NCBI GenBank assembly: GCA_947505245.1
Contig: CANNIZ010000009.1
Span: 57,363-121,362 of the forward strand
DNA: 64,000 bases
Direction: 5' to 3'
From: Pseudomonadota bacterium
GTDB lineage: Bacteria > Myxococcota_A > UBA796 > GCA-2862545
In this document: piece after piece, positions 1 through 64,000 of the stretch
Layout of the letters: every line of letters starts with the position of its first letter
Position numbering within the stretch: the stretch's first letter is position 1
The notes under the pieces: generated by a model
Told to the model about the DNA's origin: nothing
What the model saw: only the letters and a program-made list of their open reading frames with translations
Databases searched by the model: none
Made by a program: the position numbers and the translations under genes

Positions 1-158
1 ATTCCGCCCCACCCCGGGTCGGGCAACCGAGATCCTTAGGTCCCCGACATGTTCTCGGCGTTCCACCGTTCAGGAGAGCTGGCACGCCGCATGCACTTGC
101 CCAAGACACGGAAGTCGGGATGCCCGATGACCGACCGAAAGTTCACTTTCGGGCGATC

Positions 159-170
159 TTTGACGTCAAA
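159..170. promoter_or_regulatory. Perfect 12-base palindrome TTTGACGTCAAA
   Basis: TTTGACGTCAAA is an exact palindrome, and its TTGAC could serve as a -35 element. No -10 like TATAAT follows at 16-18 bases, and stems already occur upstream of it. It could be a regulator site, part of a promoter, or just another paired segment of the RNA. Weak call. Confidence 0.2.
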
Positions 171-407
171 AACCCCACGGAGGTCGGCCGCGACCCCCTC
201 GCAGTGAGACGCCTCAACGGGAAACCGCTGAGAAACGCATTCGGCGACGGCGCGATGGAACGCGAAATTCCATCACGGCGAAAGGCAACGGCACAACTTC
301 CGCTCCGGACAGACTCTCGAGCGCGTCACCAGCAACGGTGGCAAACCATGGTCGAGCATCGTGAAAAGCGAAGTTCGAATGCAAGCTCAAGAGGGATCAG
401 TCCGACC

Positions 408-458
408 GTCCCACCATCCAGTTCACGCAGGTCACCCAACCTGCGATGTAGGTGGGAC
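408..458 (+). other. Two-tier RNA hairpin inside the giant ncRNA
   Basis: An outer perfect 8-bp stem (GTCCCACC 408-415 with GGTGGGAC 451-458) encloses an inner perfect 7-bp stem (CGCAGGT 426-432 with ACCTGCG 439-445) and a six-base loop CACCCA. Fifteen Watson-Crick pairs in 51 bases is far more than expected by chance in unconstrained sequence. Confidence 0.75.
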
Positions 459-504
459 GAGGCTGTCTATCCTTCGCAAGGAGGTGACGACGGCAACCTC
501 GCAG

Positions 505-550
505 GTGCTCTGCAAAGCGCATCTGGCGGATCCTCGCGGGATCCGAGCAC
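505..550 (+). other. Two-tier RNA hairpin inside the giant ncRNA
   Basis: GTGCTC (505-510) pairs with GAGCAC (545-550), and inside it CGGATCC (527-533) pairs with GGATCCG (539-545) around loop TCGCG. The two helices share G545 and would stack end to end, leaving an asymmetric internal loop at 511-526. Confidence 0.7.
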
Positions 551-794
551 AGGCGTCGAAAGGCGTCTGCGTCCGAGGTCCCTGCTGCTTCGATGGTCAC
601 ACGTCGCTCGCCTCACGGCAGAACGTGTCGACGAACCCCTCGCCACCATGGCCGGCGGGTGGTTCCCCAACCGAAAGGTTGGCCGCGTGCAACGAAGCAG
701 CGAGGGCGGAACGGAGCGAGGCTCTTTCACCTGACGGTCTCGACCGACAGGAACGACAAGAGCAGCGGCGAACGAACAAGGATTTCGTTTTCCG

Positions 795-844
795 GAATGC
801 TGGCGCACTGAGTGCGCGACGCATTCACCTCGGGAGCAATCCCG
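795..844 (+). other. Tandem RNA hairpins, the second with a GCAA tetraloop
   Basis: GAATGC (795-800) pairs with GCATTC (821-826), enclosing GCGCAC/GTGCGC (803-808/812-817) with loop TGA. Four bases later follows CGGGA-GCAA-TCCCG (831-844), a five-pair stem capped by a GNRA tetraloop of the kind that docks into helix receptors. Confidence 0.72.
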
Positions 845-1210
845 CGGTCGAAGGACCTCGAAGGGGACCAAAGCCCAGGGAGGGTAGGCCGGAGGTATGC
901 TGGAAACGGCGTGCACCGGTACGGACCCATCTGCGGAGCAACGCCTCGAAGGTGATGCCTCACGTACTCCCGACACGCGCGTCGACGCCGGCAACGGAGG
1001 CGACGAGTCGATCGAGAACACGCGGGAAGCGAACACCACGGAGGCAACGGTCGTGGCGACACGAAACGGCTGCGGGTGGGGGGAATCCTCCAAAGGGTAT
1101 GAACCGCGCTGCGGGGAAGCGGCTTTCGCGTGACCAACTGCACATCGACCAGCAATGGCCAGTGTGGGGTGTTGGACCCACCCGAAAGACGAAAGAAACG
1201 CAGCGAACCC

Positions 1211-1265
1211 CAGGATCGGCAGCGGGATGCAACAAGCCCGCGAATCCTGCGCCAGAAATGGCGCA
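1211..1265 (+). other. Adjacent, potentially coaxially stacked RNA helices
   Basis: CAGGAT (1211-1216) pairs with ATCCTG (1244-1249) and encloses GCGGG/CCCGC (1222-1226/1237-1241). The next helix TGCGCC/GGCGCA (1248-1253/1260-1265) with loop AGAAAT begins exactly where the first one ends, an arrangement typical of coaxial stacking in large folded RNAs. Confidence 0.72.
1222..1241 (+). repeat. Internal RNA motif, copy 1: GCGGG stem with AUG-CA-ACAAG loop
   Basis: Stem GCGGG/CCCGC with the ten-base loop ATGCAACAAG. The same stem and almost the same loop recur at 1666-1687, differing only by a two-base insertion, so the loop sequence itself is probably recognised by something. It is nested inside the CAGGAT/ATCCTG helix. 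Confidence 0.65.
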
Positions 1266-1631
1266 AAGTCTCGCGCAAGCGGGGCGATCGGCGGAGGAAA
1301 CCGGCGGGACCGTGCAAAACGGTGAGGTCGGAACAGGATCGCGGAGTTGGCACTTCGCGACCGAAGCGATGGCAGCAATGTCGTCGCGGGAGTGGACGCC
1401 GGGGAACAGGTCGATGGAAGGGCGAAGTGGACCGGTTGATGAAGAACGCTACGGCAGCGATGTCGGCGGCGGAAGGCTCAACCGGGGCGAATCCCAAGAG
1501 AGAGGGTCGGAAATCACCGACCGGGGCATTGGAACAAGAACTCTGGAGAGGAGCGAAGCTCACGAGGGCCGGTACGGAACGACCGTAGCAATACGGGCGA
1601 ACCGACGGCGATGAGGCTTGAAGTCTCGAGT

Positions 1632-1656
1632 GTCCAATCGGGTGACCGACAAGGAC
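1632..1656 (+). other. Two-tier RNA hairpin with GUGA tetraloop
   Basis: Outer stem GTCC (1632-1635) with GGAC (1653-1656); inner stem TCGG (1638-1641) with CCGA (1646-1649) closed by GTGA. The inner TCGG-GNRA-CCGA element repeats the one at 19-30 (TCGG-GCAA-CCGA) near the other end of the RNA. Confidence 0.65.
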
Positions 1657-1665
1657 GAACGAGGC

Positions 1666-1687
1666 GCGGGATGGCCAACAAGCCCGC
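1666..1687 (+). repeat. Internal RNA motif, copy 2: GCGGG stem with AUG-GCCA-ACAAG loop
   Basis: Stem GCGGG (1666-1670) with CCCGC (1683-1687) and the loop ATGGCCAACAAG. Compared with the copy at 1222-1241 the flanking loop bases ATG and ACAAG are identical and only the middle differs (CA against GCCA). Unlike copy 1 it is not obviously enclosed by an outer helix. Confidence 0.65.
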
Positions 1688-1855
1688 TAGAGCAACATCG
1701 CAGGTGAACCAAAGGAACAGGCGTAAGTCGGTTCCGTTCGCCGCGACCCTGAAGAGCCCGTGAACCTCATGAGAGTCGCCGTTCGCGCGGCACGTTTCAA
1801 CGCTCGCAAGACTCTGAAGGCGACGTCGCATCATCATCACGACACCGTAAAAATG

Positions 1856-1888
1856 GCCCCGGGCGGAAACGCTCGGGGCATTTTTTTT
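1856..1888 (+). terminator. Intrinsic terminator closing the giant ncRNA
   Basis: Nine-pair stem GCCCCGGGC/GCTCGGGGC (1856-1864/1871-1879, one G-T pair) with loop GGAAAC, followed by A and eight T residues. It reads on the + strand and ends 56 bases before the thiolase start, so it separates the upstream transcript from that gene. Confidence 0.92.
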
Positions 1889-1944
1889 GCCTGGGCGCCC
1901 CAGGCGGATAGGAATGAATGCTCATTCACCGCGAGGACGAACCC

Positions 1945-3096
1945 ATGGGTACTGCCTACATCATCGACGCGATTCGCACCCCAGTCGGCCGCAAGAACGG
2001 TGCCTACGCAGGCGTCCACGCGGTAGCGCTCGGAGCCGTCCCTCTGCGCGCCCTGGTCCAGCGTACGGGCATCGACCCGAAGCTGATCGAAGACGTGATC
2101 TACGGCTGCGTCACGCCGGTCGGTGAGCAGGGCGCGAACATCGGCCGCATGGCGGCGCTCGAGGCGGGCTTCCCGATCGAGGTCACCGGCGTGCAGATCA
2201 ACCGCATGTGCGGCTCGTCGCAGCAGGCGATCCACTTCGCGGCCATGGGCGTCGCGTCGGGCTTCCAGGACCTCGTCATCGCCGGCGGCGTCGAGGTGAT
2301 GTCCCGCGTCCCGATGGCGTCGGACATGTTCCTCAACGGCGAGATGGCGTCGTTCCCGCCCGAGCTCGCGTGGCGGTTCTCCGTCATCCCGCAGGGCCAG
2401 TCCGCCGAAATCATCGCGAAGAAGTGGGAGATCTCGCGCCGCGATCTCGACGAGTACTCGCTCCGCAGCCACCAGCTCGCTGGCAAGGCAACGGACGCGG
2501 GCCTGCAGGACTCGGAGATGGTGGCGGTCGAGTGGCAGGGCAAGACGCTGATCGCGCGCGATGAAGGCGTCCGCCGCGACACGACGATGGAGAAGCTCGC
2601 GTCGCTCAAGCCCGCGTTCCGCGACGACGGCGTCATCACGGCCGCCTCGTCGAGCCAGATCTCCGACGGCGCCGCCGCCGTGCTCGTCGCCTCCGAAGCG
2701 GCCGTCAAGAAGTACGGCCTCAAGCCGCGCGCAAAGATCATCTCGGCCACGGTCGCTGGCGTCGACCCCACGATCATGCTCACGGGTGTCATGCCCGCCA
2801 CGCGCCAGGCCCTCGATAAGGCCGGCCTGTCGCTCAAGGACATCGACGCGGTCGAGATCAACGAGGCGTTCGCGTCGGTCGTGCTCGCGTGGCATCGCGA
2901 CCTCGGTGCGGACATGGACAAGGTCAACGCGTACGGCGGCGCCATCGCCAACGGCCACCCGCTCGGCGCGTCCGGCGCCAAGCTGATGACCACCATGATC
3001 AACCGCCTCGAGCGGTCCGGCAAACGCTACGGCCTGCAGACGATGTGCATCGGCTTCGGCCAGGCGACGGCGACGATCATCGATATGAACGTCTGA
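1945..3096 (+). CDS. Acetyl-CoA acetyltransferase / thiolase family
   Basis: Thiolase of 383 residues, which condenses or cleaves 3-ketoacyl-CoA. The acylated nucleophile is Cys89 in NRMCGSSQQA. The histidine motif is GHPLGASGA. The C-terminal acid/base cysteine sits in CIGFGQA, where most family members have CIGGGQG, a mild variation. The chosen ATG gives the typical N-terminus MGTAYIIDAIRTPVG and follows an AGGA seven bases upstream; an ATG nine codons earlier has no such support. The gene stands alone between the terminator of the upstream RNA and a convergent ABC transporter. Enoyl-CoA hydratase and hydroxyacyl-CoA dehydrogenase genes lie at the far right of the window, so fatty-acid oxidation is a plausible role. 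Substrate chain length cannot be read from sequence. Confidence 0.93.
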   Translation: MGTAYIIDAIRTPVGRKNGAYAGVHAVALGAVPLRALVQRTGIDPKLIEDVIYGCVTPVGEQGANIGRMAALEAGFPIEVTGVQINRMCGSSQQAIHFAAMGVASGFQDLVIAGGVEVMSRVPMASDMFLNGEMASFPPELAWRFSVIPQGQSAEIIAKKWEISRRDLDEYSLRSHQLAGKATDAGLQDSEMVAVEWQGKTLIARDEGVRRDTTMEKLASLKPAFRDDGVITAASSSQISDGAAAVLVASEAAVKKYGLKPRAKIISATVAGVDPTIMLTGVMPATRQALDKAGLSLKDIDAVEINEAFASVVLAWHRDLGADMDKVNAYGGAIANGHPLGASGAKLMTTMINRLERSGKRYGLQTMCIGFGQATATIIDMNV

Positions 3097-3119
3097 ATAC
3101 GCCGCAGCGGAAGAAGCCT

Positions 3120-3150
3120 CGACCCGGGCGCCCTCAGCGGGCCCGGGTCG
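3120..3150. terminator. Hairpin between convergent genes
   Basis: Ten-pair perfect stem CGACCCGGGC/GCCCGGGTCG (3120-3129/3141-3150) between the thiolase and the convergent ABC ATPase, overlapping the last codons of the ATPase. There is no long T run, so it may act as a weak bidirectional terminator. Confidence 0.5.
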
Positions 3151-3838
3151 CTTCAATTCGCTCCAGGAACAGCCGCTCGAGCCCGTCTTTTCCAATGTCC
3201 GCGACGCGCTCGTCCGCGACGACGCGCCCGTGGGCGAGCATGACGACGCGATCGGCGACCGCCGCGACCGTCTCCACGACGTGCGTGGACAACAGCACGG
3301 TGTTGCCTTCGTCCACGTAGGCGCGCAGGGCGCGTTTCACGGCTGACGCGCTCGGCGGATCGAGGCCGTTAAGCGCCTCGTCGAGCACCAGCACGGGTGG
3401 ACGGCCGAGCATGGCTGCCGCGAGCGCCGTCTTTCGGCGCATGCCCTGGGAATACTCGCGCAGCAGGCGGTCGGCATCGGCCCCGAGCCCCGTGTCTTCC
3501 AGCGCCTTGCCGACGTCTCCACCGCCTCGCACGCCCGCGACGAACTCGAGGAACTCCCGCGCGGTGAGGTACTCGTAGACGGCGGGCTCCTCGGGCACCG
3601 CGCCGAGCTTCTTGCGGGCCTCGAGCGGCTCGGCGACGACGTCGTGGCCGCAGATGCGCACCTTGCCTTCGGTCGGGTGCAGCAGGCCCATCAACATGCG
3701 CAACGTCGTGCTCTTGCCGGCGCCGTTGTGTCCGATCAGGCCGCAGAACGAGCCCGCGGGGATCTGCAGGTCGATGCGATCGACGGCGACGACGCGACCG
3801 AACGTGCGGCGGACGCCTTCGATGGAGATCGCGCTCAC
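3134..3838 (-). CDS. ABC-2 type exporter, ATP-binding protein
   Basis: Nucleotide-binding subunit of 234 residues. It shows Walker A GHNGAGKST, the signature region YSQGMRRKTALAAAML, Walker B VLVLDEALNGLDP and the switch histidine in STHVVET. The domain is complete and normal in length. The GTG start overlaps the stop of the upstream permease by four bases (GTGA), so the two are translationally coupled. The bases further upstream in this frame lie inside the permease gene and are not protein-like. It should power the membrane partner encoded just before it. The substrate is unknown; Ala/Leu-rich exporters of this class often move drugs, lipids or polymers. Confidence 0.92.
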   Translation of the reverse strand: MSAISIEGVRRTFGRVVAVDRIDLQIPAGSFCGLIGHNGAGKSTTLRMLMGLLHPTEGKVRICGHDVVAEPLEARKKLGAVPEEPAVYEYLTAREFLEFVAGVRGGGDVGKALEDTGLGADADRLLREYSQGMRRKTALAAAMLGRPPVLVLDEALNGLDPPSASAVKRALRAYVDEGNTVLLSTHVVETVAAVADRVVMLAHGRVVADERVADIGKDGLERLFLERIEATRAR

Positions 3839-5187
3839 GACGACACCAGCGCGGCGAGGACGCCCGCGAACACGGTCGCGACCGGCGCGTAGACCGCCGG
3901 CGCGCGCGGCCCCAGGCGGCCCGCCAACAACGCCACGCCCGTCGCGAGCGGCACCGCGACGAGGCCAGCGCCGAGCACAAGCCCCGCGCCGGACAGGCCG
4001 TGGCGGACCAGGGACGCCGCGACGGCCGGCCACACACAGGCCTGCAGCCAAAGCACCTCGGCCCACGCCCGGCCCAACACCGCCTCGCGGCCGCCGCTGG
4101 GAAGCCACGCGCGCAAGAAGCCGGGTTCATCGGACTCGAGCACGGCCCCCACCGCGCCGAAGCCGAACACGACGATCACCACGGCGGCCGCTGCCCGAGC
4201 GGGCGCGGAGGGGTCCGCGGACCAGCCCGCGAACGCCGCGAGCGCGCCACCGATCCATGCTCCGCTGATGAAGCCGCGCCGCGTGCGCCAGGCGTGCCGA
4301 AGGTCGCGAAGCGCGTAGCGCCCGACGCCCACCGGCAGCCAACGCACCGTCCAATCCAGGTACACGGCGCGAGCCTCCTCAGGTCGTTCGATGGACGCAT
4401 AACGGGCGTCGATGTCAGCGAGCACGGCGCTGCCCGCGAACCACGTGCGGCGAGCGAGCCCGGGCACCAGGGCTGCCACCATTGGTGCGAGCCCCCACGG
4501 CACCGCGATCAAGGCCCAACCGCGCGGATCGCCGTCCACCACCGCCCTCACGCCGCCAGCCGCTGCAAGCACGACGGCGCCTACGGCCGCGAGGACGACC
4601 CCCGGCGCATAGATGAACGCGGCCTGCTCGCGCGGATTGTGCCCGCGCAGCGCATCGAGCAGCGGGGCCCAGCGCGGGCTGGTCGCCGCGTCGATCGACG
4701 CGAGGTGAACCACCGCTGCTCCGGGGATCGCGAGGGCAAACGCGCCACCGAGCGCCAACACCGACGCGCCCCACGCGAGCGCGGACCGCTCCACTGCGAT
4801 GGGAGCGAACACCACGGCCAGGCCCGCGATGAGCGGCCACCTTTCGACCGCGACCCGCAGCAACTCGGTGAGCGCCACCCGCCACCCGTCGACGGGCAGT
4901 GTCTCGAGGACGATGCGCTCGGGGCCGCGAACCAACGCCGTGTACAGGTCGATCGCGAGCAGGCCAACGATCAACAGGCACGCGCGCTGCAGCGCAGCCT
5001 CGGTCCCCTCGCCCGTCGCGTCTGGATCGTCGAGGTAGGCGAAGAATACGGGACGCGCGAGCGGCACCAGGACCGCCACGACGGCGACGAACACGGCACC
5101 GCGGGCGACGGCCGCGAACGGAGCCTCGCGGCGACGGTGCGCGCGCATGCGGCTCCATGCGACGAGATGCGGGTTTCCGGGGGCCAC
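3835..5187 (-). CDS. Putative ABC-2 type exporter membrane protein
   Basis: A 450-residue integral membrane protein with about ten hydrophobic segments (for example ALALGGAFALAIPGAAVV and AAAAVVIVVFGFGAVGAVL) separated by short Arg-rich loops. It has no recognisable enzymatic motif. Its role as the permease is inferred from the four-base overlap with the ABC ATPase gene downstream, as in two-gene ABC-2 exporters. The likely promoter is in the 284-base gap to the next gene upstream, where I see nothing else recognisable. Confidence 0.75.
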   Translation of the reverse strand: MAPGNPHLVAWSRMRAHRRREAPFAAVARGAVFVAVVAVLVPLARPVFFAYLDDPDATGEGTEAALQRACLLIVGLLAIDLYTALVRGPERIVLETLPVDGWRVALTELLRVAVERWPLIAGLAVVFAPIAVERSALAWGASVLALGGAFALAIPGAAVVHLASIDAATSPRWAPLLDALRGHNPREQAAFIYAPGVVLAAVGAVVLAAAGGVRAVVDGDPRGWALIAVPWGLAPMVAALVPGLARRTWFAGSAVLADIDARYASIERPEEARAVYLDWTVRWLPVGVGRYALRDLRHAWRTRRGFISGAWIGGALAAFAGWSADPSAPARAAAAVVIVVFGFGAVGAVLESDEPGFLRAWLPSGGREAVLGRAWAEVLWLQACVWPAVAASLVRHGLSGAGLVLGAGLVAVPLATGVALLAGRLGPRAPAVYAPVATVFAGVLAALVSS

Positions 5188-5471
5188 GCTGCGAAGTATC
5201 GATGAACAGTGAAATGCGCCATGGGTCTCGTGCGTTCAATGAGCAGGACGTGAACGCTGGCCGCAGCAACTGTCCGAAATCCTTGACACTGGTTTCAACC
5301 CTGGACGCCCCGCCGCGGCAGCACAGCCGATAACCGTGTGTTCCCTCCCCCCCTCGAGCACGGTTCAAGGCTGCACTCCGGCAGTCACCCCCCGACTGGT
5401 ACGGAGATTGCTATCTCGCGGGGCGTCCTTCCTCTTCTCGCAGCGCCTGCTACAATCCGTTGGGGTGAAGT

Positions 5472-6110
5472 TTGTCCACCATCGCTTTCGTGTTGGCCCT
5501 CGCGTTGAATCCTGCGTTCGCCGCAGACCGCATGCCCGAGCGCGCGGTGTCGCCACCCGTGTCGGAGGAAGACGAGCCGGACGAAGACGAGCCCGATGAC
5601 GAGGACGTCGCAGACGTAAGAGACGTCAAGCGCGACCCGCTGCCGACGGTCACGATCACCACCAAGACGCCCGGTGAAGACGAGTTCGTGTTCGAAGAGC
5701 CGATCGCCCCGCCCACCCCGCCGGTGGCGGCCGTGCAGCCCGGTCCGGTCGCGCTCGACGTCGCCGGCAAGGAGGCCCTGGCGAACAACTACCCGGCGTC
5801 GATCGTTGCCGTAGACCGCGACGCCGTCGTGATCGAGCTCCCCGTGCTCGTCGCGAAGAGCCGCGCTGGCACAGAGCCGTTCGTGCTGATCGCGAGTGTG
5901 TTCGTCGGCGCCACCAAGGTCGGCGAGGTGCGCCAGAGCTTCGAGCCCGCCTCCCTCGCCGAATTCGGCCCCACCTTCGCGTTCATGAAGGTGTCCGCGC
6001 CGGTCGTAGACGCGAAGGGCGAGATCAAGATCGTGGTGGCGAAGGCGAAGCCCGACGGCACCGGCGCCGTTCCGCTGTTCACCCAGACCGCCGCGTACCA
6101 GCTCAAGTAA
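5472..6110 (+). CDS. Secreted acidic protein of unknown function
   Basis: A 212-residue protein that I do not recognise. A signal peptide is clear (MSTIAFVLALALNPAFA, cleaved before ADRMP). A strongly acidic linker (EEDEPDEDEPDDEDVADV) follows, and then a roughly 130-residue Val-rich region that looks like a single beta-sandwich domain. The start is a TTG with a GGGGTG stretch upstream; no ATG fits the signal peptide. The end overlaps the convergent miaB gene by eight bases. It is probably periplasmic or surface-exposed. The acidic linker could bind calcium, but that is a guess. Confidence 0.7.
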   Translation: MSTIAFVLALALNPAFAADRMPERAVSPPVSEEDEPDEDEPDDEDVADVRDVKRDPLPTVTITTKTPGEDEFVFEEPIAPPTPPVAAVQPGPVALDVAGKEALANNYPASIVAVDRDAVVIELPVLVAKSRAGTEPFVLIASVFVGATKVGEVRQSFEPASLAEFGPTFAFMKVSAPVVDAKGEIKIVVAKAKPDGTGAVPLFTQTAAYQLK

Positions 6111-7446
6111 CGCTGGCGAGCCTTTCACCCCGCGCCGAGTTCGTAAACCCGCGCGTGACCTTGATCTTGACCTGTTGACCGGTGAGCGATTCGTCGCCCG
6201 GGAAATTCACCATCACGAACGTGCTTGCGCGACCGCAAACGACGCCCACGTCGTGTCGGGACGGCCCCTCGACGAGCACGGTCTGTTCCGTCCCCTCGAG
6301 CGACCGGTGCCACGCGAGCGAGAGCTCCCGCTGGCGGTCTTGCAGGCGTGTGAGCCGGGCTCCGGCGACCTCGTCGGAGACCTCGTCGCCGAGGCGAAGC
6401 GCCGACGTGCCCGGCCGCGGGCTGTACTTGAACGAGAACGACGTCACGAAGCCGACCTCGTCGAGCAGCCGCATCGTGTCTTCGAATTCGTCATCTGTCT
6501 CCCCTGGGAAGCCGACGATGAAGTCCGTCGAGAACACCATGTCCGGCCGTGCGGCGCGCAACTTCTCGATCACGCCGAGGTAGTGTTCGCGCGTGTAGAA
6601 CCGCTTCATCCGCCGAAGCACGCGGCTGTTGCCGGACTGCACCGGGAGGTGCAACTGGGCGGCGATCACGTCGAGATCGCGGTGGGCGGCGATCACGTCG
6701 TCCGTGATGTCGCGCGGGTGGCTCGTGGTGTAGCGGATGCGCTCCACACCTGAGATGGCCGCGACCGCGCGAAGCAGCTGCGCGAACGTGAGCTCGCTCG
6801 GCGTCTTGAGCCCGTAGCTGTTCACGTTCTGGCCGATGAGGGTGATCTCCTTTACGCCGCGGGCGACGAGCTCGCGGACCTCGGTGAGGATCTGCGGGCT
6901 CGGACGGGACGCTTCGATGCCGCGCGTGGAGGGCACGATGCAGAACGTGCACTTGTTGTCGCAGCCCTTCTGAATCGTGACGAAGGCGCCGATCTGGTTC
7001 GTTGCGTCGGGGTCGACGTCGGCGACGAACGGGTATTCGGCGAGGTCGAGGAACGTCGTGTCGAGCAGGCGCTGGCCTTCGAGCGCGCCACGGACGAGCT
7101 CGCGGACGTGGGACACGGCGTCCGGCCCGAACACGAGGTCGACGTCTGCGTAGCGCTCGAGGAGGGCCTTGCCCTCCTGTTGCGCCACGCAGCCCGCGAT
7201 GCCGATCACCACCTGCTGGCCGCGCTTCTTGAGCAGGCGGTACTCGCCGAGCGCCGAGTGCATCTTCTGCTCTGCCTTGTCGCGGATGGAGCAGGTGTTG
7301 AGCAGGATCAGGTGCGCCTGACCCGGATCGGACGTGCCGACGAAGCCGTCCCGCGCGAGCTGAGCGCGGATCTTCGCCGAGTCGTATTCGTTCATCTGAC
7401 ACCCGAAGGTGTGCACGAACACCTTGCGGGCGTCTTCCGTGGGCAT
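6103..7446 (-). CDS. miaB: tRNA-2-methylthio-N6-dimethylallyladenosine synthase MiaB
   Basis: Radical SAM methylthiotransferase of 447 residues that adds the 2-methylthio group to i6A37 of tRNAs reading UNN codons. The N-terminal UPF0004 domain has its three cluster cysteines in FGCQMNEYDS, NTCSIRDKAEQ and GIAGCVAQQEG. The radical SAM motif is CDNKCTFC, followed by the typical VPSTRG. A C-terminal TRAM domain (near EGPSRHDVGVVCGR) binds tRNA. Length matches the family. The ATG shares one base with the stop of the upstream lipoprotein gene (TGATG), so they are coupled. The C-terminus overlaps the convergent acidic protein gene by eight bases. Confidence 0.95.
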   Translation of the reverse strand: MPTEDARKVFVHTFGCQMNEYDSAKIRAQLARDGFVGTSDPGQAHLILLNTCSIRDKAEQKMHSALGEYRLLKKRGQQVVIGIAGCVAQQEGKALLERYADVDLVFGPDAVSHVRELVRGALEGQRLLDTTFLDLAEYPFVADVDPDATNQIGAFVTIQKGCDNKCTFCIVPSTRGIEASRPSPQILTEVRELVARGVKEITLIGQNVNSYGLKTPSELTFAQLLRAVAAISGVERIRYTTSHPRDITDDVIAAHRDLDVIAAQLHLPVQSGNSRVLRRMKRFYTREHYLGVIEKLRAARPDMVFSTDFIVGFPGETDDEFEDTMRLLDEVGFVTSFSFKYSPRPGTSALRLGDEVSDEVAGARLTRLQDRQRELSLAWHRSLEGTEQTVLVEGPSRHDVGVVCGRASTFVMVNFPGDESLTGQQVKIKVTRGFTNSARGERLASVT

Positions 7447-8129
7447 CAGCGCGGCCGGGTCTTGACCACGCCGCTGCTGGCAGGCCCCGGGCGCGACGTC
7501 GGGCGTGTTCCAGCGACGCCAGGACGCGAGCCGCCGCCGCTCGACGAGGTGGGACGGACCACGGGCGTCGTGGACTTGCCCAGCTCCTTGTTGATCGCGG
7601 TGATGGTGTCGTCGTTCAGGTAGCAGAACGTCCAGCGCCATTCGCCGGATACCCGCTCGAACTCGGACTCACCGACACGAACGGAGCCGCTGTTCACGTC
7701 TTCGATGGTGGTCTTGTCGGGCAGCGCGTCTGCCGGGAACTTGACCACGTAGGTGGCCTCGGACGCGCCGTCGCCCCAACCCGCGTCCTGCTTGAGGTAG
7801 TGCTTGGCGACGACGAGGAATTCCTCGCTGTTGTAGGTGACCTCTTTGTCATCGTCCATCGGGCCGCGCGTCTTGAACGGGAACGTGACGATCTTCGCGA
7901 GCGCGTCCACGTCGTTATCGGCCACAGCGGAGCGATAGGCGGACCACGTCTTCAGGAATCCGGCCTCTTCGGGAGACTTCGTCGCCGTCGGCGCGACCGG
8001 CGGCGCCACGGGTGCGACGACCGGCGGCGGGGCCACAGGCGGCGGCGGGGCCGGCGCAGGGGCCGGCGCGACGGGGTTCGTACACGCGAACAGGAACACG
8101 ACCGTTACGAAGGCTGCGACGCGCTTCAT
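7446..8129 (-). CDS. Proline-rich lipoprotein of unknown function
   Basis: A 227-residue lipoprotein. Its signal peptide (MKRVAAFVTVVFLFAC) ends in a lipobox at FLFAC. The next 40 residues are a Pro/Ala/Val tether (PAPAPAPPPPVAPPPVV), then a globular domain of about 120 residues (TWSAYRSAVADNDVDALAKIVTFPF) resembling the small alpha+beta folds of the NTF2-like/DUF4440 type, though that is only a resemblance. A Ser/Gly/Thr tail ends the protein. It is the first gene of a pair with miaB, which starts on its stop codon, although no shared function is evident. Confidence 0.75.
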   Translation of the reverse strand: MKRVAAFVTVVFLFACTNPVAPAPAPAPPPPVAPPPVVAPVAPPVAPTATKSPEEAGFLKTWSAYRSAVADNDVDALAKIVTFPFKTRGPMDDDKEVTYNSEEFLVVAKHYLKQDAGWGDGASEATYVVKFPADALPDKTTIEDVNSGSVRVGESEFERVSGEWRWTFCYLNDDTITAINKELGKSTTPVVRPTSSSGGGSRPGVAGTRPTSRPGPASSGVVKTRPR

Positions 8130-8157
8130 TTGGCACCTCGTGGCTTGTTTAACGCGA

Positions 8158-8682
8158 TCACGGCAGGAGCAACGCCCAGGTGCGCATTCCGCCGGGCAAC
8201 TGCGCGCGCAGCGCGTCGATATCGGCGTCAGCGAGCGCGACACACCCGAGCGTCCAATCGGCCGCGTTGCCGCCGCCATGGAACAAAAGGTAGCTCCCGA
8301 GCGCGGTGTCCTGCGGGGGAGCGTCTCCCTGGCGCGACGCCTCAGCGATCGCGTCGCGGGTGGCCCCGTCGATCAGGCCCGCCGCCAGGCCGCGATCCGC
8401 ATCCGCAAGGTTCGGATAATTCAGAAAGATCGCATGGTAGTACCGCGACGCTGGCCGATCGGACGTGCGGTACCACCCCTCTGGCGTGCGAAGATCCCCT
8501 TCCCTCGCCTTGGGGCCGGCGTCCCCGCCGCCACCCATGCCGAGCGCCACGCGCCAACAGCCCTTCAACTGGCCGGCGTCGTACAGCCCCACCAGGCGGC
8601 TGGATTTGAGCACGACGACGAGATCATCGGCGTGAAGACGCTCATCGCCGGCCTCGAACAGCGCTGACGCCGGGAGGTCCAT
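8158..8682 (-). CDS. L,D-transpeptidase family (YkuD-like) protein
   Basis: A 174-residue protein with the YkuD-type signature: a histidine in LLFHGGGN and, 12 residues later, the catalytic cysteine in WTLGCVAL followed by Ala-Asp. The usual S-x-G-C is here T-L-G-C, a tolerated change. The substrate-side region RTPEGWYRTSDR is also typical of L,D-transpeptidases, which make 3-3 peptidoglycan crosslinks or attach proteins to peptidoglycan. No signal peptide is visible from the ATG used, so either export uses another route or the start is wrong. It lies 29 bases after the MYXO-CTERM protein gene, within an envelope-protein cluster. Confidence 0.75.
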   Translation of the reverse strand: MDLPASALFEAGDERLHADDLVVVLKSSRLVGLYDAGQLKGCWRVALGMGGGGDAGPKAREGDLRTPEGWYRTSDRPASRYYHAIFLNYPNLADADRGLAAGLIDGATRDAIAEASRQGDAPPQDTALGSYLLFHGGGNAADWTLGCVALADADIDALRAQLPGGMRTWALLLP

Positions 8683-8711
8683 CGTCGTCGCCGGACACGT
8701 GACGAGCGGGA

Positions 8712-9845
8712 TCAGGCGCGACGCCGACGCGCGGCCACCGAAGCGAGGCCGATCGCGAGCAGGGCGAAGGGCGAACCGCCTGTATCGCAGCCGCTAATTC
8801 CGCCGTCCGTAGCGTAGACGCGACGCCACGGAAGCCGATTGCCGCCCGTCGATCCCGTGTCTTCAGGGTTCCCCGTATCGATCGGAAGTGGATCACCCAC
8901 CACGCCGTCAAACGTCACGTCCAGCAGGAACGGCCCCGGGAACTCGTGCGCGCCGACGTACGTGTCGAGCGCCAGCCACACGTCGCCGGGACCGACCTCG
9001 ACCGTGACCTCGCTGTCGTGGCGCGCGAGGCAATGTTCGCCGTCCGGCGAGGTCATCACGTGTACGTCGACGTCGACGCCGTCATCGTCGCTCACCACCG
9101 CGTGCAGCGTGCCCGCAACCGCGACCGAGAACTTGTACAGCACCTCGGGACCCGACTCGTCCGTGTTTGGCGAGCACGAGTAGCTGTCGATCACGTCCGA
9201 CGCGGCTCCCGCCGTCCACCGGAAGTCCTCGAACGGGAACGCGTCGATCTCGATGGGCTCGCCGACCGTCGCGGACGAGCCTCCGTCCACGATGTCGTCG
9301 TACCGGACGGGCTGGTACCCGTCGAGGTAGCTCCACCCGGCGCCGCTGTTCAACCGCGTGCGTTGGGCGCTGCCAGCGGCCTCGTAGAACACGGGCATAC
9401 CGGCGCCCGTCTCGTAGGCGAACAACACCACGTGGCTGCCGGCGTCGTTCACTGCGTCCGCGCGTTTCAGCTCCGAGATCGAGATGTCCGTCGTCACGCT
9501 GTAGAACGTGGACGTCGAGTAGTGCGCGGTGTCCCACACCTGCGACACGAAACCCGAGCAGTCCACGCCAGCGGTGCACGACAACACGCCGTGCCAGGAG
9601 TGGCTCCCGGCGCCGAGGCCGTCCGCGATCGCCTGGTCGTACTCGTCGAGCGTGTAGTAGCCACCCCAATCGTAGGGGAGGCCGCGGTAGCTGCCGGCGA
9701 CGTAGTCGCTCTGGTAGGACGCGCTGCAGTCGGCGGTCTCGTTCACCGACGTCATCGACCACGGGTGGAACGCGTATTGCGCGGCCTGATCGAGGACGTC
9801 TTCCCGATCGATCGCAAACGCGGAGGCGACGAGGAGGGTTATCAT
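8712..9845 (-). CDS. Secreted NlpC/P60- or CHAP-like protein with MYXO-CTERM-like anchor
   Basis: A 377-residue exported protein. A short signal peptide (MITLLVASAFA) is followed by a region with VDCSGFVSQVW, where the Cys fits the nucleophile of NlpC/P60 or CHAP amidases, and a later His in DAGSHVVLF. The second half resembles a pre-peptidase C-terminal beta-sandwich (PEVLYKFSVAVAGTLHAVV). The end carries a Cys (GCDTGG), a hydrophobic stretch (FALLAIGLASVA) and ARRRRA, a tripartite sorting tail of the MYXO-CTERM type. The ATG overlaps the upstream stop by four bases (ATGA). A peptidoglycan hydrolase on the cell surface is likely but unproven. Confidence 0.72.
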   Translation of the reverse strand: MITLLVASAFAIDREDVLDQAAQYAFHPWSMTSVNETADCSASYQSDYVAGSYRGLPYDWGGYYTLDEYDQAIADGLGAGSHSWHGVLSCTAGVDCSGFVSQVWDTAHYSTSTFYSVTTDISISELKRADAVNDAGSHVVLFAYETGAGMPVFYEAAGSAQRTRLNSGAGWSYLDGYQPVRYDDIVDGGSSATVGEPIEIDAFPFEDFRWTAGAASDVIDSYSCSPNTDESGPEVLYKFSVAVAGTLHAVVSDDDGVDVDVHVMTSPDGEHCLARHDSEVTVEVGPGDVWLALDTYVGAHEFPGPFLLDVTFDGVVGDPLPIDTGNPEDTGSTGGNRLPWRRVYATDGGISGCDTGGSPFALLAIGLASVAARRRRA

Positions 9846-10621
9846 TGGCTGATCCTCCGCACATGAAGACCATCCGCGAGCGGCACGATCACCACCAATC
9901 GCCCTTCTGCGTCGACGTCAGCGTCGTCCGCGGGCGTCCAGCTTCGGGAGCGGGTCTCGAGCGGGAGCGAGCGCCCATCATGCACCACCGCTCGTTCGAC
10001 GCCGATCGGGAAGTCCGACACGACCGAGTCGACGATCGCCCAGCCCGCACCCAGCGTGCGAACGCTCGTCTTCAGCGCGCCAGCCCGAGGCGTCACCTCG
10101 ACCTTGGCAAACGCAGGACCACCGAACGACGCGCCCGTCGCGACGGACAGGCCGCCCTCCACGTGTGCTATCGCATGCCGATTGCCGAACGGATCGACGC
10201 CCCACACGTCGCTTCCCTGGACGAGCAGATCGATGTTCGTCGGGACGAGGTCGGGCACCGGCAGGTTCCCGTGATCGCGTCCATCCGCTCCGACGAGGGC
10301 GATCGTGCGACCTTCGAGAAGCACGAGATCGCGGCCCGCGAACGCGAGGTCGTCTACCCGCGAGGCTGCGAACGCGCCCTGCACGACGAGATCGTGGAGC
10401 ACGAGCACCTGTTGCCGAACCGGATCCCACACCGCAGCGAGGCCGTCTGCGCCCGCCGCGACGCGATCCGGGCCGATGGCTTTCTGCTCCTGGGCGGCAG
10501 GAACAAAGCCGAACTCCGCCCACGGCACCACGCGTTCTTCGACCCGGAGGCCATCGGGGCCTGAAACCGGCCCGACCGACCCGACATCGCCCGCGAGCGC
10601 GACCGACACGAACAGCAGCAA
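9842..10621 (-). CDS. Secreted propeller-like protein of unknown function
   Basis: A 259-residue exported protein I cannot name. It is rich in short repeated beta-strand phrases (GRDLVLLEGRTIALVGADG, GSDVWGVDPFGNRHAIAHV) that suggest a beta-propeller. I chose TTG at 10621 because a GGAGG sits four bases upstream and it gives a clean signal peptide (MLLFVSVALAGD). A GTG ten codons earlier would leave only 17 bases to the divergent lipoprotein gene. Its stop overlaps the start of the MYXO-CTERM protein gene, so the two are co-expressed. Confidence 0.65.
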   Translation of the reverse strand: MLLFVSVALAGDVGSVGPVSGPDGLRVEERVVPWAEFGFVPAAQEQKAIGPDRVAAGADGLAAVWDPVRQQVLVLHDLVVQGAFAASRVDDLAFAGRDLVLLEGRTIALVGADGRDHGNLPVPDLVPTNIDLLVQGSDVWGVDPFGNRHAIAHVEGGLSVATGASFGGPAFAKVEVTPRAGALKTSVRTLGAGWAIVDSVVSDFPIGVERAVVHDGRSLPLETRSRSWTPADDADVDAEGRLVVIVPLADGLHVRRISQ

Positions 10622-10668
10622 AGGACCTCCAGGGACCACAATCCGTAACACTCGGCTATCCTCCCCGC

Positions 10669-13050
10669 ATGCTCGTAATCGCGGCCGCGTTGTTGGGGTG
10701 TGCGCCAGGGGAACTGCCCGAAGGCCACGTGGTCACCGACGCGTTCCTGCGCGACGTTTCGCCAGTCCGAGCCCACCTCGCCGTGCCGTGCGCCGACGCG
10801 ATCGGTGGGCACGGCGCGTATGAGGTCGAGGTCGACGACCGCACGGGCATGACGGTGCTGCTCGACCGCGAAGCCGAGCGGATGTGGCTTCGCGACGGGT
10901 TCGGCGTGGTGTCGGACCGGTGCTGGTGGCTCCCGCTCGACGGCGCAGATCCCGATCTCCCCGACCAGGACTGCGCCCCTGGAGGGCACCAGACGGGCGC
11001 GTGCGGACCCGACGCGACAGCACCCACCCACTGGCGATGGCTTTCGCCCGGGGTCGTCGCCGCGGACGGAACGGACGTCGTCGCGGTCGACGGCACGGCG
11101 CTGCTGCCCGGACCCGACGGACTCGAGCGGTTCGATCTCACAGGGACCGCCGACCCGCCGATCGATCCCGGCGAGTCGCCCGGGACGCGGCTTTCCTACC
11201 TTTCGACGCTCGACCTGCCTGGAAAGGGCTCATCGATCGCGGCGGGCGACACCGTCGTGGCCACCTACAGCGACGACGGCGGCGTGGTGTTCTTCAAGCG
11301 AACGGACGCACGAAGGGACCTGGACGAGCCCCTCGAGCGCCGCAGAAGCCGCGGAAGAGGTGAATTTGCCGCCGCAGGTGACACGTTCGCGGTCGCGGCC
11401 GACAGCGGCGTGGATGTGTGGTCCTCCCCCGATTTTCATCGCGAACGGCGCGATCACCGCGCCCTGCGCGCAGGGGTGATCGACGTCGCGATCAACCCGA
11501 CCGAAGGAACCCCCTACGTGCTGGTCCCCGCGGGCGTCGTAGCGGTGGGCCCGCAAGGCGCCCTCGGGTTCTGGCCGGTCGTCGGCGCCCAGGGCTTGTT
11601 CGTCGGCTACCCCGCCGGGGTCCCAACCATCTACGCGTGGGGAAACGACGACGCGGGCGGCGTGGTCTGGCGCCTCGAACCGGACGGCACGGCGACCGGT
11701 ACATCCACGGGGCCGCGCCTGCTCGGCGCCGGCACGGGGAGCTACTTTCAGGAGATCGTGCTCGTCGAAGACGGTGATCCACCGGTCGTTCGCGGGGTGA
11801 TCGACCAGCGCCACCTCGACGCGATCGCCCCCGGCACGGTCGGGCTCGCGCTCGCCGCGTTCGTCGAGAGCCCGAAGGACCCGGAGATCGCGGACGCAGC
11901 GGCGGCATCACTCACGCTCGCGGCGGTGGGCGGTTGCCCGACGAGCGCGCCAGACGGCTTCGAGCAGGAACACGAGGTCTGCTGCGCTCAAGCAGCGCGC
12001 GGCGAGCGCCTCGACGCCCAGCTCGCGTGGCTCGACGACCGCATGCGCGGCGAGCAGCCGATCGCCGTGGTCCTCGGCGTGAGCCCGACCGCGATCGCGG
12101 TCTCGCGTCGCTGCGCCGCCGTCCCCGAATCGGCCGTAGCGGCCTTCGGCGAGCCGGTTCCCGCAGCGATCGAGCGGTGGCTCGGGCGCTGGCAGCCGCG
12201 CGGCGTCGCGTCGGCCGCGGTGTTCATCCATTCGGGCCCGTTCGATCCCTCGTCGTGGTGGGTGGGGTGCCCCGACCTGTGGCCGACGAGCGCTCCACCG
12301 ACGGCCTGTTGGGATGTGCCCCGCGACGAAGCCCACTACCGCTCGTTCTACGACGACGTGACGGGTTCCGCATCGCTCGCAGCGTGGGGCAACGAGCCCG
12401 ATTGGAGGCTGCTCGCAGGCGGCTTTGGGACGGAAGTTCCCGGCGGAGTCTCCTGGCCGGACGTGCTGCCCGCGCTCGAACTTCCGGACGGCGCACCCGC
12501 TGAGGACGGCCTGTTCTTCGGCAACCTCGGCATGGACCCCCGCGCGCCGGCCGCGCTGGCGAAGGAGATGGCCCCCGAAGATGCGATGGCGCGGGCGTTC
12601 CCGATGGTGGTCCAGACGCCGGCCGATCGCTGGGACGGAGGCGGCACCGACACCGAAGGGGTGTATTGGCCCGGACAGACGTTCGCGCTCGAGTACCTCG
12701 CCGAGCAGCGACGTTCGGGCCTGTTGATGCAGGAGTACATCCAGACCGTGTCGCTCGCGACGGACTGGGAGGATCCCACCTATGCGGGCGACGAGGCGCT
12801 CGACGTGATGACCGCCGCTGACTTCGCGTTCGCAGAGCACTACCTCGTCGCTCGCGTGCTCGCGGCGAGGGACGTCGGTGGGCCTCGGTTCTGGACCGTT
12901 CACCTCGGCGACCTCTCGCGACTACGCGATCGCGCGCTTTACGACGGGTGGATCGCGTGCAACGACGCGGAGTGTGCGGACACGGCGCTCGACGACTTTG
13001 CACGCCGGGTCTCGACCTGGCCGCAGGTGGCCTGGCGTCCACGGCCTTAG
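10669..13050 (+). CDS. Large lipoprotein of unknown function
   Basis: A 793-residue lipoprotein (signal MLVIAAALLGC, lipobox ALLGC). Residues about 20-400 contain propeller-like repeats (for example GDTVVATYSDDGGVVFFKRTD). Residues about 420-790 form a Trp- and Pro-rich domain with phrases such as AAVFIHSGPFDPSSWW, AAWGNEPDWRLLAGGFGTEV and VYWPGQTFALEYLAEQ. A GNEPDW-type phrase and the general look recall polysaccharide-active TIM barrels, but I see no definite catalytic motif. It is divergent from the secreted operon to its left. No Shine-Dalgarno is evident before the ATG. Confidence 0.7.
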   Translation: MLVIAAALLGCAPGELPEGHVVTDAFLRDVSPVRAHLAVPCADAIGGHGAYEVEVDDRTGMTVLLDREAERMWLRDGFGVVSDRCWWLPLDGADPDLPDQDCAPGGHQTGACGPDATAPTHWRWLSPGVVAADGTDVVAVDGTALLPGPDGLERFDLTGTADPPIDPGESPGTRLSYLSTLDLPGKGSSIAAGDTVVATYSDDGGVVFFKRTDARRDLDEPLERRRSRGRGEFAAAGDTFAVAADSGVDVWSSPDFHRERRDHRALRAGVIDVAINPTEGTPYVLVPAGVVAVGPQGALGFWPVVGAQGLFVGYPAGVPTIYAWGNDDAGGVVWRLEPDGTATGTSTGPRLLGAGTGSYFQEIVLVEDGDPPVVRGVIDQRHLDAIAPGTVGLALAAFVESPKDPEIADAAAASLTLAAVGGCPTSAPDGFEQEHEVCCAQAARGERLDAQLAWLDDRMRGEQPIAVVLGVSPTAIAVSRRCAAVPESAVAAFGEPVPAAIERWLGRWQPRGVASAAVFIHSGPFDPSSWWVGCPDLWPTSAPPTACWDVPRDEAHYRSFYDDVTGSASLAAWGNEPDWRLLAGGFGTEVPGGVSWPDVLPALELPDGAPAEDGLFFGNLGMDPRAPAALAKEMAPEDAMARAFPMVVQTPADRWDGGGTDTEGVYWPGQTFALEYLAEQRRSGLLMQEYIQTVSLATDWEDPTYAGDEALDVMTAADFAFAEHYLVARVLAARDVGGPRFWTVHLGDLSRLRDRALYDGWIACNDAECADTALDDFARRVSTWPQVAWRPRP

Positions 13051-13069
13051 CGACGCGGAGCCGTGCAGG

Positions 13070-15223
13070 TCAGCGGAGGAACACCCGGACCGCGGGGTTC
13101 CCACGCGACGCGAGGGTGGTGACCTCGATGTGGACCGGCGGCTGGCGAGGGTCGTCGAACATCGGCACCAATTCGAACTCGCCGTCGTCGCAGCGGACCG
13201 TGCGGGGACTTCGCGCGCACGACGCGATCATCGCCCGAGCGGCGTCGAGCGCGGCAGACGGCACGCCAGGCGCGCCCCCCTCCGCGCTCACGAGCACCGG
13301 TCCCACGACGGCGGGACCGGCGCGGAACCCGTAGCCGGGCCACGGATCACAAGCCTCCATGCGAAACATCGGGTCGAGCAGCCAGCCGAGGAACACGACC
13401 CCGGCGGGATCACAGGCGAACACCAGCCCGTTGAAGGCGTAGCGACCTGTCGGCTCCCGAGGCTGCTCAGCGTGAAAGCCCCACTTTGACTCGAACAGCA
13501 GCGTGGCCGTTTGCGCGTCCGGCCGCAACCGCCCCGCGTGGTCGATCAAGCGCGCGCGACGCGCCCCCGCCACGATCACGACCGCTTCCGGCAGCACCTG
13601 CGCCCGGAGCGGAAGAAACGCCCCAACGTCGACGCCGAGCCGACCGTCGATCGGCAGGGGCCGTTCGAGCTGAAGGACGGTCTGGTCGCCGGAGGTGGCG
13701 ACCGCCGCATCGAACACGAGCCCGTGAAACGCGATCGCATACCGCTGCCCACCCTGGACAGCGAACGCGCCGCCGGACGGCTGCACTTCCTCGCCGCCAC
13801 AGGTCGCGTCGGCGGGAAACACGACGCCGCGTCGATCCGCCTGGTGCACCCGCAGTACGAGGCCACGTCGCGCCCACTCGCGCGCCATCTCCTCGAACGC
13901 AGGGGATCGCGGACGCAAGCGGCCGTGCTCGTCGACAGGGACGTCTACGGGCGGGTACCCAGGAGCCCACGCCGTCACCACGCCGCGCTCGGCGGACGTC
14001 GCGGCCCCCCAAACGGGCACCCGCGGCTCGGTCCACAACAGCGGCGCGAAAGCGTCGTCAACGAGGGGCGCCGTACACGAGACGCCGTCGATCTCGACGC
14101 GCACAGAACCATCTTCGGTGGGGGCAAACTGGGCAGCCCGCATGCCGACGGGCTCGAGGTGGGCCGCGTCCACACGCGGGACGCGGGCCGAACCACGTTC
14201 GTCCCGCACGAGTCGGAACCGCGCCCGCACCACCCGAGGCGCGGCGACCAGCGTTCCGGCGGGCGTGTCCTGGCCCTCAGCGGTGACCACGATCCGCCCC
14301 GGGACGAACAGATCGGCGGGGATCACGACGGGAGGCTCGAGCTGGTACACGACGCCGGTCATGTCGCGCACCGGCCCGTGGCCGACGCACTGGACGCGCA
14401 GGTCGCCGGAAGCCGTGCCGAACCCGAGCACGACCCGCTGAGGTGCGGCGTCTTGCCCGCCGCAGCCGAAGTGGAGCGACGTGATCGCATCGCCCGAGCG
14501 CACCTGACGCACGACCCGACCCTCCACGATCAGCGCGGCGTCGGTGAACGCGGTCGCCTCGAGCGCGGGCACACGGGCCGTCGCACCGTCGACGACGAGG
14601 TTGGCCTCGATCGCGAGCTCCCACGGCCCCTCGGGCCACCGATCGCGGGGCGGCAACGACCACGTAGCGCGAAGCTCGGCGTCGATCCTCGCCTCGCCGA
14701 GATCGAGCTCCGACTTGCCGACCAGCCGTGCGCGTACGACGGCGGCCGCAGGCAACGGCACGGCGCCCTCCAGCGACACGCCGCCGAGCGTCACCTTTCC
14801 GAGCTGAAGGCGCGCGAGGGGAGACGTCGACAGGCAATCGTGCACCTCGGGCCCGATCCGATCGCCCTGATCGTCGACCCAGGCGCCCCCCACCTTCGTG
14901 AGCACGCGCCCGGCCCAGGTGATGCGAAACCCGCGCTGTTCAGCCACCGCTTCGATCGGCGCCCCGGCGGCTTCGCCGGAGAGCGAGCCCGTGTCGGCGT
15001 CCCACTCGAACAACGTCGGGCGGTCCGCGCGAAACAACGGCAGCCGACGCGGCGCCAGGAGCTCGCCCTCGCGCTGCCATCGGACGGCGACCGGGCGGCG
15101 ATCGGCGGAGAGGGCTGCGAGCAGCGCCTGCACCTCAACCACCGCCTCGTCTGCCCTATCGCGCGAGTAGAAGCCATAGGGGCGGATCCCCGCCTCGGAA
15201 ACCTCAAGCCGGACCGTAGACAA
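13070..15223 (-). CDS. Large protein of unknown function
   Basis: A 717-residue protein without a signal peptide or membrane segment. Its composition is beta-rich and Arg/Val-rich throughout, with no motif I can assign. I picked TTG at 15223 because a GGGGGAGG precedes it by four to five bases. The C-terminus faces the 793-residue lipoprotein gene (19-base gap) and the start is divergent from the pirin gene. Even third-position GC and the good ribosome binding site make it a real gene. Confidence 0.65.
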   Translation of the reverse strand: MSTVRLEVSEAGIRPYGFYSRDRADEAVVEVQALLAALSADRRPVAVRWQREGELLAPRRLPLFRADRPTLFEWDADTGSLSGEAAGAPIEAVAEQRGFRITWAGRVLTKVGGAWVDDQGDRIGPEVHDCLSTSPLARLQLGKVTLGGVSLEGAVPLPAAAVVRARLVGKSELDLGEARIDAELRATWSLPPRDRWPEGPWELAIEANLVVDGATARVPALEATAFTDAALIVEGRVVRQVRSGDAITSLHFGCGGQDAAPQRVVLGFGTASGDLRVQCVGHGPVRDMTGVVYQLEPPVVIPADLFVPGRIVVTAEGQDTPAGTLVAAPRVVRARFRLVRDERGSARVPRVDAAHLEPVGMRAAQFAPTEDGSVRVEIDGVSCTAPLVDDAFAPLLWTEPRVPVWGAATSAERGVVTAWAPGYPPVDVPVDEHGRLRPRSPAFEEMAREWARRGLVLRVHQADRRGVVFPADATCGGEEVQPSGGAFAVQGGQRYAIAFHGLVFDAAVATSGDQTVLQLERPLPIDGRLGVDVGAFLPLRAQVLPEAVVIVAGARRARLIDHAGRLRPDAQTATLLFESKWGFHAEQPREPTGRYAFNGLVFACDPAGVVFLGWLLDPMFRMEACDPWPGYGFRAGPAVVGPVLVSAEGGAPGVPSAALDAARAMIASCARSPRTVRCDDGEFELVPMFDDPRQPPVHIEVTTLASRGNPAVRVFLR

Positions 15224-15310
15224 CGCGCCTCCCCCACCGATGGTACGTACCGCCAGGCCGTTCGATTCGCCCGCCCCGCAATGACCCCTTACACGATCGG
15301 CGGAGGCACC

Positions 15311-16009
15311 ATGATCGCCCTACGCCCTGCCGCGGAACGTGGCCACGCCGACCACGGCTGGCTCGACTCCCACCACACGTTCTCGTTCGCCGATTACCAC
15401 GATCCGCGGTTCATGGGCTTTCGCGTGCTCCGCGTGATCAACGACGACCGCGTCCAAGCCGGAAAAGGCTTTGGAAAACACGGGCATCGCGACATGGAGA
15501 TCATCTCCTACGTCCTCGAAGGCTCCCTCGCCCACAAGGACACGATGGGAACGGCGTCGACGATCTGGCCTGGCGACGTCCAGGTGATGACCGCCGGAAC
15601 TGGCGTCCAGCACAGCGAGTTCAACGCGAGCAACGCCGATGGTGTCCACTTCCTGCAGATCTGGATCGTGCCAGAGCGCACCGGCTTCGAGCCGTCCTAC
15701 GAGCAGCGCTCGTTCACGGCCGACGACAAGCGCGGAAAATTCTGCCTGATCGCGTCGCGCGACGGTCGCGCCAGCTCGGTGGTCATCCATCAGGACGTCG
15801 ATCTTTACGCGACCATCGTCGAGGACGGCCACCACCTGGAGCACGTGCTGCGTCCCGGCCGACATGCGTGGCTGCACGTCGCCTCGGGGACTGTCGAATT
15901 TGCCGGCAGCGAGCTCAAGGCCGGCGATGGCGTCGCGATCTCCGGCGAGCCCTCGGTGCGCCTCACGGGGGCTGGTACCGGCGAGGTCCTACTGTTTGAC
16001 CTGCCGTAG
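15311..16009 (+). CDS. Pirin family protein
   Basis: A 232-residue bicupin of the pirin/YhaK type. The metal-binding histidines of the N-terminal cupin are in GKHGHRDMEI with the following SYVLEGSLAHKD and GVQHSEFN. The C-terminal cupin ends LTGAGTGEVLLFDLP. Some relatives have quercetin dioxygenase activity or act as redox-sensitive regulators; the role here is unknown. The ATG at 15311 is preceded by GGCGGAGG at good spacing and gives the family N-terminus MIALRPAAERGHADHGWLDS. A long open frame upstream is antisense to the neighbouring gene and not coding. Confidence 0.92.
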   Translation: MIALRPAAERGHADHGWLDSHHTFSFADYHDPRFMGFRVLRVINDDRVQAGKGFGKHGHRDMEIISYVLEGSLAHKDTMGTASTIWPGDVQVMTAGTGVQHSEFNASNADGVHFLQIWIVPERTGFEPSYEQRSFTADDKRGKFCLIASRDGRASSVVIHQDVDLYATIVEDGHHLEHVLRPGRHAWLHVASGTVEFAGSELKAGDGVAISGEPSVRLTGAGTGEVLLFDLP

Positions 16010-16047
16010 CGCCGTCGGCCGGTTACGGGGCCTGCCCCGGAGGTTCC

Positions 16048-17901
16048 TTGCGCGCGTACCTGCTCCCGGCCGCCTTGCTTATTGCCGGCTCCACCGGACT
16101 GCTCGCCGGCTGCCCTGGCGACGGGAAGAGTGCCATCGACGCCGACGGTGACGGCTTCACCAACGCGTACGACTGCAATGACGCCGATGCGGGCATCGGC
16201 ATCGCCGTCGATTACTACCTGGACGCCGACAAAGACGGGTACGGAAACCCCCAGTTCTCAGCGTCTGGCTGCCTCGCGCCCGAGGGCTTCGTCGACAACC
16301 CGGACGACTGCGACGATCTGCTCGCCCGGTACCACCCAACCGCCGAAGAGGGCGAGTGCGGGGACCCGAACGACTACAACTGCGACGGGCACGTCGACTT
16401 CGTCGATCAGGACAAAGACGGCTTCGCCGCTTGTGAAGACTGTGACGACGCGGACGGGTCGCTCAACCCGGAGACGCCGTGGTACCGCGACCGCGATGAA
16501 GACGGCTACGGAAACCCGGACGCGGAGATTCACGACTGCAATCCGCCCACGGGCTACGTCCGCGACGGAACGGACTGCAACGACTTCGACCGGCTGTTGC
16601 ACGAAGACGTGAAGTGGTTCAACGACGCCGACGAGGACCAATATGGGGATCCTGCGAGCTGGGTGCTCGATTGCAAGGCGCCGGCCGGGCACGTCGAGAA
16701 CTCGGACGACTGCGACGACGCGGACGCCACGACCAACCCGAAGCGCGAGTGGTTCGAGGACGCCGACGAAGACGGCTACGGCAACCCCGCCTCGATCGGG
16801 CGCGCGTGCGTGGCTCCCTCTGGCTACGTCGCCAACAGCGACGACTGCGACGACCTCTCGAAGGGCACGGCGCCGGGCAAAGTCGAGCTTTGCGACAACA
16901 AGGACAACGACTGCGACACGGTCATCGACGACGGCGCGCCCACCGAGACGTGGTACGGCGACAACGACGAAGACACCTGGGGCGACACCCGGTACGCGGT
17001 CGAATCGTGTTTCGCCATCCCCGGGTTCGTTCGCCGGCAGGGTGACTGCAACGACGGCGACCCCGGGATCAACCCGGCGGCGGTAGACCTCCTTTGCGAC
17101 GGCGTGGACCGCGCGTGCGACTTCGAGGCAGGCCTCGTCACGTGGACCCCCACGAGCGGCGCTCCTGTCGACGTGTCCGACGACTTCGCCACGGGTACGA
17201 TCGACACGCCGTACGTGTGGAACGCTCCCGCCGACGGCGAGCTGTTGCTGTGCGGAGGAACGTTCGCCGCAGAGCTCGTGATCGACGGGTTCGACGTCGA
17301 CCTCACCGGGTACTACGGCGACGGCGCCACGGCCGTCGCCGCCGGACTCGACGACCACGTGCTGTTCGTGAAGAACGCGATCTCGACCGTACAAGGCCTG
17401 ACGTTCACCGACGGCTTCGGGTCCCAGGGCGGTGCCGTACACCTCGAGAACTCCGACGTCATCCTGGCCACGTGCAGCCTGGTGGACAGCCTCGCAGACG
17501 ACGGCGGCGGGCTCTGGCTCGACGCCACCTCCACGGCCACGCTCACCGGCGTGCGCATCGAAGGCAACACGGCAGCCGACCAGGGCGGCGGCGTGTGGGC
17601 CGGTGGCAGCTTGATCACCACCAACGGTGGGCTGCTCGGCAACGACGGACGCTTCGGCGGGGGCGCCTACGTGTCCGGCACCTGGGACGCTACCGGCACA
17701 GCCATCAACGCGAACTCGTCCACCACGGCCGCGGTGCACATCGCGACCGGCGGCCTGTTCGACGCGACGTCCTGCGACTTCGCGCCGGCCACGAGCCCGC
17801 TCAACAACACGCCGCACGACATCTTCGCCTCGAAGACGTCCGTGTCGGTCGACCTCGGGGACGACGCGACACGGCTCTGTGACGATTCGAGCTGCCTGTA
17901 G
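16048..17901 (+). CDS. Lipoprotein with MopE-like metal-binding repeats and a beta-helix
   Basis: A 617-residue lipoprotein (signal ending LLAGC). Residues about 30-360 hold eight or so repeats of the form DxDxDGYGNP..., x(15)-DDCDD, the MopE/thrombospondin type-3 like putative calcium- or copper-binding unit, ending CDGVDRACD. Residues about 370-617 look like a right-handed beta-helix (DGFGSQGGAVHLENSDV, NTAADQGGGVWAGG) related to polymorphic outer-membrane protein repeats. TTG is the start, with GGAGG five bases upstream. Such proteins are abundant on myxobacterial cell surfaces. The partner lipoprotein at 26957 shares the repeats. Confidence 0.85.
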   Translation: MRAYLLPAALLIAGSTGLLAGCPGDGKSAIDADGDGFTNAYDCNDADAGIGIAVDYYLDADKDGYGNPQFSASGCLAPEGFVDNPDDCDDLLARYHPTAEEGECGDPNDYNCDGHVDFVDQDKDGFAACEDCDDADGSLNPETPWYRDRDEDGYGNPDAEIHDCNPPTGYVRDGTDCNDFDRLLHEDVKWFNDADEDQYGDPASWVLDCKAPAGHVENSDDCDDADATTNPKREWFEDADEDGYGNPASIGRACVAPSGYVANSDDCDDLSKGTAPGKVELCDNKDNDCDTVIDDGAPTETWYGDNDEDTWGDTRYAVESCFAIPGFVRRQGDCNDGDPGINPAAVDLLCDGVDRACDFEAGLVTWTPTSGAPVDVSDDFATGTIDTPYVWNAPADGELLLCGGTFAAELVIDGFDVDLTGYYGDGATAVAAGLDDHVLFVKNAISTVQGLTFTDGFGSQGGAVHLENSDVILATCSLVDSLADDGGGLWLDATSTATLTGVRIEGNTAADQGGGVWAGGSLITTNGGLLGNDGRFGGGAYVSGTWDATGTAINANSSTTAAVHIATGGLFDATSCDFAPATSPLNNTPHDIFASKTSVSVDLGDDATRLCDDSSCL

Positions 17902-17911
17902 TCAGTGACTG

Positions 17912-17928
17912 CGCCGCCCGGTGCGGCG
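17912..17928. terminator. Hairpin between convergent genes
   Basis: CGCCGC/GCGGCG perfect six-pair stem with loop CCGGT in the 30-base gap between the MopE-like lipoprotein and lon stops. There is only a short pyrimidine tail, so it is a likely weak bidirectional terminator. Confidence 0.45.
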
Positions 17929-17931
17929 TCT

Positions 17932-20295
<2,364 letters not shown>

Positions 20296-20438
20296 GGGTA
20301 CTCCACGCGCCGGGGGGCCGGCGACGCCGGCGAAACTGCCGGTTGTCAGGGTGTGGTTGCAGAGCGGGGCGCGGACTCGTTGGCGCTCACTCGTCTGTCT
20401 TATGCGTAGGCACACCCAATCGCGGGGTCAACGGCCCG

Positions 20439-22190
20439 TCACAACAACCGCGTCAGGACTGCCTCTTTCGCCGCCGCCGCGACGTCGTCAGACGCGGCCA
20501 TGAACGCTCGCAGTTCAGGGTCCCCGGGAGCGACCATCAGCGCGGGTTCCCACCGCACGGCCTCGCCGTACTCGACGGAGAGGCCCTCTTCGTCGAGTCG
20601 ACGACTCGCCTCGGGCAACGGAACCTCGCGCAGCGCATACCGCATCGCCTCGAACCGGCCGCGTACGACGGGGTCGACGAACCGGAACCGACCGCGCACC
20701 ATCCACGCGATGTGGTAGTGCGCGGGCACGAACGACACACCTGCGAGTCCGAGGCGATCGGCGATGCGCACGAACAGGTGCCCGAATTCCTCGGCCATCC
20801 CGAGCCCGGGCCGCTCCTGGCCTGGCAGCTGCGGGCGGGCGCTGTTGAAACCGCCGCGCGGATCGCGGAGCGACAGCCACTCCACGAACACGGTCGACCA
20901 GCGCTCGATCGCGCGTTTCGACAGCGAGAGCTCGGCCAACACCTCACGCCGGTCGTCGACTTCGGCGGTGATCCGCACGCGATGTGGCAGGTGATCGGCG
21001 TACAGCTCGACGGCGATGCCTCGAAACCCCATGCGCGCGAGCGCCGAAAGGATGCCGAACCGTGACAGCGCGTATTCGATGCCTGCGCGCGTGTAGAAGC
21101 CGAGGAGACGCGGCTCGGCGTTGGGGAGGTGAAGGTCGAACGCGATGTCACTCCAGTCGTCTTCCTCGCCGAGCGCGTGGGGGTCCAGCGCCTTCGAGAC
21201 GTCGCGCGTGCGCCGAAGGACGGGGTCGTAGCCGCGCACCACCCGCTGGCGCGAGCCCGCGAGGACCGCGACCGCGTTCGCGAACACGCGCCACGCGCCG
21301 ACTGTGTAGCCGCCCGCGGGAAGCAGCACGACGGGTGTGCCGCGGAGGTGCCCGAGCACGCGACGGTGCCCCTCGAGGAGCCCCGACTCGGTGCACGCGA
21401 GGTTGCCGAACCGGTCGCCAGCGAGCGGGTCCGCGCCGGCGAGCACGAACGCGAGATCAGCCCGGGGCGCCTCGCGGAGCAGGTGGTCGAGGCTCGCGAG
21501 CCACGCCTCGTCTTGGGACAGCGGCGGCACTCGAACGTCGAGGATCGGCGTGCTGACCGTCCACTGGGACTCGACGCCGAGCGAAACGATCGAGACGCGC
21601 TTGTCGTCGCGCACACACGCAGCGAGACCGTCGGGTGGGTGCGCGTCCAGGTCGTAGACCACGACCTCGTCGGTGAAGCCACGATCGCGCAGGCGCGAGA
21701 TCGCGATGGCAACGTCCGAGAGTCCACAAAAGCCGGCGCCCCTGTCGGGCGCTGCGTGGTGGAACCCACCGGCGAGGCTCGCCGCTGAGCGGCCGTCCGC
21801 CGCACAAAGCGACGCCGCGACCACACCGCCCACCGCGCGACGCCACGTCTCGACCACGTTCGCGACGCTCAGCCGCTCCGCGTCGATCGACGTGATCTGC
21901 GCGATGACGTCCGCCCGATCGAGCGTCGCAAGGTACTCGGCGTCGTGGACCTCGCGAGCCCACGACCAGGGGGCCTCGGCGGCTTCGATGAGGTCTCGCT
22001 GCGCGATGACGCCGACGTCGAGCAGCCAGGTGAGCACGCTCTCAGCGCGCTTCGGGTCCATTCCCGTGATCGCCTCGAGCCCCGCGAGCGGCACGCGAAA
22101 CGACGGGTGCCACGCGACCGGAACGGAGCCCCGAACCTGCCGGCGAACGAACGAACGCACCGCCCGCAGCGAGACCCGGGGCGGGCTCAA
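20439..22190 (-). CDS. Histone deacetylase-like protein with long C-terminal extension
   Basis: A 583-residue protein. Residues about 80-330 carry the arginase/deacetylase fold features: the paired histidines in GGFHHAAPDRGAGFCGLSD, the metal-binding aspartate and histidine in VVVYDLDAHPPDG, and GADPLAGDRFG with a later GGYTVGAW. In canonical HDACs the third motif is DxHHG; here the second His is Pro, a possible change in activity. Residues about 330-583 are an extension unlike HDACs that I do not recognise. Acetyl-lysine or acetyl-polyamine hydrolysis is likely. The TTG start is weakly supported; GTG twelve codons in is an alternative. It ends 10 bases downstream of ppk1. Confidence 0.75.
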   Translation of the reverse strand: MSPPRVSLRAVRSFVRRQVRGSVPVAWHPSFRVPLAGLEAITGMDPKRAESVLTWLLDVGVIAQRDLIEAAEAPWSWAREVHDAEYLATLDRADVIAQITSIDAERLSVANVVETWRRAVGGVVAASLCAADGRSAASLAGGFHHAAPDRGAGFCGLSDVAIAISRLRDRGFTDEVVVYDLDAHPPDGLAACVRDDKRVSIVSLGVESQWTVSTPILDVRVPPLSQDEAWLASLDHLLREAPRADLAFVLAGADPLAGDRFGNLACTESGLLEGHRRVLGHLRGTPVVLLPAGGYTVGAWRVFANAVAVLAGSRQRVVRGYDPVLRRTRDVSKALDPHALGEEDDWSDIAFDLHLPNAEPRLLGFYTRAGIEYALSRFGILSALARMGFRGIAVELYADHLPHRVRITAEVDDRREVLAELSLSKRAIERWSTVFVEWLSLRDPRGGFNSARPQLPGQERPGLGMAEEFGHLFVRIADRLGLAGVSFVPAHYHIAWMVRGRFRFVDPVVRGRFEAMRYALREVPLPEASRRLDEEGLSVEYGEAVRWEPALMVAPGDPELRAFMAASDDVAAAAKEAVLTRLL

Positions 22191-22199
22191 GCGCCCATC

Positions 22200-24272
22200 T
22201 CAGCGGCCCGCGAGGAACGCGGCCTGTACGTCAAACCCGCGGTCCTCCGCGTCGTCTTCGAACAGTCGGACGTACGTGCCGTCGGGCTGCATCACGCGCG
22301 TGCGAGCGTTGTCGCGCAGGTAGCCATCGAGCAGCGTGTCGAACAGCCACGCCTTCCAGTCGGGGTCTTCGATCGGCACGAGCACTTCAATGCGGTGATG
22401 GAGGTTGCGGTCCATCAGATCGGCGGAGCCGATGAACACCTCGGGATCCCCGTCGTTCTCGAACCAGTACACCCGGCTGTGTTCGAGGAACCGACCGACG
22501 ACCGAACGCACCTGGATGTTCTCGGACAGGTCCTTCTGCCCGGGCAACAGGCAGCACGTTCCGCGCACGAGCAGGTCGACCGTGACGCCCTCGCGACTCG
22601 CGGCGTAGAGCTCGCGGATCACCTCCTGCTCGGTGATCGCGTTGCACTTCAAGATGACGCGCGCGGGCCGGCCGCGCCTGGCGTTCTCGGTCTCGCGGCG
22701 GATGCGCTCGATCAGGCGGTCCGACATGTGGCGCGGCGCGACGAGCAGGCGACGATGGCCTGTCGGCAGCGCGAAGCCTGTCAGCTCGTTGAATACGTCC
22801 GCGACGTCCGCGCAGACGTACGGGTTCGCGGTCATCAACCCGATGTCCGTGTACACCTTCGCCGTGTGCGGGTTGTAGTTGCCGGTGCCGATGTGCACGT
22901 ACCGCCGCAGCTCATCACCTTCGGACCGCACGATGAGGGCAAGCTTGCAGTGCACCTTGAGGCCCGTCATGCCGTACACCACGTGTACGCCGGCCTCTTC
23001 GAGCCGCTTCGCCCACGCGACGTTGTTCTCTTCGTCGAACCGCGCCTTCAACTCGACGACAGCGGCCACCTGCTTGCCTCGCTCGCACGCCTCCATCAGC
23101 GCCTGGATGATCGGAGAGTCGCCGCTCGTGCGGTACAACGTGACCTTGATCGCCTGCACGGCTGGATCGCGCGCCGCCTGGAACAGCAGGTCGACGACGG
23201 GCTGGAAGCTGTCGAACGGGTGGTGCAGGAGGATGTCGTCCTGGCGGATGGCCTTGAACAAGTCCCCGCTCGCCTGCGGCGGCATGCGCGGTGTGAACTT
23301 TCCGAACTTGAGCTCGGGGAGATCAAGCTGCCACAGCGGCGCGAGATCCTGCGCAGCCATGGTGCCGCTCACCTCGTAGACGTCCATCGGTTCGAGGTCG
23401 AGCGCCTTGCGCAGCGTCTCGCGAAGGCCCGCAGGCATGCCCACCTGGACCTCGAGCCGCACGGCGGCGCCGAACCGGCGCTGTCGAACCTGCTGTTCGA
23501 CCATCTTCAGCAGGTCGTCGGCCTCGTCGTCCAGGATCTCCACGTCCGCGTCGCGCGTGACGCGGAACAGCCACGGCTCGGCGACCTGCATTCCAGGAAA
23601 CAGCTTATCAAGGTTTGCGGCAAGCAACTCTTCGAGCGGAAGAAAACGGATAGCGCTCGTCTCGTCTTCTTCGTCGTCCATCCGCACGAGCCGCGGGATG
23701 ATGGGCGGGATCTTCACCCGCGCCATTCGCTGCTCTCCGTCCGGCGCCCGCACCAACACGGCCGCGTTCAGCGAGAGGTTCGAGATCCACGGGAACGGCT
23801 GCGTGGGGCCCACCGCGAGCGGCGTCAGCACCGGCGCCACCTTCTGCTCGAAGAACCGGTCCCAGCGCGCGCGCTCGCGCTTGTCGAGATCGGCGTAGTG
23901 CCGGATCTCTACGCCCTGCTCGGCAAGCTCTGGCACGAGCACGTCCGCGAACACCTCGTGTGCAGCGGCGAGGATCGGGCGCAACCGCGAGGCGATGCGC
24001 GTCAGCTGGCTCCGCGGCGAAAGGCCATCGAACGAACGGACGCCGACGCCGACCGACGCCTGATCCTTGAGCCCGCTTACGCGGATCATGAAGAATTCGT
24101 CGAGGTTCGTGTAGAAGATCCCCAGGAATCGCAGCCGCTCGAGCAACGGATTGCGGGTGTCCTGGGCCTCTTCAAGGACGCGCTCGTCGAACGCCATCCA
24201 CGAAAGCTCCCGGTTCAGGTACACCTTTCGGGGTGCCCTGCGCGAACGCGGACGATCATGAACGCTGCTCAT
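22200..24272 (-). CDS. ppk1: Polyphosphate kinase 1
   Basis: PPK1 of 690 residues, normal in length, reversibly polymerising ATP gamma-phosphate into polyphosphate. The N-terminus is diagnostic (YLNRELSWMAFDERVL). The autophosphorylated histidine lies in HIGTGNYNPHTAKVYTD and the second catalytic histidine in NLHHRIEVLVPI. The ATP-site region FDSFQPVVDLL is intact. It is followed after 10 bases by the HDAC-like gene and preceded by the phosphotransferase regulator, so all three are probably one transcription unit. Polyphosphate has ties to stress survival and development in social bacteria. Confidence 0.96.
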   Translation of the reverse strand: MSSVHDRPRSRRAPRKVYLNRELSWMAFDERVLEEAQDTRNPLLERLRFLGIFYTNLDEFFMIRVSGLKDQASVGVGVRSFDGLSPRSQLTRIASRLRPILAAAHEVFADVLVPELAEQGVEIRHYADLDKRERARWDRFFEQKVAPVLTPLAVGPTQPFPWISNLSLNAAVLVRAPDGEQRMARVKIPPIIPRLVRMDDEEDETSAIRFLPLEELLAANLDKLFPGMQVAEPWLFRVTRDADVEILDDEADDLLKMVEQQVRQRRFGAAVRLEVQVGMPAGLRETLRKALDLEPMDVYEVSGTMAAQDLAPLWQLDLPELKFGKFTPRMPPQASGDLFKAIRQDDILLHHPFDSFQPVVDLLFQAARDPAVQAIKVTLYRTSGDSPIIQALMEACERGKQVAAVVELKARFDEENNVAWAKRLEEAGVHVVYGMTGLKVHCKLALIVRSEGDELRRYVHIGTGNYNPHTAKVYTDIGLMTANPYVCADVADVFNELTGFALPTGHRRLLVAPRHMSDRLIERIRRETENARRGRPARVILKCNAITEQEVIRELYAASREGVTVDLLVRGTCCLLPGQKDLSENIQVRSVVGRFLEHSRVYWFENDGDPEVFIGSADLMDRNLHHRIEVLVPIEDPDWKAWLFDTLLDGYLRDNARTRVMQPDGTYVRLFEDDAEDRGFDVQAAFLAGR

Positions 24273-24317
24273 ACGAAGATCCTAATCGGAACCGGCGGCT
24301 GCGGTCACCGCGCGCGT

Positions 24318-25184
24318 TCAGAGCTGGGAAACATCCCCGATCGGAGACCCGAAGCCGCGCTCTTCCAGCACGGTGATGATGCGGGAAGCCGTCTCCTCGA
24401 CGGCTTTGTTGGTCACGTCCACCAGCGGCCACAACGGGTGCTGTTTGAACAGCTTCTTCGCCCATTCGAGCTCGGCCATGATGTAGTCCATGTCGCCGTA
24501 GTTCGTCTTTTGCGGCATGCCCATCGCCTTGAGGCGAACGAGCCGGATGCGCTCCAGGGCGTCCGGATCGATGATCAGCCCGAAGATCTTCTTCTGATCG
24601 ACGCGGAACAGCTCGTCCGGAGGCGGGCGATCAAGGACGATCGGGACGTTGCCGACCTTGTAGCCCTTGTGCGCGAGGAACGTGGACAGCGGCGTCTTCG
24701 AGGTTCGGGAAACCCCGACGAGCACGATGTCCGCCTCACGCAGCATGCGCGGCTCCTTGCCGTCATCGGCCTTGACCGTGTACTCGACAGCCTCGATGCG
24801 CCGGAAGTAGCTCTCGTCCGCGGTGCGAAACAGGCCCGGGACCCCCTTGGCCGTCGAATCGAGGAAGTGTTCGAGCTCGACGATCAGCTCACCGATCAGG
24901 TCGATGTGCCGAAGATTGCCTTCGGTGGCGAGTCTGCGTGCGTGGGCGCGCATGTCCTGGCTGACGAGCGTGGTGACCACGAGCGCGTTCTTCTGAGCTG
25001 CGCGCTTGAACAGGCTCGTGAGCTGATCCGAGCGCGTCACGTGGGAGAACGTCGTGAGGTGCACAAGGTGCCCACGGAACTGCCGAAACGCCGCTCGAAC
25101 AACCTTTTCTGCCGTGTCACCGGTGCCGTCTGACACGATGAACACCGGCTGCGGGAGCGCCACCTCTCCGGGTGCATTCGCCAT
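24318..25184 (-). CDS. ppsR: Pyruvate,phosphate dikinase / PEP synthase regulatory protein (kinase-pyrophosphorylase)
   Basis: A DUF299 bifunctional regulator of 288 residues that phosphorylates and dephosphorylates the catalytic-histidine neighbourhood of PPDK or PEP synthase. The P-loop is in GVSRTSKTPLS, and the family start FIVSDGTGDTAEKV and RIIGLIIDPDALERIR-type region are present. The ATG at 25184 has GGAGGG just upstream. It is divergent from the ATP-grasp/SET gene with 41 bases between. The target enzyme gene is not in this window. Whether PPDK or PEP synthase is the target cannot be said; the symbol is by family. Confidence 0.9.
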   Translation of the reverse strand: MANAPGEVALPQPVFIVSDGTGDTAEKVVRAAFRQFRGHLVHLTTFSHVTRSDQLTSLFKRAAQKNALVVTTLVSQDMRAHARRLATEGNLRHIDLIGELIVELEHFLDSTAKGVPGLFRTADESYFRRIEAVEYTVKADDGKEPRMLREADIVLVGVSRTSKTPLSTFLAHKGYKVGNVPIVLDRPPPDELFRVDQKKIFGLIIDPDALERIRLVRLKAMGMPQKTNYGDMDYIMAELEWAKKLFKQHPLWPLVDVTNKAVEETASRIITVLEERGFGSPIGDVSQL

Positions 25185-25225
25185 CGTCCCTCCACTTCGC
25201 GTGATAGCACGGCCGCGGAGGTCCG

Positions 25226-26680
25226 ATGCGGATCTGCGTGCTGAACCCGTCGTACGAGGGCTCTGCCTCGCCATTCAAAGGCCACGATCCGGTGTGCAAC
25301 CCGGCGCGTCATGCCCCCCAACACGACTACACCCAGCTGATGGTGCAAAAGGCCATCGCCGGGCGCCAGATCCGCGACCACGCGCACGACGTCGACCTGT
25401 TCGTGAACCTGTGCGACGGCGCCTGGGACGAGGATCGTCCTGGCATCGACGTCGTCCGCGTGCTCGAGCTCCTCGAGCTACCGTTCACGGGCGCCACGTC
25501 GAACTTCTACGAGCCCTCGCGCGAGTCGATGAAGCGCGCCTGCCGCTACCAGGACATTTCAACGCCGGCCTGGCGATTCGCGTCGACGCCCGAACAGATC
25601 GAACGCGCCGGAGAGGTCCTCCGCTACCCGCTGATCATCAAGCATCCGTCGAGCTACGGCAGCATCGGCATGACGAAGGACTCTCGCGTCACCTCGGCCG
25701 CCGCGCTGCGCGACGAGGGACTTCGTTTCCTCGCCCGCTTCGGGGAGGTCCTGATCGAAGAATTCATCGAGGGCCGCGAGTTCACCGTGCTCGTGTCCGA
25801 AGATCCAGACGGTGACCCCCACGCGTATCGCCCCGTAGAATGCAGCTTTCCGCCCGGAGAGACGTTCAAGCACTTCGATCTCAAGTGGGTCGATTTCGCC
25901 GGGATCGCGTGGGCACCGGTGGCCGATGAGGCCCTCGCGGCGCGTCTTTGCGACGCGACGTCGCGCATGTTCTCCGGCCTCGGCGGCACGGGGTACGGTC
26001 GGGCAGACATCCGCGTCGACCGCGACGGGCAGCTGTTCGTGCTCGAGATGAACCCCCAGCCCGGCGTCTTCTACCCGGAGGGCGAATACGGCAGCGCGGA
26101 CACGATCCTCGGCCTCGATCCTGGCGGCCACGCCGCGTTCTTCGATCGCATCGCCCGCGCGGCGCTCGTGCGGCACACGCGCACCCGGAAGGCGTTTACG
26201 ATTCGCGACAACGGCCACGGCGGCTTCGGCATGTTCGCCGCTCGCGACCTCGCAGCGGGCGAGGTGATCGATCCGTGGGAGGCGCGTCCGCAGCGGCTCG
26301 TAAGCCGCAAACACGCGGCAGCGTGGACCGGACGTATGCGCGACTGGTTCGAGCGGTACGCGTGGCCGATCGGCGAGGACGTGTTCGCGATCTGGGCGGA
26401 GGATCCCATGGACTGGCGCCCCATCGACCACGGCTGCGATCCGAACGCCTGGGTGGACGGGCTCGATCTTGTCGCGCGGCGGCCGATCGCCCGCGGCGAC
26501 GCGATCACGTGTGACTACGGGACGTTCTGCGGCGACGAGATGGCCCCATTCACCTGTTCGTGCGGCGCGTCGGCGTGCCGCGGACAGATTCGTGGCTCGG
26601 ACTGGCGCCTGCCCGCGATGGCGACCTACGGCGAGCACGTGTCCCCGTTCGTGGCCGCGCAACGACGCCGGATTTCCTAG
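25226..26680 (+). CDS. D-Ala-D-Ala ligase-like ATP-grasp protein fused to a SET domain
   Basis: A 484-residue two-domain fusion. Residues 1-310 are an ATP-grasp ligase of the D-alanine-D-alanine ligase type, with YPLIIKHPSSYGSIGMTKDS (ATP loop), EEFIEGREFTVLV and the metal site LFVLEMNPQPG. Residues about 324-484 are a SET methyltransferase: FTIRDNGHGGFGMFAARDL, then DHGCDPNAW (canonical NHSCxPN), CDYGTF and a post-SET CSCGASACRG with three zinc-type cysteines. SET domains methylate lysines. A ligase joined to a lysine methyltransferase is unusual. The ATG follows GGAGG at good spacing. Substrates are unknown; one possibility is tagging a protein or peptide by ligation and methylation. Confidence 0.88.
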   Translation: MRICVLNPSYEGSASPFKGHDPVCNPARHAPQHDYTQLMVQKAIAGRQIRDHAHDVDLFVNLCDGAWDEDRPGIDVVRVLELLELPFTGATSNFYEPSRESMKRACRYQDISTPAWRFASTPEQIERAGEVLRYPLIIKHPSSYGSIGMTKDSRVTSAAALRDEGLRFLARFGEVLIEEFIEGREFTVLVSEDPDGDPHAYRPVECSFPPGETFKHFDLKWVDFAGIAWAPVADEALAARLCDATSRMFSGLGGTGYGRADIRVDRDGQLFVLEMNPQPGVFYPEGEYGSADTILGLDPGGHAAFFDRIARAALVRHTRTRKAFTIRDNGHGGFGMFAARDLAAGEVIDPWEARPQRLVSRKHAAAWTGRMRDWFERYAWPIGEDVFAIWAEDPMDWRPIDHGCDPNAWVDGLDLVARRPIARGDAITCDYGTFCGDEMAPFTCSCGASACRGQIRGSDWRLPAMATYGEHVSPFVAAQRRRIS

Positions 26681-26701
26681 GACGTACCGCGCGTCCGAGA
26701 G

Positions 26702-26730
26702 TTATCCACAGGTTTGTACACACCCTGTGG
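26702..26730. promoter_or_regulatory. DnaA-box-like inverted repeat
   Basis: TTATCCACA (26702-26710) is a perfect DnaA box. It overlaps an inverted repeat CCACAGG (26706-26712) with CCTGTGG (26724-26730) separated by 11 bases, so a second, less perfect box lies in opposite orientation. It sits in the gap after the ATP-grasp/SET gene and just before a terminator. It could titrate DnaA or bind another regulator; nothing else here suggests an origin. Confidence 0.4.
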
Positions 26731-26738
26731 AAACTGCA

Positions 26739-26766
26739 GAACCCCGCCGGAAAGCCGGCGGGGTTC
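26739..26766 (+). terminator. Intrinsic terminator-like hairpin
   Basis: A perfect 12-pair stem GAACCCCGCCGG (26739-26750) with its complement (26755-26766) and loop AAAG, followed by only TTTA on the + strand. It ends the ATP-grasp/SET transcript and could also stop the tRNA transcript coming from the other strand. Confidence 0.75.
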
Positions 26767-26800
26767 TTTAGAATCTCAGGCTCTTTCGAGCCCAAAAGTG

Positions 26801-26875
26801 TGGAGCGGGTGGACAGATTTGAACTGACGACAGCCACGTTGGCAACGTGGAGCTCTACCACTGAGCTACACCCGC
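26801..26875 (-). tRNA. tRNA-Gly (GCC), CCA encoded
   Basis: On the minus strand a full cloverleaf can be traced: acceptor GCGGGTG with CACCCGC, D arm GCTC..GAGC, anticodon stem CCACG/CGTGG with loop TTGCCAA (anticodon GCC, glycine), T loop TTCAAAT, discriminator T, and an encoded CCA at 26803-26801. Without CCA the body is 72 bases. Glycine codons GGC/GGT are the targets, a major isoacceptor in GC-rich genomes. Confidence 0.97.
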
Positions 26876-26956
26876 TGACCATTGTTTTCTATGGCGCCCT
26901 CCATCGGGTGTCAAGCGATCTGCGCAGGCTGTGTGACGGGTGCTAGATTACCGGCC

Positions 26957-28720
26957 ATGCATCGGCCCTCCGTCACGATCCTTTGTGCGCTGCTCCTCGC
27001 CTGCCGGGGAGAATTCGAGACCGATGACGATTCCTGGCCCGAAAATTCGTCGCCCACGGATCGGGACGGGGACGGGATCGCCGCGGAAGGTGGAGATTGC
27101 GACGACTCGAACGCGACGATCCATCCAGGTCAGGCGGAGCTGTGCGACGGCGTGGATCAGGACTGCGACGGGATCATCGACGAGCAGACGGCAGACGAAG
27201 ACGGCGATGGGACCTGTGACGCCCTCGACACCGACGCCTGCAACGTGGAGGGCCAGCCCGACTGCGCGGTGATCGAGGTGTGCAACGGGCACGACGACAA
27301 CGGGGACGGTGCCGTCGACGAGGGCTTTGATCAAGACGGGGACGGCGTCACCGCGTGCGACGGGGACTGCGACGACGCTGATCCCCAGCGGGCGCCCGAC
27401 CGACCCGAGGCCGCCGGAAGCGGCCTTGACGAGGACTGCGACGGGTACGTCGATGAAGACGACTGGCATGCCGGCGAGCTCGCGATCACGGAGGTGCTGA
27501 TCGATCCCGCGGTCGTACCAGACTCGGCAGGTGAATGGTTCGAGCTCAAAAACACGGGCAGCCGCACGCTCCCGCTCGCCGGGCTGCGCGTGGATGCAGG
27601 ACCGTACGACGCGTCCACAGCAGCCGACTGGCGAATCCCCGAAGGGACAGCTCCCCTCGCCCCGGGCGCGTTTGCGCTGATTGGGGCGTCGCTGGATCCG
27701 TCCCAAAACGGCGGCGTGTTCCCGGCGGCGACCTGGAACGGAGCGCTCTCGCTCGGGAACAGCGGACCGGGACTGACGTTGTCGGTCGATCAGTCAGCTG
27801 GACCGCTCGTGCTAGCGACCCTCACCTGGGACCGCTCGGACCGCGGCGCGGCGTGGATCGTCGAGGGTGCCGGCGGCTGCGCTGCGAGCGAGGCGTGGGC
27901 GCCGCTCGGCGACCGCGGTTCACCCGGCGAGCCCAATCCCCCCTGCGCCGTGGACGCCGACGGCGACGGGTGGTCCGCGGACGCGGACTGCGACGACACC
28001 CGCGCGGACGTTTACCCCGGGGCCGCCGAGACCGACGCCTCGCGCGATCAGGACTGCGATGGCGTGGCCGAGAAGGGGCCTGACGTAGAGCTGTCCGTCG
28101 AGCCGTCATCTTCGGCCGACACGTGCGGCGCGGTCACCGTACGCGCCAACGTAGCGCCCGATCCGGACGGCCCCGTGACCGTCGCGTGGGACCTGATCGC
28201 CCCCGCGGGGTCGAGCCTTCAGGCGGCGGACCTGTCGATCACCGGTGGGGTCGCGACGTTCGCGCCCGATCGCCCCGGCGCGTACCACCTCGCGGCCACC
28301 GGGACCGACTCGGGTGCCGCCGCGGGTCGCACCGGCACGGTCGACGTATCGATCGCCGCCGGCACGCCAGGCGCCGGGCCGAGCTCAGAGGCGGGCGCCA
28401 ACACGTTCGTCAGCGCGACGACGCCGTGTGTGGACGGGGTGTGCGCGCCCTGTGACGCGGTCGTCGTGCTCCTCGACGGTGCTGCGTCGTCGGATCCCGA
28501 AGGCGGGCCGCTCACCTACCGCTGGAGCGTGGTTTCTGGCTGGGGCCTCCTCGCCGACCCGACGTCGAAGGCCACGACGATCGTCGTTCCAGGCGCGGTA
28601 CCGTTGCCTGGCACCACCGCGGTGCACACGGTGTTCGTGTCGCTCCGCGTCACCGACTGCGGCGGGGCTGCGGCAACCGCCGATCTCGTGGCGATCACCG
28701 CCGAATGTACAGGGAACTGA
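26957..28720 (+). CDS. Lipoprotein with MopE-like repeats, lamin-tail-like and Ig/PKD-like domains
   Basis: A 587-residue lipoprotein (signal MHRPSVTILCALLLAC). Residues about 25-180 carry MopE-like acidic Cys repeats (DRDGDGIAAEGGDCDD, CDGVDQDCDG). Residues about 185-330 resemble a lamin-tail domain (ELAITEVLIDPA, GEWFELKNTGSRTLPLAGL). Another repeat unit follows (DADGDGWSADADCDD), then Ig/PKD-like beta domains to the end (LDGAASSDPEGGPLTYRW). Surface exposure and metal binding are likely. The ATG at 26957 was chosen because it begins the lipoprotein signal; the upstream frame runs through the tRNA region. The next gene starts on its stop codon (TGATG). Confidence 0.85.
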   Translation: MHRPSVTILCALLLACRGEFETDDDSWPENSSPTDRDGDGIAAEGGDCDDSNATIHPGQAELCDGVDQDCDGIIDEQTADEDGDGTCDALDTDACNVEGQPDCAVIEVCNGHDDNGDGAVDEGFDQDGDGVTACDGDCDDADPQRAPDRPEAAGSGLDEDCDGYVDEDDWHAGELAITEVLIDPAVVPDSAGEWFELKNTGSRTLPLAGLRVDAGPYDASTAADWRIPEGTAPLAPGAFALIGASLDPSQNGGVFPAATWNGALSLGNSGPGLTLSVDQSAGPLVLATLTWDRSDRGAAWIVEGAGGCAASEAWAPLGDRGSPGEPNPPCAVDADGDGWSADADCDDTRADVYPGAAETDASRDQDCDGVAEKGPDVELSVEPSSSADTCGAVTVRANVAPDPDGPVTVAWDLIAPAGSSLQAADLSITGGVATFAPDRPGAYHLAATGTDSGAAAGRTGTVDVSIAAGTPGAGPSSEAGANTFVSATTPCVDGVCAPCDAVVVLLDGAASSDPEGGPLTYRWSVVSGWGLLADPTSKATTIVVPGAVPLPGTTAVHTVFVSLRVTDCGGAAATADLVAITAECTGN

Positions 28721-29493
28721 TGACCCGTCCAGTGACCATCGTCCGCGCTGTAGGCCCCGAGCAGGCGCCACCCGTCGTGCTGTTCCACGGCATGGGGCTC
28801 GGCCGGTGGATCTGGGGGCGCACACAGGAGACGCTCGCCAAGGGCGGAATCACGTCGTTCGCCTACGATCTTCCAGGCCACGGCGACAGCCCGAGCAACC
28901 CGTCGCTCGACCAGGCGATCGACGAGGTCGAGGCCGTGATCCGCTCGGTGCCGGGCAGCTCGGTCGTCGGGCACAGCGTCGGCGGCTACCTTTCGCAGGT
29001 GGCCGTCACCCGCGTGCGCGTGCCTGCGCTCGCGCTCGTCGGCGCATTTCCGACCCGCGCTGTGCAGCTCGTCCCGACGCGCGATCAGCTGCGATCGTCG
29101 CTTCGCCACACCGCAGCCGCCCTGCTCGGACAGCCGTTCCGCCTGCGCTACGGCGACTACCACCGGTGCGGCTTCGACAAGCTGCCCGAAGACGAAGCAA
29201 AGAACGCGTTCGAGCGCATCACGCCGTGGCCTGGCCGCCTCGTGCGCAAGCTCGCGTTCCAGCCCCACCACGTCAATCGCGAGGCGATCGGCGCGCCGGT
29301 GTTGTGCGTCATCGGCCGCCACGACCGCGTCGTGCGCTGGCAGGTCGGGCGCGCCCTCGGGGAGCACCTGGACGCGCTGATCTGGCGCTACGACGACCTC
29401 GGCCACTTCCCGATGATGCAGCCTGAAGGGGTGCGGTTCGACGAGGATCTCGCGGGTTGGCTGAAGAACCCGCGGGGGCGGAAGGTCCGATAA
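28720..29493 (+). CDS. Alpha/beta hydrolase
   Basis: A 257-residue alpha/beta hydrolase with an oxyanion-hole region VVLFHGMGLGRWIW, the nucleophile elbow GHSVGG (Ser), a late acid in VIGRHDRVV and the histidine in DLGHFPMMQPE. It is a cytosolic esterase, lipase or acyl-transfer type enzyme of unknown substrate. ATG 28720 shares a base with the upstream lipoprotein stop; an ATG five codons earlier lies within that gene. A very large palindrome follows 43 bases after its stop. Confidence 0.88.
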   Translation: MTRPVTIVRAVGPEQAPPVVLFHGMGLGRWIWGRTQETLAKGGITSFAYDLPGHGDSPSNPSLDQAIDEVEAVIRSVPGSSVVGHSVGGYLSQVAVTRVRVPALALVGAFPTRAVQLVPTRDQLRSSLRHTAAALLGQPFRLRYGDYHRCGFDKLPEDEAKNAFERITPWPGRLVRKLAFQPHHVNREAIGAPVLCVIGRHDRVVRWQVGRALGEHLDALIWRYDDLGHFPMMQPEGVRFDEDLAGWLKNPRGRKVR

Positions 29494-29535
29494 CGTCTAG
29501 ATCTCCGGCTGCGTCAGGGTGACGCCAAAGCAAAA

Positions 29536-29633
29536 TTTCTCGCAGAGACGCCAAGAATGGGCAGAGGGGCGCAGAGGGGTCTTTGGACGTCGCTCTGCGC
29601 GCTCTGCCCATTCTCCTGCATCTCTGCGAGAAA
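29536..29633. repeat. 98-base three-tier palindrome (REP/MITE-like or bidirectional terminator)
   Basis: Three perfect nested stems: TTTCTCGCAGAGA with TCTCTGCGAGAAA (29536-29548/29621-29633), AGAATGGGCAGAG with CTCTGCCCATTCT (29554-29566/29602-29614), and GCGCAGAG with CTCTGCGC (29569-29576/29593-29600). The GCAGAG core is reused in every arm. It lies between convergent genes. It is more elaborate than a terminator and resembles intergenic GCAGAGACGCAGAG-type palindromic repeats that are dispersed in many genomes; copy number cannot be judged here. Confidence 0.88.
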
Positions 29634-29668
29634 CGATGCCGTCCGCATCGCGCCGACACCCCCGGAGA

Positions 29669-30397
29669 TCACGCGCTCAGACCGCCGTCCACCGGGATCA
29701 CCTGCCCCGTGATGTACAAGGCGCCGGGGCCGCAAAGGAACCGCACGATCGGCGCGACCTCTTCCGGCTTGCCCATGCGCTGCATCGGGATGGCCGCGTT
29801 GGCGCCCTCGATCACCGCGTCCGGGAGGCCTTTCGTCATGTCCGTGTCGATGAAGCCCGGCGCGACGGCGTTCACGCGGATGTTCCGCTTCGCGACCTCC
29901 TTCGAGAGCGAGCGCGTCATCGCGACGACCGCCGCCTTGGACGCTGCATAGTTCACCTGGCCGGCGTTGCCCCGCAGCGCGGAGACCGACACGATGTTCA
30001 CGATCGCGCCCGAGCGGCGGCGGACCATGCCGTACAACACCGCGCGCGACATCCGGAACGCGCCGCCGGCGTTCACGTCGAGCACGCGATCCCACTGGTC
30101 GTCGCTCATCCGCATCATCAGGGTGTCGTCGGTCACCCCGGCGTTGTTCACGAGGATCTCGACGTCCCCGAGCTCACACGCGGCCTTGTGAAGCGCCTCG
30201 CAGCCCTCGGTCGTCGAGACGTCGGCCTGCACGGCGCGTCCACGGCCGAACTCGGCGATCAGCGCCTCGGCCTCGGCGACGCGCGTGGCGTAGTTGACCA
30301 CCACGACAGCGCCGGCCGCATGCAGCTCCCGGGCGATCGCCCGCCCAATTCCGCGGCTGCCACCCGTCACGATCGCGACCTTTCCTTCGAGCTCCAT
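29669..30397 (-). CDS. fabG: 3-oxoacyl-ACP reductase (short-chain dehydrogenase)
   Basis: A classic SDR of 242 residues. NADPH-binding TGGSRGIG is at the N-terminus, NNAG follows in [13 protein letters not shown], and the catalytic Ser-Tyr-Lys are in [20 protein letters not shown]. It ends [10 protein letters not shown]. This reduces 3-oxoacyl-ACP in fatty-acid synthesis; as with all FabG-like proteins, another ketone substrate is possible, and no other fab genes are adjacent. ATG 30397 has GGAGGG just upstream. The gene follows epmA by 36 bases in the same orientation. Confidence 0.88.
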
Positions 30398-30433
30398 CGT
30401 GCCCTCCAGGTGGCCTGCTAACGCGGCCGGGCG

Positions 30434-31369
30434 CTACCCGACGCGGCCACGTTCGATGCCGTCCCAGCCGCACAGGGCGGCGACGAGCCGGTCGAGGCCC
30501 ATCGCGATGCCCGCGGTCGTCGGCATGCGACCTACCGCTTCGACAAACGCCATGTCGACGGGATGGGGCGACTCCCCCGCCGCCACCCGGGCCGCGTTCA
30601 CCGACAACGCGCGCCGGAGCTGCTCCTGCGAGTCGACGACCTCGAGGAACGCGTTGCAAAGCTCCACGCCGCCGAGGAAGCCTTCGAACCGGCAGGCGAC
30701 TGGCCACGGGCCGTCGTCGCGAACCTGCGCGAGCGCCGCCTGCGAAGCTGGCCAGTCGCGCACGAACGTGGGCGCCGTGATGCGCGGCTCGACGTCCTCG
30801 ACGAACCGCCGAAAGAACGCGTCGTCAAACCCGCGGTCGCGGCTGGAGAGATCCGACGCTGACGCCGTCGCAAGGTCGACGCCGGTCGTCTCCAGGAACA
30901 GGTCGCGCACCGTCACGCGGCGCCACGCGGCCGGCGCGTCCACGCCCAACGCGTTGGCGGCCGTCGCGACGAGAGCTTCGACGTCGTCCATCAGATCCGC
31001 GAGGCCCGCGCCTGCGCGGTACCATTCGAGCATCGTGAATTCCCGCCCGTGCCACGACCCGCGCTCGCGGTCGCGAAAACACGGACCGAGATCGTAGATG
31101 CGCGGCAGGCCTGCGGCCACGACGCGCTTGCACGCGAACTCGGGCGAGGTGCGCAGGTAGCCGTCGGCGACCGGCAACGCGAACAGCTGCTCCTCCATCG
31201 CGGGAGACGGAACGAGCGCTGGCGTGTGGACCTCGAGGTACCCGTGATCGTCAAACCACCCGCGGATCGCGCGGGTGACGACGGCTCGGGCCCTCAGTCC
31301 AGCAGGGTCGATTCGACGAACCTTACTTCTTGCCGACGCGCTCGACGTATTCGCCGGTGCGCGTGTCAA
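30434..31369 (-). CDS. epmA: Elongation factor P (R)-beta-lysine ligase EpmA
   Basis: A class II lysyl-tRNA-synthetase-like enzyme lacking the anticodon domain, which attaches (R)-beta-lysine to EF-P. The catalytic domain is complete: motif 2 FRDRERGSWHGREFTMLEWYRAG and motif 3 GIAMGLDRLVAAL. The start is uncertain because no ATG/GTG lies near the expected N-terminus. I used TTG at 31369, which overlaps efp by 47 bases and gives 311 residues; an ATG at 31411 would overlap efp more. With efp and epmB beside it the assignment is firm. Confidence 0.92.
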   Translation of the reverse strand: MTRAPANTSSASARSKVRRIDPAGLRARAVVTRAIRGWFDDHGYLEVHTPALVPSPAMEEQLFALPVADGYLRTSPEFACKRVVAAGLPRIYDLGPCFRDRERGSWHGREFTMLEWYRAGAGLADLMDDVEALVATAANALGVDAPAAWRRVTVRDLFLETTGVDLATASASDLSSRDRGFDDAFFRRFVEDVEPRITAPTFVRDWPASQAALAQVRDDGPWPVACRFEGFLGGVELCNAFLEVVDSQEQLRRALSVNAARVAAGESPHPVDMAFVEAVGRMPTTAGIAMGLDRLVAALCGWDGIERGRVG

Positions 31370-31889
31370 TGCGGATGAACTCGCCGCTCTCGATGAACAG
31401 CGGAACGCCAACCGAAGCGCCCGTCGTGAGCACCGCCTGCTTGTTCGTGCCGGTGGCGGTGTTGCCGCGGGCGCCGGGCTCCGTGTACGTGATCTGCAAT
31501 TCGACGAACGTCGGCGGGACGACGCTTACGGCGCGGCCCTTGTAGAACATGACCTCGCACATGGCCTCTTCGAGGAGCCAGGGCGTGACGTCGGCGATGC
31601 TCTCCTTCTGGATGCCGACCTGCTCGAAGTTCTCCTGGTTCATGAAGAACCACTGTTCGCCGTCGTTGTAGAGGTACTGCATCGTAAACTCTTCGATGTC
31701 CGCCGGCTCCAGCGTCTCACCCGAACGCCAGGTGCGCTCGAGGGTGTTGCCGTTGAGCAGATTCCGGAGCTTGACCCGCGTGAAAGCCGTGCCTTTTCCA
31801 GGCTTTACGAACTGGAAGTACGTGATGACGTACGGGTAGCCTTCCAACTCGATCTTCAGGCCGTTGCGGATTTCCGCCGACTGATACAT
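31323..31889 (-). CDS. efp: Elongation factor P
   Basis: EF-P of 188 residues that rescues ribosomes at polyproline. KOW-like N-domain MYQSAEIRNGLKIELEG contains the loop KPGKGTAF with the modified Lys (residue 32), the lysine that EpmAB decorates. OB domains follow, ending IDTRTGEYVERVGKK. ATG 31889 is typical; the earlier ATG nine codons upstream is unlikely. Its end overlaps epmA, so the two are co-transcribed, and epmB is divergent 25 bases away. Confidence 0.97.
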   Translation of the reverse strand: MYQSAEIRNGLKIELEGYPYVITYFQFVKPGKGTAFTRVKLRNLLNGNTLERTWRSGETLEPADIEEFTMQYLYNDGEQWFFMNQENFEQVGIQKESIADVTPWLLEEAMCEVMFYKGRAVSVVPPTFVELQITYTEPGARGNTATGTNKQAVLTTGASVGVPLFIESGEFIRIDTRTGEYVERVGKK

Positions 31890-31914
31890 GGGGTCCTCAC
31901 CGTTGGGAGCCGCC

Positions 31915-32892
31915 ATGTATCACGGGAAAGCAGGCCCGGTAGCCGAACCGGCGGGACGCGTGGTCGGTCGGCCCGAATTGTTGGCCCACAGGCCTGATCT
32001 CGCGGAGGTCTGGGATGAGGCTGACGCGGCGTTCCCCGTGCGCGTCACCCGTTCGTTTCTTGACCGCATGAACCTCGACGACCCCAACGATCCCCTCGCG
32101 CTGCAGGTCTTGCCGTCCCCCAGCGAGCTCGTGCCGGCGCCCGGCGACCTCGACGATCCGGTCGGCGACCTGCGCATGAGCCCGTTGCCGTGGGTGGTCC
32201 GAAAGCACCCGGACCGCGTGTTGGTGCTGCTCACCAAGCGCTGCCAGATCTACTGTCGGTACTGTTTTCGTCGGAACATCGAGCACGGCGAACAGGACCC
32301 CAGCGACGCCGAGCTCCGAGCGGCCCTCGCGTACGCGAAGACTTCGGGCGCCCACGAGGTCATTTTCTCCGGCGGCGACCCACTCGCGGTCACCGACGAA
32401 CAGCTGTTTTCGGCGATTGACGCCGTTCGGCCCGAGGTTCCTGTGATTCGGGTCCACACGAGGGCCCCGATCGCCCTCCCCTCGCGCGTGACACCGGCGC
32501 TCGTCGCGGGGCTTCAGAAGCGCGCACCCGTGTGGGTGATCGTGCACACCAACCACCCGCGCGAGCTCGCACCCGACGTCGATGAGGCTCTCGCCAGGCT
32601 GGTGGACGCCGGGATCCCGGTCCTGAACCAGTCCGTGCTCCTCGCGGGTGTGAACGACGATCCTTCCGTGCTGCAGGCGCTCTCGGAGGCGCTGGTCGAG
32701 CGGAGGGTGTTCCCGTACTACCTGCACCACCCCGATGCAGCGTCCGGAAACGCGGCGTTCCGGGTGACGTTCGAGCGAGGGCTGGAGATCTACGCCGAGC
32801 TCGGACGGCGGGTGAGCGGCCTCGCATTGCCGGCGTACGTCGTCGATCCTCCAGACGGGAGCGGGAAGATCCCGGTCTCCACCCTCAGTTGA
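31915..32892 (+). CDS. epmB: EF-P beta-lysylation protein EpmB (lysine 2,3-aminomutase family)
   Basis: Radical SAM/PLP enzyme of 325 residues converting (S)-alpha-lysine to (R)-beta-lysine for EF-P. The iron-sulfur motif is CQIYCRYCF (about residues 110-118), followed by SGGDPLAV and the PLP lysine region near the C-terminus (DPPDGSGKIPV). ATG 31915 has GGGAG just upstream; an ATG nine codons earlier is less well placed. Divergent from efp, so a 25-base spacer must hold both promoters. Its stop overlaps the first Fur-like palindrome. Confidence 0.93.
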   Translation: MYHGKAGPVAEPAGRVVGRPELLAHRPDLAEVWDEADAAFPVRVTRSFLDRMNLDDPNDPLALQVLPSPSELVPAPGDLDDPVGDLRMSPLPWVVRKHPDRVLVLLTKRCQIYCRYCFRRNIEHGEQDPSDAELRAALAYAKTSGAHEVIFSGGDPLAVTDEQLFSAIDAVRPEVPVIRVHTRAPIALPSRVTPALVAGLQKRAPVWVIVHTNHPRELAPDVDEALARLVDAGIPVLNQSVLLAGVNDDPSVLQALSEALVERRVFPYYLHHPDAASGNAAFRVTFERGLEIYAELGRRVSGLALPAYVVDPPDGSGKIPVSTLS

Positions 32893-32905
32893 AAATGCTT
32901 TTCAA
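32889..32905. promoter_or_regulatory. Fur-box-like palindrome, distal
   Basis: TTGAAAATGCTTTTCAA, a perfect 7-3-7 inverted repeat of the Fur type (GAAAAT..TTTTC). It starts on the last bases of epmB. A second copy lies 37 bases downstream, right before feoA, so it is probably bound by a Fur-family repressor under iron sufficiency. Confidence 0.72.
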
Positions 32906-32925
32906 ATACAGCACGCTCCGTTAAA

Positions 32926-32942
32926 TTGAAAATGACTTTCAA
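32926..32942. promoter_or_regulatory. Fur-box-like palindrome, proximal
   Basis: TTGAAAATGACTTTCAA, a 6-5-6 inverted repeat closely matching the one at 32889. It lies immediately upstream of the GTG start of feoA and would cover the transcription start or ribosome-binding region. Its presence argues against an earlier TTG/ATG start inside it. Confidence 0.75.
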
Positions 32943-32952
32943 TGGGGGCGCG

Positions 32953-33189
32953 GTGACGCTCGATCAGCTCGAGAACGGCAAAGCAGGCAACATCGCGTCC
33001 GTCGCCGGCGAAGGCCCGTTCCGCCGCCGCCTGCTCGAGCTCGGCCTCGTCCCGGGAACCCTCGTCGAGCGCATCGGGCAGGCGCCGTTCGGCGACCCGC
33101 TCACCTTCCGGGTGCGTCGCGCCGTGTTGTGCCTGCGACGCGCCGAGGCGGCGCTCGTGCAGCTCGCGACCGCACCGGCGGCCGTGTGA
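32953..33189 (+). CDS. feoA: Ferrous iron transport protein A
   Basis: A 78-residue SH3-like cytosolic protein needed with FeoB for Fe2+ uptake. After the GTG start it reads TLDQLENGKAGNIASVAGEG, then RRRLLELGLVPGTLVER, a good FeoA match. GTG at 32953 was chosen because a run of five G lies just upstream and because the earlier starts are inside the Fur-like palindrome. It overlaps feoB by four bases (GTGA). Confidence 0.93.
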   Translation: MTLDQLENGKAGNIASVAGEGPFRRRLLELGLVPGTLVERIGQAPFGDPLTFRVRRAVLCLRRAEAALVQLATAPAAV

Positions 33190-35375
33190 CCGCTCCCCGC
33201 ATCGCGTTGATCGGCAACCCGAACGCGGGCAAGTCCACGCTGTTCAACGCGCTCACGGGCGGCACCGCACGCACCGGAAATTACGCCGGCACGACCGTCG
33301 ATCGCCACGTCGGACAGCTGACGATCGACGGAACGGCGATGGAGGTGCTCGACGTGCCCGGGACGTGGTCCCTCGCGGCCCGCTCCCCGGAAGAGCGCAT
33401 CGCTATCGACATCGCCGTGGGGCTCGGCCAACACGAGCCGCCCGCGCTCCTCGTGGTCGTACTCGACGCCCCTCGCGTGATGCGCAGCCTCTACGTCACG
33501 CTTCAGCTGCTCGATCTGAAGGTGCCGGTCGTGTGCGCGCTCAACCTCGCTGACGAAGCCCGGCAGGACGGCGTGATGCCCGACGTCGACGCCCTCGCCC
33601 ACGCGCTCGGTGTGCCCGTCATCGCCACCGTCGCGCGCACCGGCGAGGGCCTGCAGGCGCTCCGTGACGCGATCGGCAAGGCGCTGCGCGACCCCGCCTC
33701 GGTGACGCCGGGCGCCGTCCACGACTGGACGCCCGCGCTGGTCGCGGACGCCGACGCCCTCGTCCCGCACCTGCCCGCACGCCTGCGTGCCGTCGCCACC
33801 GATCCCGCCCGTGCGCGAGCGCTCGCGTTGTGGATGTTGCTGTCGGTCGACGATGACGACGCGCTGCCCGACGCGGACGTTCCGACCGCTGAGATCGCGC
33901 GGATCCGTGCAGCAGCGAAGGCCGCTCGGCGAGATCTGCAGGGCGAGATCATCGGCCATCGGTACGCATGGATCGACGCCCGGGCGAACCAGTTCGTACC
34001 GGTCGGCGGCCCACGAGGTGCGCCGTTGGCCGACAAGATCGACCGTGTGTTGCTGCACCCGCTGTGGGGCTCGCTGGCGTTCCTCGCCGTGATGGGGCTC
34101 GTGTTCACGTCCCTGTTCTCGTGGAGCGACCCGCTGATCGGCCTGATCGAGGCGCTGTTCGCCCGCATCGGCGGGCTCGTCGCGGGCGGGTTCGAGGTCG
34201 CGGTCGCGAGCGCGCCCCTCGGCGGCGTGACGGCGATCCTCGGCGACCTCGTCGTTAACGGGATCATCGGCGGCGTCGGCTCGGTGCTCGTGTTCATCCC
34301 GCAGATCGGGCTGCTGTTCTTCTTCCTCGCACTGCTCGAAGACAGCGGCTACCTCGCGCGCGCCGCGCAGCTGATGGATCGAATCCTCCGCCTCGCAGGC
34401 CTGCCCGGACGCGCGTTCGTGCCGCTGATCTCGGGCTACGCGTGCGCAGTGCCCGCGATCATGGCGACCCGCACCATGCCGCGCGCGCGGGACCGGCTGC
34501 TCACCATGGCGGTGTTGCCACTCACGTCCTGTTCCGCTCGTCTTCCGGTGTACGGGCTGATGATCGGCGCGCTGTACCCGGCGCTGATCCCGGGGACGTC
34601 GATCCCCGCGCGCCCGGTCGCGCTGTTCGGCATGTACGTGATGTCCACCTTCGTGACCCTGCTCGCCGCGCTCGTGTTGGGGCGCCTCGTGGTGCCCGAC
34701 GTCGCCGCACCCGACCTGATCGAGCTTCCGCCCTACCGCCTTCCCCACTGGCAGACGGTGGGGCGCATGGTCTACGCGCGCGTCGCCGACTTCGTCCGCG
34801 AGGCGGGCGGCACCATCCTCAAGGCCACCGTCGTGTTGTGGTTCCTGCTTTCGTTCCCGCGCTACACCCCCGAACAGGTGCTCCCACCCGACGTGATCGC
34901 CCAGGCCCAGGTGGACGGCACCGACCTCACCAGCGCCGCGCGCGGTGCGGCGATCGAGCGCAGCTTCGCAGGCCGCATCGGCCACGTCGTCGAGCCCGCG
35001 ATCCGACCGCTCGGATTCGACTGGCGAATCGGCGTTGGGCTGGTCGGAGCGTTCGCCGCGCGCGAGGTGTTCGTGTCCACGATGGGCGTTGTTTACGGGC
35101 TCGGCGACGACGTCGACGACAGCTCGGCGACGCTCCGCGACCGCCTGCGCGGCGAACGGACGAGCGACGGGCAGCCGCGCTACACGCCCCTCGTCGCGAC
35201 GTCGTTGATGGTGTTCTTCGCGTTCGCGTTCCAGTGCCTTTCCACGCTCGCCGTGCTGCGCCGCGAGGCCGGGGGCTGGCGGTGGGCCGGGTTCATCGTC
35301 GCCTACATGACAGTGCTGGCGTGGACGGCGTCGTTCGCGGTGTACCAGGGCGGGCTGCTGCTCGGCTTCAAGTAG
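33186..35375 (+). CDS. feoB: Ferrous iron transporter FeoB
   Basis: FeoB of 729 residues that imports Fe2+ across the inner membrane. The N-terminal G domain has GNPNAGKST (G1), DVPGTWSL (G3) and NLAD (G4). The C-terminal half has two gate-like Nramp-type membrane modules with VLPLTSCSARLPVYGLM, where the cysteine of the family is kept, and VGLVGAFAAREVFVSTM. It is normal in length and translationally coupled to feoA. Expression should be repressed by Fur through the twin palindromes upstream. Confidence 0.96.
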   Translation: MTAPRIALIGNPNAGKSTLFNALTGGTARTGNYAGTTVDRHVGQLTIDGTAMEVLDVPGTWSLAARSPEERIAIDIAVGLGQHEPPALLVVVLDAPRVMRSLYVTLQLLDLKVPVVCALNLADEARQDGVMPDVDALAHALGVPVIATVARTGEGLQALRDAIGKALRDPASVTPGAVHDWTPALVADADALVPHLPARLRAVATDPARARALALWMLLSVDDDDALPDADVPTAEIARIRAAAKAARRDLQGEIIGHRYAWIDARANQFVPVGGPRGAPLADKIDRVLLHPLWGSLAFLAVMGLVFTSLFSWSDPLIGLIEALFARIGGLVAGGFEVAVASAPLGGVTAILGDLVVNGIIGGVGSVLVFIPQIGLLFFFLALLEDSGYLARAAQLMDRILRLAGLPGRAFVPLISGYACAVPAIMATRTMPRARDRLLTMAVLPLTSCSARLPVYGLMIGALYPALIPGTSIPARPVALFGMYVMSTFVTLLAALVLGRLVVPDVAAPDLIELPPYRLPHWQTVGRMVYARVADFVREAGGTILKATVVLWFLLSFPRYTPEQVLPPDVIAQAQVDGTDLTSAARGAAIERSFAGRIGHVVEPAIRPLGFDWRIGVGLVGAFAAREVFVSTMGVVYGLGDDVDDSSATLRDRLRGERTSDGQPRYTPLVATSLMVFFAFAFQCLSTLAVLRREAGGWRWAGFIVAYMTVLAWTASFAVYQGGLLLGFK

Positions 35376-35412
35376 GTCCCACGAGCCACGCCCCGACGTT
35401 ACTCGACGGGAC

Positions 35413-37758
35413 GTGCGCAACTTTTCGACATGGATCGGGCTCCGGGAGCTGCCGTCCCTCGACGCCGACCGGCAGTCGGAGCGGAGCGGCGTGTACGTCG
35501 TCGGCGACCTCGCGGACGCGCCGATCCTCAAAGCGGCGCTGAACCAGGGCGACGCGACGGGCCGCCACCTCGCCGACAAGCTCGCGGGCGCGCCGGCGGG
35601 AAACGTCGACGTGGACGTGGTGATCGTCGGCGGCGGGCCCGCAGGGATGGCGGCCGCGGCCGCCCTGCACGAGCGCAAGATCGCCTACGTGGTGCTCGAG
35701 CGCGACGCGCCGTTTCACACGATCGACGCGTTCCCGGCAGGAAAGATCATGTACGCCGATCCGCCGGGCGTGCTGGTTCCCGATGCGTTTCCGCTCGCCG
35801 ACACCCCGAAGGAGGCGCTGGTCGACGACTGGCGAAAGCGCTGTGACGCGCTCGGACTCCGCGTGGAACGCGGCGACCTTTCCGAGATCGAAGGCAGCGA
35901 CGGGGCGTTCACCGTGTACACGTCGACGCGCTCGTGGCGCGCGCGAAAGGTGATCCTCGCGTTCGGGCGCCGCGGCACGCCGCGCCGGCTCGACGTCCCG
36001 GGGGCCGACAAGGCCCGCGATCACCTGGCCGACCCCGGGGAGTGGCGGGGCAAGTCCGTGGTGGTGATCGGCGCCGGCGACTCGGCGGTGGAGGCCGCCT
36101 GCTCGCTCGCGGAGGCCGGCGCCCACGCGACGCTGCTCGTCCGCGGCGCGCGCCTCTCGCGGCCCAAGCCGAAGAACCGCGCCCGCCTCGCGACGTCGGG
36201 GGTCCACGTGCGGCTCTCCGTCACCCTCGCGCGCATCGAGGACGCTGGCGTCGTCGTGGTGGGCGACCCGACCCCCCTGCCCGCCGACGCCGTGTTCGCG
36301 ATGATCGGCACCGAACTTCCCGTCGCGCTGCTGCGCCGGTGCGGCGTGCGGCTGCGGTCCGACGCGTGGCGGGAGCTCGCGCGCGCCCCCGGCCTCATGC
36401 TGTTCGCGGTGGCGACGTACCTGTTCTACGTCCTCAAGCAGCACCGCGAGCTGTGGCCGTTCGGGGCCGGGCCGATCGGCTGGCTCACCGACGCGGTGAA
36501 GGTCCCCCTCCCGTGGTACCCGACCGCCGACGGCGCCGTGCGCGTGCTCGACGCGGGCTTCTGGGGCACCCTGCTGTACTCGCTCGCGATCCTCGGCTTC
36601 GGGCTCGACGCGATGCGCCGCCACCGCGGGCCCGAGCAGCGACGCCGGTACCTCTCGCTGATCGCGTTCCAGTGGGTGTTCCTGTTCGGAATCCCCGAGG
36701 TCATCGCTCCGATCCTCACGCGAACGCCCGGAAAGCTGTACTCGCTCTCCGTGCCGTGGCCGCTGTCCGTGTGGTCGCTCGCCCACGAGCCCGCCGCGTG
36801 GGCGTGGCTCGTCGCCGGCGCGCTCGTTTCGTTTGTGGCAATGCCACTCTACGTGGCCCGCAACAACGAGAAATTCTGCTCGTACCTTTGCGGCTGCGGC
36901 GGCCTCGCCGAGACGGTCGGCGACCGGTTCCGCTGGCGCGCGCCGCGCGGCTCGCTCGCGAAGAAGGCCGAGTGGGGCGGTCCGATCGTGCTCGCGTGCG
37001 CCATCCCTGTCACGCTGCTGATCCTCAACGACCTGTGGGGTCTGGTCGGGTTTCACACGTGGCTCGATCAGACCGTGTCGATCAGCGAGAACGCCGCGTC
37101 GATCGGCCCCGCGGGTGCTGAGGGCGACGTCGAAGGCGCGATGCGAATCACCGAGGCGACCGTCGACGGCGACGTGTTGACGCTCGCGGTCGAGAAGTTC
37201 GACTGGGATCACACGTGGCACGCAAACGGCTGGATCCGCGAGATCCACGCGGGCGACGCCGTCCTGTACCCGACGCCCGCCGGCGAGGGCCGGTACACGC
37301 TGCCGATCGCGGACGTGACGGGCCCGTTCCAGGTGATGGCCGCGTCGTCGTCGCTGTCGCGCGTGACGGACTTCGCGCGGTCCTGGTACGGGTTGATGGT
37401 CGACTTCGGGCTCGCGTCCGTCGTGGGGGTCGCGTTCTACCCGTGGCTCGGGAACCGCGTCTGGTGCAGGTTCTTCTGCCCGCTGCGCGCGTACATGGAG
37501 CTGCTGTCGCGGGCGTTCGGGCGCCTCGCCATCGCGGCGAACGACAAGTGCATCTCGTGCGGCGAGTGCACGAAGGTGTGCCAGATGGGCATCGACGTGC
37601 AGGGCTTTGCCGAGCAGGGCGCGCACCTCGACAACCACAACAGCGCCTGCATCCAGTGCGGCCTGTGCGTGGAAGCCTGCCCGATGACGGTGCTGTCGCT
37701 CGTGGACAAGCAGAAGTCGGGCATCGGACCCGGGCCGCGCGACGTCGGAAACTGGTGA
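35413..37758 (+). CDS. FAD/NAD(P) oxidoreductase fused to membrane polyferredoxin (NapH/CcoG-like)
   Basis: A 781-residue fusion. Residues about 60-330 are a pyridine-nucleotide oxidoreductase with FAD motif VIVGGGPAGMAAAA and NAD(P) motif VVVIGAGDSAVEAA. Residues about 340-680 carry about six hydrophobic segments, with CSYLCGCGG and CRFFCPLRAYME, the cysteine pattern of NapH/CcoG-type proteins. The end is a 2[4Fe-4S] ferredoxin with CISCGECTKVCQMG and CIQCGLCVEACPM. Starting at GTG, it lies 37 bases after feoB with no terminator between, so it is very probably Fur-regulated. A route from NAD(P)H to a membrane acceptor is implied; Fe3+ reduction for FeoB is a hypothesis. Confidence 0.85.
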   Translation: MRNFSTWIGLRELPSLDADRQSERSGVYVVGDLADAPILKAALNQGDATGRHLADKLAGAPAGNVDVDVVIVGGGPAGMAAAAALHERKIAYVVLERDAPFHTIDAFPAGKIMYADPPGVLVPDAFPLADTPKEALVDDWRKRCDALGLRVERGDLSEIEGSDGAFTVYTSTRSWRARKVILAFGRRGTPRRLDVPGADKARDHLADPGEWRGKSVVVIGAGDSAVEAACSLAEAGAHATLLVRGARLSRPKPKNRARLATSGVHVRLSVTLARIEDAGVVVVGDPTPLPADAVFAMIGTELPVALLRRCGVRLRSDAWRELARAPGLMLFAVATYLFYVLKQHRELWPFGAGPIGWLTDAVKVPLPWYPTADGAVRVLDAGFWGTLLYSLAILGFGLDAMRRHRGPEQRRRYLSLIAFQWVFLFGIPEVIAPILTRTPGKLYSLSVPWPLSVWSLAHEPAAWAWLVAGALVSFVAMPLYVARNNEKFCSYLCGCGGLAETVGDRFRWRAPRGSLAKKAEWGGPIVLACAIPVTLLILNDLWGLVGFHTWLDQTVSISENAASIGPAGAEGDVEGAMRITEATVDGDVLTLAVEKFDWDHTWHANGWIREIHAGDAVLYPTPAGEGRYTLPIADVTGPFQVMAASSSLSRVTDFARSWYGLMVDFGLASVVGVAFYPWLGNRVWCRFFCPLRAYMELLSRAFGRLAIAANDKCISCGECTKVCQMGIDVQGFAEQGAHLDNHNSACIQCGLCVEACPMTVLSLVDKQKSGIGPGPRDVGNW

Positions 37759-37774
37759 CTGCGTCCGCGCGCAG

Positions 37775-38761
37775 CTAGCTCGGGGGCGCCCACGTCGACG
37801 CGTCAACCGTCGCGACCCGCACCTGTTCCCACCAGCGGTCCATCCGGAATTCTCCGGAGAGCAGCGCCGACTGAATCGCGACGAGGCAGCGGTGGCCGTA
37901 CAGCGCGAACGTCGGCTGTTGGCGACCGCCGATCACGGCGGCCACGACGTCCTCCCGCCGGTGCGACGCGAGCAGCGCGGGGATGCCCGCCCGGGCTTCA
38001 GGCAGGAACCGCGGCCCGAGCAACACGATGTCCGGCGTGTCGCAGGCTACGAGACCCGTCAACAGCGCGCCGAGGATTCCGAGGCCGGGCCGAACGTCGA
38101 CGACAGCGCGGACGCCGTCGGGCATCGCGAGCGGCGCCGGTGCCACGACCACCAGCGGCAGCGCGAGGGCGCCCGCGAGGTCGAGCAGCGGCTGTTCGAC
38201 GGCGTCGAAGGCCTGCTGGCCGGGGACAGGGACCACCAGCGTGACCCGGCGCGGCGGCGCCGCTTTCAGCCAGCGCGCCTCGATCCACGTCGCGACCGCG
38301 TCGGGATCACCGAGCGGCAGCACGGGGAGGTCGCTCGCGACGGGCGCGTCGGCCGCCCACGCGACCTGGTTCTCGGGCGGGTACCAGTCCGCGTCCGTCC
38401 GTGCGCCCGCGCGCAGCACGCGGATCGACGGCAGCCCCGATCGTCGAAACCCCTCGCCCAACACGATGTCGACGCTCGGCAGATGGCGGTCGACGAGCGC
38501 TACGAGGCTCGGCCGTCCCTCCGTCGTCGCGAACAGTCCGAGCGCCTCGCTGCCGACGACGAGCGCCGCCTCGGCACCTGCCGCGCGAAACCGCCACGAG
38601 TCCTTGCCCGGTGTGTCGAGGATCAGCCGGTGCGCGTCGGACTTGAGCACGCCGACGCGGTACCCCCGCGCGACGAGCGCGCGCACGACGCCCTCGATCA
38701 GCGTGGTCTTTCCAGTGCCCGAGGGCGCCGCAAAGCAAACGATCGGTGGAAGACGCGACAC
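37775..38761 (-). CDS. mobB: MobB-like GTPase fused to a degenerate MobA-like domain
   Basis: A 328-residue protein. Residues 1-160 match MobB, the molybdopterin-guanine dinucleotide P-loop accessory protein, with APSGTGKTTLIEGVV and VLGEGFRRSGLPSI. Residues about 170-328 keep the end of a MobA fold (PDIVLLGPRFLPEARAGIPALL and QQPTFALYGHRCLVAIQSALL) but lack the N-terminal nucleotide-binding GGxSxRMGxDK. The MobA part has probably lost guanylyltransferase activity and may have a structural role. It is in the same orientation as the TauE/SafE gene upstream. The GTG start gives a clean MobB N-terminus. Confidence 0.82.
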   Translation of the reverse strand: MSRLPPIVCFAAPSGTGKTTLIEGVVRALVARGYRVGVLKSDAHRLILDTPGKDSWRFRAAGAEAALVVGSEALGLFATTEGRPSLVALVDRHLPSVDIVLGEGFRRSGLPSIRVLRAGARTDADWYPPENQVAWAADAPVASDLPVLPLGDPDAVATWIEARWLKAAPPRRVTLVVPVPGQQAFDAVEQPLLDLAGALALPLVVVAPAPLAMPDGVRAVVDVRPGLGILGALLTGLVACDTPDIVLLGPRFLPEARAGIPALLASHRREDVVAAVIGGRQQPTFALYGHRCLVAIQSALLSGEFRMDRWWEQVRVATVDASTWAPPS

Positions 38762-38798
38762 GACGACTCCATGGCCCGAGCGGGCACGCAGGGTGACC

Positions 38799-39542
38799 TT
38801 ACGAGAACGCGAGCTTGGCCGAAGCGATCAGCAGCACCACCCCGAGCAGGATCGCGAGGGGGCGCTCGGGGATGCGGTTGGCACCGAGCCAGGAGCCCAC
38901 GAAGCCGCCGACGCCCGCGGCGAGCGCGAGCACGGCCGTTTCCGGCGTGAGAGCCGGCTGGATCGTCGCGTTGCCCGCGAGGCCGGCGACCGAGTTCACG
39001 AGGATGAACAAGGCCGAGATGCCAGCGCTCTGGCGCACGCCTGCCCAGCCGAGCCACACGAGCAGCGGCGTGAGGAAGATGCCTCCACCGGTGCCGGTCA
39101 AGCCCGCCAGCAGGCCGATGCACGCCCCCATCGGCACCGCCGCAAGCCAGGGCGCGTAGGGCTCCGCAGAGGCGTCTGTCCCGGCGACCTTCGCGCGCGG
39201 GATGAACAGCCGCACGGCCGCGAACGCGAGGACGACAGCGACGAGCGGCCGGTACCACGACGACGCCGGGTGGTACGCGCCCCCCAAGAACGCCATCGGG
39301 ATCGACCCCACCGCGAACGGAAGCACCGCGCGCGGGAAGAACACCCCTGCGCGCCTGAAGTTCACCACCGCGATCAGCCCGACGACGATGTTCAGCAGCA
39401 GCGCGGTCGGCTTCATCCGCTCGGGTGCTACGCCCACGAGCGCCATCGTCGCGAGGTAGCCCGACGCGCCAGCGTGCCCGACCGAGCTGTAGATGGCGGC
39501 GACGACGACGAATCCAAGCGCGAGCAACAGGGTCTCGGACAT
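38799..39542 (-). CDS. TauE/SafE family membrane permease
   Basis: A 247-residue permease with about eight membrane segments. It has the family features VGHAGASGYLATMALVG at the start and GLLAGLTGTGGGIFLTPLLVW in the middle, the duplicated glycine motif of TauE/SafE (sulfite, sulfoacetate or other anion exporters). It is divergent from the arsenic operon and could belong to it, since such permeases are sometimes linked to arsenic or to trace-element stress; this is inference. The substrate is unknown. Confidence 0.88.
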   Translation of the reverse strand: MSETLLLALGFVVVAAIYSSVGHAGASGYLATMALVGVAPERMKPTALLLNIVVGLIAVVNFRRAGVFFPRAVLPFAVGSIPMAFLGGAYHPASSWYRPLVAVVLAFAAVRLFIPRAKVAGTDASAEPYAPWLAAVPMGACIGLLAGLTGTGGGIFLTPLLVWLGWAGVRQSAGISALFILVNSVAGLAGNATIQPALTPETAVLALAAGVGGFVGSWLGANRIPERPLAILLGVVLLIASAKLAFS

Positions 39543-39601
39543 GGCCCCACGTCACCCACCCTCACGCCCGGTGCCAGCACATCCTGTTGCGGTCTACAGA
39601 C

Positions 39602-39621
39602 ATATTCGTACATCCGGATAT
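39602..39621. promoter_or_regulatory. Candidate ArsR operator
   Basis: ATATTCG (39602-39608) and CGGATAT (39615-39621) form a near-perfect inverted repeat around six bases, just upstream of the arsR start and within the divergent region shared with the TauE/SafE permease. A dimeric ArsR repressor would bind such a site and block both directions. Confidence 0.5.
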
Positions 39622-39630
39622 CCGTACTCC

Positions 39631-39960
39631 ATGACTACCGCGACGCGCCCGACCGAAGACCTCGCCAGCATCTACAAGGCCGCCAGCGAGCCGATCCGCC
39701 TCCGGATCCTGTCGATGCTCACCCACGGGGAGCTTTGCGTCTGCCACCTGCACAGCGCGCTGGATGCCCCCCAACCGACCGTCTCGCGGCACCTCGCGAT
39801 CCTGCGGCACGCAGGGCTGGTGCGCGCCCGCCGTGAGGGCTCGTGGGTCCACTACGCGCTCACCGACACGGCCGAGCAGTGGCTCGCGCCCGCGCTGGTC
39901 GAGTGGCGCGCCGACAAGGCCCTTCGGAAGGCGTTCTGCAACGCCAGGAGCTGCTCATGA
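39631..39960 (+). CDS. arsR: ArsR family arsenite-responsive repressor
   Basis: A 109-residue winged-helix repressor. The metalloid site is [11 protein letters not shown], the C-x-C of the arsenite-binding helix. The recognition helix is [19 protein letters not shown] third cysteine (FCNARSC) occurs at the C-terminus. It releases DNA when As(III) binds. It overlaps acr3 by four bases (ATGA), so it is the first gene of the operon and presumably autoregulated through the inverted repeat upstream. Confidence 0.95.
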
Positions 39961-41023
39961 CCGATCGTACCGCTGGAAGGCTGTCGTTCCTCGATCGCTT
40001 CCTGACGCTGTGGATCTTCACAGCGATGGCTCTCGGCCTCGGCCTCGGCCACTTCGTCCCGAAGGTCGCAGCCGCGCTCGACGCGATGAGCTCGGGAACG
40101 ACGTCGCTTCCGATCGCCGTCGGCCTCATCGTCATGATGTACCCGCCGCTCGCGAAGGTGCGCTACGAGCAGCTCGGTCACGTGTTCCGCAACGGCCGCG
40201 TGCTCGCGCTGTCGCTGGTCCAGAACTGGGTCGTCGGACCCCTGCTCATGTTCGGGCTCGCCGTGCTGTTGTTGCCCGACCGCCCCGAATTCATGACCGG
40301 CCTCATCCTGATCGGCCTCGCGCGCTGCATCGCGATGGTGATCGTGTGGAACGACCTCGCCCGCGGCGACCCCGACTACTGCGCAGGGCTGGTCGCGCTG
40401 AACTCGGTGTTCCAGATCCTGTTCTTCCCGCTGTACGCCTGGGTGTTCGTCACGGTCGTACCGCGCTGGCTCGGGCTCGAAGGCGCCGAGGTCAACGTCA
40501 CCATCTGGGGCATCGGCCAGAGCGTCGCCATCTACCTCGGCATCCCGTTTGTCGCCGGGCTGCTCACGCGCCTGACGCTCCGCCGCGCGAAGGGCGACGC
40601 CTGGTACACGCAGACGTTCGTGCCGACGATCAGCCCCCTCACGCTCGTGGCGCTGCTGTTCACGATCGTCGTCATGTTCGCGCTCCAAGGCGACCGCATC
40701 CTGACCCAGCCGTTCGACGTCGTGCGCATCGCGATCCCGCTCGTGCTCTACTTCTTCGTGATGTTCGGGGTGTCCTTCCTCATGAGCCGCACCGTCGGCG
40801 CGGACTACGGGAAGACCGTCGCGCTCTCGTTCACGGCGGCCTCGAACAACTTCGAGCTCGCGATCGCCGTCGCGGTCGCCACGTTCGGTATCAAACACGG
40901 GGCCGCGCTCGCCGCCGTGGTGGGGCCGCTCGTCGAGGTGCCCGCCCTCATCGGCCTCGTCCAGGTCGCGCTGTTCCTGCGGGGCCGGCTGTTCGCCGAG
41001 CCGACTTCCCCTGTCCGTGCGGA

Positions 41024-41027
<4 letters not shown>
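39957..41027 (+). CDS. acr3: Arsenite efflux permease, ACR3 type
   Basis: A 356-residue, ten-segment permease of the BART superfamily exporting As(OH)3 with proton antiport. The essential cysteine sits in [16 protein letters not shown], and the conserved membrane segment [20 protein letters not shown] follows late in the protein. It overlaps arsR at its start and arsC at its end (GTGA), so it is translationally coupled to both. Confidence 0.95.
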
Positions 41028-41452
<425 letters not shown>

Positions 41453-41528
41453 CCAATGGTCGGGTCGAAGACCGGTCGTAGAAGAGAGCCGTAAGCCGGC
41501 GCGCAGCCGCACCGCCAAGGCTCAATCC

Positions 41529-42881
41529 ATGGACTACATCCTGCACTTGTTGGGGGGAGGCGCCGGGAATCTTGCATCGTACCTGGCGGCCCACGTGCTG
41601 TTGTGCCTGCTGCCCGCATTCTTCATCGCGGGCGCGATGGCTGCGCTGATCCCAAAAGCGAGCATCACGCGGTGGCTGGGGCGCAGCACCCCGCGGTACG
41701 TGTCGTACCCGGCGGCCGCCGCGGCGGGTTCCCTGCTGGCAGTCTGCTCCTGCACCATCGTGCCGTTGTTCGCGGGCATCTACCGAAAAGGCGCGGGCGT
41801 GGGCCCCGCGACGACGTTCCTGTTCTTCGCGCCGGCCGGCAACATCATGGCCCTTGCCTACACGGGCAGCATCCTCGGCGGCGAGTTCGCGGCGGCCCGG
41901 TTCGTGTTGTCCCTGACCTTCGGCGTCGGCATCGGTCTGCTGATGGCGCTGCTGTTCTGGCGCGACGACGCGAGCCATGACGCCCAGACCGACGCGCTGT
42001 TCGCCGGCAAGGCGGCCATCGGTCCCGCAGCGGTCGGCGTGCTGCTGTCGCTGGTCGCACTCCTCATCGCCGGCACCCTGAAGCTGTGGCCGCTCACCGC
42101 CGCCATCACCACCGTGAACCTGCCCTTGCCCTGGGCCGAAGCCTGGCAGGCCACGCTTTCGGGCTGGGTGCCGTTCGACGCCGCCAAGGGCGAGGAGGGC
42201 GTGAGCGTGCAGGGCTCACTGCTGATCGCGCTGTTGGCGCTGATCGGAGCGACCGCCTGGAAGGGGCTCGAGAACATCACCGAAGGCGCCAACCGCTGGA
42301 CGTGGGCCGCGCTGGGCCTCGCCGCCACCACGCTGCTGGTCGCGTCGCTGCGACTCACCCCGCACGCGGGCGGCCTCGACGTCGCGTTGACCGGCCGCGC
42401 CTTCGCGGTCGCTGGGACGCTCGCGGCCGTGGTCGGCTTCGGGCGGAGGTTGAACCCCGAAGACTGGGCTGCCTGGCTTTGGGAGTCCTGGCGGTTCGTG
42501 AAGCAGATCTTCCCGCTCCTGGTCGTGGGGGTGTTCGCGGTCGGCGTGATCCGCCAGCTGATCCAGCCCGAATGGATCCAGACCCTCGCCGGGCGCAACG
42601 ACCTCCAAGGCAACGCCACGGCCGTGCTGTTCGGCGTGTTCATGTACTTCCCGACGCTCGTGGAGGTGCCGGTGGCGAGGATGTTCCTCGACCTCGGCAT
42701 GCACCGCGGACCGCTGCTCGCGTATTTGATGGCCGATCCGGAGCTGAGCCTGCAGAGCATCCTCATGATCTCGGCGGTGGTCGGCCGGCACAAGACCGCT
42801 GCCTACGTGGGTCTCGTCGCGCTGTTCAGCATGACCTCGGGCCTGCTGTACGGCGCGTGGACCGACGGGTTGAACCTGTGA
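41529..42881 (+). CDS. arsP: ArsP-type permease (PF03773)
   Basis: A 450-residue permease with about ten membrane segments. The family signature is AVCSCTIVPLFAGIYRKG followed by GPATTFLFFAPAGNI; the C-S-C is the thiol pair used by ArsP to bind trivalent organoarsenicals. A second module near the end reads VLFGVFMYFPTLVEVPVA. In the arsenic operon it probably exports methylarsenite or roxarsone-like compounds, but related permeases handle copper or zinc, so the substrate is inferred. It starts 76 bases after arsC. Confidence 0.82.
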   Translation: MDYILHLLGGGAGNLASYLAAHVLLCLLPAFFIAGAMAALIPKASITRWLGRSTPRYVSYPAAAAAGSLLAVCSCTIVPLFAGIYRKGAGVGPATTFLFFAPAGNIMALAYTGSILGGEFAAARFVLSLTFGVGIGLLMALLFWRDDASHDAQTDALFAGKAAIGPAAVGVLLSLVALLIAGTLKLWPLTAAITTVNLPLPWAEAWQATLSGWVPFDAAKGEEGVSVQGSLLIALLALIGATAWKGLENITEGANRWTWAALGLAATTLLVASLRLTPHAGGLDVALTGRAFAVAGTLAAVVGFGRRLNPEDWAAWLWESWRFVKQIFPLLVVGVFAVGVIRQLIQPEWIQTLAGRNDLQGNATAVLFGVFMYFPTLVEVPVARMFLDLGMHRGPLLAYLMADPELSLQSILMISAVVGRHKTAAYVGLVALFSMTSGLLYGAWTDGLNL

Positions 42882-42900
42882 CTTCAAAGGAGACACTCCC

Positions 42901-43170
42901 ATGCTGACCGTAAAGATCCTTGGTCCTGGCTGCTCCAATTGCAGGAAGCTCGAGGCGGTGTCGCGCGAAGCCGCCGCCACCGCTGGCGTCGCGGCGGAGT
43001 TCGTCAAGGTGACCGACATGAACGCGATCATGGCGTTTGACCTGCTGTCCACACCCGGGCTCGTGATCGACGGCAAGCTCGTCAGCAGCGGCCGAATCCC
43101 CACCAAGGCCGAGGTCGGGCAGTGGCTGTCGGCCGCGGTCAGCCCGGCCGGTGCGCAACCACCTCGATGA
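42901..43170 (+). CDS. Thioredoxin-like small disulfide protein
   Basis: An 89-residue glutaredoxin-sized thioredoxin fold (MTH895/Thioredoxin_3 type) with active site CSNC in GPGCSNCRKLE and the cis-proline loop STPGLVIDG. Genes of this type are commonly paired with ArsP-type permeases, and this one follows arsP by 19 bases after a good AAAGGAG. It may reduce ArsC or the permease cysteines. Its 3' end overlaps the convergent methyltransferase gene by 32 bases. Confidence 0.88.
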   Translation: MLTVKILGPGCSNCRKLEAVSREAAATAGVAAEFVKVTDMNAIMAFDLLSTPGLVIDGKLVSSGRIPTKAEVGQWLSAAVSPAGAQPPR

Positions 43171-43735
43171 CGTGGTCAGGGCCTGGCGCCAGGCGGCGTT
43201 CGAAGTCGGCGAACAACACCTCGTCATAGTCGGCCACGGATTCGACGACGAACCCCGCGCGTTCGACATGCCCGACGATCGACGCGTTCGTCTGCAGGTA
43301 GCGCTCGGCGCGGACGGTCGACCCGTCAGGGCGGACGCCGATCGTCGCATGCGACGCAGCGTCGTAGCGAACCGTGTGTGAATCGACGCCCATTCCGGCG
43401 ACCGAACGCACGACACAAAACAAGCGTCGCTCATCGCGAAGCACACGACGCAATTCGCGAAGGGCACGGTCGAGATCCACCGGCGTCAGGTAATGGAGCG
43501 CAAGGCGCGAATAGACGAAGTCGAACGCCTCATCGGGGTGGGGCAGGGTCCGGCGGACGTCTTCGATTCGCACGTCGATCTGCCCGCTGAGACCTTCCCC
43601 CGCGACGAAGGATCGCGCGACCGCGCCGCCGTGGGGATCGACCGTGGTAGCGATCACCCGGCGGCGGGGATCGGCCCTCGCCATGCGCGCTTCACCGACG
43701 CCCGCGGTGGAGATGCCAACGCTGTAGATGTTCAA
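43139..43735 (-). CDS. SAM-dependent methyltransferase
   Basis: A class I methyltransferase of about 198 residues. The SAM site is an atypical glycine motif, NIYSVGISTAGVGEARMA, followed by IATTVD (acidic end of beta2). A later LHYLTPVDLDRALRELRRVL and FDFVYSRLALHYL give the rest of the fold. I chose TTG at 43735 because homologous proteins begin close to NIYSVGIS; an earlier TTG at 43837 would leave two bases to the divergent gene, which is implausible. Substrate unknown; location next to the arsenic genes is noted but it lacks the ArsM cysteines. Confidence 0.72.
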   Translation of the reverse strand: MNIYSVGISTAGVGEARMARADPRRRVIATTVDPHGGAVARSFVAGEGLSGQIDVRIEDVRRTLPHPDEAFDFVYSRLALHYLTPVDLDRALRELRRVLRDERRLFCVVRSVAGMGVDSHTVRYDAASHATIGVRPDGSTVRAERYLQTNASIVGHVERAGFVVESVADYDEVLFADFERRLAPGPDHVIEVVAHRPG

Positions 43736-43839
43736 GTCGCCCGGGCAAAGCAGGGCGAGGCCGCGGTCCTCGCTGATCGACGGAGCCTCCGAACCGCGTT
43801 CGCGTCGCCCCGCGAGGCGTTCCCTGGTAGCGTCCAACG

Positions 43840-44352
43840 GTGCTCCTTCGTCGCGCCAGCCAGCTCATTGTATTCCTCGCGCTCGCGTCGTGCGCGAAGC
43901 CCGCGGAGGTGGCCTCGGCATCCACGCCCACCGGGCCGTTCACCTCGTCCCGGTCGCACTACGTCGCGCTGCGCCTCGTCCCAGGCCAGGATCTGAAACA
44001 GGCCCTTCTCGACGTGGTGAAGGCCGAGGGGCTCGAGGCCGCTGCGGTGGTGAGCTGCGTCGGGAGCCTGTCGTCGGTGACCCTGCGCTTTGCGGATCAA
44101 AAGGAACCGACGGCGCTCGTCGGGCCGTTCGAGATCGTGAGCCTCGGAGGGACGCTCGGCCCGGACGGCGCGCACCTGCACCTCAGCGTATCGGACGCGC
44201 ACGGGCAGACGTTCGGCGGGCATCTGGTGGACGGTTCGAGCGTGTACACGACCGCGGAGATCGTGCTCATCGAGCTCGACGACCTTCGCTTTCGGCGCCT
44301 CGAAGATCCCGTCACGACCTGGAAGGAGCTCGCGATCGAGCCCCGGCCGTGA
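43840..44352 (+). CDS. Secreted PPC-domain (DUF296) lipoprotein
   Basis: A 170-residue protein with a lipoprotein signal (MLLRRASQLIVFLALASC) followed by a complete PPC domain: YVALRLVPGQDLKQALLD, VVSCVGSLSSVTLRFADQ, and GPFEIVSLGGTLGPDGAHLHLSVSD with GGHLVDGSSVYTTAEIVL. PPC/DUF296 proteins are usually cytosolic trimers, in plants fused to AT-hooks for DNA binding. An exported, membrane-anchored version is unusual. GTG start; no clear Shine-Dalgarno. Convergent with the OmpA-type gene. Confidence 0.85.
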   Translation: MLLRRASQLIVFLALASCAKPAEVASASTPTGPFTSSRSHYVALRLVPGQDLKQALLDVVKAEGLEAAAVVSCVGSLSSVTLRFADQKEPTALVGPFEIVSLGGTLGPDGAHLHLSVSDAHGQTFGGHLVDGSSVYTTAEIVLIELDDLRFRRLEDPVTTWKELAIEPRP

Positions 44353-44361
44353 CGCCGCGCG

Positions 44362-45966
44362 TCAGGGAGTCGGCGCCTTCTGCTCGCGAACGGTGAACAC
44401 GACGCGCCGGTTGCGCGCGCGACCTGTATCGGTCCGGTTCGTGTCGATCGGGTTCACGTCGCCGTACCCCGCCGCGGAGAGGCGCTCTGCACCGACCCCT
44501 TTCTGGACCAGGTACGAGACGATCGCGTCCGCTCGAAGCTGCGAGAACGCGAGGCTCACCGCGTCGTCGCCTCGATCATCGACGTGCACGCCGATCTCGA
44601 CCCGCAGCAGCCACGGCCTGGCGGTCATGATCCGGACCACATCATCCAGGACATCCTGATCGCCCGCCGAGAGCGCGACGCCCTCTCCGAACGAGACCGT
44701 ATCGAGCGAAACCAATTGTGTGCCCGCAAGCCACGTCCGCTTGGGACACCCGTCCGACGTCGCAAGCGCCTCGCCCGCCGCCCTCGCCTCCGTGGGACAC
44801 GCATCGGCCAGGTCGTTCAGACCGTCGCCATCCGTGTCCACGTCCGGGCAACCCTGAAGCCCGGCGGGCCCCACGACGAGGGGGCATTGATCGACGAGGT
44901 CGGCGATACCGTCGGCGTCGTTATCGGCGTCTCGGCAGCCGTCGTCGTCCTCGAACCCGTCGGCGTCTTCGGCTTCGTCGGGGCACTTGTCCGCGGTGTC
45001 GACGAGGTGGTCCGCGTCGTTGTCGTCGTCCGGACACCCGTCGCCGTCCTCGAACGTGTCGACGTCCTCGGGTACGACCGGGCACGCGTCCTGGTCGTCG
45101 GAGACGCCGTCCAGGTCAAGATCGCGGTCGACGCGCGCGTACGTGAACGCCGCGAACACGCGGTAGGCGGGCGCGCCGATGCCCCCGATCAGCCCACGGC
45201 CGATGCCGACGACGAGCCCAGACCCGTTCGGGCGAGTCGCCTGGGTGAACAGGTGCCCGGCGGCGAACGTGTTCCTCGTGCCGGTAAGGCCGCTGGGGAG
45301 GCCATACGACAGGTTGGCTTCGCCGCCGACGCGCAGCCCGTCGCCGACGTTCCACCACGCGCCGCCGAGAGCGTCGACCGTCGACCCCATCGTGACGCCC
45401 TCGATGGCTTCGGGAGCGGACCACACGAACCCCAGGTTGCCGACCCAGCCGACGCTTTCAACATCGCCACCGACCGCCGCGGTGGCGCCCGCCGACGGGC
45501 CGCGCCCGAGGAACGCCTTCTGCGTGCCGGTGGGGAGCCCGACGTGTGGCACGATCGCGAGGGAGAACGGCCCGCCTCTGTCCGCAAGGATGGGGATCGT
45601 AGCCTGGAGCCGCGCGTCGCCGGCCGCGGCCCCGTTGTACCCAGACCACGGGGCGTCGGCCTCGAGGTACAGCGGCACCGACGCATCGACGCGCACCCTG
45701 CTCCCGAAGGTGTACCCAGCCGATAGCTCGGTCGAAAGCACGCCACTGAGCATCGGGTCCCGCGTGCCATCGCCATGGTAGTAGACGACGAGGTCGCGGG
45801 CGGAGCTGAGCCCAACCCCGAACGACGGCCCCGCATTGCCTAGTAGCGGCGCCTCCCCCTGCAACGTACCCGAGCCTGACCCGAGCGAACTGGCGGGAGA
45901 GAACGGCTCCGCATCGGCCGCGAGGGACGGCGCGGAGAACAACAGGGCGAGCATGGTGGTGTACAT
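44362..45966 (-). CDS. OmpA-family outer membrane protein with thrombospondin type-3 repeats
   Basis: A 534-residue outer-membrane protein. A signal peptide (MYTTMLALLFSAPSLAADA) precedes a beta-barrel of about 280 residues. Then come four or five DxDxDG thrombospondin type-3 repeats (DRDLDLDGVSDDQDACP, EDGDGCPDDDNDADH) that bind calcium, and a C-terminal OmpA peptidoglycan-binding domain (LRADAIVSYLVQKGVGAERLSAAGYG, ARNRRVVFTV). It would link the outer membrane to the wall. The ATG at 45966 fits the signal peptide. The upstream gap of 121 bases holds its promoter, not identified. Confidence 0.92.
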   Translation of the reverse strand: MYTTMLALLFSAPSLAADAEPFSPASSLGSGSGTLQGEAPLLGNAGPSFGVGLSSARDLVVYYHGDGTRDPMLSGVLSTELSAGYTFGSRVRVDASVPLYLEADAPWSGYNGAAAGDARLQATIPILADRGGPFSLAIVPHVGLPTGTQKAFLGRGPSAGATAAVGGDVESVGWVGNLGFVWSAPEAIEGVTMGSTVDALGGAWWNVGDGLRVGGEANLSYGLPSGLTGTRNTFAAGHLFTQATRPNGSGLVVGIGRGLIGGIGAPAYRVFAAFTYARVDRDLDLDGVSDDQDACPVVPEDVDTFEDGDGCPDDDNDADHLVDTADKCPDEAEDADGFEDDDGCRDADNDADGIADLVDQCPLVVGPAGLQGCPDVDTDGDGLNDLADACPTEARAAGEALATSDGCPKRTWLAGTQLVSLDTVSFGEGVALSAGDQDVLDDVVRIMTARPWLLRVEIGVHVDDRGDDAVSLAFSQLRADAIVSYLVQKGVGAERLSAAGYGDVNPIDTNRTDTGRARNRRVVFTVREQKAPTP

Positions 45967-46087
45967 GCATGGGCTATCGGATCCTGGGTCTCCACTTGTT
46001 AAGGAAATTTGCACAGAAAAGTGGCACCAACCGCGACCAACGGGGGGTTGAGGGAATCCGCGGTTAGCTTGCGCCGGAGGAAACCCC

Positions 46088-46690
46088 TTGTTTCTGCTCG
46101 CGTAGGCCGTGTGCCAGTCGAACGTCACCCTCACTGGTGGCCTCGAGAAGGGACCGTTCGTGCTCGGCTCGCCGAGTGGAAACCGGCGTATACGTGAACC
46201 TCGTCACGCACCTCGGCCACGGTCGCAAAGCGCCCCTGCTCCACAACGGGCAGGACTTCGCGGCCGCCGTCGCGCAGGCCGAACAGGAGCTGCGCGAGAC
46301 CCTCTCCATCGGCTCCGACGGGTTCGACCCCGGGATCCCCGGCTTCTCGATGAACGCGCTCGGCGGCGACACCGACGCGAACGCCTACTCGTTCGCCGCG
46401 TCGGCAACGCTGGTCCAAGCCGCGGTCGATGAGGTCGGCCCCGCCGGTCCCGTCGACGCCACCCTGCAGGAGCTCGTGAACACGTTCGCCGCCGACCTCG
46501 CCGACGCGGCCGACAACGGCCCCTTGGTCCCCAACCCCGATCAGACGGACGACGACCAGGACGGTGACGGGTGCGAGACCGATTGCACCCTGCCGGCCTG
46601 CGACAACGGGGTGTTCGACCTGGGCGAACTGTGCCTCCTGTACGTAGGCGGCGCCGCGATGGGCAGCGCCTCGTTGAGTACCAGGCGCGC
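46088..46690 (+). pseudogene. Decayed exported lipoprotein gene
   Basis: A TTG with GGAGG upstream begins a signal-like FLLA, but a TAG stop follows after five codons (46103). In that frame SNVTLTGGLEKGPFVLGS follows, a phrase I associate with an extracellular myxobacterial family. After about 46175 the coding switches frame to TGVYVNLVTHL, FAAAVAQAEQELRETL, FSMNALGGDTDANAYSFAAS, and then DGDGCETDCTLPACDNGVFDLGELC before it runs into noise near 46650. The N-terminal part of the family is missing in between. So at least three lesions: a nonsense codon, a deletion with frameshift, and loss of the 3' end. Family memory, not a search, underlies this call. Confidence 0.68.
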
Positions 46691-46692
46691 CG

Positions 46693-47727
46693 CTAGGGCA
46701 GCGGTGGCGCGATGCGCATGCCGGCCTCGCCCCACTCGACGGTCGCGACGCGAAGGTGCCGGTTCCACGCGGCCTCGGGCGTGTTCTTCGCGTGGTAGAA
46801 GATCAGCGTGCGGCCGTCCGGACCGGGCGCCAGCCCGTGGTGTCCCGGCCCCCAAACATCGGCGTCGGCGTGCTCCGCGAGCAGCGGGTTGTCGGCGTAG
46901 CGCGTGTAGGGCCCCAGCGGGTCGTTCGCCACGGCCACGCCCATGCCGTACCGCTCGGTGCGGGCGTCGTTGCCCGAGTACATCAGGTGCAGCTCGCCGT
47001 CGTTCTCCACGATCCACGGCCCCTCGTTGACGAAGCCTTCCCAGGTGTCGGACTCCGGGGCGAGCACCACGGTCGGTGCTGCCGCCGCTGTCGTCGTGAA
47101 CGACGACAATTCCACGGCGACGAGGCGGCTTAGCGTGGAGTAGCTCGTGCAGAACAGGAGCTTCCGGCCGTCCATTCCGAAGCGAGCGGGGTCCTCCATC
47201 GCGTCTCCGTCCAACAGGAACGCGTCGATCGAGAACTCCTCGAAATTCAGCGGATCGATGAAGTCGGTCGGGTTCGCGTCCACGCCGTCCCCGACGCCTC
47301 CGTGACCACCCCCGACGAGCGGCTCGTCCAGTACGTCCTCGTAGGGCCCGCCCGGCTCCGCAGACCACGCCACGCCGATGCGCAGGCCGGCGGTGTAGTA
47401 CATGTACCAGCCGCCATCACCAGGGTGGATCGACGGCGCCCACACCTCACCGTCGTCGTTCCACGTTCCCGGCGTCGGCTCCCACACGACGCCTCCCCAC
47501 GCCCACGTCACGAGGTCCGTGCTCGTCCACACCTCCAGATCGCGCTTGCTGTGGGTCGGGAACAGGTACCAGGTGCCGTCGACGTAGAGCGGGTGAGGGT
47601 CGGCGAGGTCGTCAACATCACCAGCGTGGTTGGACCGATCCAGCGCGAGCGGCTGGTGCCAGAGCGCCGCGAGTGGATCCGTCTCGGGGCCGGGCTTCGT
47701 GCACGCCAACAGCAACAACAAGGTCAC
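46693..47727 (-). CDS. Glycoside hydrolase family 43-like lipoprotein
   Basis: A 344-residue lipoprotein (MTLLLLLAC) with a five-bladed propeller fold of the GH43/62/117 type. The catalytic base Asp is in DLADPHPLYVDGTWYLFPTH, the pKa-setting Asp is in DAFLLDGDA, and the acid Glu is in FVNEGPWIVENDGELHLMYSG, followed by GPGHHGLA. It would cleave arabinan or xylan side chains, or another plant/microbial glycan. GTG at 47727 overlaps the stop of the upstream WD40-type gene by four bases, so they are coupled. Confidence 0.85.
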   Translation of the reverse strand: MTLLLLLACTKPGPETDPLAALWHQPLALDRSNHAGDVDDLADPHPLYVDGTWYLFPTHSKRDLEVWTSTDLVTWAWGGVVWEPTPGTWNDDGEVWAPSIHPGDGGWYMYYTAGLRIGVAWSAEPGGPYEDVLDEPLVGGGHGGVGDGVDANPTDFIDPLNFEEFSIDAFLLDGDAMEDPARFGMDGRKLLFCTSYSTLSRLVAVELSSFTTTAAAAPTVVLAPESDTWEGFVNEGPWIVENDGELHLMYSGNDARTERYGMGVAVANDPLGPYTRYADNPLLAEHADADVWGPGHHGLAPGPDGRTLIFYHAKNTPEAAWNRHLRVATVEWGEAGMRIAPPLP

Positions 47728-49490
47728 GGCGTCACCCCGTAGACATAGAGGGACCCGACGAAGATCGCGGCGACGAGCCGCCGATCGGGGGACATCGCGA
47801 CCCGGTCCTCACCGTCGGCGCGGTACGGCAGCCCCGTGCCCGTGCCGCTGGACAGGTCCCACAAGGCGCCTCCACCGGCCACGTAGCGTCCGTCACCGTC
47901 GAAGCTGACCGTTTGCCCGTAGGCCGCCTGGACGAACGTGCGTACGAGGCCGTCACCTGCGGTGTCGTACAGGCGCAAGGTGCGGCCGTCGGTCACCGCG
48001 AGGTGGTCGCCGTGCGGCTCGAACGCGAGGTCGTGGATGTAGTTCTTCCCGCGCTCCGGGGCGGCCTCCGCGAGGGTCTCGCCGGTGTCCGCGCGCACCA
48101 GCCTGAGCTCATCACTGTAGGCCACCGCCAGCACGCGCCCGTCCGGTCGAGCAGCGAGGCGCAACGCCCGGAACGGCGGTCGGTGTACGACCCGCGGGGC
48201 GGCCGCCATACGCCAGTCCCACGCGAGCAAGCCCTCCCAGCCATCGAAGAACGCCACGCCCGGCGCCATCGCGAGGCTCAACACGGCCTGGCCGTGGTAC
48301 GCCGCGCGGACCGCCCACGTGCGGGCGTCGATGATGCGAACGTGTCCGACGGTCTTTTCGCCGTCGACCACGACGACGACGTCGCCCGAGGGGTCGAACT
48401 CCATTCCGTTGGGCTTCATCCCTGTGCCCGCCACCCGCGCGACGAGCTGCAGATCCGACGACCTCCACACGAAGAGGTCGCCCTGGTGGTTGACCGCGAC
48501 GAGGTGGGCGCTGTCGGGCGAGAACACAACGAACCTGGCGCTGCTATCGAGCGTGCTCAGGTCAACGTCGACCGGCGCGTCACGGCCGTCGTCCCAACGT
48601 CGGAGGACGCCGTCACCGTAGGCCACCACGACGGCCTCGCCGGTCGGCGACACGGTCGCTGCGCTGATGTGTGCCCCGTTCGGCGCTGACCGCAGCGTGT
48701 GCCCTTCACCGGGCGCCGACGCGTCGAACACGCAGGTGCCGTCCTTGTGCACGGCCACCGTGTTCGCGCTCGCATGGACGGCGTAGGCCCCCACGCGAAC
48801 GCCATCGACGGCGCGGAATACGACGAGGTTTCCCGTGCCCACGACCGCGACGAACGCCTCGTCGAGATCGAAGACGAAGCGGGCGATCGCGTCGACCTCC
48901 GGGCGCAGGACGTGCGTCACGGTGCCATCGACGCGGACGAGCCACACCTCACCCTCGGTACGGTCCATGGCCAGCCACGTGCCGCGCGGACTCAGCGCCA
49001 TCGTGTCGAGCACGCCGTGATCGTCCAGGGCGCGCGGCTGGCCGACGGGACCGACCCACTCGGGCCGCCAGCGTCCGCCCGCGGCGATCAACGTGCCGTC
49101 GTCGCGATACGCGAGCGCGATGGTGGCGTCCTGCCGTTCTTCTTCGCCCAGGAGCGTGCCGTCGTCCGACCACCGAGCGATCGCGCAGCCCTGCGGCGCG
49201 CCCGAGTGGAATTCGTGCAACTCGTTCAGCACGTAGCCCGTGGACGCCGCGATCTCGCGCCCATCGTGCCGCACGGCGAACGCGACGACCTTGTGCCCGT
49301 TGGGCGGCTCAAACCAGGCGAGTGGGGCAAACGGATCCGCCTCGAGCACGCCGAGCGCCGAGGATGTGACCGCGATCACCCGCGTCCCATCGCCCGACCA
49401 CGCGAGGCGGTGGGGACGGCGCGGCTCCAACACAGCGATTCGCTTCAGGCGACGGCTGTTGGTTGGATCGAGCGGCAGGGTCTCGAACAT
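47724..49490 (-). CDS. WD40/beta-propeller repeat protein
   Basis: A 588-residue protein built from repeated blade phrases such as AWSGDGTRVIAVTSSALGVL, VFSPDSAHLVAVNHQGDLFVW and VAMSPDRRLVAAIFVGSLYVY. No signal peptide, so it is probably cytosolic, and no enzyme motif. It is a scaffold or binding protein. It is coupled by a four-base overlap to the GH43-like lipoprotein downstream, an odd pairing of a cytosolic and an exported protein. Confidence 0.82.
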   Translation of the reverse strand: MFETLPLDPTNSRRLKRIAVLEPRRPHRLAWSGDGTRVIAVTSSALGVLEADPFAPLAWFEPPNGHKVVAFAVRHDGREIAASTGYVLNELHEFHSGAPQGCAIARWSDDGTLLGEEERQDATIALAYRDDGTLIAAGGRWRPEWVGPVGQPRALDDHGVLDTMALSPRGTWLAMDRTEGEVWLVRVDGTVTHVLRPEVDAIARFVFDLDEAFVAVVGTGNLVVFRAVDGVRVGAYAVHASANTVAVHKDGTCVFDASAPGEGHTLRSAPNGAHISAATVSPTGEAVVVAYGDGVLRRWDDGRDAPVDVDLSTLDSSARFVVFSPDSAHLVAVNHQGDLFVWRSSDLQLVARVAGTGMKPNGMEFDPSGDVVVVVDGEKTVGHVRIIDARTWAVRAAYHGQAVLSLAMAPGVAFFDGWEGLLAWDWRMAAAPRVVHRPPFRALRLAARPDGRVLAVAYSDELRLVRADTGETLAEAAPERGKNYIHDLAFEPHGDHLAVTDGRTLRLYDTAGDGLVRTFVQAAYGQTVSFDGDGRYVAGGGALWDLSSGTGTGLPYRADGEDRVAMSPDRRLVAAIFVGSLYVYGVTP

Positions 49491-49638
49491 GGCGCCAAGC
49501 CTAGCAGGCCGCGGAACGCTTCATGGCGAGCTTCTGGCGCGACGGTCGCTCGGCTCGCCTCCAAACCCCGGAGCGATTCTTCAGTCGCCGTGGTTGTTCC
49601 AACGTCGTCCGCTTCCAGGCGACGCGTTACGGGTGTCC

Positions 49639-50034
49639 ATGGCGAAACCTCTGTATCGCGCGATGCAGGCGGCTCCTGGCGGACCTGAGTGTGGCCCCGC
49701 CGCGAACAAGCTTGGCGTGAGAGTCCCTACGGAGCCTCCGCCCCCGCAGGTTGACGTCGAGCCCGATGCCGACGGCGTCGTACACCCGCAGACGGGCGGC
49801 ATGTCCGTGTTCTCCGCGATCCCGGCAATTCCGATCAGCCGGCTCCCAACCGCCCACGGCGGCTACAACAAGAAGGATCTCCTGTTCTTCCTCGACGAGT
49901 CCGCCGTGGTCGCCCCTCTCTCCCATCGACCGGACCGCGGCGCACACGGTACCATTCAGCCGAAAGAAGCCATGCACATCGACGCCTACCAGCGCGCGCT
50001 ATGCCAGACGAAGCCCATCTGGGAGGTCGCATGA
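49639..50034 (+). CDS. Tse2-like putative ADP-ribosyltransferase toxin
   Basis: A 131-residue protein matching the Tse2 toxin pattern in order: LYRAM near the start, DADGVVHPQTGGMSVFSAIP in the middle, and a C-terminal HGTIQPKEAMHIDAY. Pseudomonas Tse2 shows LYRAV, DGLYAPDTGGTSVFD and HYTIMPAKPMYRE at corresponding places. Tse2 is a type VI secretion cytosolic toxin with an ADP-ribosyltransferase-like fold. Its stop overlaps the next gene by four bases (ATGA). The alignment is from memory of Tse2, so treat the family call as probable. ATG 49639 gives a normal N-terminus; no clear Shine-Dalgarno. Confidence 0.6.
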   Translation: MAKPLYRAMQAAPGGPECGPAANKLGVRVPTEPPPPQVDVEPDADGVVHPQTGGMSVFSAIPAIPISRLPTAHGGYNKKDLLFFLDESAVVAPLSHRPDRGAHGTIQPKEAMHIDAYQRALCQTKPIWEVA

Positions 50035-50294
50035 GTCCCGCAGCACATGAACACCGTGCGATCCTCACGCAGATGCTGCGGTTGCGCGTGACGGGCTCCC
50101 TGGACGATGACCTCGAAGAGCGGATCCTCACCAGGCTCGACGAGCTTTGGGCAGCGCTGACCGAAGATGAGCGCGACCGGGAGCGCGACCTCGCCGCCGA
50201 ATGGAACCGCCAGCAAGCGATCGAGAGCCCTCTCGGCTTCGTCGATACCGAACTCACGGACGGATCCGCCGCTCTCCCACGCAGGGCGGCCTGA
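50031..50294 (+). CDS. Small acidic helical protein, candidate immunity protein
   Basis: An 87-residue Glu/Asp/Leu-rich helical protein (SLDDDLEERILTRLDELWAALTEDERD) with no motif I know. It starts on the last bases of the toxin gene (ATGA) and its stop overlaps the next start (TGATG). Tsi2, the antidote of Tse2, is a similarly small all-helical protein encoded right after its toxin, so this is the best immunity candidate. That is from context and size, not sequence similarity. Confidence 0.5.
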   Translation: MSPAAHEHRAILTQMLRLRVTGSLDDDLEERILTRLDELWAALTEDERDRERDLAAEWNRQQAIESPLGFVDTELTDGSAALPRRAA

Positions 50295-50683
50295 TGTTGT
50301 TCGTCGCCCAGCGCGTCGTATCGCACGCGACCGGCCAGCACGGCGTCAACGCGTACCGGTACGTCCACGCTGAGACGGGCCGACGAACGAATCCCGAGGA
50401 CTACTTCGAACTGCCATGCACGCTTGTAAGCCAGTCCGTGCCTGTCCCGGGGGGCGGCAACCCGGTGCGCAGCTTCTTGGACATCGCGGCTCCCAACGAC
50501 GTGACCGCGGACGAGATGGCGCGCTCGGTTCAGTACTTCGCCGACCTCGCGGCGCCCCCGCCCGATCGGGTCCACTTCTATGGGGAAGCCTGCGCGTTTC
50601 GCTTCGCCGTCGAGGGGTCCCTCCTGCCCGTGTGGCGCAGCGAGTTCCTCGAGCTCGTGCGGAACCTGACGACGCTGCCGTAG
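50294..50683 (+). CDS. Unknown third gene of the toxin cassette
   Basis: A 129-residue protein I do not recognise, with mixed alpha/beta composition (MLFVAQRVVSHATGQHGVN, VHFYGEACAFRFAVEGSLLPVW). It starts on the stop codon of the candidate immunity gene, making the cassette fully translationally coupled. It could be an adaptor, a second immunity factor or a chaperone. No signal peptide. Confidence 0.6.
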   Translation: MLFVAQRVVSHATGQHGVNAYRYVHAETGRRTNPEDYFELPCTLVSQSVPVPGGGNPVRSFLDIAAPNDVTADEMARSVQYFADLAAPPPDRVHFYGEACAFRFAVEGSLLPVWRSEFLELVRNLTTLP

Positions 50684-50728
50684 CGGACCAGGTCCCGATT
50701 CGGGTCGACAAAGCCGCTTGCGCCGCAC

Positions 50729-50746
50729 CTGGGGGCAGGCCCCCAG
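50729..50746 (+). terminator. Hairpin after the toxin cassette
   Basis: Perfect seven-pair stem CTGGGGG/CCCCCAG with loop CAGG, 45 bases after the last cassette gene. There is no T run, so termination efficiency is doubtful. Confidence 0.35.
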
Positions 50747-50989
50747 ACCCGGCGGTTCCCAGGCCGGTCTCGCGAGGTCATGCCGGGTCGGTGCGCCAGG
50801 CCGCCGGGCTGCGACCCGCTCTTGGGCTACAAAGCGCTCTTGGGTAGCCAGTGCATCCGCGGCGTTCAGACTCCCATCCGAAGGGCATTGTGACGGCCGC
50901 ACGGTGTCCCGGTCGCCCCACACCGCTTGCGAAAATCGGCGTTCGTCTGCGGCAGAATGCGGTGCCGCAACCCTCGCGACGCAAACGCG

Positions 50990-51013
50990 AAACGGGCGTC
51001 GAAACGCCCGTTT
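50990..51013. terminator. Bidirectional hairpin terminator
   Basis: Perfect nine-pair stem AAACGGGCG (50990-50998) with CGCCCGTTT (51005-51013) and loop TCGAAA, between convergent genes. A short A run on one side and T run on the other make it usable in both directions. Confidence 0.65.
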
Positions 51014-51037
51014 AGCTCACGAACTCAGACCGACTTT

Positions 51038-51610
51038 TCAGTCCCAGGGGTTCTTGAGCTCTTGCAGGCGGCTGCCGGGGAACGTCTGCCCAGACCTGCG
51101 TGTCGACGTCGGGTCCGCCGGAGCGCCTTCCTTCGACGTAGACGCCTTCGGCGCAGGCGGCTTCGGCGCCGTCGTCACCACCTCGGGCGCGGCGACCGCC
51201 TCCACCACGGGCTCCTCAGCGACCGTCGGGTTCGGCATGTCGAGCCAATTCACGAGCAACCACACGAGGCCGTCGTCCCACAGCGGCTTCGCCGTCGGAC
51301 CGTCCCCCAGCCACCACGTGTCGCCCGCGTAGCGTGCGACAAGATCGCGATCGGACAGGCGCACGACGACGTCGTTCCCCTCGCCGCGATCGAACTGGAT
51401 GCCCTTCTCGCCGCGCGCGAGCTTCACGCCCTTCTCGGTGGCGACGCACTGCACGAGACCAACCGCTTCGCAGAAGCCGCCAAGGTCTGCGAACAGCGTG
51501 TCGCGCGCCTTCGCGACGCGTTCGGTTTCTTCCTGCTTCTTGCGAACGTCCGCCTCGGCCCGCTGCGCCGCGGCCCGGAACTTGGCCGCCAGGGATTCCT
51601 TGTCCGCCAT
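51038..51610 (-). CDS. Unknown cytosolic protein with coiled coil
   Basis: A 190-residue protein. Residues 1-40 form a charged helix or coiled coil (LAAKFRAAAQRAEADVRKKQEETERVAKA). Residues 45-115 look beta-rich (VKLARGEKGIQFDRGEGND, WWLGDGPTAKPLWDDGLVW). The tail is Pro/Ala/Thr-rich and ends in NPWD. I do not recognise it. ATG 51610 follows GGAGG. It is the last gene of a long co-directional run beginning with the large penicillin-binding protein. Confidence 0.68.
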   Translation of the reverse strand: MADKESLAAKFRAAAQRAEADVRKKQEETERVAKARDTLFADLGGFCEAVGLVQCVATEKGVKLARGEKGIQFDRGEGNDVVVRLSDRDLVARYAGDTWWLGDGPTAKPLWDDGLVWLLVNWLDMPNPTVAEEPVVEAVAAPEVVTTAPKPPAPKASTSKEGAPADPTSTRRSGQTFPGSRLQELKNPWD

Positions 51611-51639
51611 CGATGCCTCCTGCCCACGTTGTACCACGC

Positions 51640-52605
51640 TCAGGGGCCAAAACGGTTGGCCGGGAGGGCGAACGCCGCGAGGTCCTTCACGTCACGTGGG
51701 GACAAGGCGCCCAACGCGCGGATCGCCGGCAACGGTACGCCGGTGACGTCGGCCGCCCGTGGGCCCAAAGCGGCGCGCCACGCGGCGAACGGCACGGCGA
51801 GCCACGCGCCGAGGCCAGGCTCGTCCAACACGACCACATCCACAATCGGAACGAGCACGTCGTCCCCGTTGTGCCAGCGTACGAACGAGAACGCCTCGTG
51901 CTGCCCCTCGGCGTCCGCCGCGTAGACGCCCACCTCGAACGTCGCCCACGGCTCGTCGTCCAGCGCCTCGGCGAGTCGACCGTATTCCCGACGAGCCAGG
52001 GCACACGCGGCCGCACGCAGCGACTTGCCGAGCGCCGAGGGAGCATCTTCGGGCCACCACGGCGCCAGGCGTCCGCCCGACGCCGTGTACAGGACGGGGG
52101 AGATCGGATCCCCTTCGGAGCGCCACTCCCGCGCCGCGCGCGACACCAGGGACTCGACCTGTTCGCGGTCCGCGGCGCCACCGACGAGCACACAGCGCGC
52201 GTGCGGAACGGCGACGACGGGCGATCCGCGAACGCGTCCGCGGAACGCCTCGACGAAGCCCGGTAACAACAGTCGTCCGGACGCGTTTCCGTCCGGTGAC
52301 ACGACCTGCCACAGGCCGTCGTCGCCGAGGCCGATCCCAAGCGCGGGATCGACGCCCTCGAGCGCCCGCGCGCAGGCTTCCGCGGCCGACGCACCCCAGC
52401 GCGCGAGGTGGCGGCTCGTGAGGAACAGCCGCACCCGGTCGTCCTCCCACGCCACAAGGCCGTGCAGCGAAGGCCCCACCGGGGTGGCGACGAGCGTGTG
52501 CTCGGCCGAACGAACGGCGTCGAACGGCGTCGTCGTCGTGCGGAGCAGCGGCACGAGGCCACACACAGCGTCTGACCACGACGCCGGCACGATCCCCGCG
52601 CTCAC
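51640..52605 (-). CDS. Unknown protein, coupled to the histidine kinase
   Basis: A 321-residue cytosolic protein that I cannot assign. It has an Ala/Leu/Arg/Trp-rich, evenly folded composition, a glycine-rich phrase LLVGGAADREQVESL-like (VLVGGAADREQ) and no signal peptide. The GTG start overlaps the stop of the upstream hybrid histidine kinase by four bases (GTGA), so a role with that kinase is plausible. Confidence 0.65.
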   Translation of the reverse strand: MSAGIVPASWSDAVCGLVPLLRTTTTPFDAVRSAEHTLVATPVGPSLHGLVAWEDDRVRLFLTSRHLARWGASAAEACARALEGVDPALGIGLGDDGLWQVVSPDGNASGRLLLPGFVEAFRGRVRGSPVVAVPHARCVLVGGAADREQVESLVSRAAREWRSEGDPISPVLYTASGGRLAPWWPEDAPSALGKSLRAAACALARREYGRLAEALDDEPWATFEVGVYAADAEGQHEAFSFVRWHNGDDVLVPIVDVVVLDEPGLGAWLAVPFAAWRAALGPRAADVTGVPLPAIRALGALSPRDVKDLAAFALPANRFGP

Positions 52606-55232
52606 GCGGGCGTCTCCGGGGCAGACTCGAACGCGGCCGAGGTGAGCGAATCAAGGGGCGGCAGCGCTTGGGAGATGTCGGTGATCTCGACTTCGCCCCG
52701 AGCCCTTCGTTCCGCCCGGCGTCGGATCCGCCCCACCGTGCTGACGAGCCGCGAGCCGCGCACGGGCTTGTCGAGCCGATGCCACGACCACCGCTGAAGC
52801 GCCACCAGCGCCTCGTCCGGCACGAAACCGCTCACGAGCAGGATCGGAACGTCCGGGTACGTGACCTGGCACGCCTCGGCCACGGCGAGGCCGCTCACGT
52901 CGGGCATTACGACGTCGGTCACCAGCACGTCGGGCGGGTGTTCGCGAAGCGCGCTGATCGCGGCCGCGCCACCGGAGACGGCCTGAACGACGTACCCGGC
53001 ATCGGTCAATGTACGCGCGAACGTCTCCCGGAGCGCGTCCTCGTCCTCGACGAGCAGCACGCGGCGCCCTTGGGGCAGATCGCCGGTGGCGTCGCGATCC
53101 GGCTGCACGCTCCGAAGCGCCAGGAAGAACCGCGCCCCTCCGCCGGGTCGCTCCTCCACCCAGATTCGACCGTCGCAGTCGCGCAGCACGCGCGCCGCCA
53201 CCGCCAGGCCGAGCCCTGTCCCCTTTCCCGGCGCCTTCGTCGTCACGAACGGCTCGAAGATCTCCCGGCGCATCGACTCCGGAACGCCGGTGCCATCGTC
53301 CTCCACCATCACGCCCACGCCGGTCACGGCACCGAGCCGCCACCGCCCGACGCGAACGACGATCGTACCCGAGGGACGCGCGGCCACCGCGTCGCGCGCG
53401 TTCACGAGCAGGTTGACCAGCACCTGCTCAAGATCCCCCGCAGCCGCGATGGCAAAGAACGACTCGGCGGGCACGTCCACGACGAGCTTCACGGCGCGCG
53501 GCAACATCGGCCGGACGAGGTCGGCGGCGTCGCGACACAGGGCGCCCACGTCGACGCGCTCGAGCTCCGAGGACGTGCCCCCCACCGCCGTGAGCAACCG
53601 CTTGATCAACACGGACGAGCGCTCGATCGTGCGCTCCATGCGGTGAAGCGTATCGGTGGAGGACTTGCCATCGGGACCCGACTGCAGGAAACCGACCTGC
53701 GCGAGCAGCGTCCCCAGCATGTTGTTGAAGTCGTGCGCGACGCCGCTCGCGAGCGCCCCCATCATCTCCATGCGGGCCGCGCGGAGCAGGCTCTCATCGG
53801 CCTTCCGCCGCAACGTCACGTCGCGGAGCACGATCAGGCGCGACCCATCTTCCAGCGCGGTGGCGTTGGAGTCGACGATCAGCTCCCGGCGCGGCCCGAG
53901 GACGATCCGAAGCTCGGCGCGGTCGATGGCCTGGGGTCCCCGAACGAGGTGCAGGCGTGCGAGCGCGTGGTCCTCCGGCCTGACCCACCCGATCAGCGGA
54001 TGATCCAGCGCATCTCCGAGCATCGCGCGGCCCGCGGGGTTGATGTCCCGGATCATGCCCGCGCGGTCCAGCGTCATGATCACGTCGCCGGCGCCGCTCA
54101 CGAGCCGCTCATGACGCTCGGCTTCGTCGGCGTGCCGCACCGCGAGCGCCACCGCGCACCCGCCCATGAACCACGCGAAGCCCGGAAACAGGAACGACCC
54201 ACCGCCCACCACGCCGTGGGAGATCAAGATGTTCGACAGCGAACCGACGATCAGCGGGGGCGCCGTCGTGAGCAGCAGCAGGTAGGACCAGCGCGCGCGA
54301 CGGACCACCGACTCGATCGTCACGAACGCGAACCACGCGAGCGTCGGCACGGTGATCAAATCGACGAGCTGTTCGATCCGGTACAGCAGGCCGAAGGGCA
54401 GGAACGGGACGAGGGCGGAAGCGATGAACCCGATCGCGATGAACGCCCAAGGCGGCCAGGTCACCCGCCCGTACAGGAACGCCGACACGAAGGCGGCGCC
54501 GAGGCCGGGCAGCAGCGCATGGGACACGCGGCGCAGGCGGATCTGGGTGTCTAGATCCGGGAGCACGAAGGCCGAGACGTCGCTCTGGCAGAACGTCCAC
54601 ACCGCCATCGAGCACGCGAACAGGCCGAACAACAGGTACACATCCCGGCGCGGGGCGCGGGTGGCGACGCCGAGGTGAAGCACACCAAGCATCGCGAGCA
54701 TCAGCGAAAGCCCCGCCTGCTCCGCGATGGTGCGCGCCCACACCGTTCGAATCGCCTCCCGTGGACCGAGCAGGACCCTACCCACCACGCCGCCCTCTCC
54801 AGCCTTCCCATCAAGGTCGAGCGTCAGCTTGTGCGTCCCCGGCGAGGCCGGGAGGTCGACGAGCACCGCGACGTCACGCCCTCCGCCGGGCTTGTCGACG
54901 GATCCAACCTCGTCGATCACGGCTCCGTCCCACGAAACCCGCACAGAATATTGGGGGCTCTCGACCCACAGTGAACGGAGAACGCCGTCGTCAGGCAGGT
55001 CTACGCTTCGCGACATCGCGATCCGCGCGTCCGGCTTGAGCCCCTGGCGCCCGAACAAGCCCGGAACCTGGAGAGGGCCCACGAACGACCCGTCCGCCGC
55101 CCGACCCTGCCAGGTGCCGCCGAGGTCGACCGCCCCCGAAGATACCGGCGCGAGCGACGTCGCGACCGACATCAGCACGACCAGGACCGCGATCCCGATC
55201 CAGGCGACGACTTGTTGAACACCGCGCGGCAT
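52602..55232 (-). CDS. Hybrid sensor histidine kinase, 7TM-type, with PAS and receiver domains
   Basis: An 876-residue kinase. Residues about 10-200 hold a signal anchor and a periplasmic domain of the 7TMR-DISM extracellular kind (DLGGTWQGRAADGSFVGPLQV). Six or seven membrane segments follow to about residue 370, then a PAS domain (AGDVIMTLDRAGMIRDINPAG). The H box GVAHDFNNMLG (His about 500) and N/G boxes (NLLVNARDAV, GKGTGLGLAVAARVL) make a complete kinase. A C-terminal receiver has Asp about 771 in VLVTDVVMPDVSG and Lys in RLDKPVRGS. No regulator gene adjoins it, so its output is a partner elsewhere or a phosphorelay. The gene is coupled to the 321-residue gene. Confidence 0.92.
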   Translation of the reverse strand: MPRGVQQVVAWIGIAVLVVLMSVATSLAPVSSGAVDLGGTWQGRAADGSFVGPLQVPGLFGRQGLKPDARIAMSRSVDLPDDGVLRSLWVESPQYSVRVSWDGAVIDEVGSVDKPGGGRDVAVLVDLPASPGTHKLTLDLDGKAGEGGVVGRVLLGPREAIRTVWARTIAEQAGLSLMLAMLGVLHLGVATRAPRRDVYLLFGLFACSMAVWTFCQSDVSAFVLPDLDTQIRLRRVSHALLPGLGAAFVSAFLYGRVTWPPWAFIAIGFIASALVPFLPFGLLYRIEQLVDLITVPTLAWFAFVTIESVVRRARWSYLLLLTTAPPLIVGSLSNILISHGVVGGGSFLFPGFAWFMGGCAVALAVRHADEAERHERLVSGAGDVIMTLDRAGMIRDINPAGRAMLGDALDHPLIGWVRPEDHALARLHLVRGPQAIDRAELRIVLGPRRELIVDSNATALEDGSRLIVLRDVTLRRKADESLLRAARMEMMGALASGVAHDFNNMLGTLLAQVGFLQSGPDGKSSTDTLHRMERTIERSSVLIKRLLTAVGGTSSELERVDVGALCRDAADLVRPMLPRAVKLVVDVPAESFFAIAAAGDLEQVLVNLLVNARDAVAARPSGTIVVRVGRWRLGAVTGVGVMVEDDGTGVPESMRREIFEPFVTTKAPGKGTGLGLAVAARVLRDCDGRIWVEERPGGGARFFLALRSVQPDRDATGDLPQGRRVLLVEDEDALRETFARTLTDAGYVVQAVSGGAAAISALREHPPDVLVTDVVMPDVSGLAVAEACQVTYPDVPILLVSGFVPDEALVALQRWSWHRLDKPVRGSRLVSTVGRIRRRAERRARGEVEITDISQALPPLDSLTSAAFESAPETPA

Positions 55233-55273
55233 GGTGCCGCTGTAACCCTTCGCGGCGAGCTTTTCGCTGCGAC

Positions 55274-55549
55274 TCACGGGCTGCAGGCGACGCCGCTCCA
55301 GCCGACGGCCTGGCACCCGAGGCCACACTGGCTAGCGTTCGTGGGGCACTGGCCCTCACACCGCTCCATCGTGACGCGCGAGTCGTTGCTGCAAAGGCAC
55401 TCGACCCGGCACTCCGACGGCACCGAACACGTGTCTCCACCGGGATCGACGACGTCACAGTCGGGCGGGATCACCGGGCCGGTATCGGACTCCTCGCCAC
55501 CGTGGCAGGCGAGCAGGACCAGGAACAAGAAGTTGCGCATGCCGGTCAT
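55274..55549 (-). CDS. Small cysteine-rich lipoprotein
   Basis: A 91-residue lipoprotein (signal ending LLAC) with about a dozen cysteines in CDVVDPGGDTC, CRVECLCSNDS and CEGQCPTNASQCGLGCQ, implying a disulfide-knit surface domain. ATG at 55549 overlaps the stop of the large penicillin-binding protein by four bases; a second ATG three codons later is also possible. The kinase follows after 41 bases. Too small for a family call. Confidence 0.65.
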   Translation of the reverse strand: MTGMRNFLFLVLLACHGGEESDTGPVIPPDCDVVDPGGDTCSVPSECRVECLCSNDSRVTMERCEGQCPTNASQCGLGCQAVGWSGVACSP

Positions 55550-58500
55550 GGTGCCATGCCGAGGCCCTGCTCGACGAGCAGTTGATCGCGCAGGTGATCG
55601 AGGATCCGCGCGGCCGCGCGCTTTGCGCCCGTCGGGTGGCCGTCCACAACCACCGTGAGCACCCAACCCTGGCCGGGGTTTGGCTGCCCGGGAACGGTCG
55701 CGTCGACCAGGCCATCGAACATCACCGCGACGAACGACGAGCCCTCGACGAGCTCCTCCTCTTCGCGATCGAGCGGGAACAGGTCCATCGTTGCGTCGAG
55801 CCACAGGCCCCCGTCCACACCCGCGACGACACCGCCGACCCCCGGCCGTCCGGGCCGCAGCCCGAGCTCGACGCAGCGATCGGCGGACGCCGCGAAGCCG
55901 CGAGCGGGCGGATTGGAAACGACCTCGGCCATGCCCTTCTTCACGTACGGACGCTGATCCAGCCGGGACTTGTACCGTCCGCCACGCTTGTCGAGCGCGG
56001 CTGCGAACCGCCTCCAGTCTTCGGAGGTCGGGTCAACACCGCGAACATCGCAGCTGTACCGAACGATCGTCTCGATCGACGCCCACGAACGCGCGTCGGT
56101 GAACTTGAGATCCGACGTCATTCGCGCGATCTCGAACGTGCCCGTCTTGCCGCCGATCCGCTTCGCGACGTCCTCCGGAAAGTAGCCGTAGGCCGTGCTT
56201 CCCGGCTCGTTCACCACCGCGCGCATCGCGCTCTCGATCTCGGCCCGTCCGGGGCCGCCGACGAGCCCCTTCGCCACGACGCGACCGACCTTCGCTTGCG
56301 CGGGAGCGACGACCAGGTCGGGAGCCACGACGCTGCCGTCGCGGCGCGCCATCGGCGTCGCAAGCACCGCGAGGGACAGCGCGCTCGCTTCGACGCCGCC
56401 CATGCCGTAGGCGAGCCGCGAGTATTCGCGAATCGACGACGTGCCGACCTTGAACGCGACGTTCTTCGACGCGGCGCCGTCCTTCACGCTCAACACGAGA
56501 TCGCGCTCGGACCAGCCCGGGACGCCCTCCACCGCGTACGCCTCGGGGCCCACGAGCGACGGATACCGGAAGCCGCCCCCGACGCGGAGCCCCGGCAACC
56601 ACGGGTCTTGCGCGGTCGGGTACGAACGGTCGCCGACGCCGGTGTCGCGCTGCGTATAGACCACGCCGCCGCCGACCTTCGGGTAGTGAAACCGGTGCCC
56701 CGTCGCGACGAGCACGTCGAGGAACGCGTTGTTCACGGCGAGGTCGCGGGTGACGTCGAAGTCGGGCGCCAGCACGAGCCCGAGGTCAGCGCGCCCGTCG
56801 TGGTCCCACGACCACAACCCGGGCTGCTTCCCGAGCGGGTTCTCGAGGGGGTCGCGCAGCGCGCTCACGTGTTTTGGAGCGGAGTAGGTGATGCCGCTCG
56901 AAGGCAGCACAGCGAACGGCGCAAGGCCAAAGTAGAGGTTGATCGACTTGCGGAACGCGTCGTGGTACCCGGCGGTCGCGTCCGAGAGCACCACCGCGGC
57001 GTGGCCACACGGCTGGCTGCGCGCCCCGTCGGGCGAGAATCCGGGCGCGAGCAGCGGCGGACCGCCCTCCTCGAGGCCTGCGCGTGGGGCGTACCAGGTG
57101 AAGCGTTGGCACGCGAACGCTGGCGGGGTCGCCGTGCTCGGCCCGAGGCGACCCGTGCGCGCGAGCACGTACGACGTTCCGAGCTTGTACGCGGAGCCCG
57201 CGTTCTTTGCCCGCAGGAACGCCTCGTTTTCGAGCGCTGGGACCTGAATCGATCCGCTCGGACCCGCGAGCCGCAGCTGGCGCCTTAGACCTTCGACCAC
57301 CTCGGCGTCGCGCGGATCAAACGCCGGCCAGTTGCCGACGGCCAGCACCGCGCCGCTGTTCGCGTCCATCAGCACGGCGGACGCGCGCACGGCGTCGCCC
57401 TTCGGCGAGCAGCGAGCGTCGCCTGACGCGCAGGCGGTTCCGATCGCCGCGAGCTCGCTCGCCACGATGCGCTGAAGATCGCCGCGGAGCGTAAGCTCGA
57501 TGCCGCCCTCGCCGGCGTCCTTGTCGCACGCGTCCTTCGCCCACCCCTTCTCGGCCGCGTCCCACAGGTCGCTCGTGCCGGCGCCTTCGATGCCGCCGGC
57601 GAGCGGCCCGTACCCCACCACCGGGGACGCGAGGCTGCCAAACGGGTAGCTCCGCTCGACGTGCCCGTCGGTCACCGCGTCGTAGGCGAGGTGATCGGGC
57701 GCCGCTGGCGCGTGGAACACGAGGTCGACCGGGTCGGTCGCCGGGCCGATCCGAACCCGCGCACCATCGACGAGCGCGATGTTGCCGCCTTCCGCGAGCG
57801 TCTCACCGATGCGCACCTGGTTCGGATCGCCCTCGGTCACTACGGTCCACCCGCTCGCGCCGCGAAACACCGTCGCGCAGGCGCCGTCCGCCCCGTCCGG
57901 AAGGTCGGCCTCGGGCGCGGGCCCGCCGTACGCGACAACGCCACCTTTCGGATCCCGGCGCACGTGCAGCGTGCCGAGCGAGTACGCCTCGGGCAGCGCC
58001 CGCACCTTGCCCGACGCCGAAGGATCGAGCTTTCCGACGCCTGCGGGGGGCTTCGCGCCGCTCCAGGCGCACACCGAGCCGAGCGGGCCGTTCACGTCGC
58101 GCCGCGAGCCGGGCAACAGCAGCACGGTTCCGCGCGCCAGCGCGCCGTCTTCGACGACCTCGAGCCACGCCGACGTGGTGCCGCGCAGCGCGTCGATCGG
58201 AGGCCTCCCCCGACCGCTCCTCGCGACCGCGCAAGCGTCATCCCCCGTGATCGCCTCCACCGGAACGGGCGGACCGTTTCGCGTCGACCCCGGGCGCACG
58301 CCGAGCAACCGCGTCGGGACGCGAACCAGCGCGCCCGTCGCGTCCTGTTCAAAGCCCCAGTCGAAAACGAACACCATGCCCGCGGGATCGGGCGTGCGAT
58401 CCGGCAGGCCGCGGAGCTCCTCGGTCGTGCCGTCGAGGATGCGCCGGATCCCGGGCTGATAGGCCGAGAGCTCGGCCTCGCGCCACAACGCGGCCGGGGG

Positions 58501-59478
58501 CGCCGGGATGTCGCTGCCGTCGCAGCCCTTGCCGGTCTCGAGGTTCCACACCAACGTGCGCCCTGCGACGCCTTCGCCGCTGCCCGGCCCGGCAAGACAG
58601 AGCAGCTCGGCGTCGATGAACGCCTGCAGCTTCTCTTCCTGCTCGTATTCGACGCGCATGGACGCCATGTTCGTGTGGAACGCGAGCGGGTTCGGCGGCG
58701 TGTGGAACAGCGCCTCACGCGACCAGAACACATGCCTCGCCTCGTCCTGGGCGTCGTCGTTCGCGAGCGGCCACGAAGGAAGCTCCATCGCCATCCAGCG
58801 GCGATCGCCGCCGGACGTCGTCCACTCGTCTTCCGGCACCGACAACAGAACGAGGCCGTCTTCGGTGCGCACGCGAAGCGGCACGTGGCCGACCCACAGG
58901 CGATCGCGCTCGTCCACGAGCACGGCGTCTCCGTGACGCACCGGCACCCGCGTCACCGCGAGCGGGCTCGTCTGCGATTGCCGCGCCGACCGATCCACGA
59001 TCAGCCCGCCGGTGGCGCCGCCGTTGCGAACGCACACGACGGGAAGCTCCGGCACGTCCGTGTTCGGGCACTGGTCGATCGGCAGCAGCTCGAGCGCCTC
59101 GGCGCCGAGCCCCGGCAGCGGAAACACGAAGTCCGCCGATCGCCCGCTTCCAACGATCGACGGCAGCGGCGCCGCGATCCCCGACAACACGAGCCGATGA
59201 CTCGCTCCGACGCGACGCACGAACATGCGGTAGCCCGCACAGCGAAGCTCATCGTCGATGCCGACCTCGTCGCGCAGGCAGCCGACGTGATCGCCCACGA
59301 CGCGGTAGCGGCCGCCCGGGCCGCCCACGAGGTTGAACAGACGATCGCCCGAGATCGGCAGGAAGTGCGCGTCCGCGAGGCCCTCATCGACCTCGGGCCA
59401 GGCCGCACGAACCGTCCAGGCCGCGAGCACGCCGAGCGAAGCTGCAGCGACCGCGAGCAGCGAACCCCAGCGCCTCAT
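55546..59478 (-). CDS. Large penicillin-binding protein-like transpeptidase with N-terminal extension
   Basis: A 1310-residue protein. A signal anchor (LLAVAAASLGVLAAWTVRAAW) leads a roughly 600-residue N-terminal region that I cannot assign fully; a stretch with VIVDRSARQSQTSPLAV and HGDAVLVDERDRLWVGH recalls an FHA-like fold. The C-terminal half is a DD-transpeptidase with all three active-site motifs: SAYK (S-x-x-K, Ser about 761) in KNAGSAYKLG, SIN (S-x-N) in FRKSINLYFG, and KTGT in RIGGKTGTFE. Typical class B PBPs are about 600 residues, so the extension is large. It probably crosslinks periplasmic peptidoglycan, possibly in a regulated way. GGAGG precedes the ATG. Confidence 0.85.
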   Translation of the reverse strand: MRRWGSLLAVAAASLGVLAAWTVRAAWPEVDEGLADAHFLPISGDRLFNLVGGPGGRYRVVGDHVGCLRDEVGIDDELRCAGYRMFVRRVGASHRLVLSGIAAPLPSIVGSGRSADFVFPLPGLGAEALELLPIDQCPNTDVPELPVVCVRNGGATGGLIVDRSARQSQTSPLAVTRVPVRHGDAVLVDERDRLWVGHVPLRVRTEDGLVLLSVPEDEWTTSGGDRRWMAMELPSWPLANDDAQDEARHVFWSREALFHTPPNPLAFHTNMASMRVEYEQEEKLQAFIDAELLCLAGPGSGEGVAGRTLVWNLETGKGCDGSDIPAPPAALWREAELSAYQPGIRRILDGTTEELRGLPDRTPDPAGMVFVFDWGFEQDATGALVRVPTRLLGVRPGSTRNGPPVPVEAITGDDACAVARSGRGRPPIDALRGTTSAWLEVVEDGALARGTVLLLPGSRRDVNGPLGSVCAWSGAKPPAGVGKLDPSASGKVRALPEAYSLGTLHVRRDPKGGVVAYGGPAPEADLPDGADGACATVFRGASGWTVVTEGDPNQVRIGETLAEGGNIALVDGARVRIGPATDPVDLVFHAPAAPDHLAYDAVTDGHVERSYPFGSLASPVVGYGPLAGGIEGAGTSDLWDAAEKGWAKDACDKDAGEGGIELTLRGDLQRIVASELAAIGTACASGDARCSPKGDAVRASAVLMDANSGAVLAVGNWPAFDPRDAEVVEGLRRQLRLAGPSGSIQVPALENEAFLRAKNAGSAYKLGTSYVLARTGRLGPSTATPPAFACQRFTWYAPRAGLEEGGPPLLAPGFSPDGARSQPCGHAAVVLSDATAGYHDAFRKSINLYFGLAPFAVLPSSGITYSAPKHVSALRDPLENPLGKQPGLWSWDHDGRADLGLVLAPDFDVTRDLAVNNAFLDVLVATGHRFHYPKVGGGVVYTQRDTGVGDRSYPTAQDPWLPGLRVGGGFRYPSLVGPEAYAVEGVPGWSERDLVLSVKDGAASKNVAFKVGTSSIREYSRLAYGMGGVEASALSLAVLATPMARRDGSVVAPDLVVAPAQAKVGRVVAKGLVGGPGRAEIESAMRAVVNEPGSTAYGYFPEDVAKRIGGKTGTFEIARMTSDLKFTDARSWASIETIVRYSCDVRGVDPTSEDWRRFAAALDKRGGRYKSRLDQRPYVKKGMAEVVSNPPARGFAASADRCVELGLRPGRPGVGGVVAGVDGGLWLDATMDLFPLDREEEELVEGSSFVAVMFDGLVDATVPGQPNPGQGWVLTVVVDGHPTGAKRAAARILDHLRDQLLVEQGLGMAP

Positions 59479-59586
59479 CGGACCTCCGGAGCACAGACGA
59501 CAAAAGTCCCGCCGTTATTTCCGGCGAGACTCATTAACGACGAGCACCCGATCCGCCGCTGTTACACGGCGAAAGAGGAGTCGAAG

Positions 59587-59874
59587 CTACATGCCACCCA
59601 TCGGGCCCATGCCCATGCCCATCGGCTTGTCGCCCTGCTGAGCAGGACGCGTAGGCGTGGTGGTGGTGCGCGCTGCACGGCGGGCCGCGCGGCGGAGCGC
59701 CTTACGGCGACGCTTCTCGGCCAGGCGCTGCTTGAGGCGGCGCTTTTCGCCGGGCTTCAAGTAGAAGCTGTTCTTCTTGATGTCCTTGCGGATGCCTTCC
59801 CGCTCGACCTTGCGACGGAAGCGGCGGAGGGCCTTTTCGAACGGCTCGTTCTCACGGACGGTGACCAGGATCAC
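59587..59874 (-). CDS. rpsU: Ribosomal protein bS21 with Met/Gly tail
   Basis: A 95-residue small-subunit protein. MILVTVRENEPFEKALRRFR and VEREGIRKDIKKNSFYLKPGEKRR are diagnostic of bS21. The basic domain ends near residue 68, and an extra tail TTTTPTRPAQQGDKP followed by a Met/Gly stretch (MGMGMGPMGGM) is added. bS21 is normally about 60-70 residues. GTG start. Standing between a PBP gene and an outer-membrane gene, it has an ordinary isolated location. A hairpin with CGCCG/CGGCG arms lies after its stop. Confidence 0.93.
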   Translation of the reverse strand: MILVTVRENEPFEKALRRFRRKVEREGIRKDIKKNSFYLKPGEKRRLKQRLAEKRRRKALRRAARRAARTTTTPTRPAQQGDKPMGMGMGPMGGM

Positions 59875-59939
59875 AGTTTGGCTCCAAAAGCGGTCAGGCC
59901 ATGTACCGCGTCCAACGCGCGGCGGCCACCGCGGTGTGA

Positions 59940-60677
59940 CTAGAACATGATGCCGAGCGTTCCACCGTAGTAAACGACGTCGTGCAGTCCGGTTTCAAGG
60001 CGCATGACTACGCGATCACCGAAGTTGAAGCGCAGGGGAAAGTTGATGTCCAACATCGGCAGCACCTTGGGCACCCGCACCGTGTCGGTCGGCGGAGCGC
60101 CGTTCTGGTAGTTGATGTACGAAGGATTGCCGTCCCACGACCACTCATCGAGCTGACCGGTGATGACCAGCACGCCGAGCCCCGCGCCGGGCACGAGCGA
60201 CAGGCCGAACGCGCCGTTCGTGTCCTCAGTGCGGACGAAGTGGACCTCGTAGCCAAAGTCCGCCCCGAACGTAACGAACCCGAAATTCTTGGACGGTTTG
60301 ATGTAGCTGCCGTCCTGGTGATCGGCGGGCTCTTCGACGTCGTCCCAGTAGCCCTCCTTCATCGTGGCATCGGCGTAGTCGAAGTAGAAGATCCCGTTCG
60401 CCGACGGACCCTTGATACAGTACTCGAAGCCGAGCGCGTAGCCGCCGGTCTTCGGGCGTTCGAGGCCGTCGATCCACCCCGCGTCGTCCTCGTTGAAGTA
60501 CCAGATGTCCAGGATGGACGACGGGAGCGTCATGCCTCGTCCGCGGAAGCTGAATTCGTGGTGGAACGGCCGCTCAGCCACGGGGGCCGGCGATGGCGTG
60601 GGCGTGGCGGGCGGCGGGGCCGCAGGGGGGGTCTGGGCAATCGCCAGCGCGGAAAGGAAGATCGTCAACAGATGCAT
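59940..60677 (-). CDS. Putative outer membrane beta-barrel protein
   Basis: A 245-residue exported protein. Signal peptide MHLLTIFLSALAIAQ, then a Pro/Ala linker (PPAAPPPATPTPSPAP), then a domain of alternating strands (FGFVTFGADFGYEVHFV, LRFNFGDRVVMRLETG) ending in TLGIMF. The terminal Phe is the usual C-terminal signal for outer-membrane barrels recognised by BamA. I do not know its substrate. It starts divergently 81 bases from lptE. Confidence 0.75.
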   Translation of the reverse strand: MHLLTIFLSALAIAQTPPAAPPPATPTPSPAPVAERPFHHEFSFRGRGMTLPSSILDIWYFNEDDAGWIDGLERPKTGGYALGFEYCIKGPSANGIFYFDYADATMKEGYWDDVEEPADHQDGSYIKPSKNFGFVTFGADFGYEVHFVRTEDTNGAFGLSLVPGAGLGVLVITGQLDEWSWDGNPSYINYQNGAPPTDTVRVPKVLPMLDINFPLRFNFGDRVVMRLETGLHDVVYYGGTLGIMF

Positions 60678-60758
60678 GATGGGCCTCGCGTCTTTGATGT
60701 GCTACCTGCCTCGAAGGCGGCGTGTCAATCCCCGCGATCACGTGAGGAGGCGCCTCGG

Positions 60759-61214
60759 GTGTGGTGGATCCTGCCGATCGCGTGTGGCTGGCACCTCGGC
60801 AGCCCGTCGCTGCCCGCCTTGTCGGCGGGTCCGGTGTCCTACGTCGGGCCCGAACCCGGCGCGCGGGCCATGGTGGAGCGCGCCCTCGCCGCTCGCCTGT
60901 CCGAGCTCGGCTCGGGGCGCGGGAGGCCACTCTCCGTGACGGTTGAGGCCGGTGACGCGCCCGAGGCGGCCGTACCCGTGGACCAGGGCACGGTCGCGTG
61001 GACGTGGACGTGGCGAGCGCACTTTGAGGTAGACGCGATCTGCGAAGGAACGATCGTCGCGCGCCGAACCTACGTCGTAGGTCCTGGCGACGTGATCGAC
61101 CCCGCGACGCCGCGCGCGGGCGCTGCAAGGCTGCTCGCCGACGAGGTGGCGGACCGAATCGTGGCGTCCCTCTTGGCGAGCCCCGCGTGCGCCACGTTAC
61201 CGACGGACCCATGA
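60759..61214 (+). CDS. lptE: LPS assembly lipoprotein LptE-like
   Basis: A 151-residue protein. The start GTG is preceded by GAGGAGG eight bases upstream and gives a short lipoprotein signal with lipobox LPIAC, then the family hallmark CGWHLG. A conserved-looking beta region and VADRIVASLLA helix follow. LptE plugs LptD at the outer membrane. Its identity rests on the CGWHL start, small size and the four-base overlap with holA, an arrangement seen widely in proteobacteria. Confidence 0.78.
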   Translation: MWWILPIACGWHLGSPSLPALSAGPVSYVGPEPGARAMVERALAARLSELGSGRGRPLSVTVEAGDAPEAAVPVDQGTVAWTWTWRAHFEVDAICEGTIVARRTYVVGPGDVIDPATPRAGAARLLADEVADRIVASLLASPACATLPTDP

Positions 61215-62215
61215 ACGACGCCGCGATCATCGACGCGCTCGACAACGGCGCCCGAACCTGGCTGGTGACCGGAGACGGCGGCCCGCTCGTCCAACACGCC
61301 GTCGACACCCTGCTCGCGTGGGGAAAGGCGCGCTGTGGCCCGCCGCAGTTCAACCTGCTCGTGGCGCACCTCGGCGACGCCGGCGCCGGCGTCAACGCGT
61401 GCTCGACCGCCCGCACCCTGCCGATGTTGGGCGACCTGCGGGTCGTGTTGCTGCGCGACCTCGAAGCGGGGGACGAAGCCTCGTTCGCAGCGCTCGCCGC
61501 CTACGTGGCCGAGCCGTCCTCTTCGACGCTGTTGATCGTCACCGGAACCGGGTTCCCGGCTGCAAAGAAAGGCGGTTCCGCCTGGGGGACGCGCATCCCG
61601 AAGGCGATCGGAGCCACCGGGCGTCACCTGAAGGTGACGAAGAACGACGTCTCCCCGGCGTTCTTCGCCCGAGAGCGCGCCCGAAGCCTCGGGAAGGAGC
61701 TCGGAGCGCGCGAGGCTTCGCTGCTCGTCGAGATCGTTGGGAAGGAGCTCGGAGCGCTGTCGTGCGAGGTCGAGAAGCTCGCCACGTACGTAGGAGACGA
61801 GCCCACGATCTCGATGGACGCGATCCAGGCGGCGTCTACGATGCTCGCAGAAGCCGTCGGCTGGGATCTGACGGCGGCGATCGCGGCCCGGAAACCCGAC
61901 GTCGCGCTCGCGTCGATGCACCGCCTGTTCGAGTCCGGGGATTCCGCACACCGGCTGCTCGGCCTGTTGTTGTGGCAGATGCGCCAATTGCTGCAGGTCG
62001 CCGAGCTCGCGAACCGGCCCGTGCCCGAGATCTGCGAGGCCACGTCGCTGCGGCCCGATCAGGTCTCGCGACTGAAGGACGCGATCGGCAAGGATCGGCC
62101 CTCTACGTCGGCCATGTTGCAGCGCCTCGCGCGGGCGAACCGCGACATGAACGACCACCGCGCCGGTGATCGTCGCGTGTTCGAGGCGCTCGTCGTCGAG
62201 CTCAGCTCCCGGTGA
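61211..62215 (+). CDS. holA: DNA polymerase III, delta subunit
   Basis: A 334-residue clamp-loader subunit. N-terminal RTWLVTGDGGPLVQHAVDTL and CSTARTLPMLGDLRVVLLRD match the HolA nucleotide-binding-like domain (no Walker A, as expected), and the C-terminal helical domain reads GDSAHRLLGLLLWQMRQLLQVAEL. It opens the beta clamp during loading. ATG overlaps the lptE stop (ATGA). Its end overlaps the convergent enoyl-CoA hydratase gene by 14 bases. Confidence 0.9.
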   Translation: MNDAAIIDALDNGARTWLVTGDGGPLVQHAVDTLLAWGKARCGPPQFNLLVAHLGDAGAGVNACSTARTLPMLGDLRVVLLRDLEAGDEASFAALAAYVAEPSSSTLLIVTGTGFPAAKKGGSAWGTRIPKAIGATGRHLKVTKNDVSPAFFARERARSLGKELGAREASLLVEIVGKELGALSCEVEKLATYVGDEPTISMDAIQAASTMLAEAVGWDLTAAIAARKPDVALASMHRLFESGDSAHRLLGLLLWQMRQLLQVAELANRPVPEICEATSLRPDQVSRLKDAIGKDRPSTSAMLQRLARANRDMNDHRAGDRRVFEALVVELSSR

Positions 62216-62987
62216 ACCGGGCCGCGCGCCGCGGCTTCTCCAAGAACGCGTCGATCCCCTCGCGGTGATCCGCGGTCGCAAAACAGGTCGCGAACAGCGA
62301 ACGCTCGGCCGCGAGGCCCGCGTTCAGCGCGCCGTCGGCGTTCTCGTGGAGCGCGCGCTTGCACAGCCGCACCGCGACGGGCCCCTTCGAGGCGATGTCG
62401 GTCGCGACGGCGATCGCCGCGTCGAGCACCGGGCCGTCGACCTTGCGCGACACGATGCCGGCGGCCAGGGCTTCGTCGACGTCGATCATGCGCCCGGTAA
62501 GGCACAATTCGAGGGCGCGGGCGAGCCCCGCCCGGCGAACCAGCCGCTGCGTGCCGCCAAACCCGGGGATCAACCCGAGCGCGACCTCGGGTTGGCCGAA
62601 CTTCGCGGTGGGGCCGGCGAGCACGATGTCACACGCCATCGCCAGCTCACAGCCTCCGCCGAGCGCGAACCCGCTCACCGCGGCGATCACGGGGACCGCG
62701 AGCGCAGCGAGGCGATCAAAGGCGCTCTGGCCCAGCCGGGAGAACGCCTCCGCCTCGATCACGCCGTACGCTCGCATCTCACCGATGTCTGCGCCGGCGA
62801 CGAACGCCTTCTCGCCAGAGCCGGTGAGCACCACCGCGCGGGCGCCGACGTCGGCCGAGATCGCGACGATCACTGCACCCAGCGCCTCGAGCACCTCGAT
62901 CGTGAGCGCGTTCGCGGCCTTGGGGCGGTTGATCGTGACGACGTGGATACCGCCGGCGCGGACCTCGTGCAGGACGACGGGATCCAT
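62202..62987 (-). CDS. Enoyl-CoA hydratase / isomerase family
   Basis: A 261-residue crotonase. The oxyanion holes are AFVAGADIGEM and GFALGGGCELAMACDI, and the catalytic-Glu region is GQPEVALGLIPGFGGTQRL. It hydrates 2-enoyl-CoA. It shares a base with the upstream dehydrogenase stop (ATG in TGATG; a GTG one codon earlier would overlap by four). Together with the 3-hydroxyacyl-CoA dehydrogenase it forms a two-gene beta-oxidation or butanoate operon. Confidence 0.93.
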   Translation of the reverse strand: MDPVVLHEVRAGGIHVVTINRPKAANALTIEVLEALGAVIVAISADVGARAVVLTGSGEKAFVAGADIGEMRAYGVIEAEAFSRLGQSAFDRLAALAVPVIAAVSGFALGGGCELAMACDIVLAGPTAKFGQPEVALGLIPGFGGTQRLVRRAGLARALELCLTGRMIDVDEALAAGIVSRKVDGPVLDAAIAVATDIASKGPVAVRLCKRALHENADGALNAGLAAERSLFATCFATADHREGIDAFLEKPRRAARFTGS

Positions 62988-63847
62988 CACTTCGCCCCGT
63001 ACGTGTAGAAGCCGCGGCCCGTCTTGCGGCCGAGCCAGCCAGCCTCGACGTGCTTCGTGAGCAGCGGGCAGACGCGGTACTTCGAGTCGCCGCCGAGCCC
63101 GTCGCGCAGGACCTCCATGATCGCCACACACGTGTCGAGGCCGATGAAGTCGGCGAGCTCGAGCGGACCCATCGGGACGTTGGTGCCGAGCTTCATTCCC
63201 GCGTCGATCTCCGCCGCGCTGCCAATGCCTTCCTGCAGGGCGTACGCGGCTTCGTTGATGTACGGCATCAGGACGCGGTTCACGATGAAGCCCGGCATGT
63301 CCCGCGCGACGACCGTGGTCTTTCCCATGCGCTTGGTGGCCGCCTCCACCGTCGCGAACGTCTCGTCGCTGGTCTGAAGCCCGCGGATCAGCTCCACGAG
63401 CTTCATCACGGGCACCGGATTCATGAAGTGCATACCCATCACGCGATCCGGACGGTCCGTTCGAGCGGCGATCGCCGTGATCGAGATCGACGACGTGTTC
63501 GTCGCGAGGATCGCTCCAGGCTTCGCCGCCTTCGAAAGGTTCGCGAAGATCTTGTGCTTCAGGTCCACGTTCTCGGTCGCCGCCTCGATCACGAGGTCGG
63601 ACTCGCCCACGCGCGCGAGATCCGTCGTGAACGCGATCCGCGCGAGCGCTTCTGCCGCCTGCGCCTGCGTGAGGAGCTCCTTCTTGACCTGGCGCCCGAG
63701 GTTCGCCTCGATCCCCTTTTGCGCCCGGTCGAGCGCCGCCTGCGCGACGTCTTGCACGACGACAGGCCACCCGGCCACCGACGCCACATGCGCGATTCCG
63801 CTGCCCATCTGGCCCGCTCCGATCACACCCACGCTGGTCACGTCCAT
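62987..63847 (-). CDS. hbd: 3-hydroxybutyryl-CoA dehydrogenase
   Basis: A 286-residue NAD-dependent dehydrogenase. The Rossmann motif is VGVIGAGQMGSGIAHV, and the catalytic histidine lies in GMHFMNPVPVMKLVELI with the glutamate from the same stretch. The C-terminal domain (LGTNVPMGPLELADFIGLD) is complete. It oxidises (S)-3-hydroxyacyl-CoA. ATG 63847 has GGAGG four bases upstream. Downstream it is coupled to enoyl-CoA hydratase; the thiolase for the next step lies far away at 1945. Confidence 0.93.
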   Translation of the reverse strand: MDVTSVGVIGAGQMGSGIAHVASVAGWPVVVQDVAQAALDRAQKGIEANLGRQVKKELLTQAQAAEALARIAFTTDLARVGESDLVIEAATENVDLKHKIFANLSKAAKPGAILATNTSSISITAIAARTDRPDRVMGMHFMNPVPVMKLVELIRGLQTSDETFATVEAATKRMGKTTVVARDMPGFIVNRVLMPYINEAAYALQEGIGSAAEIDAGMKLGTNVPMGPLELADFIGLDTCVAIMEVLRDGLGGDSKYRVCPLLTKHVEAGWLGRKTGRGFYTYGAK

Positions 63848-64000
63848 GACGCCTCCAAGCGCGCGCGGTAACATCACCTCCCTGGCCGTACAAGGAGGGC
63901 GCTCTGGCCGAAAACACCGACAACGCCGCGCTCGCGTCCACAATTCCCGCTTGGTGCAATCCACCGGCTCCGTTGGTTGGCCGAGGGGATGTTGTGGCCC

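What the first reader, a model, noticed from the sequence alone, without database searches (positions are those of the whole stretch)
1..1888. A giant, terminator-capped structured RNA with no evident protein
Sequence shows dense perfect stems over about 1.7 kb on one strand, six GNRA-capped, an A:T ratio of about 2.4 (127 to 52 by hand over 1141-1620), and a strong intrinsic terminator on that strand. Long open frames appear on both strands and none encodes recognisable protein. Large bacterial RNAs such as OLE, ROOL and GOLLD are roughly 0.6-0.9 kb as I know them, so this one, at least 1.8 kb, would be exceptional. It resembles no class I can place.
Basis: partly seen in the sequence, partly recalled or inferred. 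Interest (0 to 1): 0.93.

Follow-up and report, generated by a model that had tools for sequence, protein, structure and literature searches.

The report
Giant promoter-switched structured RNA family
This stretch of an uncultured genome of the Myxococcota group holds a gene for a very large RNA, about 1.8 kilobases by its predicted ends, that shows no sign of coding for protein, belongs to a family found in dozens of related bacteria with a core fold supported by paired mutations, likely starts at a switchable (sigma-54) promoter and carries a boxA-like signal of the kind found in ribosomal RNA genes, so it would be among the largest structured RNAs known in bacteria.

Summary
Window 106-1888 (+) folds far better than shuffles (z -8.2; other strand -2.7), carries 15 GNRA-capped stems (shuffles 1.7), ends in an intrinsic terminator and matches no Rfam or Pfam family. 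A covariance model of its core finds it in 34 of 63 genomes of the order and 63 of 356 of the phylum; core stems covary (21 of 26 pairs with two-sided changes; 0 of 500 shuffles). Predicted length runs from about 0.95 to 2.7 kb. New here: nearly every gene of the order with its 5' end on the contig has a sigma-54-type promoter, mostly with palindromic enhancer-like sites at fixed distances, then a boxA-like element. That promoter+boxA signature occurs 45 times in 60 genomes (reversed control 0). Many genomes hold several copies; close copies lie in unrelated loci and share only the cassette from enhancer to terminator. Copies outside the order that have the promoter lack palindrome and boxA. 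A candidate NtrC-type activator and a TPR protein lie beside a few copies. Transcription, antitermination, assembly and function are inferred. Best guess: a conditionally made, rRNA-like, trans-acting RNA or RNP scaffold.

The parts
80..95 (+). sigma-54-type promoter TGGCACG-N4-ATGCA (-24/-12); start of transcription predicted near 106
   Evidence: Read from sequence; exact TGGCAC[GA]N5TGCW within 2.3 kb upstream of the core in 42 of 70 copies, background 1 in 1.15 Mb; also in the second copy of this genome
155..168 (+). boxA-like element GATCTTTGACGTCA (core TCTTTGA), 76 bases after the promoter's first base
   Evidence: NTCTTTGA within 200 bases of the promoter in 34 of 45 copies, control 15 of 2783 windows; rRNA leader of a same-family genome has GGTCTTTGAAATT
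61..195 (+). conserved 5' block (promoter, first hairpins, boxA-like element, GTCAAAAACCCC)
   Evidence: blastn to the second copy in this genome and to relatives
196..853 (+). expansion region I, variable in length among relatives (holds a short block 253-316 shared with the second copy)
   Evidence: distance between flanking conserved blocks varies between copies
854..957 (+). conserved domain B
   Evidence: alignment of 31 copies; covarying helices in a scripted alignment without shuffle control
958..1031 (+). expansion region II; about 1.46 kb in the three copies of genome G003
   Evidence: frames of the G003 inserts give no Pfam match
1032..1190 (+). conserved domain C, 5' part, with CGCUGCG 1107-1113 that pairs with 1199-1205
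   Evidence: the pair is read from the fold, its covariation seen by eye only
1191..1370 (+). core module modelled as R1 (140 positions, 26 pairs)
   Evidence: R1 hit 96.8 bits, E 5.4e-24 (this sequence is one of the 26 in the model); covariation
1222..1241 (+). core hairpin 1222-1226/1237-1241 with loop AUGCAACAAG
   Evidence: 4 of 5 pairs with two-sided changes over 26 sequences
1301..1331 (+). core double helix 1301-1305/1327-1331 and 1309-1313/1319-1323
   Evidence: 7 of 10 pairs with two-sided changes, 100% and 94% of cells paired
1289..1425 (+). conserved domain D, overlapping the core
1728..1848 (+). 3' domain with CGCAAGACTCTGAAGG (1805-1820)
   Evidence: blastn block in a few relatives; GACTCTGAAGG with at most one mismatch 3' of the core in 7 of 28 loci
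1849..1888 (+). intrinsic terminator, hairpin then TTTTTTTT

Best explanation
Window 80-1888 is the gene of a large structured RNA with no sign of coding that is likely transcribed on demand from a sigma-54 promoter, is probably handled by the boxA (Nus factor) machinery of rRNA, and is predicted to work in trans as a folded RNA or RNA-protein scaffold. Steps: (1) an NtrC-type activator, responding to an unknown signal, binds the palindromes upstream and opens the sigma-54 promoter (promoter and palindromes seen in sequence; binding inferred; which activator is a candidate only). (2) Soon after initiation the boxA-like element would load NusB/NusE and the other Nus factors, helping RNA polymerase across 1-2.7 kb of untranslated sequence and/or helping the RNA fold (element seen; factor binding inferred from rRNA). 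(3) The RNA folds into a conserved multi-domain core with many GNRA loops plus variable expansions (core helices supported by covariation) and ends at an intrinsic terminator. (4) Several dispersed copies would give dose (copies shown; reason inferred). (5) The RNA, alone or with the neighbouring TPR protein, would form a large particle that works away from its own gene (inferred: no fixed neighbour, mixed orientation of the next gene).
For: Covariation with controls (and 47 of 69 pairs in a scripted alignment without control); family across the phylum; no match to Rfam at the curated threshold and none of note below it, none to Pfam; no coding pattern. Promoter: exact in 42 of 70 copies, background 0.002 per 2.3 kb. 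Enhancer-like palindrome (spacer 3-9, two mismatches allowed) within 220 bases of the promoter in 30 of 43 copies with enough sequence, control 25 of 1707 windows; at -55 to -63 in 27 of 45 promoters. The exact palindrome occurs 21 times in 18 genomes (reversed pattern 2); 19 of the 21 lie upstream of RNA genes, one of these cut by the contig end before its core (my sorting). boxA-like element: 34 of 45 copies against 15 of 2783, and in the rRNA leader of G003. Promoter+boxA signature: 45 sites in 60 genomes, reversed pattern 0; in this genome exactly the two RNA genes. Next gene (own GC3 gene call) co-directional in 38, opposed in 25 of the 63 loci that have one, of 68 examined. In G020 an activator gene, the RNA and a TPR gene are adjacent; a TPR gene follows the RNA in G015, G008, G013 and the activator in G011, G003. 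Activator orthologue in 31 of 38 RNA-bearing and 9 of 22 other genomes (Fisher p 0.002, kinship not corrected).
Against: No transcript, protein binding or particle was shown. In this genome the palindromes are degenerate (one with 2 mismatches, 0 exact). 28 of 70 copies lack the exact promoter within 2.3 kb, some because the contig ends; L058 of this order has none. All nine copies outside the order that have the promoter lack both palindrome and boxA, so these two are not family-wide; 11 of 25 copies without the promoter have a boxA-like match in the 1.2 kb upstream (no control for that length). PMC4807359 (passages) argues that in E. coli the boxA complex serves rRNA maturation more than Rho resistance. 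Activator link: one activator motif among 371 neighbour proteins; 7 RNA-bearing genomes lack the orthologue and 9 have it without a detected RNA. A TPR relative lies beside 4 of 68 RNA loci and 2 of 30 activator loci. The trans role rests on absence of fixed neighbours.
Confidence: 0.58

Rival explanations
1. A selfish or mobile RNA cassette: the unit from enhancer to terminator moves to new sites (by an unknown enzyme acting in trans, or by recombination) and has no cell function beyond spreading.
For: Copies in one genome share only the cassette: 94.5% over 1.54 kb with unrelated flanks in G048, 84-90% over about 1.2 kb for three copies in G053; contigs of six genomes end 117-159 bases after the promoter, as at a repeat; patchy presence.
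Against: No terminal inverted repeats or target duplications seen by eye at the ends of five copies in two genomes (no dedicated search). No Pfam domain in frames of the large inserts. No match in phages or plasmids by blastn or, for the core pattern, in viral contigs. A conserved regulated promoter is not needed for spreading alone; a TPR neighbour recurs across genera.
Confidence: 0.17
2. A long cis-regulatory leader or attenuator of the downstream gene.
For: Here it lies upstream of a co-directional thiolase gene with a terminator between.
Against: The next gene is opposed in 25 of 63 loci; promoter, RNA and terminator move as a unit in the copies compared.
Confidence: 0.04
3. A protein gene or decayed gene whose GC-rich sequence happens to fold.
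For: Frames of 417 aa (+) and 303 aa (-) are open.
Against: No Pfam match, frame-breaking indels and phase-free substitutions, covariation, strand asymmetry of fold and GNRA loops.
Confidence: 0.02
4. The RNA's main work is to bind and hold one partner (the TPR protein, or Nus or ribosomal proteins) as a sponge, like 6S-type or RsmY-type RNAs but much larger.
For: A TPR gene follows the RNA in four genomes; boxA binds NusB/NusE (PMC4807359 passages); repeated module in four copies (R1 second hits in L053, L059, L060, L061).
Against: 64 of 68 loci show no TPR relative of this group among the neighbours compared; a sponge would hardly need a conserved multi-domain fold (argument, not a test).
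Confidence: 0.15

Closest known systems
GOLLD RNA
   Same: Very large, ornate, structured, unknown function; 'many members exceeding 800 nucleotides' (PMC12286853, passages).
   Different: No Rfam match of the present RNA to GOLLD. [quoted passage not shown] this one lies among chromosomal genes, is often multi-copy, has a sigma-54-type promoter and is predicted to reach about 2.7 kb.
ROOL RNA
   Same: Large RNA with no known protein partner, proposed RNA-only complex (PMC12286853 passages).
   Different: No Rfam match; encoded in phages and prophages (same passages); shorter (about 0.6 kb, recalled).
OLE RNA
   Same: Large structured bacterial RNA, dimer in cryo-EM (PMC12286853 passages).
   Different: No Rfam match; about 0.6 kb and in other phyla (recalled); I know of no boxA or sigma-54 link.
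Ribosomal RNA operons
   Same: Often multi-copy, long untranslated structured RNA with boxA in the leader and expansion segments (partly recalled).
   Different: No rRNA similarity (Rfam); sigma-54-type promoter, so likely inducible.
sigma-54-driven small non-coding RNAs (for example RtcR-controlled Y RNA-like RNAs)
   Same: Non-coding RNA under a sigma-54 activator (recalled; of PMC7790460, on RtcR and the RNA repair operon, only the start of the abstract was seen).
   Different: Those RNAs are about 100 bases (recalled).

Membership tests
GOLLD / ROOL / OLE | match to the family's covariance model | tested here: not met
   cmscan of the window at gathering threshold and of 16 sources at E <= 1, 5 and 0.1 gave no hit to these families
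GOLLD / ROOL / OLE | large structured RNA without a reading frame | tested here: met
GOLLD / ROOL | location in phages or prophages | tested here: not met
   no blastn match in 50,697 phage records, none for the core pattern in viral contigs; flanks here are a TrkA-type channel and a thiolase. Prophages around other copies were not searched for
GOLLD / ROOL / OLE | homo-oligomer or cage in solution | not testable with these tools
   needs mass photometry or cryo-EM
sigma-54-dependent gene | -24/-12 promoter TGGCAC-N5-TTGC | tested here: met
   consensus recalled; here ATGCA at -12
sigma-54-dependent gene | upstream activator sites | tested here: inconclusive
   palindromes in 30 of 43 copies against 25 of 1707 controls, but degenerate in this genome and absent outside the order
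sigma-54-dependent gene | loss of expression without rpoN or the activator | not testable with these tools
   no transcript data
boxA antitermination unit (rrn type) | boxA soon after the start of transcription | tested here: met
   here and in 34 of 45 copies; same core in an rRNA leader of G003
boxA antitermination unit (rrn type) | NusB/NusE binding and Rho resistance | not testable with these tools
   inferred from rRNA (PMC4807359 passages)
Group I / group II intron | match to intron covariance models, intron-encoded protein | tested here: not met
   no Rfam match; no Pfam match in 8 frames of the large inserts
cis-regulatory leader | fixed co-directional downstream gene | tested here: not met
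   25 of 63 next genes are opposed
Transposon / insertion sequence | terminal inverted repeats, target duplication, transposase | tested here: inconclusive
   none seen by eye at the ends of five copies in two genomes; no dedicated search

The most novel reading that the evidence does not exclude
A previously undescribed, inducible counterpart of ribosomal RNA: a multi-copy, sigma-54-switched, boxA-equipped RNA of up to 2.7 kb that assembles into an RNA-only or RNA-TPR particle, larger than the GOLLD cage, during a stress or developmental state of Myxococcota, and that grows by expansion segments on a conserved core.
Probability: 0.2. Interest if true: 0.96.

Novelty: new variant of a known kind. 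Interest (0 to 1): 0.87.

Why it matters
Few bacterial RNAs besides rRNA are both this long and this structured. This one occurs in 18 families of the phylum as sampled, has covarying helices, and in its order comes with a sigma-54-type promoter, enhancer-like sites and a boxA-like element, which together suggest a long untranslated RNA that cells make on command. It offers handles for tests (promoter, enhancer, boxA, a candidate activator, a candidate protein partner), and its predicted 0.95-2.7 kb range lets one study how a large RNA gains expansion segments outside the ribosome.

Tried and rejected
Rfam at relaxed thresholds gave only weak matches below the families' cutoffs, most of them at the terminator, such as ctRNA_p42d in L141 at 33.8 bits against 50. 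The roughly 1.46 kb inserts of G003 were read for an intron-type or nuclease protein; eight frames of these and of the L067 insert give no Pfam match. Phage, plasmid and viral collections gave nothing. A fixed neighbour gene was sought by all-against-all blastp of 371 predicted neighbour proteins; groups of at most five loci appeared (a MopE-type protein, a dehydrogenase E1 gene partly within one genus, the TPR group), none common to all. Two sites of the promoter+boxA pattern look unlike the family: G031:C145 was left out of the RNA-positive set, G007:C662 did not matter because G007 is positive by the core model. Of the 21 exact palindromes, that in G034:C310 lies inside a coding frame and one of two in G049 lies 3' of the core; both are counted as not upstream of an RNA. 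Genes around the activator (9 proteins from five genomes) gave no common theme by Pfam; six had no match. Papers: search listings with abstract starts only; passages of PMC12286853 and PMC4807359. Six of those searches bear on the RNA (33, 34, 74, 75, 97, 98); none of the listings showed it, but the library lacks most subscription papers and its listings were read by title and abstract start only, so absence from print is not proven. Rows dropped: duplicates of one locus under two ids were not both used in the copy counts; G052 counts as positive by a weak core hit (E 5.9e-4) that the signature supports.
Full report
Check of the observation. The predicted transcript, window 106-1888 on the + strand, folds at -810 kcal/mol against -720 +/- 11 for 24 dinucleotide shuffles (z -8.2); the reverse strand has z -2.7 and the next gene's coding strand +1.9. 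It has 15 GNRA-capped stems of four or more pairs (shuffles 1.7; reverse strand 1), and the A and T counts over 1141-1620 are exactly 127 and 52. The terminator is strong. No long frame matches Pfam.

A real family. blastn finds conserved, collinear blocks in 16 of 58 relatives and 26 of 377 genomes of the phylum; the weak single blocks in the most distant genomes were not verified by blastn, though some of those genomes are hit by the model below. A second copy of this genome is cut by a contig end. A covariance model of the core (R1; 26 sequences, 26 pairs) hits 34 of 63 genomes of the order and 63 of 356 of the phylum, in 18 families, at E <= 0.001, best E 3e-32; the model's own sequences are among the hits. 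A core pattern finds 12 contigs in a collection of 84,980 species, eleven titled Deltaproteobacteria, Proteobacteria, Oligoflexia or Myxococcota and one titled Klebsiella pneumoniae, most likely a mislabel. The contig titled Myxococcota has the length of G046:C44, a genome of this order; that is the basis for the phylum name.

Covariation. On the alignment used for the model 89.5% of cells pair (shuffled 72%), 21 of 26 pairs show two-sided changes (shuffled 13.7) and the covariation score is 0.48 (shuffled 0.18; slid versions 0.07-0.12); no shuffle of 500 reaches any of the five values. The structure was derived from these sequences and related rows can exceed shuffles, so the slid and shuffled controls are not probabilities. 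An alignment of 27 compact copies from promoter to core, folded by RNAalifold in a script, has 47 of 69 pairs (with 15 or more filled cells) with two-sided changes, including helices in and after domain B; a few predicted pairs fall in the promoter, and no control was run.

Not coding. Between close copies (five pairs, not independent) 43 of 47 indels are not multiples of three and substitutions are about even over codon phases.

Anatomy and size. Conserved blocks are separated by two variable regions. Adding promoter and terminator positions gives about 0.95-1.0 kb in compact copies (L115, L120, L129), 1.78 kb here and 2.66-2.71 kb in the three copies of G003 (my arithmetic, start taken 26 bases after the promoter's first base). 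Terminator-like hairpins were found by my scan in only part of the copies. Weak second hits of R1 about 240-290 bases upstream in L053, L059, L060 and L061 suggest an internal duplication.

Copy number. By R1, 12 of the 34 positive genomes of the order have at least two core copies (G001 has a second 5' end only). In G048 two genes are 94.5% identical over 1.54 kb, in G053 three are 84-90% over about 1.2 kb; similarity starts about 90-150 bases upstream of the promoter and stops just after the terminator, with unrelated flanks.

Control region. The exact motif TGGCAC[GA]N5TGCW lies upstream of 42 of 70 copies; elsewhere 1 in 1.15 Mb. In the order nearly every copy with its 5' end on the contig has it; L058 lacks it and L150 has a changed form. 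Of 45 promoters (one mismatch allowed), 27 have a TGGGAA/TTCCCA palindrome (spacer 3-9, two mismatches allowed) at -55 to -63, many a second near -135 or -182; overall 30 of 43 with enough sequence, control 25 of 1707. The exact palindrome occurs 21 times in 18 genomes (reversed pattern 2), 19 of them upstream of RNA genes. The nine promoter-bearing copies outside the order (families f24, f29, f36, f41) have neither palindrome nor boxA; some others seem by eye to use sigma-70-type promoters.

boxA. NTCTTTGA lies 71-122 bases after the promoter's first base in 34 of 45 copies; control 15 of 2783 windows. Several copies without the promoter carry GTTCTTTGA(A/C)ACTCTG. The rRNA leader of G003 has GGTCTTTGAAATT about 182 bases before the 16S match; that of G217 has GCTCCTTGAAAAC (one mismatch); only 2 of 18 genomes searched gave a 16S gene and this genome gave none. 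PMC4807359 (passages) says that boxA-bound Nus factors prevent Rho termination in reporters but may serve rRNA maturation more than antitermination in E. coli. The joint signature TGGCACGN5TGCW-N54-84-TCTTTGA occurs 45 times in 60 genomes of the order, its reversed control never; two sites look accidental. In the window's genome it finds exactly the two RNA genes among 21 promoter-like motifs, the same motif read backwards occurring 31 times. Six genomes gained an RNA gene this way; the loci read for five of them, and for G052, end 117-159 bases after the promoter, as expected if a repeated gene breaks assembly; in G037 both sites lie 42 bases from a contig start. Their cores were not seen.

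Partners. Beside the G020:C94 copy lies a response-regulator/AAA+/Fis-type sigma-54 activator, the only one among 371 neighbour proteins by motif, and downstream a TPR protein. Homologous TPR proteins (35-67% identity) follow the RNA in G015, G008 and G013, and follow the activator's orthologue in G011 and G003, 2 of 30 activator loci read with 1.5 kb flanks. The orthologue (clear score gap above paralogues; two partial ones, G034 and G047, counted by me) is in 26 of 32 RNA-bearing and 14 of 28 other genomes by the core model, 31 of 38 and 9 of 22 with the signature added (p 0.014 and 0.002, kinship not corrected). This genome's orthologue is on the same contig, about 44 kb away. The link is suggestive, not proof. 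Relatives of the TPR protein are named, where named, as tetratricopeptide or hypothetical proteins, several from Myxococcota.

Reading. A long, untranslated, often multi-copy RNA with a boxA-like element resembles rRNA in gene design but has an inducible-type promoter. I commit to a trans-acting scaffold or particle, about 58%. Seen in sequence: promoter, boxA-like element, terminator, copies, covarying core helices. Inferred: activation, Nus factor action, assembly and purpose.

Novelty. No Rfam 15 family matches, and of the papers listed the comparable RNAs are OLE, ROOL and GOLLD. I call it a new variant of a known kind: a new class among large ornate RNAs, with control features that I know in none of those three (recalled).

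Noticed in passing
L080 (CAMASI010000038.1): A genome record titled Klebsiella pneumoniae carries this RNA; its contig has the length of G005:C38 of the window's order, so the title is most likely wrong.
   Followed up: partly
L263, L264, L267, L268, L269, L273: Contigs of six metagenome assemblies end 117-159 bases after the RNA promoter, so copy numbers and presence counts are likely too low.
   Followed up: yes
L053 2812-2957, L059 9054-9169, L060 564-725, L061 2303-2489: Second, weaker match of the core model inside the same RNA: a likely internal duplication of a module.
   Followed up: partly
L066 4364-6193, L249 7397-8935: A TPR protein group found beside the RNA in four genomes and beside the sigma-54 activator in two; candidate partner.
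   Followed up: partly
L183 1501-1518 (G049:C7:3983-4000): An exact enhancer palindrome lies 3' of the RNA core in G049, either inside the RNA or upstream of the next gene.
   Followed up: no
L061 3340-6006: A dehydrogenase E1 gene lies downstream, opposed, of the RNA in L061, L064, L104 and L152, and further off in L147: a partly conserved locus.
   Followed up: partly
window 26804-26875: A tRNA gene on the minus strand is the only Rfam match of the window at the curated threshold.
   Followed up: no
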